From positions 1 through 20,000 of the forward strand of contig JAMYWO010000107.1 in the NCBI GenBank assembly GCA_024220525.1: 20,000 bases of DNA. The letters are read 5' to 3'. The stretch is from Cochliopodium minus. Lineage: Eukaryota > Discosea > Himatismenida > Cochliopodiidae. The notes under the pieces were generated by a model. The model did not search any database and was not told the DNA's origin. It saw only the letters and a program-made list of their open reading frames with translations. This document shows positions 1 to 20,000 of the stretch, piece by piece. Every line of letters starts with the position of its first letter. Position 1 is the first letter of the stretch. Both the position numbers and the translations under genes were made by a program.

Positions 1-166
1 TTTTTATTTTTATTTTTATTTTTATTTTTATTTTTATTTTTATTTTTATTTTTATTTTTATTTTTATTTTTATCTTTTAATTTTATTTTTATTTTTATTA
101 TTTTTATTATTTTTGTTTTTATTTTTTATTTTTTTTTTATCTTTAATTTCTTTTTTTTAAATATAG
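1..166. repeat. TTTTTA hexamer repeat in an intron
   Basis: Bases 1-72 are about twelve near-perfect copies of TTTTTA. They decay into T-rich sequence up to the acceptor (atatag) ending at base 166. Because the exon at 167 opens in frame without an ATG, this tract is most likely the 3' part of an intron of the coiled-coil gene and doubles as its polypyrimidine tract. Confidence 0.8.
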
Positions 167-3022
167 GTTCTAAAAATTTTGAACGGGGAAGTGATCAAAG
201 AAAATTTTGATTTGTCTGGTTCTCCGACTCTTTCTGTTCCTATCCAAAAAACAACTCTGTAAAAAAAATTTTTAAATTGAAAAAATTTGAAATAAATTGT
301 TAAAAAATTTTGAACATTTAAAAATAGGGAAGCAACAGAAAGAAGATTGAAAGAACAATTGCAGGTGAAAGGAACGAAAAGAAACGAGATATGGGGAAAC
401 TGGGTGGAGTACCTGAGACTCAACGTGAAAAACATAGAAAGCAACGAAGAAACAGAACAACCTTCCTCCTCCTCCTCCCCTTCAACTTCTTCCTTTTCTT
501 CTTCTTCTTCTTTTCCTAACAAAGTTTTTTATGAAAAATCGTTATCCATATCTTCCGATAATTCCGATATCTCCGAAAACGATATTACGGCTGTATATAA
601 AGATCAGAATGCTACAAACACAAATAATAATAACACTACCAATCCAATTATTAATAATAATAATAATTTTTTTGGCGGGAATGGTACGAAGAATCTTTTT
701 ACTTATTCTGAGATTTTCATCAAGGTTGCTTTTGATGATTTGATCGAGAGCATTTTGCTGGATTTTCCTGATCTCCTTGGTATCTAACTTTTTTTTTTAA
801 CAATTTATCGACTGATTTATTTATTTTGATCCAAAAAAAAGAATAAATTTAAAAAATAATAATTTTAATATTACCATTACTTTATCTTCAATTTTTTTAT
901 TCTAATCCTTTTTTTAAAAATATATTCATTTCAATCTCAATTTTTTTAATTTATTAAACTTTTTTTTATTTAATAAGGAACATTCCTGATTCAAAAAGTG
1001 TTCATTCATGCATTGGAAATAAACGAGACTCAAGCGATGATGATAGCGGAGTTTTTAAAATTTTGTTCGCAAAATGAAAAGATAGTGAAAGAAAAGGAAA
1101 ACATAAAACTCATTTCACAGGTCATTTCTTCTTTTCGCAACAATGACTCTTTTTTCTCCAAAGAAAAAATTCGAGAGCCTCGCCACATACCTTTCATCAA
1201 CGTCTACAATATCAACGGAATTGTTGGTAAATTTTTTATTTTTATTTTATCTTTTTGAATATTTATTTTTATTATATTTTTATTTTTTAAATCAATTTTT
1301 TTTTTTTTTTTCAATTTTACAAGTAAAGTTATACCTAGAAAAAAAAAAATATTAACATTATAAAACTTTCTTTGAATTTTTATTTTTAAAAAATTATTCA
1401 TTTTTTTATAATTGAATTATTTTATTTGTTTGTTCCAAAATTTTATTTCATCTTTTAAATTTTTATTTTAATATCTTTTTTATTTTTAATTTTATTTCAT
1501 TTTTAAAAGTTTAAACTTTTTTTTTGAAAAAAGATGTTTTGTTGAGCAGTTGGTGCCCGATATGGGATTATTTGGAAAGTCCAAACAGAACTAGCCAAAT
1601 AAACCAATACAGTTGGGCTTTGAACGGAAATACGTGGGAAAAATTCAAAACTCTCCTCTCTGAGTTGTCTTCTCATCAATTCAAAGATTCCCTTACCCAA
1701 CAAATCAACCTTTTACAAGAAGAACAAGTATAGAAATTTATTTCATCTTTTTTTTAACAACATTATTATTTGTCTTAAATATTTCTAATATTTTCATATT
1801 TTCAATTTTCAATTTGTTTTATTTTTTGTTTCAAATTTAAGATATTTTGCATTTTCATTTTTTATAATTTTTTGTTAATTTGTCTTAAATTGTAAAATTA
1901 TTTATATTTTATTTTTTTTATTTAAATTAATAAATTTTTTAATTTCAAATTTTTGATATTTTGCATTTTCATTTTTATGATTTCTTATATTTTTCATTTT
2001 TTTAATTTCTTTTATTATTTTTATCATTTTTTTTGTCATTTTAAAGATCAAATTGTACACCAACAATCTCGAAAACGAAGAAAACAAAGAAGAGAAAGAA
2101 AGCGAGTTTAATCTTCTTCAAAAAAAGCTGAACATTCTCACCCAACAAGAATCAGACATAGAAAAGAAAATAAGGGAGCTGGTATCTCAACTAGAAAATG
2201 TGAGAATCGAAAAACAAAAAATAGAATCTGTTCTCATTTCTCTAGAAAATAACAATTTGAATTCTCTTTCAGAGTCTGTCAAACTTCGAGCAGAAAGCAT
2301 TGTAAAGCAGATCGAGGAGAAAAAGAAGCAGATTTCCGAGTTTGACAAGTATGATCAACTTTTGAGGGACTTTCAGTCTCACCTTCTCCTTCCTACCAAA
2401 AAAACCTTGGAAACAAGTAAAATCAATGATCTTTCTTTTATTAATTTGATAATGTTTTATTTTTATTAATTATTTTTACTTTTATTTTATTTTATTTTTG
2501 CATTATAAAATTTATTTTTTAATTCTATTTTTTAATTTATTAAATTTTTATTTTTTTAATTTTAAATTTCATTTGTTTACTTTTTATTTTTTTATTAATT
2601 TTCATTTTTTATTTTCTTTTATTTTTTAATTTAATAATTTTTTATCAGGTATTTATCAGATGGAAAACAAGTTGAAGGATAGATTCTTCATGACGATAAA
2701 AAAGTTGCTGGAATGTATCATAGAATACGGAGAGACAGATAAGATCACCAAGATTTTGTCGATCGAAGATATCCGCAACAAAATCGAGTTGATGATCAAG
2801 TTCATCACCAACCAGCCTCAACTGTTGGAGATCAACAACCTCTTGCAGCAAATTGACATCATGAAAAACCTTTCTTATGAAAAAATTATTTATTTCGATG
2901 AAAGCATCTCCTTGGAATTGTCTGATGAAGAACCCATTTTCATTGAAAAAGGTATCATTGAAGAGATCAGAAGATCTAACGAAGAGTTGCTCGAGAGAAT
3001 GACCAACAAGAATCTTTTTTGA
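167..3022 (+). CDS. Unknown coiled-coil protein, 5' end outside the window
   Basis: I do not recognise this protein. Six exons join in one frame: 167-258, 328-779, 978-1226, 1534-1727, 2047-2416 and 2649-3022 (TGA stop), giving 576 visible residues. No in-frame ATG precedes the first exon, so the gene starts upstream. Visible parts, in order, are a short basic/charged helix (ATERRLKEQLQ), a Ser-rich then Asn-rich linker (exon 328-779), a mainly helical region with scattered Trp (978-1727), and a long Glu/Lys/Gln heptad-like coiled coil (2047-2416). Last comes a helical C-terminal domain ending RMTNKNLF. The Ser/Asn tract looks like low-complexity insertion typical of AT-rich amoebae. The layout suggests a cytoplasmic scaffold or cytoskeletal protein, but this is inference from composition only. 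The gene model is firmer than any functional call. Confidence 0.8.
1227..1533 (+). other. Intron of the coiled-coil gene
   Basis: This 307-nt T-rich intron runs from donor gtaaat to acceptor aaaaag. An earlier AG at 1508-1509 would keep the frame but meets a TAA at 1512, so the acceptor at 1532-1533 is preferred. It joins a phase-1 codon cleanly. I see nothing else in it. Confidence 0.7.
1728..2046 (+). other. Intron of the coiled-coil gene
   Basis: This 319-nt T-rich intron (donor gtatag, acceptor taaag) joins phase-0 exons. It contains a repeated phrase, ATATTTTGCATTTTCATTTTT, at about 1841 and 1957, which suggests a small local duplication. No coding potential is seen in it. Confidence 0.7.
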
Positions 3023-3235
3023 AAAAAAAAAAAATTCGATTTGATTTTGCTTTTGAAAAAAAATAATTTAATTTTGTCAGAACAAAGTTAATCTGTATTA
3101 CTAAAATAATAAAATTATTAAAGATACTTTTATTTACTCATTCATTGTGTGAAATTGGAAAATAAAAGTTGAAAGAAGAACAAAGAAGTGTTCGATAACT
3201 TTTACTCATTGAAAATTAATAAAAATAAAAAAAAA

Positions 3236-5099
3236 ATGATTCTTTCTCTCATTTTTATTATAGCGGCGATAATTAGGGTTTTATTATTCTCTTTTAAAGT
3301 TGATGATATGATTTTATGGCTTCCAGAATTATCAACCCAACTCACCAAATGGAAAGGATTGAGAGAATCATTATTTTTGAACGAGATTGGAGTTTCAATC
3401 TATAGTGGGAATTCTATCAAACAACCTCCTATTCTCTTATTTTTTTTCCAACAGATTGAAAATACTATACATTCATTGGGATGGGCAGAATATGAAACAT
3501 TGATTTATAATTTTCTTTTTATTCTATTTGATTTGTTGATTGCTTATTATTTATCTCAAATAGCCCATTCTTTTGTTGAGACTAAAGAATATAAAAAAGA
3601 TGAACAAAAAGAAATAAAAATCAATCTGCATTATATCCTCCCATTAGCATATTTATTCAATCCATGGTCTATTGCAAGTAAGGAAAAAAATATTAATTTT
3701 ACATTATGTTATAAACCAATGATATCATATCTTCTATTTTATGTTTTTATTGAAGAAAATGATCGATTAAAAGATCAAATATATTGATATAATATGATGA
3801 ATTAGATTGAATGAACAATATAAATGGATTTTATGTTGAGATATCAATATCTACAGATTATACTTAGTTTTTTTATTCACCGAATTTAGTTTGTTTGTCA
3901 AAATCGATGGCAATAGTGCATAATCTATTTATAATTCTCTCCTTCAAACATGCATTCAAAAATGTGATCCTCTCAGCATTCTTCATCTCCCTTTCTTCCT
4001 ATCTGACAATGTATCCAATCCTCTTGATAATCCCCCTCTATTATCTAATTCTCCAAAACAATGATAAAGATAACGATAATGAAAATGAAAATGAAAATGA
4101 AAATGAAAATGAAAATAAAAATATCAGTAATAATGATAATAATAATAATAATAATAATAATAAAGATAAAAAAGATAAAAAAGATAATAAAATAAATCAA
4201 CAATATAATTATATAGGCAGAGGAAGATTATTTTTAGTTTGGGTTGCTATTAGTATCAGTTTTTTTGTTTTTATCAGTTATGAGTTGATGGGAAGAAAGT
4301 GGGAATGGTTGTCTCAATATTACTCTCAGTTGATGATAGTGGATCTCACACCCAACATTGGTTTGTTTTGGTATTTTTTCACCGAGGTTTTCAAACACTT
4401 TTCCACTTTTTTTGCTTTTTGCTTTCAGTTCTATCCTTTCCTCTTTCTTTTTCCCCTTTCTATCCGACTCAGGTAAAAAAAAAAAAATCTTAATTAAAAA
4501 ATATTAAGTAATAAAAATAAAAAAAATTTAAAATAAATAAAAAATTTGAAATTTTAATTTTGAATTAAAAAATATAAAAAAAAAAAGAAAACTTTTTGTA
4601 AAAATTTTCAAAAAAAAAAATACTTAACACAAAATAAAAATATAAAAAGAAATAAAAATACATTTTCATAATATTTTATGAAAATATTTTAATTCTTTTA
4701 TTGTTCAATTCAGTTCAATATTAATTTTAATTCAAAAAAAAAAAAAAAAAAAACAGAAATCGACCTGCATTTTACTTCTGGGTGATGTTGGCAATCATGT
4801 CCACCTTCAAATCATATCCAACACTAGCAGATGTGCAAATAGAGCTTTCTTTGCTTCCACTTTTTTATTTTATTCTTAAAAAATCAAAGATAGGGTTTGT
4901 CCTCGTTAATTTTTTCATCACCATTTCTGTTTTGGCTCCCATCTTTTGGAAAATGTGGCTTTATGATGCTACTGGTAATGCCAATTTTCCTTTTGGCATC
5001 AACCTTGTTTTGGGTGGCACTCAAATTGCTCTCATCACTGATCTTTTGAACATTGTTTTAAAATCTGATTATCTTTCTAAACACAAAATAAATAAATAA
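3236..5099 (+). CDS. PIGU: GPI transamidase subunit PIG-U
   Basis: PIG-U is a multi-pass ER membrane subunit of the GPI transamidase, which attaches preassembled GPI anchors to protein C-termini. Exons 3236-3677, 3890-4472 and 4757-5099 (TAA) join in phase to give 455 residues, close to the roughly 435 usual for the family. Recognisable family segments are an N-terminal hydrophobic helix ending in a basic residue (IIAAIIRVLLF) and GVSIYSG. LFNPWSI, the signature DLTPNIGLFWYFF and TFKSYPTLADV follow. The start is the first ATG that gives the N-terminal membrane helix. A loop after about residue 205 carries a long Asn/Asp/Glu/Lys run (4071-4200, including repeated GAAAAT hexamers) that the human protein lacks. 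It sits between membrane segments, so it is probably a tolerated expansion. The peptidase gene starts about 146 bases downstream on the same strand. Confidence 0.97.
4078..4200 (+). repeat. In-frame GAAAAT/AAT codon repeats in PIG-U
   Basis: Tandem GAAAAT units encode alternating Glu-Asn (about 4079-4120). They are followed by AAT runs encoding poly-Asn and by GATAAAAAA units encoding Asp-Lys-Lys. The tract is in frame and falls in a loop between conserved blocks. It is a coding microsatellite likely to vary in length between strains. Confidence 0.9.
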
Positions 5100-5245
5100 A
5101 ATGATTAAATTAAATAAAATTAATTTTATTATATAATTATTAATTTTAATATATAATATATCATTGATATATCAGTGCCAATATATAATGTTAATTTGAA
5201 TAACATTCAACATGATTATAATAATTGAATTTTATAAAAAAAAAA

Positions 5246-6991
5246 ATGCAAATGAAATATATGAAATTACCTTTATATTTTGACAATCATTTTATTTCTC
5301 TCGAAAGTGTTGATGAGGTCAATTTCAATGTTTCTTTGCAAATATGATTTGATTTCTGACATTTATTAAAGGGTAAAAAAAAAATGAAAATTAAAATGAG
5401 TTGATGTTTTTATCAATCAAAGGTAAAAAAATATTGGGAAATAATGAAGATGTTTTCGTTTTGAACACTGATAAGATTGAAAGGAGTATGAGATTATTAA
5501 CCAACGATGAAATATCCATCCAAGAATTTACTAAATTCCAAAGCGAACAAGTTATACCTTGGGAAGAAGAAGATAAAATTCAATTATCCTCTATTATTAA
5601 GAAAATAAAGGTAAAAAAAAAAATTAAAAATTTTTTTATTTCATTCAAACTGGAACAATTTTAATTCAAAATAATTTTAAAACTGACAAAAAAGGTGAAG
5701 CTGGAAAGATTGAACCTAAGAAGTCTTCCCGAAACAGTGTACCTTGTTCTTACAGTAAATTTATCAAAAAAAAAAAATACAAAAAAAATTCAAAATTCAA
5801 AATATTTTAGACAGGAAAAGGTTGGGGTGATAAAATTTTAAATCGTGATTTATTTATTTTGTTCACTAGAGGAAGGAGGAGCTGCATATTGCAGAGGAAA
5901 AAAGTAAAATGTTTCAATTTTTTTAATTTTTTAATTTTTTTAATTTATTTTAAATTTTTAAAATTTTTTCAATTTAATTTTTTTAAAATTTTTAATTTTT
6001 TTAAATTTCTTTTTTAGTGGTATATTCTTTCCCAGAAATTTGGTAGAGTGGAAAGAAGAGAATGTAGATAAAATCAGTGATTTATTTTTACACGAACTGT
6101 TTCACATCATTTCGCGCAACTTGTCTCCTCTTTCCAAAAATCAAGTTTATTCTATTATTGGTATTCTTTTTCTTATAATTTATTATATCAAAAAAATAAT
6201 AAAAAAAAAAAATTTTGTAGGATATGAACCCATTGGAAAAAAAATGGAATTTCCATCTGAATTAAGTAAATAAATAATTAACTTTTTAAAATTTTTATAA
6301 TTTAAAATTTTTTTGCCTTAATCAGTTAAAATGACCAATCCCGTATTTTTTTATTTTCTCTTTTTTAATGCTTCAACACCTTTTTTTTTTAAAACAAGGA
6401 TGGTAAAATTATTTAATTTTTAGTAAACGAAAATTTAATAAAATTTTAATTAAAAAAAAAGCAATTTTTTGTGAGCACTATATTCGTGTAGAATTTACAA
6501 AAAATGAAGAACATTGCTTGGTGCCTGTCATGTGTGGAAAGAGTGAGAATTGTACGAGTGGATTCTTCAGAAACTGTTTTTTTTTTAATACCTTCATTTA
6601 TTTTACTTGTTTTTATTCTTTTTGATTTGTGTAGTGCAATTAGTGTTTATCCAGATTGAAAAAAACATAGAGGAAGATTGGGTCTATTCAAGAAAGAAAA
6701 AAGCTCTTGAAGATGTTTTCATGGTTGATGAGGAAGAAGATGATGAAGAAGAGCTTGTTATTTACTCTCCCAATCTCCCTCCTTCTTTTTGGGATAAAGT
6801 TGGAAAAAATACAACCTACATTCATGTAATCTTTTTTTTAATTTTGAGCTTTGATTGATTTTTTAATAACTTTAAAGCATCCGGAAGAGATTTTGGCCGA
6901 TAATTTCAGCTTCTTGACAGGATTTCAAATAAAAAAGATTTCCTCGGAAGATATAATCAATAAATTGAAGATATTCTTTGAATACAAATAA
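5246..6991 (+). CDS. Putative HExxH zinc metallopeptidase, bacterial-type family
   Basis: Exons 5423-5610, 5695-5754, 5811-5820, 5870-5903, 6018-6160, 6221-6265, 6326-6342, 6399-6402, 6462-6575, 6635-6825 and 6878-6991 (TAA) keep one frame. A first exon at 5246-5306 is likely, giving 326 residues. The alternative start is the ATG at 5404, giving 312. The spliced protein reads LPETVYLVLT, TGKEEGGAAYCRGKN, FFPRN, HELFH (the zinc-binding HExxH), GYEPI, TNPDA, EHYIRVEF and HPEEILADNF. The last motif fits the gluzincin pattern ExxxD, so one of its Glu residues is the probable third zinc ligand. From memory, this order of motifs matches an uncharacterised bacterial protein family. No signal peptide is evident, so it is probably cytosolic. 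An acidic insert (6731-6757) separates the two halves. Substrate is unknown. Confidence 0.82.
6399..6402 (+). other. Inferred 4-nt micro-exon (GATG)
   Basis: The exon ending at 6342 closes in phase 0 after TNP, while the exon at 6462 opens with two bases of a codon. A 4-nt exon GATG, flanked by acceptor acaag and donor gtaaaa, restores the frame and completes the conserved-looking motif TNPDA. It is inferred from phase and motif only. Confidence 0.65.
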
Positions 6992-7043
6992 AACAAGTTA
7001 ATAAACAAAAACTATTTTTTTAGAAATATATATTTTTTTATTT

Positions 7044-7945
7044 TCATGTTTGTTGCATTTTGAACAATCGAGAAAAAAATTTTGAAAAATTTCTTTGGTT
7101 CTTAATAGATAAACTAGAATAAGAGGAAATGAGCAAAATTAATTGATTAAATAAAAAATTTTTGGATAATACCTTCCATGGTTCTCCATACATACCTTTA
7201 TTTAAAAATTGAATATGTGTTTAATTTAACTTTCCAATTAAAAAAGAAATTACCAGTTCTGTGTTCTTTGATTGCTCTGAAACAATCCCAAGATTTAGTT
7301 TCGAAAGCTCTACACATTTGACATATGGAACATGGTCCACAAAAAAGAATGCAAAGGATATCACCACACCAATTCATGCAATCATTTCCTCCTATTCCTA
7401 TTTGTCTTCTCAAATTATGACGAGTCCATACTGCTACACAAGGAAAACAAACACAAGCGGATACACAATGATTTATTACTTTACATTCTTGTTGAACTGA
7501 TTATTTTTATAAAAAGATTTATATATAAGACAATGAATTTAAGTGAGAGAATTTTTACCAGATGATGCAAATAACTTTGAAAATGAGCAAAGTCCTATTC
7601 ATCGTAAAATTTTAATTATTTGTGAAATTTCCTAAAAGAAAAAAGTAAGGTACCACAAACAGCCCAACAAGCACCTTTGTTATAAACAATTAATTAAGGA
7701 GATTTCAATAATATGATTAATACTTACAACAATACAATCCATCAATAACATTACATGGCAAACCGCAACAAGGTCTAAAAATTAAATAAAATGATATAAA
7801 CATTCTAATTAAAGACAAAAAAAATACGTTAAACGGTAGAACTCCCAACATTTTCCTCCATGTGATCCCCAATCCTAGAAAATTTGATTATTAAATTTTT
7901 GATTCATTTGAGATTTGAATAATTTACGTAATTAGTAAAGCTCAT
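7044..7945 (-). CDS. PLAC8-family cysteine-rich protein
   Basis: Reading on the minus strand, exons 7928-7945 (ATG), 7828-7874, 7728-7774, 7654-7674, 7559-7594, 7254-7496 and 7044-7195 (TGA) join in phase. The N-terminal part is rich in Cys (PCCGLPCNVIDG, ACWAVCG). The C-terminal half is a PLAC8 domain: CVCFPCVAVWTRHNLRRQIG, then DCMNWCGDILCILFCGPCSICQMCRAFE. Family members in plants and amoebae are membrane-associated and are linked to cell size or metal and calcium handling; the role here is unknown. Several exons are only 18-47 nt. The last exon is uncertain: without the final splice the frame stops at 7198. The 3' end converges on the peptidase gene with about 50 bases between stops. Confidence 0.83.
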
Positions 7946-8137
7946 ATAAACAGTATTTTATTAAAATAAAACAATTTTTTTTTTTTTATTTTTATAATTT
8001 TCTCTGATCACAAAATTGTAAAAAAATCAAAATATGCTCCGGGGAGTCTCTGAGGTATTATCAAAATTCAGATATTTTCCATTCTTGGTCTATTTACCAG
8101 ACATTTGAAAGTGATAAAAAAAAAAAAATTGAAACAA
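7946..8137. promoter_or_regulatory. Divergent intergenic region, PLAC8 / SET gene
   Basis: The two start codons point away from each other across 192 bases of AT-rich sequence, so both promoters must lie here. A GC-richer island (CTCCGGGGAGTCTC, about 8037-8050) contains the palindromic core CTCCGGGGAG. It stands out in otherwise AT-rich DNA and is a candidate control site. No motif was identified by name. Confidence 0.5.
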
Positions 8138-10049
8138 ATGAAGGAAGTCCTTCTTTTATTCTTATTCTTTTTTATTGTTTTTCATACATCAATGACCATT
8201 CATGATGAATCGAATCAATTGATAGATTGGTCAAATTTGATTGAATCAAAAGAAATATTTGATTTATTTCACTTTTCATTTTTAGGTATAGAAAGAGAGG
8301 AGCTTATGTTTCCAATTCGATTCAAATAGCAGATTTTGAGGATTATGGGAGAGGGATTGTAAGTTAATTTTTAAAAAAACCTTATCGTTTTCAAATGATC
8401 AGATTTCTCTTAAAGTTGGCAACAAAAGAGATAAATGAAAATGAACTTATATTGTAAGAATACAAAATTGTTGTTTTAATCTTTTCAGAATTTGTGAAAG
8501 GAAAATAGAAAGTGATCCACTCCGTAATAAAAATTTTGCTTTTTTGTGTTTTATCAATTTTTTTAAATTCTTTTTTTTTTCTTTTCATTAAAATTACATA
8601 TAAAGAGATGATAACCACCTTTTATGAAAAAGAGAGCGAATTTGGAAAGAGGATAGTGAATTACTACGATGAAATTAAAGATTTGGAAGAATTTCTGATT
8701 TACCTCATCTACCTAAAAGAAGGAGGAGAAGGAGTGAAATGGGGAGAATACACAAAACATTTGCCAACACTGGAATCATTTGCGAGCATGCCAATCAATT
8801 GGGGAAAAGAAGAAAGGGAGGAATTAAAAAAATCTCCGCTATACGAAAAAATAGAGAAGGAGAGGAATTTTCTTTTTTCTCTTTCTTCTCGCCTTTCCTC
8901 TCTTTTTAAAGGAGATCCTCTCCTCTCTCTTTTGCCTCTCACTCCCTCCAACCTTTTTTGGTCTTATTCCATTTTCAAAAGCAGAATTTTCAGAATCAAA
9001 TATCGTGACTCCCTTTCCCGTTCCCTCATTGACGTTGGTACCCTATATCAAAAAAAATTAAAAATAAAAAAATAAAAAAAAAATTTACATTTTTAGAAAT
9101 AATATTCAAATATTTGTTTTGAAAAATTAGGAGCGTTGATACCTATTGCCGATTTTTTTAATTACAGATTAACACCTGAACAAGTCCATGCAGAAATGAG
9201 CAATGGAACTTTGTACATGACTTCCAAAATTAAAATAAAGAAAGGAGAACAAATCTTCGTATTAAAAAAAATATTTTAAATAATATATTAAATAATTTAT
9301 TTATTCTTTAAAAAAGGCATCCTACTCCTCCGTTTTTTTGAATAGCATGGACTCTCTTTTTAAGTATTGTTTTTTATTTTTTATTTTCATTTATTTTTTA
9401 TTTTTTATTTTATTGCTGTAAAGTTACGGGTTCATATCGAGTGAAAACGAGATTAGAAATAATTTGAGAGGAATTTACGAATGGAAAGAAGGAGCATCTA
9501 TTACAGCAGCAAAAGAGAAAGAAAATATTTTCAAAATTCTTTACAATTCTGTCCATTCTGATTCTAAAGAGAGACCCTTTGATCCCTCCAATGATTTATC
9601 TTTTCTTCTCTATTCTTCTCACATTTCCAATAAATTTTTGTTTATTTTTCGTGTCCTTTCTTTGGATAATTCTGAAATCTCTGACCCTTCTCTTTTTCAT
9701 TCTTTGGGTAATTTTTCTTTTTTGAATTTTGTTGATTGAAATTTAATGTAAAAAAAAAAACAAAGAAAACATCAAAAAAACTAAAAAATACAAAATTGGA
9801 CAAATTTCTTTGAGAAATGAAAGAGAAGCTTTGAGAAAGATGAAACTCTTTGTTGAAAAATGGTTGGGAAGTTATCCAACCAAAATAGAAGAAGACAAAA
9901 AGAAATTAGAATCAATTCACTCTTCCCCATCCACTTTGTCTCTTTTGAAAAAAAAGCTGGCTCTCACTCAATTAATTTATGAAAAATCTATTCTCAAATC
10001 AACTAGCAAGCTTCTCGAAAAAGAAAGAATCAAACTCTCCAAAAAATAA
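8138..10049 (+). CDS. SET-domain lysine/histidine methyltransferase, SETD3/LSMT type
   Basis: Nine exons (8138-8229, 8286-8358, 8416-8453, 8489-8523, 8606-9037, 9131-9258, 9317-9363, 9424-9707 and 9766-10049, TAA) give 470 residues. The fold order matches SETD3/SETD6/Rubisco-LSMT enzymes, which methylate protein side chains with S-adenosylmethionine. It shows LIDWYRKRGAYV, then YGRGILATKEINENELIL, an inserted helical region, and ALIPIADFFNYR near residue 230. KKGEQIF, ASYS and NYGFI follow, then a C-terminal Rubisco-substrate-binding-like helical domain (YPTKIEEDKKKL, EKSILKST). Two oddities stand out. The usual Asn-His pair after the Asp is Asn-Tyr here. Residues 3-18 (VLLLFLFFFIVF) look like a signal peptide or membrane anchor. 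Intron 8454-8488 is only 35 nt. The 3' end faces anamorsin with 50 bases between them. Target protein is unknown. Confidence 0.92.
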
Positions 10050-10099
10050 AACAAAAAAATAATGAATTAAAAAATTTTGGTTTAAAAAGTTTAAGGGAT

Positions 10100-11168
10100 T
10101 TAATTTAAATTAAGTTTAACTTTTTCGTTGGGCTTGAAAGCAGGAAGACCAAGCATGGGACAAGAAGGACATCTAAAAGCATCACCCAAAAAACAAGAAC
10201 CGCAAGAAGATTCAGGCATATCGATTCCATTTTCCAAATCTTCCAAAGTGATCTTTTTTTGGGGGACTTGATTGCCACCCTCTTCCATCTCTGCTCTTCC
10301 ACAAGTACAATTTTTACATGCTCTTTGTTTTCCAGAAGTACCAGGACCACAATCATCGTTGTTGCTGTTTGGATCGAAGCTGACAATTTTTTCACTTTTG
10401 ATCAAATCTTCTTTCAACAATAAACCTTCCTCTTCTACAAAATCTAAATCTTCATCCTCCATATCCTCTAATTTCACTTTCCATACATTGCTATTGTTGT
10501 TTGAATTAGGTGTATTGTTGGTGATGGTATTGTTAGATTCTCCGATTTTGGTTTTTTTATTGTTGAGGGTGCTGGAATTGGAGAAGGAAAGAGAGTGTGA
10601 ACTTCCAAATTCGAAATCTGTTTTTATAGTCGAAAATTCAATAAATTTAATTTTCCCAGAAGAAAGAGATTGTGTCAAAAGAGTGGAAGAGATATCAAGT
10701 TGTTTTGCGAGGAGGGGAATAAAATCTTGATTTTCGTAAGATTGGGTTTTGTGCTCATCTTTTTCAATTTCTAATCCGCTAATCAACAAGCAGCTTTCAA
10801 ATTCTTCTTTTGTTCTTAATTTCCCCAATTCTCCCTCTGAAAGGATGGGTTCTTGAAAGAATATTACTCCCCCCCCTTTCAATATTCTCGAAAATTCAAA
10901 TAAAATATTGTCTGAATGATAATTTAGTCCTGGATCCATTACCAAATCAAAATATTCGCTTTTAAATCCCAATGATGCTAAATTTAGTCAGTAATTATAA
11001 GATTTGAATTAAAGGGATTTAGAGGGAAATAAATTTACGTTGTAATAATTCAGAAGTTGGGATTATTTCAAGATTTCCCTTACATCCAATTTGGGATTTG
11101 ATGTGTGATAAAATTGGTAAAGATTTTGAATCTGTGATAACCAATACTGTTTGTCCGTCTTTAAACAT
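10100..11168 (-). CDS. CIAPIN1: Anamorsin / DRE2, Fe-S cluster assembly factor
   Basis: Anamorsin (Dre2) passes electrons from a diflavin reductase (Tah18/NDOR1) to the cytosolic iron-sulfur cluster assembly machinery. On the minus strand, exons 11039-11168 (ATG) and 10100-10977 (TAA) give 335 residues. The N-terminal domain resembles an inactive methyltransferase fold (GQTVLVITD, then [16 protein letters not shown]). The linker carries an Asn-rich run and a [19 protein letters not shown] block equivalent to the human acidic segment. The first cluster site is C-x10-C-x2-C-x-C (ending ACKNCTCG). The second is the twin C-x2-C-x7-C-x2-C ([15 protein letters not shown]), followed by [11 protein letters not shown]. 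All expected cysteines are present, so it should be functional. The start is the only ATG that places the N-terminal strand correctly. Confidence 0.97.
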
Positions 11169-11434
11169 ATCTTTTTGGTTTTTTTTTATTATAATAGTAT
11201 TCACGCCCTATTTAAATTATGTTTTAATTACAAAAGATTTGTATCTCATCATTTTTGGTTCACCTTTGGGATCTTTACAAAAACAAAAATTAACTCCAAA
11301 AAAACTTATTATTATAATTCCCATCTTTTTCCCAAGAATTCTTTCTCTTTATAATATACTTTTGTTTATACATGCAGTTGAATTAAAAATAATATAAAAA
11401 AAAAAAAGATCTCTCTAAAAAAGAAAAGGAAAAA
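11169..11434. promoter_or_regulatory. Divergent intergenic region, anamorsin / R3HDM4-like
   Basis: These 266 bases separate the start codons of two divergent genes and must carry both promoters and 5' untranslated regions. Long open frames here on the + strand have no ATG context or similarity and look like AT-rich chance frames. I can point to no specific motif. Confidence 0.5.
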
Positions 11435-12776
11435 ATGTCAGGACAAGATTTATATTTTTTTAATCAACAAGAAATGAACATCTTTAATAAATTGTAATTA
11501 CTCTTCAATTTAAATTTTTTTTTTTTCAAATTAACCAAATAATTAAAGTGTTGTTGGATCACAACAAACTCAAAGCAGCAGTTATCCTTCAATAAAAAGA
11601 AATTCACCTAAAAGTAATTATAATTTTATGTCTCTATTTACAATTTCATCTTAAAATAATCTTTAATTTAAGAACAAAAACATAGAGATGCAATAAATAG
11701 AAGATTAAATAATATTGGTAAACCTGGTACCAAAAGGCGCCAAAGATATATGAATGGTAAAATTCACAATAAATATTTAAATTCTTTTGTAACCTTTCCC
11801 CAAAAGCGAAATATATTAAAGACTTGGAGAACATGAATGAAGATTATACTGATGAAATTTTGGAAGAAGATGATTGGTTCAATTGTTCTTCAGAAAATCC
11901 ATTTTATTTTGATTTTGAACAAGAATTTATTGATGTCACCGAAGAAAAACAAAAAGAATTAATGAATCGTAAAATTATTTTGATCAAATTTCATTATTCG
12001 ATCTAATTCTTCTCACCTTTTTAATTCAGAATTCAAAAGTGACAAAGCATTAAGTAGAAATTTTTTTACATAAAAAATTATATTATAATATAAAGAAGAA
12101 CAAAAGAAATATTATAATCATAATTTTTTATTAGATGCAAATTAATCCACTTTTAATTTGTGTCAATGACCCCAAAAAAAAAAAAATCAAATTTTTCATT
12201 TTCATTTTCACTTGAAAATTTTTTTTTTTACCTCTAACCAACAAAAAAAAAGAAAAGAAACAAGAAAAGATTGGAAGACTTCCAAAACAACTATTGAACG
12301 AGATGATAGGATGTGTGGATAAAAATGGGTACTCTGACTTTATTTGTTCTGTTGAAGAACAAATTGTGGAGTTTTTGCAGTTTGTGGGAGAAGGTTTGAT
12401 ACAATTTTTTTTTTAAATTTTATTTTGATTTAATAAAAAAATTTATTAATATTTTTCAGAATTTGAGAATGAAGATGATACCAGCGATTTTCAAATCTCT
12501 CAAAAAGATTCTCACAAATGTGAAATCTCCCATGGAGATAAAGAAACTAATCCCAGAATCATCTTTTCTTTCACCAATTCTTTTGAAAGAAGATTATGCC
12601 ACGGAGTCTCCCATTATTATGGAATCCAATCTAAAAGTAAATCCTTTTAAATTTTTTTACATTTTTTTTATTAATTTTTTAAAAAAGGTATTGATGTGGA
12701 CAGTGGAAGAAAAACAATCATATCTATTCCAAATCTCTGTGCACCCTCCCACAAGAACCAATCATACATTATTTGA
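11435..12776 (+). CDS. R3H-domain protein, R3HDM4-like
   Basis: Eight exons (11435-11493, 11549-11613, 11673-11756, 11807-11968, 12030-12053, 12265-12393, 12460-12636 and 12688-12776, TGA) give 262 residues, close to human R3HDM4 at about 268. The order of segments also matches: a Ser-rich start, a basic block KKQKHRDAINRR then GTKRRQRYMN, helix AKYIKDLE, and an acidic FEQEFIDVTEEKQKELMN. A helical region (IGRLPKQLLNEM) follows, and finally the R3H motif FERRLCHGVSHYYG with Arg-x3-His at 218 and 222. R3H domains bind single-stranded nucleic acid; the role of R3HDM4 itself is poorly known. The 24-nt exon 12030-12053 and the long intron after it are the least certain part. I first considered bHLH for the basic block and dropped it. 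Confidence 0.83.
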
Positions 12777-12853
12777 GATCAAAAAAATAAGATTACCTCT
12801 TTCTATCTTTTGTATTTAAATTTATAAAAAAAAAATTGAATTGTTTTTTTAAA

Positions 12854-13269
12854 ATGGATAAAAATAACAATAAAAAAGTTGCAACAAGAATATTTAGGGT
12901 ATTTTTATTTGATTCAATCTAATCAACCCATGTTAACATCAAAATATTAAGGTTCTGAATTTTGGTAATCATTTCAGGATATTTAATCGTTTTGATCTTA
13001 TCTTCCAAAAGAATTATTTGCAAAGCCCAAAAAATCAGTAATCAAAGGAAACTAAAAATTTCATATTTTTAATTTTATATTAACTAATAAAGGTTTATAT
13101 AACCGGAACATTGGCTTTCTTTTCAGCAATAGGATATCTTTACTATTCAAATATTGATTATTCAAATGAGAAAAGAATAGAAAGGGATAGATTAAATGAA
13201 GAATTAAGAGATATTGAAAAAGAAATCAAAATAAAAGAAGAAGAAATTAAAAATCGCTCATCCAAATGA
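12854..13269 (+). CDS. Small single-pass membrane protein with coiled coil
   Basis: Exons 12854-12898 (ATG) and 13093-13269 (TGA) join in phase 0 to encode 73 residues. A short basic start (MDKNNNKKVATRIFR) is followed by a membrane helix (ITGTLAFFSAIGYLYY). A charged Glu/Lys/Arg helix then runs to the end. The shape, a tiny N-anchored protein with a charged helical tail, resembles mitochondrial assembly factors such as PET117. The sequence match is weak, so no name is given. The start lies 77 bases after the R3HDM4-like stop on the same strand. A longer model using 12952-13045 as an extra exon was tested and breaks the frame. Confidence 0.62.
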
Positions 13270-13341
13270 AATCTTATTAAATATTTATTTTTTTGGAAAC
13301 AAATTTAATTTTAAAATCTTTATGAAATGGTTTTAAAATTA

Positions 13342-14232
13342 CTAAATAACAAGGAAACCTTTTTTGTAATTTTCTAAAGAAATTTTCCACAAATCCGAAG
13401 TATCATCAACTTGAGTCAAATCAGTAGGAGAGTTTAACTGATCAAATCTAGAGTTGAAAATGGAAAGATAGAACTGAGGTTGATCATTTTTATTAACTTC
13501 TTCCACTTCTATTTCCACTATTTTATTACAAAAATCCCAGAAAGGCAACAAATCTTTTTCTGTTTGTCCTATTGCCACTTTTTTTTGATATAAAATTATA
13601 ATATTTTATTAATTGATTAAATCTTGAATAAATTCAGAGATAAATAATTAATAATTTTATAAATACCTTCATAACTATGATCTTGTGTAACCAATAAAAT
13701 CCGGTACACAGAACTACCATTTGTTGACCACAATGGTTTCACCTTATGGTTGAAAATAAGATAATCAAAATAAAATTATATTAAATGATCTAAAACATTA
13801 AATAATTTAAAACATTAAATAATTTCAAACAAAAATTAAAAGAAAGCATTTATACACTCGAAATGATACTTCCAATAGAAGATTTAGTACAACTATGTTC
13901 TTGAAGTTTGAGGCAATTTGATTGTTTTTTTGTTGTCCAAAAAACCTTTTGAATTTTTTAAATTATTTAAATTTAATTTGAATCAACAAAAATTAATTCA
14001 ATTTTTTTTTTAATTTTACCTTTCCTGCTTCTAGGCTCAATTCAATTGGCTAAAGAATATTTGATTAACTATTCCTGTGGAGTATCTTGATAATGTTCAA
14101 TTACCTTTACAAATTCAGCTATAATTCAAAAAAGATTTGAATTTATATAGATATTTTCATTTTTATACCTTTATTACTGTTTTTTCTCAATAATCCTGAT
14201 CCTCCTTCTTTATCTTTTGAAAATGATAGCAT
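13342..14232 (-). CDS. Small protein with probable PH-like domain
   Basis: On the minus strand, exons 14169-14232 (ATG), 14105-14118, 14020-14049, 13856-13945, 13667-13742 and 13342-13577 (TAG) keep frame and encode 169 residues. I do not recognise the protein by name. The middle looks like a pleckstrin-homology-type fold: strand IELSLEAGKVFWTTKK, strands SIGSIISSVKPLW and VYRILLVTQDHSYEVAI. A final amphipathic helix (EKDLLPFWDFCNKIVEI) carries the Trp typical of PH C-terminal helices. An acidic tail follows. PH-like domains bind phosphoinositides or proteins at membranes; neither is shown here. Three exons are 14-64 nt. The gene lies just downstream of, and on the same strand as, the 4xRGS gene. 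The first ATG follows a possible acceptor, so an upstream exon cannot be excluded. Confidence 0.7.
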
Positions 14233-14446
14233 CACTATTTTTTTTGTTTTATTTAATTATAAAATTTCATAAAATAATCAAGATCTTGATATATACAAAC
14301 GTATGGAGGTTGAAGGGGAAAGAAAATTAATTTTTATACAATAAATTTTTTATTATATAATAATAAAGAAAAATTCAGAAAAATTGTCAAGAAGAAAATT
14401 GAAAAATTGAGAAGATTGAAACCCTAAGAGATAAGGTTAATTTAGT
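14233..14446 (-). promoter_or_regulatory. Spacer between 4xRGS stop and PH-like start
   Basis: This 214-base AT-rich spacer must hold the RGS gene's polyadenylation site and the PH-like gene's promoter. AATAAA-type strings are present but too frequent in this DNA to single one out. Confidence 0.45.
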
Positions 14447-17400
14447 TTAGAGTTGGGAGAAATCATCCTCATGTTCTTGCCAAAAAGACTCTACTACTTC
14501 TGATAAAGAAAGTTCAATTTCAATTAACAAATTGGTGAAAAGATCGTGTGGAATATCAGAAACATGCGAAACTTTGGCACTTGAATAAAATATAGAAAGA
14601 TCATTCTTGAAATTTGATTTCAATCTCAATCCCATTTCACTCCCTTCCTACAAAAATGAAGTATTAATAATAAAATTCACATTAAAAAAGAAAAGAAGTG
14701 ATGAATACTTTGATATAAGTTTTGAACAAACGAATGGAATGTTTCAATTTTTTGGTTGGGTTGACTTCACAAAGCATATCGTAAGCTTCGGACCAAAAAA
14801 GAAAGTTGTTTTTGTAACCTTTTTCGGTTAAAAAAGTGAGGAAAAGTTCCTTTAAGTTTTTTTCTTCATCCAACTTTGCCAAGATAAGATGTGTATTTTT
14901 TGAGCTTTGTTTTATTGGAATGAATGAGTCAAATTTGTTTGTTTTCTTGAGCAACGAAAATTGTTTGATTCTTTTTTCCTTTTAAAAATTTTTTGTCAGA
15001 ATATTTTTTGATAAATAAATGATTAAATAAATAAAAAATATTTAAATAAAAATAAAAAGAAAAATAAAAGAAAAATAAATAAAGAATAAATAAGAAATAA
15101 ATAAAAATAAATAAAAAATATTTAAATAAAAAAGAAAAATAAAAGAAAAATAAAAAGGGGAAAGGAAAGAGAGGGGCTAACATTTGCTTCTTTGAGGAGA
15201 CGTTGTTTTTGTTTTTGAGTAAGAGTGAAGAATTGAAGAACAAGAGGTTGAAGAGTGGTTTCAACTTGATTTTGAGCAACATCAAAAAGTTTCATTTCCA
15301 AAAATATCTTTTTATTTGTAATCATGTTGTACAACTCTCTTTGTAGTTCACTTGACAAACAAATTGGTTCTGGTGAATCATATGCAAGAAATCTTCTAAA
15401 GTATACTTGTGCTATTCAAAAAAAAAAAATCAAAAAACATATTTAAATAACCTCAAAATAAAATTAAAATTAAAATTAAAATTTAATAATATCAAAATAA
15501 AATAAAATAAAAATTATTTAATAATCTCAATTAAATTGAATTAAATGAGTATAAAAAATCAAAATAATAATAATAGAAGGAGTAAATGAAAAGAAAGGGG
15601 ATGTATTAATAAGTATATGAAAAGAAAGGGAATGTATTAAATAATGTTAATAAGTATGAAAAGAAAGGGGATGTATTAAATAATGTTAATATAAGTATAT
15701 GAAAAGAAAGGGGTATGTTAATAAGTATATGAAAAGAAAGGATATTTTAATAAGTATATGAAAAGAAAGGAGTTGTATTAAATAATGTTAATATAAGTAT
15801 ATGAAAAGAAAGGGGTATGTTAATAAGTATATGAAAAGAAAGGGAAGTGAAAAAGAAAACCTTTTTCACGACGTTTGGATTCATAACTTTCGGCACGTAA
15901 ATCTTCAATTGCTTTCCAACAAAGGAGATTTTCGACACAGTATTTGGTGGCCAAGAAAGATTCAAATTGGTTATAAGTGTTTTTGTTGTTTACGATTCTC
16001 ACCAATTGTGCATGTACTCCTTCTGGTAAACTTTCTGATGAAGGTCTTGGTTTTCTTTTTCTTGTATCTGTAGACTTATCCTTTGCAACTATTTTGAAAA
16101 AATATTAAATTTATTAAATTTATTATTAAATATAAATCATTTAATTCAAACCAAATTTTTGTGGTCTTTGAGTTTATTTATCATTATTGAAGAATTGATT
16201 ATAATGTTGGAGGAATTAATGTTATAGGGAATTAAATTTATTGAAAGGGATTAGATATCTTCTCAATAAAGAAATTCCGGATGTATAAATATAAATAATT
16301 ATATTGAGGTAAATTAAGTATATATATCAAATAATATAAGAGATGGTTGTATAAATGAGTGATTATATTGAGGAAAGTTTTTACTTCTGATGAAATCAAA
16401 AGTGTGCATGTGGAGATCTTTGGAGAGTTCAGAACGGGTTTGTGTGATGATTTTGATGATTTGTTGGACAGAGGGTTTTTTTTGTACTTCAACAATTTCT
16501 CTCCAGGCTTCTTGAAGCTCAAAACCAACAGCTATTTGATGCATAGCTCCTTCTTTCAAATAATCATTGAAATAACCCAACAAAATGTCGATTTGTTGTT
16601 CCAAAGTGTATTCTTCAAAGTATTTGATGAAATGCTCTATTCTCAACCACAAAGATAAGGTATCATCGCAAAACAAATTTTCTAAAAACAATCTAAATCT
16701 CAACAAAAGCTCTTCATCTTTCAAGATGTATTGCAATTGCTCTGGCAACTAAAAAAGATTGAATTAGTTTTTTAAAAGAAAGTGTCAATCAATTAAATTG
16801 TAAATGTTCTAAATCTAATTAATTATTTGAAGAATATTCTCTTACTGTTTCCTTTATTTCGAATTTTAAATTATGATCTCTCAAAACTCCAATGAAATCG
16901 CTGGGTGTATTTGTTGTAATGATCTTTTCTAGTTTCTTTTTTTCAATGTCCACATCAGTATAATACTTGGAGGAAATGAATTTCGATTTGACGCTAAAAA
17001 GTAAAATAAATTAATCATCCTTCAAAAAAAAGAAAATATTGAAAAAAAATTAAATTACCTCGCAAGTTTATTTGTCACAATAGGAGTGATTTGCTCAAAT
17101 AAAGAATTATCTATTTTGATGAATATCAGTTCAAATTTCTTGAAGAGATCACTTGGAATTCGCACTATTTATTTAAAGGGGAATTAATTGAAGAAAAAAA
17201 ATTAATATTGATTAATAATTAATAAATAAAATAATTATAAAATAATAAATTTTGAAAGGAGGAAGAAAAAAAGTTTATTTTGAGGGGAATAATTTTAAAT
17301 TTCTTTATTCTTACCTTTATTTGGAGCATTTTGAGTGATGAATTTTTCATAAATTTCTCTTGCTTTTCTCGTTTTTTGTTTCCCAATTTCGATCAATAAA

Positions 17401-17966
17401 TATTCCTCTATATCTTGAAATAGAAGAAGATAATTTTCATAACTCGCTCCTTCAACCTCTCCAGATCTAAGAAATTCACAAAAAGAATTGAATTGTTCAT
17501 CAATGATTTTTTTTAGAGGGATATTATTATTCAGATTTTCAGGTATTTTTTGATTGGCTGTATTTGTGGTAGAGTTATTGGTGGAGATTTTAGAAAGAGA
17601 ATTATCATCGGATTCATTTTCATTTGTTCCATTTGGAGGTTTATTATGTATTAATTCTCTTCTTATATCGACTGAATTGTTCTTTTTGGATGAAGAATTC
17701 CTTATTTTAGAAAAACCTATTTCAGATGATATTTTCTTGTCCATTTCAGTGTCATCCTGCGATGAACTTTCAATGTGTGATAATTTATTATTATTATAGG
17801 GGATTTTTAAGGAAGGTATTTCGTCCAATGAGATAATCTTGTGCTTGATTCCAAATACAAGAAATTTTTTGATAAAAGAAGGATCTTTTTCTTCTAACAA
17901 CAATATAAATTCTTCTTTAATCTGTTGTTCAAGATCAATCATATCTATTGTATTTTCTTCCATCAT
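14447..17966 (-). CDS. Protein with four tandem RGS domains
   Basis: RGS domains speed GTP hydrolysis on G-alpha subunits and so end G-protein signals. On the minus strand, exons 17315-17966 (ATG), 17059-17164, 16846-16993, 16385-16748, 15861-16088, 15182-15411, 14709-14978 and 14447-14647 (TAA) add up to 732 residues in one frame. An N-terminal region with a Ser/Asn-rich linker (to about 150) precedes four RGS units. RGS1 (150-265) has FNSFCEFL, then RKAREIYEKFI. RGS2 (303-424) has LLRFRLFLENLFCDDTLSLW. RGS3 (445-575) has FESFLATKYCVENLLCWKAI, then MKLFDVAQNQV. RGS4 (600-720) has LFLTFLTEKGYKNNFLFWSE. RGS3 best fits the canonical pattern; RGS4 is the most diverged. No membrane helix, DEP or GGL domain is seen. 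It is divergent to the C2-SH3 gene. Confidence 0.92.
15025..15156. repeat. A/T-rich direct duplication in RGS intron
   Basis: A block of about 50 bases of AAATAAATAAAAAATATT type followed by AAAAGAAAAATAAAAG occurs at about 15025-15079. It recurs at about 15105-15155, roughly 80 bases later with small length changes. It lies inside the intron 14979-15181 of the 4xRGS gene (T-rich on the sense strand). Confidence 0.7.
15587..15847. repeat. Minisatellite in RGS intron, eight copies
   Basis: The core TGAAAAGAAAGG, usually preceded by AAGTATA, recurs at 15587, 15618, 15657, 15700, 15730, 15759, 15802 and 15832. Spacing alternates between about 30 and about 40 bases. The long form carries an extra ATTAAATAATGTTAAT. 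The array sits within intron 15412-15860 (449 nt, the longest here) of the 4xRGS gene and reaches almost to its 5' splice site. On the sense strand it is a repeated pyrimidine-rich CCTTTCTTTTCA. The copies are imperfect and the spacers are related, so it is not a CRISPR array. Confidence 0.93.
16089..16384 (-). other. Intron of the 4xRGS gene
   Basis: This 296-nt AT-rich intron lies between the exons encoding RGS2 and RGS3 (phase 1). It holds no repeat array and no coding potential that I can support. Confidence 0.65.
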
Positions 17967-18271
17967 CCTTAATTGGTCCTATTTTTTTTTTTTTTTTTTA
18001 AAAAATAATTTTACTGATTTTAAATATTTTTTTAAAATCTTCAATTTTTTTTTTTTTGAAGAGGGATTATTTAAAGATCCTATGTTTGATTGCGAATTAC
18101 TAAAGAGAAGATGAAAGAATTTTTAAGGATAAATTAAAAATATCGCAAAAATTCCATTCAAATTATAAAATTTCTTTTTTAAATCAAACGACCAAATTTT
18201 CTGTTCACAGTTTTCAATAAAATAAAAAAAAAATATTAGTGATTCAAAAATTCCAAAAATAATTATTACGA
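17967..18271. promoter_or_regulatory. Divergent intergenic region, 4xRGS / C2-SH3
   Basis: Start codons of the 4xRGS gene (minus) and the UBL-C2-SH3 gene (plus) lie 305 bases apart. The gap has homopolymer T tracts at about 17980-17999 and 18048-18056 and A tracts near 18222. Such tracts are common in promoters of AT-rich genomes because they exclude nucleosomes. No specific factor site was identified. Confidence 0.55.
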
Positions 18272-20000
18272 ATGGATACTTCCTTGAGATTATCCAGTAC
18301 ATTTCCTCTGGAAATACAGGGACTTATGAGAATAAACATCAATGTTTTTGATTCTTCACAAATGACTCTTGTGGTTTCAAAAGAAGATATATGCCATATA
18401 ATTTTGAAGAAAGCTTGCTCTAAATTAGGATTCGAAACAGATCTATATAATTTAAGTAATCCAAATGGAGAGATAATTGATTTAAAATTATCTATTTCAT
18501 CAATTACCTTTCCATATTTGTTATTGCTTCCAAATGATATGGATGAAGAGCAAAAAAATGAAATTACAAAATTAGATGGAAATCAGATTCCCATCAAAAA
18601 GGAAAGTACAACAAAATCAAAGAAAAAGGTTCCTCCAAGATTATTGAAAGATAAATCTATCGGAAAGATGGGGGTCTTTCAAAAAATACAGGTAGATGAG
18701 AATTCTACAAAAGTATTGGAATCAAGAAAGAAAAGTTTTTCTCTCAGTATGGGTTTCATGGGAAATTCTAAAATTGAAAAGAAGGGAAATGGATGGCTAA
18801 ATGTAAAGATTTCACAAGCAAGAGGATTAATATGTGCAACATCCTTTGATATCAATGCATTTGCCGAGATTTTTCTTTATGATCAAGTTTTCTATACATC
18901 TGCAAAAAGGGGGAACAATCCATCTTGGGAACAAAATTTCTTATTGTAAAAAAAAAAATTTTATATATCAACATATAAAATTTTATTTAAATTTCTTAAA
19001 AAGGAAAACATATTTTCCCTGGAGGAATGTAGATATCAAGATATATCATCAATTTGCAAGCCAAGTAAAGACATTGCTGGGATCAACAAATATAACTTTA
19101 GAAATGTGCGGAAATTCAAGAGAAAATGTGGAGCATTGGCTTCCCATCACAAATTATATGGACGAAGATTGTGGAGAATTGTTGATTTCTTACAAATGGG
19201 AAGAAATGGAATTTAAAATTCAAGAAGATCCCGAAAAAATGGAAGATTTAGAAAAAATTGTTGATTGGATTTGTTCAATGCCCATTGCCAACAATAATGA
19301 GGATTCCCAATTTGATAATGAAAGTGAAAGTGATAGTGAAAATGAAGAAAAAGAAAAGAAAACCGAAGGAGATCAAGATGAAGAAGATGATGAAGATGAT
19401 AGCTCTTCTTCAATTGGATGGAATTTGGATGAAAGTGATGAGATAGAAATCAAGAAAAAAGAAAAACCAAAAACTTCAATACAGAAACAAACATCCTTTC
19501 CCAAATTTGAAATAGTGGAGGCGATTGCTGATTTTGATGGTGAAGGCCAAAATTTTTTAACTTTCAAAAAAGGTGAATTTATCGAATTAATCAAAAAAGG
19601 AAAGAAATGGAACAAGGGTTGCCTTTATAATACTTCCAAATTTGGATGGTAACATCTCAAAAAAATTTAATTTTAAAATTTCATTTCAAAATTTTACAAA
19701 AAATAGGTATCCTCCCACTTTTACACAACCCCTCCAGAAATCCGAAGATCTATTGAAATATAAACAAAAATCCATTCCCACTTCTTATCAATCAGGAAAT
19801 AATTTTGATTCAAACAATTATAACAGTTTTGAAATTAACAATAATTCTTATCAACCAAAAAATGAAAATCATAATTATGAACCAAATATACCTCACAATC
19901 TTTACAATAATTCTTATCAACCCCCTTCTTCTTATTCATCAAATATAACATCTTATTCTTCCGTTCCTCCATCAATAGGAAAATCTACTTATGACAATCA
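18272..20000 (+). CDS. UBL-C2-SH3 scaffold-like protein, 3' end outside the window
   Basis: Exons 18272-18945 (ATG), 19004-19648 and 19707 to the window edge join in phase; about 537 residues are visible. The N-terminal 90 residues look like a ubiquitin-like/Ras-binding-type fold (MRININVFDSSQMTLVV). A basic linker follows. Next is a C2-type domain (173-293: GWLNVKISQARGLI, then NPSWEQNFLL, and GELLISYKW), followed by a long acidic Asp/Glu/Ser stretch. An SH3 domain (388-447: EAIADFDGEGQNFLTFKKGE, then GWYPPTF) comes next. The last visible part is Asn/Tyr/Ser/Pro-rich with NNSYQP repeated. The C2 loop has FAE where Ca-binding C2 domains have an Asp-Pro, so calcium binding is unlikely. SH3 domains bind proline-rich peptides. 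The role is probably a membrane-linked adaptor, which is inference. Confidence 0.85.

What the first reader, a model, noticed from the sequence alone, without database searches (positions are those of the whole stretch)
5246..6991. Intron-rich eukaryotic gene for an uncharacterised HExxH peptidase family of bacterial type
After splicing, the protein shows an ordered motif set: TGKEEGGAAYCRG, HELFH, TNPDA, HYIRV and HPEEILADNF. I associate this set with an uncharacterised bacterial family. HELFH plus EEILAD fits a gluzincin zinc site. A bacterial-looking enzyme cut by about eleven exons suggests an old transfer followed by intron gain, or an overlooked eukaryotic branch. The family link is from memory; the motifs are seen in sequence.
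Basis: partly seen in the sequence, partly recalled or inferred. Interest (0 to 1): 0.78.

Follow-up and report, generated by a model that had tools for sequence, protein, structure and literature searches.

The report
Intron-rich protist gene, bacterial-type metallopeptidase
A single-celled eukaryote carries, cut into at least eleven exons (one of only four bases), a gene for an unnamed zinc-peptidase-like protein whose relatives found here are all bacterial and nearly all carry an export signal; the eukaryotic copy lacks that signal but keeps every residue that never varies in the bacterial ones.

Summary
Eleven exons joined by ten GT-AG introns (5404-6991, +) give a 312-residue protein that matches a profile made only from 73 bacterial proteins at 247-253 bits. 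It keeps all 23 residues invariant in them, including HExxH and the glutamate of HPEEILADNF. A 4-base exon (6399-6402) codes most of the Asp-Ala of TNPDA; the best splice model without it scores 21 bits less. It is the only match found in a 44.65-Mb genome and lies beside PIG-U, CIAPIN1 and RGS genes.

The family has no Pfam or NCBIfam entry of its own and no solved structure found by sequence. A bacterial member folds confidently (pLDDT 97); its best structural matches are M1 aminopeptidases and anthrax lethal factor, at middling Z (7.5 at most). Hydrophobic leaders occur in 72 of 73 bacterial relatives, in none of four 5' models here. Best reading: an intracellular zinc peptidase derived from an exported bacterial one.

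The trees nest the gene among bacteria on a very long branch, but a place outside them is not rejected (p = 0.20), so transfer is inferred. Other eukaryotes could not be searched. The 5' end, with a possible 1-base exon, is unresolved; activity and zinc are untested.

The parts
5246..5317 (+). possible first coding exon (open frame, MQMKYMKLPLYFDNHFISLESVDE)
   Evidence: inference from homology: models that use it gain 1.3-5.3 bits over a start at 5404 (256.2 and 252.2 against 250.9); not decisive
5372..5372 (+). possible 1-nt exon between introns 5318-5371 and 5373-5422
   Evidence: restores SVDEGKKILG in line with bacterial SVEQGRKILG; best of 671 open 5' models, by 3.9 bits over the best one without a 1-nt exon; tentative
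5404..5610 (+). exon 1 of the 312-aa model (ATG 5404); in the 1-nt-exon model this exon begins at 5423
   Evidence: matched and, by a bacterial protein,
5695..5754 (+). exon 2
   Evidence: next best acceptor 7.6 bits lower
5811..5820 (+). exon 3, 10 nt (TGK of TGKEEGGAAYCRG)
   Evidence: best of 2837 open models; a 16-nt version scores 7.6 bits less
5870..5903 (+). exon 4, 34 nt (EEGGAAYCRG)
6018..6160 (+). exon 5, HELFH zinc-site helix (His129, Glu130, His133)
6221..6265 (+). exon 6, 45 nt
6326..6342 (+). exon 7, 17 nt (ends in TNP)
6399..6402 (+). exon 8, 4 nt (Asp codon and first base of the Ala codon of TNPDA)
   Evidence: best of 2794 open models among 106676 GT-AG paths; best model without it 21.2 bits lower; the Asp is invariant in 73 of 73 bacterial sequences
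6462..6575 (+). exon 9 (HYIRV)
6635..6825 (+). exon 10; holds an acidic insert (about VDEEEDDEEEL) not in the bacterial profile; two models with an extra intron here (6682-6732 or 6715-6753) score 9.9 and 8.4 bits higher because they drop the insert
6878..6991 (+). exon 11, HPEEILADNF (candidate third ligand Glu279) and stop
   Evidence: matched by a bacterial protein

Best explanation
A nuclear gene of a protist encodes a single-domain zinc metallopeptidase of gluzincin type, belonging to an unnamed family otherwise found here only in bacteria. SHOWN: the exon structure by homology, homology over almost the whole protein, retention of all 23 invariant residues, a hydrophobic leader in nearly all bacterial members and in none of four 5' models of this gene. 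INFERRED: two histidines of HELFH and Glu279 of HPEEILADNF hold the zinc, Glu130 activates water to cut a peptide bond, the invariant TGxEE...YxR stretch before the HExxH helix lines the substrate groove, and, lacking a leader and the candidate cysteine pair, the eukaryotic enzyme works inside the cell whereas the bacterial ones are exported. The most likely history is an old transfer from bacteria followed by intron gain.
For: Exons and introns; 246.9-252.6 bits to a bacteria-only HMM; exhaustive splice-model comparison; 23 of 23 fully invariant and 40 of 47 at least 90% conserved residues kept; highest identity 38% over 292 columns; bacterial model pLDDT 97.2, pTM 0.93 with HELFH in helix 121-138 and Glu266 (= query Glu279) in helix 264-276; the structural rows listed are dominated by M1 aminopeptidases and anthrax lethal factor; leader-like hydrophobic stretch in 72 of 73 bacterial members against 6 of 73 control core segments, query maxima 0.63-1.06 against a threshold of 1.7; Cys156 in 54 and Cys181 in 35 of 73, both in 34, neither in the query; eukaryotic neighbours PIG-U, CIAPIN1, RGS; query nested among bacteria in rooted trees.
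Against: Foldseek found no PDB match at E <= 0.001 and no aligned chain reached Z 8, a range the tool says may mean only a common arrangement. Some listed rows are not peptidase domains (8s5f, an HExxH oxygenase; rows covering the N-terminal region of lethal factor, as I recall its layout). The fold is of a bacterial relative, not of this protein. Outside-bacteria placement is not rejected, p 0.201, and the query branch (2.0-2.3) is long and of odd composition. No transcript was seen; a signal-peptide exon further upstream cannot be fully excluded, though only about 150 nt separate the PIG-U stop from 5246. The leader test took the furthest upstream start codon of each bacterial ORF.
Confidence: 0.7

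Rival explanations
1. An overlooked eukaryotic branch: the gene was inherited within eukaryotes from an early ancestor (or an organelle) and is not a lineage-specific transfer.
For: Very long query branch, no resolved donor; AU test does not reject a place outside all 51 thinned bacterial sequences, p 0.201; many introns.
Against: Best trees nest the query inside the bacterial set when rooted on a sister family (log-likelihood 15.4 better). No other eukaryote could be searched, so this is weakly tested.
Confidence: 0.25
2. The protein is a catalytically dead or non-peptidase relative (for example a binding protein or another HExxH enzyme).
For: HExxH domains also occur in non-peptidases (an HExxH oxygenase, 8s5f, is among the structural rows); weak Foldseek scores.
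Against: All 23 invariant residues are kept, including His, Glu, His and the downstream Glu.
Confidence: 0.15
3. Bacterial contamination or misassembly, or a decaying copy rather than a working eukaryotic gene.
For: None beyond the bacterial affinity.
Against: Ten GT-AG introns in an open 312-codon frame, 26% GC like its surroundings, eukaryotic genes on both sides on the same contig, strong constraint on invariant residues.
Confidence: 0.02

Closest known systems
Unnamed bacterial family (L004-L083 here; e.g. L004 Verrucomicrobia MAG, L079 Deltaproteobacteria MAG, L025 Vibrio sp.)
   Same: Homology over nearly the whole protein; all 23 invariant residues; same motif order.
   Different: Bacterial members are intronless and 72 of 73 have a hydrophobic leader; the query has none in four 5' models, lacks Cys156/Cys181 and has an acidic insert.
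Sister bacterial family with HPNE in place of HPEE (L085, L090-L093)
   Same: Shares the HTRG, NPD and HPNE-type motif order; 46-73 bits to the same HMM.
   Different: Far more distant, several with an altered HExxH (seen); used as outgroup.
M1 aminopeptidases and anthrax lethal factor (M34), gluzincins
   Same: HExxH helix plus a downstream Glu helix; best structural rows, Z 6-7.5, 135-173 residues aligned. Family codes are recalled.
   Different: No sequence match; Z under 8; N-terminal part and the TGxEE/NPD motifs are its own.
PF13699 eCIS_core, PF18958 DUF5700, SprT-like
   Same: Short stretch around HExxH; eCIS_core reached E <= 0.1 in 61 of 73 bacterial members, best 1.2e-7.
   Different: In the members shown eCIS_core covers about 40 residues only, just above its cut-off in two of ten; the query itself matches no Pfam family at E <= 1.

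Membership tests
Unnamed bacterial HELFH/HPEEILADNF family | Full-length match to a profile made without the query | tested here: met
   246.9-252.6 bits over about 285-295 of 328 positions
Unnamed bacterial HELFH/HPEEILADNF family | Residues invariant across the family | tested here: met
   23 of 23; 40 of 47 at >= 90%
Unnamed bacterial HELFH/HPEEILADNF family | Hydrophobic export leader (common, not defining: one of 73 bacterial members also lacks it) | tested here: not met
   four 5' models tested
Gluzincin clan | HExxH zinc motif | tested here: met
   HELFH at 129-133; H, E, H invariant in 73 bacterial members
Gluzincin clan | Downstream Glu as third ligand, on a helix | tested here: inconclusive
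   Glu279 (bacterial Glu266) invariant and in helix 264-276 of the bacterial model; distance to the histidines not measured
Gluzincin clan | Thermolysin-like catalytic fold | tested here: inconclusive
   Rows dominated by M1 and lethal factor but Z 7.5 at most and no Foldseek E <= 0.001
Gluzincin clan | Bound zinc and peptidase activity | not testable with these tools
   needs protein
PF13699 eCIS_core | Score over the curated cut-off for the query | tested here: not met
   query: 0 Pfam families at E <= 1
Gene transferred from bacteria to this eukaryote | Supported position inside the bacterial family | tested here: inconclusive
   nested, alternative not rejected

The most novel reading that the evidence does not exclude
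This is the first seen member of a eukaryotic, intracellular branch of an unrecognised gluzincin family whose bacterial members are secreted; the gene is built largely of tiny exons (10, 34, 45, 17, 4 and perhaps 1 nt), so that gene finders will miss it and its relatives in other protists.
Probability: 0.35. Interest if true: 0.65.

Novelty: new variant of a known kind. Interest (0 to 1): 0.5.

Why it matters
It joins an enzyme family without an entry in Pfam or NCBIfam to a eukaryote, with a profile that can be used at once to look for more; it suggests a change from exported to intracellular use; and it offers a homology-backed test case for 4-nt (and possibly 1-nt) exons, which standard annotation overlooks. 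Single-nucleotide exons are already reported, e.g. in Arabidopsis (PMC4674806, abstract and introduction seen), so the small exons are unusual rather than unheard of.

Tried and rejected
First searches with the query alone found nothing: Pfam and NCBIfam at E <= 1, PDB sequences (best E 0.24), genome contigs with patterns from unconserved stretches (15 stretches, 0 relatives), plasmids and phages at E <= 0.01. A bait alignment then steered the patterns: 0 of 110 stretches in viral contigs, 136 of 187 in genome contigs, best 80 kept. The bacterial alignment found 0 of 29 stretches in viral contigs.

Bacterial neighbours gave no clue: 77 same-strand adjacent ORFs (of those within 450 nt) scanned, commonest family DUF1846 in 5 of 77. 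PDB profile search with 73 bacterial rows: best E 0.15, unrelated.

A donor was sought and not found: the query joins L008 (88/88) where the program warns that long branches meet, and elsewhere when L008 is left out.

Anaeramoeba was considered as the organism and dropped: only one gene matches the iron-hydrogenase family, which may be Nar1 (recalled). The actin L096 is nearest to PDB entry 4efh, then 1nlv, which I recall as amoebal actins; the species is not established. Introns of PIG-U, judged by eye, are about 190 and 280 nt, so intron size alone does not support the small-exon model.

Papers: no hit for the motif strings or for gluzincin + uncharacterized + Planctomycetes; five papers for Amoebozoa + lateral gene transfer + metallopeptidase + bacterial origin, listing only. 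The library is partial, so this does not show that the family is unpublished.

Full report
What is there. The window (26% GC) is the first 20 kb of contig C107 of a 44.65-Mb assembly in 598 contigs. Splicing eleven exons between 5404 and 6991 gives an open 312-codon frame with ten GT-AG introns of 49-114 nt. The query protein finds no second copy in the assembly at E <= 0.1, nor does a bacterial relative at E <= 1; the tool warns that weak matches can be missed.

Relatives. No Pfam, NCBIfam or PDB sequence entry matches the query, and plasmids and phages held none at E <= 0.01. A scan of one genome per bacterial and archaeal species, steered by a bait alignment, gave 136 relatives among 187 stretches; the best 80 were kept, all annotated as bacterial, mostly metagenome bins. 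Of these, 73 remain below 85% identity: by record title 37 Planctomycetota, 15 Pseudomonadota, 8 Verrucomicrobiota, 3 Myxococcota, 2 Thermodesulfobacteriota, three single phyla and 5 without a label. The selection favours sequences near the query and with the two patterns. Sampling whole phyla shows patchiness: 2 of 145 genomes in the phylum of L004 (one the centre itself, one a remote partial match), 8 of 149 in that of L005 (four strong including the centre, four remote), 1 of 299 in that of L025 and 1 of 148 in that of L079 (the centre alone in both).

Strength of the link. A profile from the 73 bacterial sequences scores the spliced query at 246.9-252.6 bits, and the query keeps 23 of 23 invariant and 40 of 47 nearly invariant residues. 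The seven changes are and none touches HExxH or the HPEE glutamates.

Exon model tested. Every GT-AG path with introns of 35-320 nt was built for one region at a time, the rest held fixed, and scored with the bacterial profile. For 6018-6575 (up to four introns), 106,676 paths gave 2,794 open proteins; the model with the 4-nt exon is first at 250.9 bits, the second (234.7) also has it, and the best without it has 229.7. For 5695-6160 the 10-nt exon model is first of 2,837, 7.6 bits ahead. For 6462-6991 two models with one more intron score higher (260.8, 259.3 against 250.9), because they drop part of an acidic insert; whether that is intron or coding is open. At the 5' end the best of 671 models uses 5246-5317, a 1-nt exon at 5372 and 5423 onward (256.2), against 252.3 for the best model without a 1-nt exon and 250.9 for a start at 5404: suggestive, not decisive, and a 1-nt exon needs more evidence than 4 bits.

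Structure and mechanism. AlphaFold2 on the closest bacterial member with 73 sequences gives pLDDT 97.2 and pTM 0.93; HELFH lies in helix 121-138 and Glu266, the equivalent of Glu279, in helix 264-276. Foldseek finds nothing at E <= 0.001; the first row is the abylysin zymogen at E 0.29. VIA-align puts anthrax lethal factor (Z 7.5) and M1 aminopeptidases (about 6-7.4) on top, with none of 996 chains at Z 8 or more. I read this as gluzincin-like with moderate confidence: zinc held by two histidines and Glu279, water activated by Glu130. That the invariant TGxEE and R before the HExxH helix line the substrate groove is inference. No distance was measured.

Location. A leader-like hydrophobic stretch precedes the core in 72 of 73 bacterial members, against 6 of 73 random core segments of like length; four 5' models of the query reach at most 1.06 against the threshold of 1.7. 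Cys156 and Cys181 occur together in 34 of 73 bacterial members, Cys156 alone in 20, Cys181 alone in 1, and neither is in the query. Both fit a move from outside the bacterial cytoplasm to inside the eukaryotic cell; a disulfide between them is a guess.

History. Without an outgroup the query has the longest branch (2.19) and no supported partner. Rooted on the HPNE sister family, it falls inside the bacterial set beside L008, where long branches meet (88/88, bootstrap not settled), and inside a 41-row group (SH-aLRT 94) when L008 is left out. Holding all 51 bacterial rows together against the query costs 15.4 log-likelihood units but is not rejected (p-AU 0.201). Transfer from bacteria is therefore the likelier reading, not a demonstrated one, and no donor can be named.

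Surroundings. PIG-U lies just upstream on the same strand (three ORFs, 78.9, 135.7 and 89.2 bits), CIAPIN1 and an RGS domain downstream on the other strand, which with the introns excludes a bacterial contig.

Verdict. Confirmed as a real, constrained, intron-rich eukaryotic gene of an unnamed bacterial-type gluzincin-like family; mechanism and history inferred.

Noticed in passing
15122-17978, - strand: Four ORF pieces match the RGS domain (16314-16748 over the cut-off; 15122-15415, 15820-16104 and 17295-17978 just below it), which suggests one gene or a cluster with several RGS domains.
   Followed up: partly
3173-5099, + strand: PIG-U gene whose middle ORF holds an Asn-Glu run and Asn/Lys-Asp repeats (about 4066-4190) absent from the family model's own spacing.
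   Followed up: no
18263-19652, + strand: ORFs with a weak C2 match (below cut-off) and an SH3 domain over the cut-off, perhaps one C2-SH3 protein.
   Followed up: partly
8509-10049, + strand: Looks to me like a SET-domain protein from recall, but two of its ORFs gave no Pfam match at E <= 0.05.
   Followed up: partly
L085, L090-L093: A remote sister family in Verrucomicrobiota and Planctomycetota genomes with HPNE for HPEE and, in several, an altered HExxH, so possibly other chemistry.
   Followed up: partly
7198-7500, - strand: Cysteine-rich ORF with a PLAC8 match below the cut-off.
   Followed up: no
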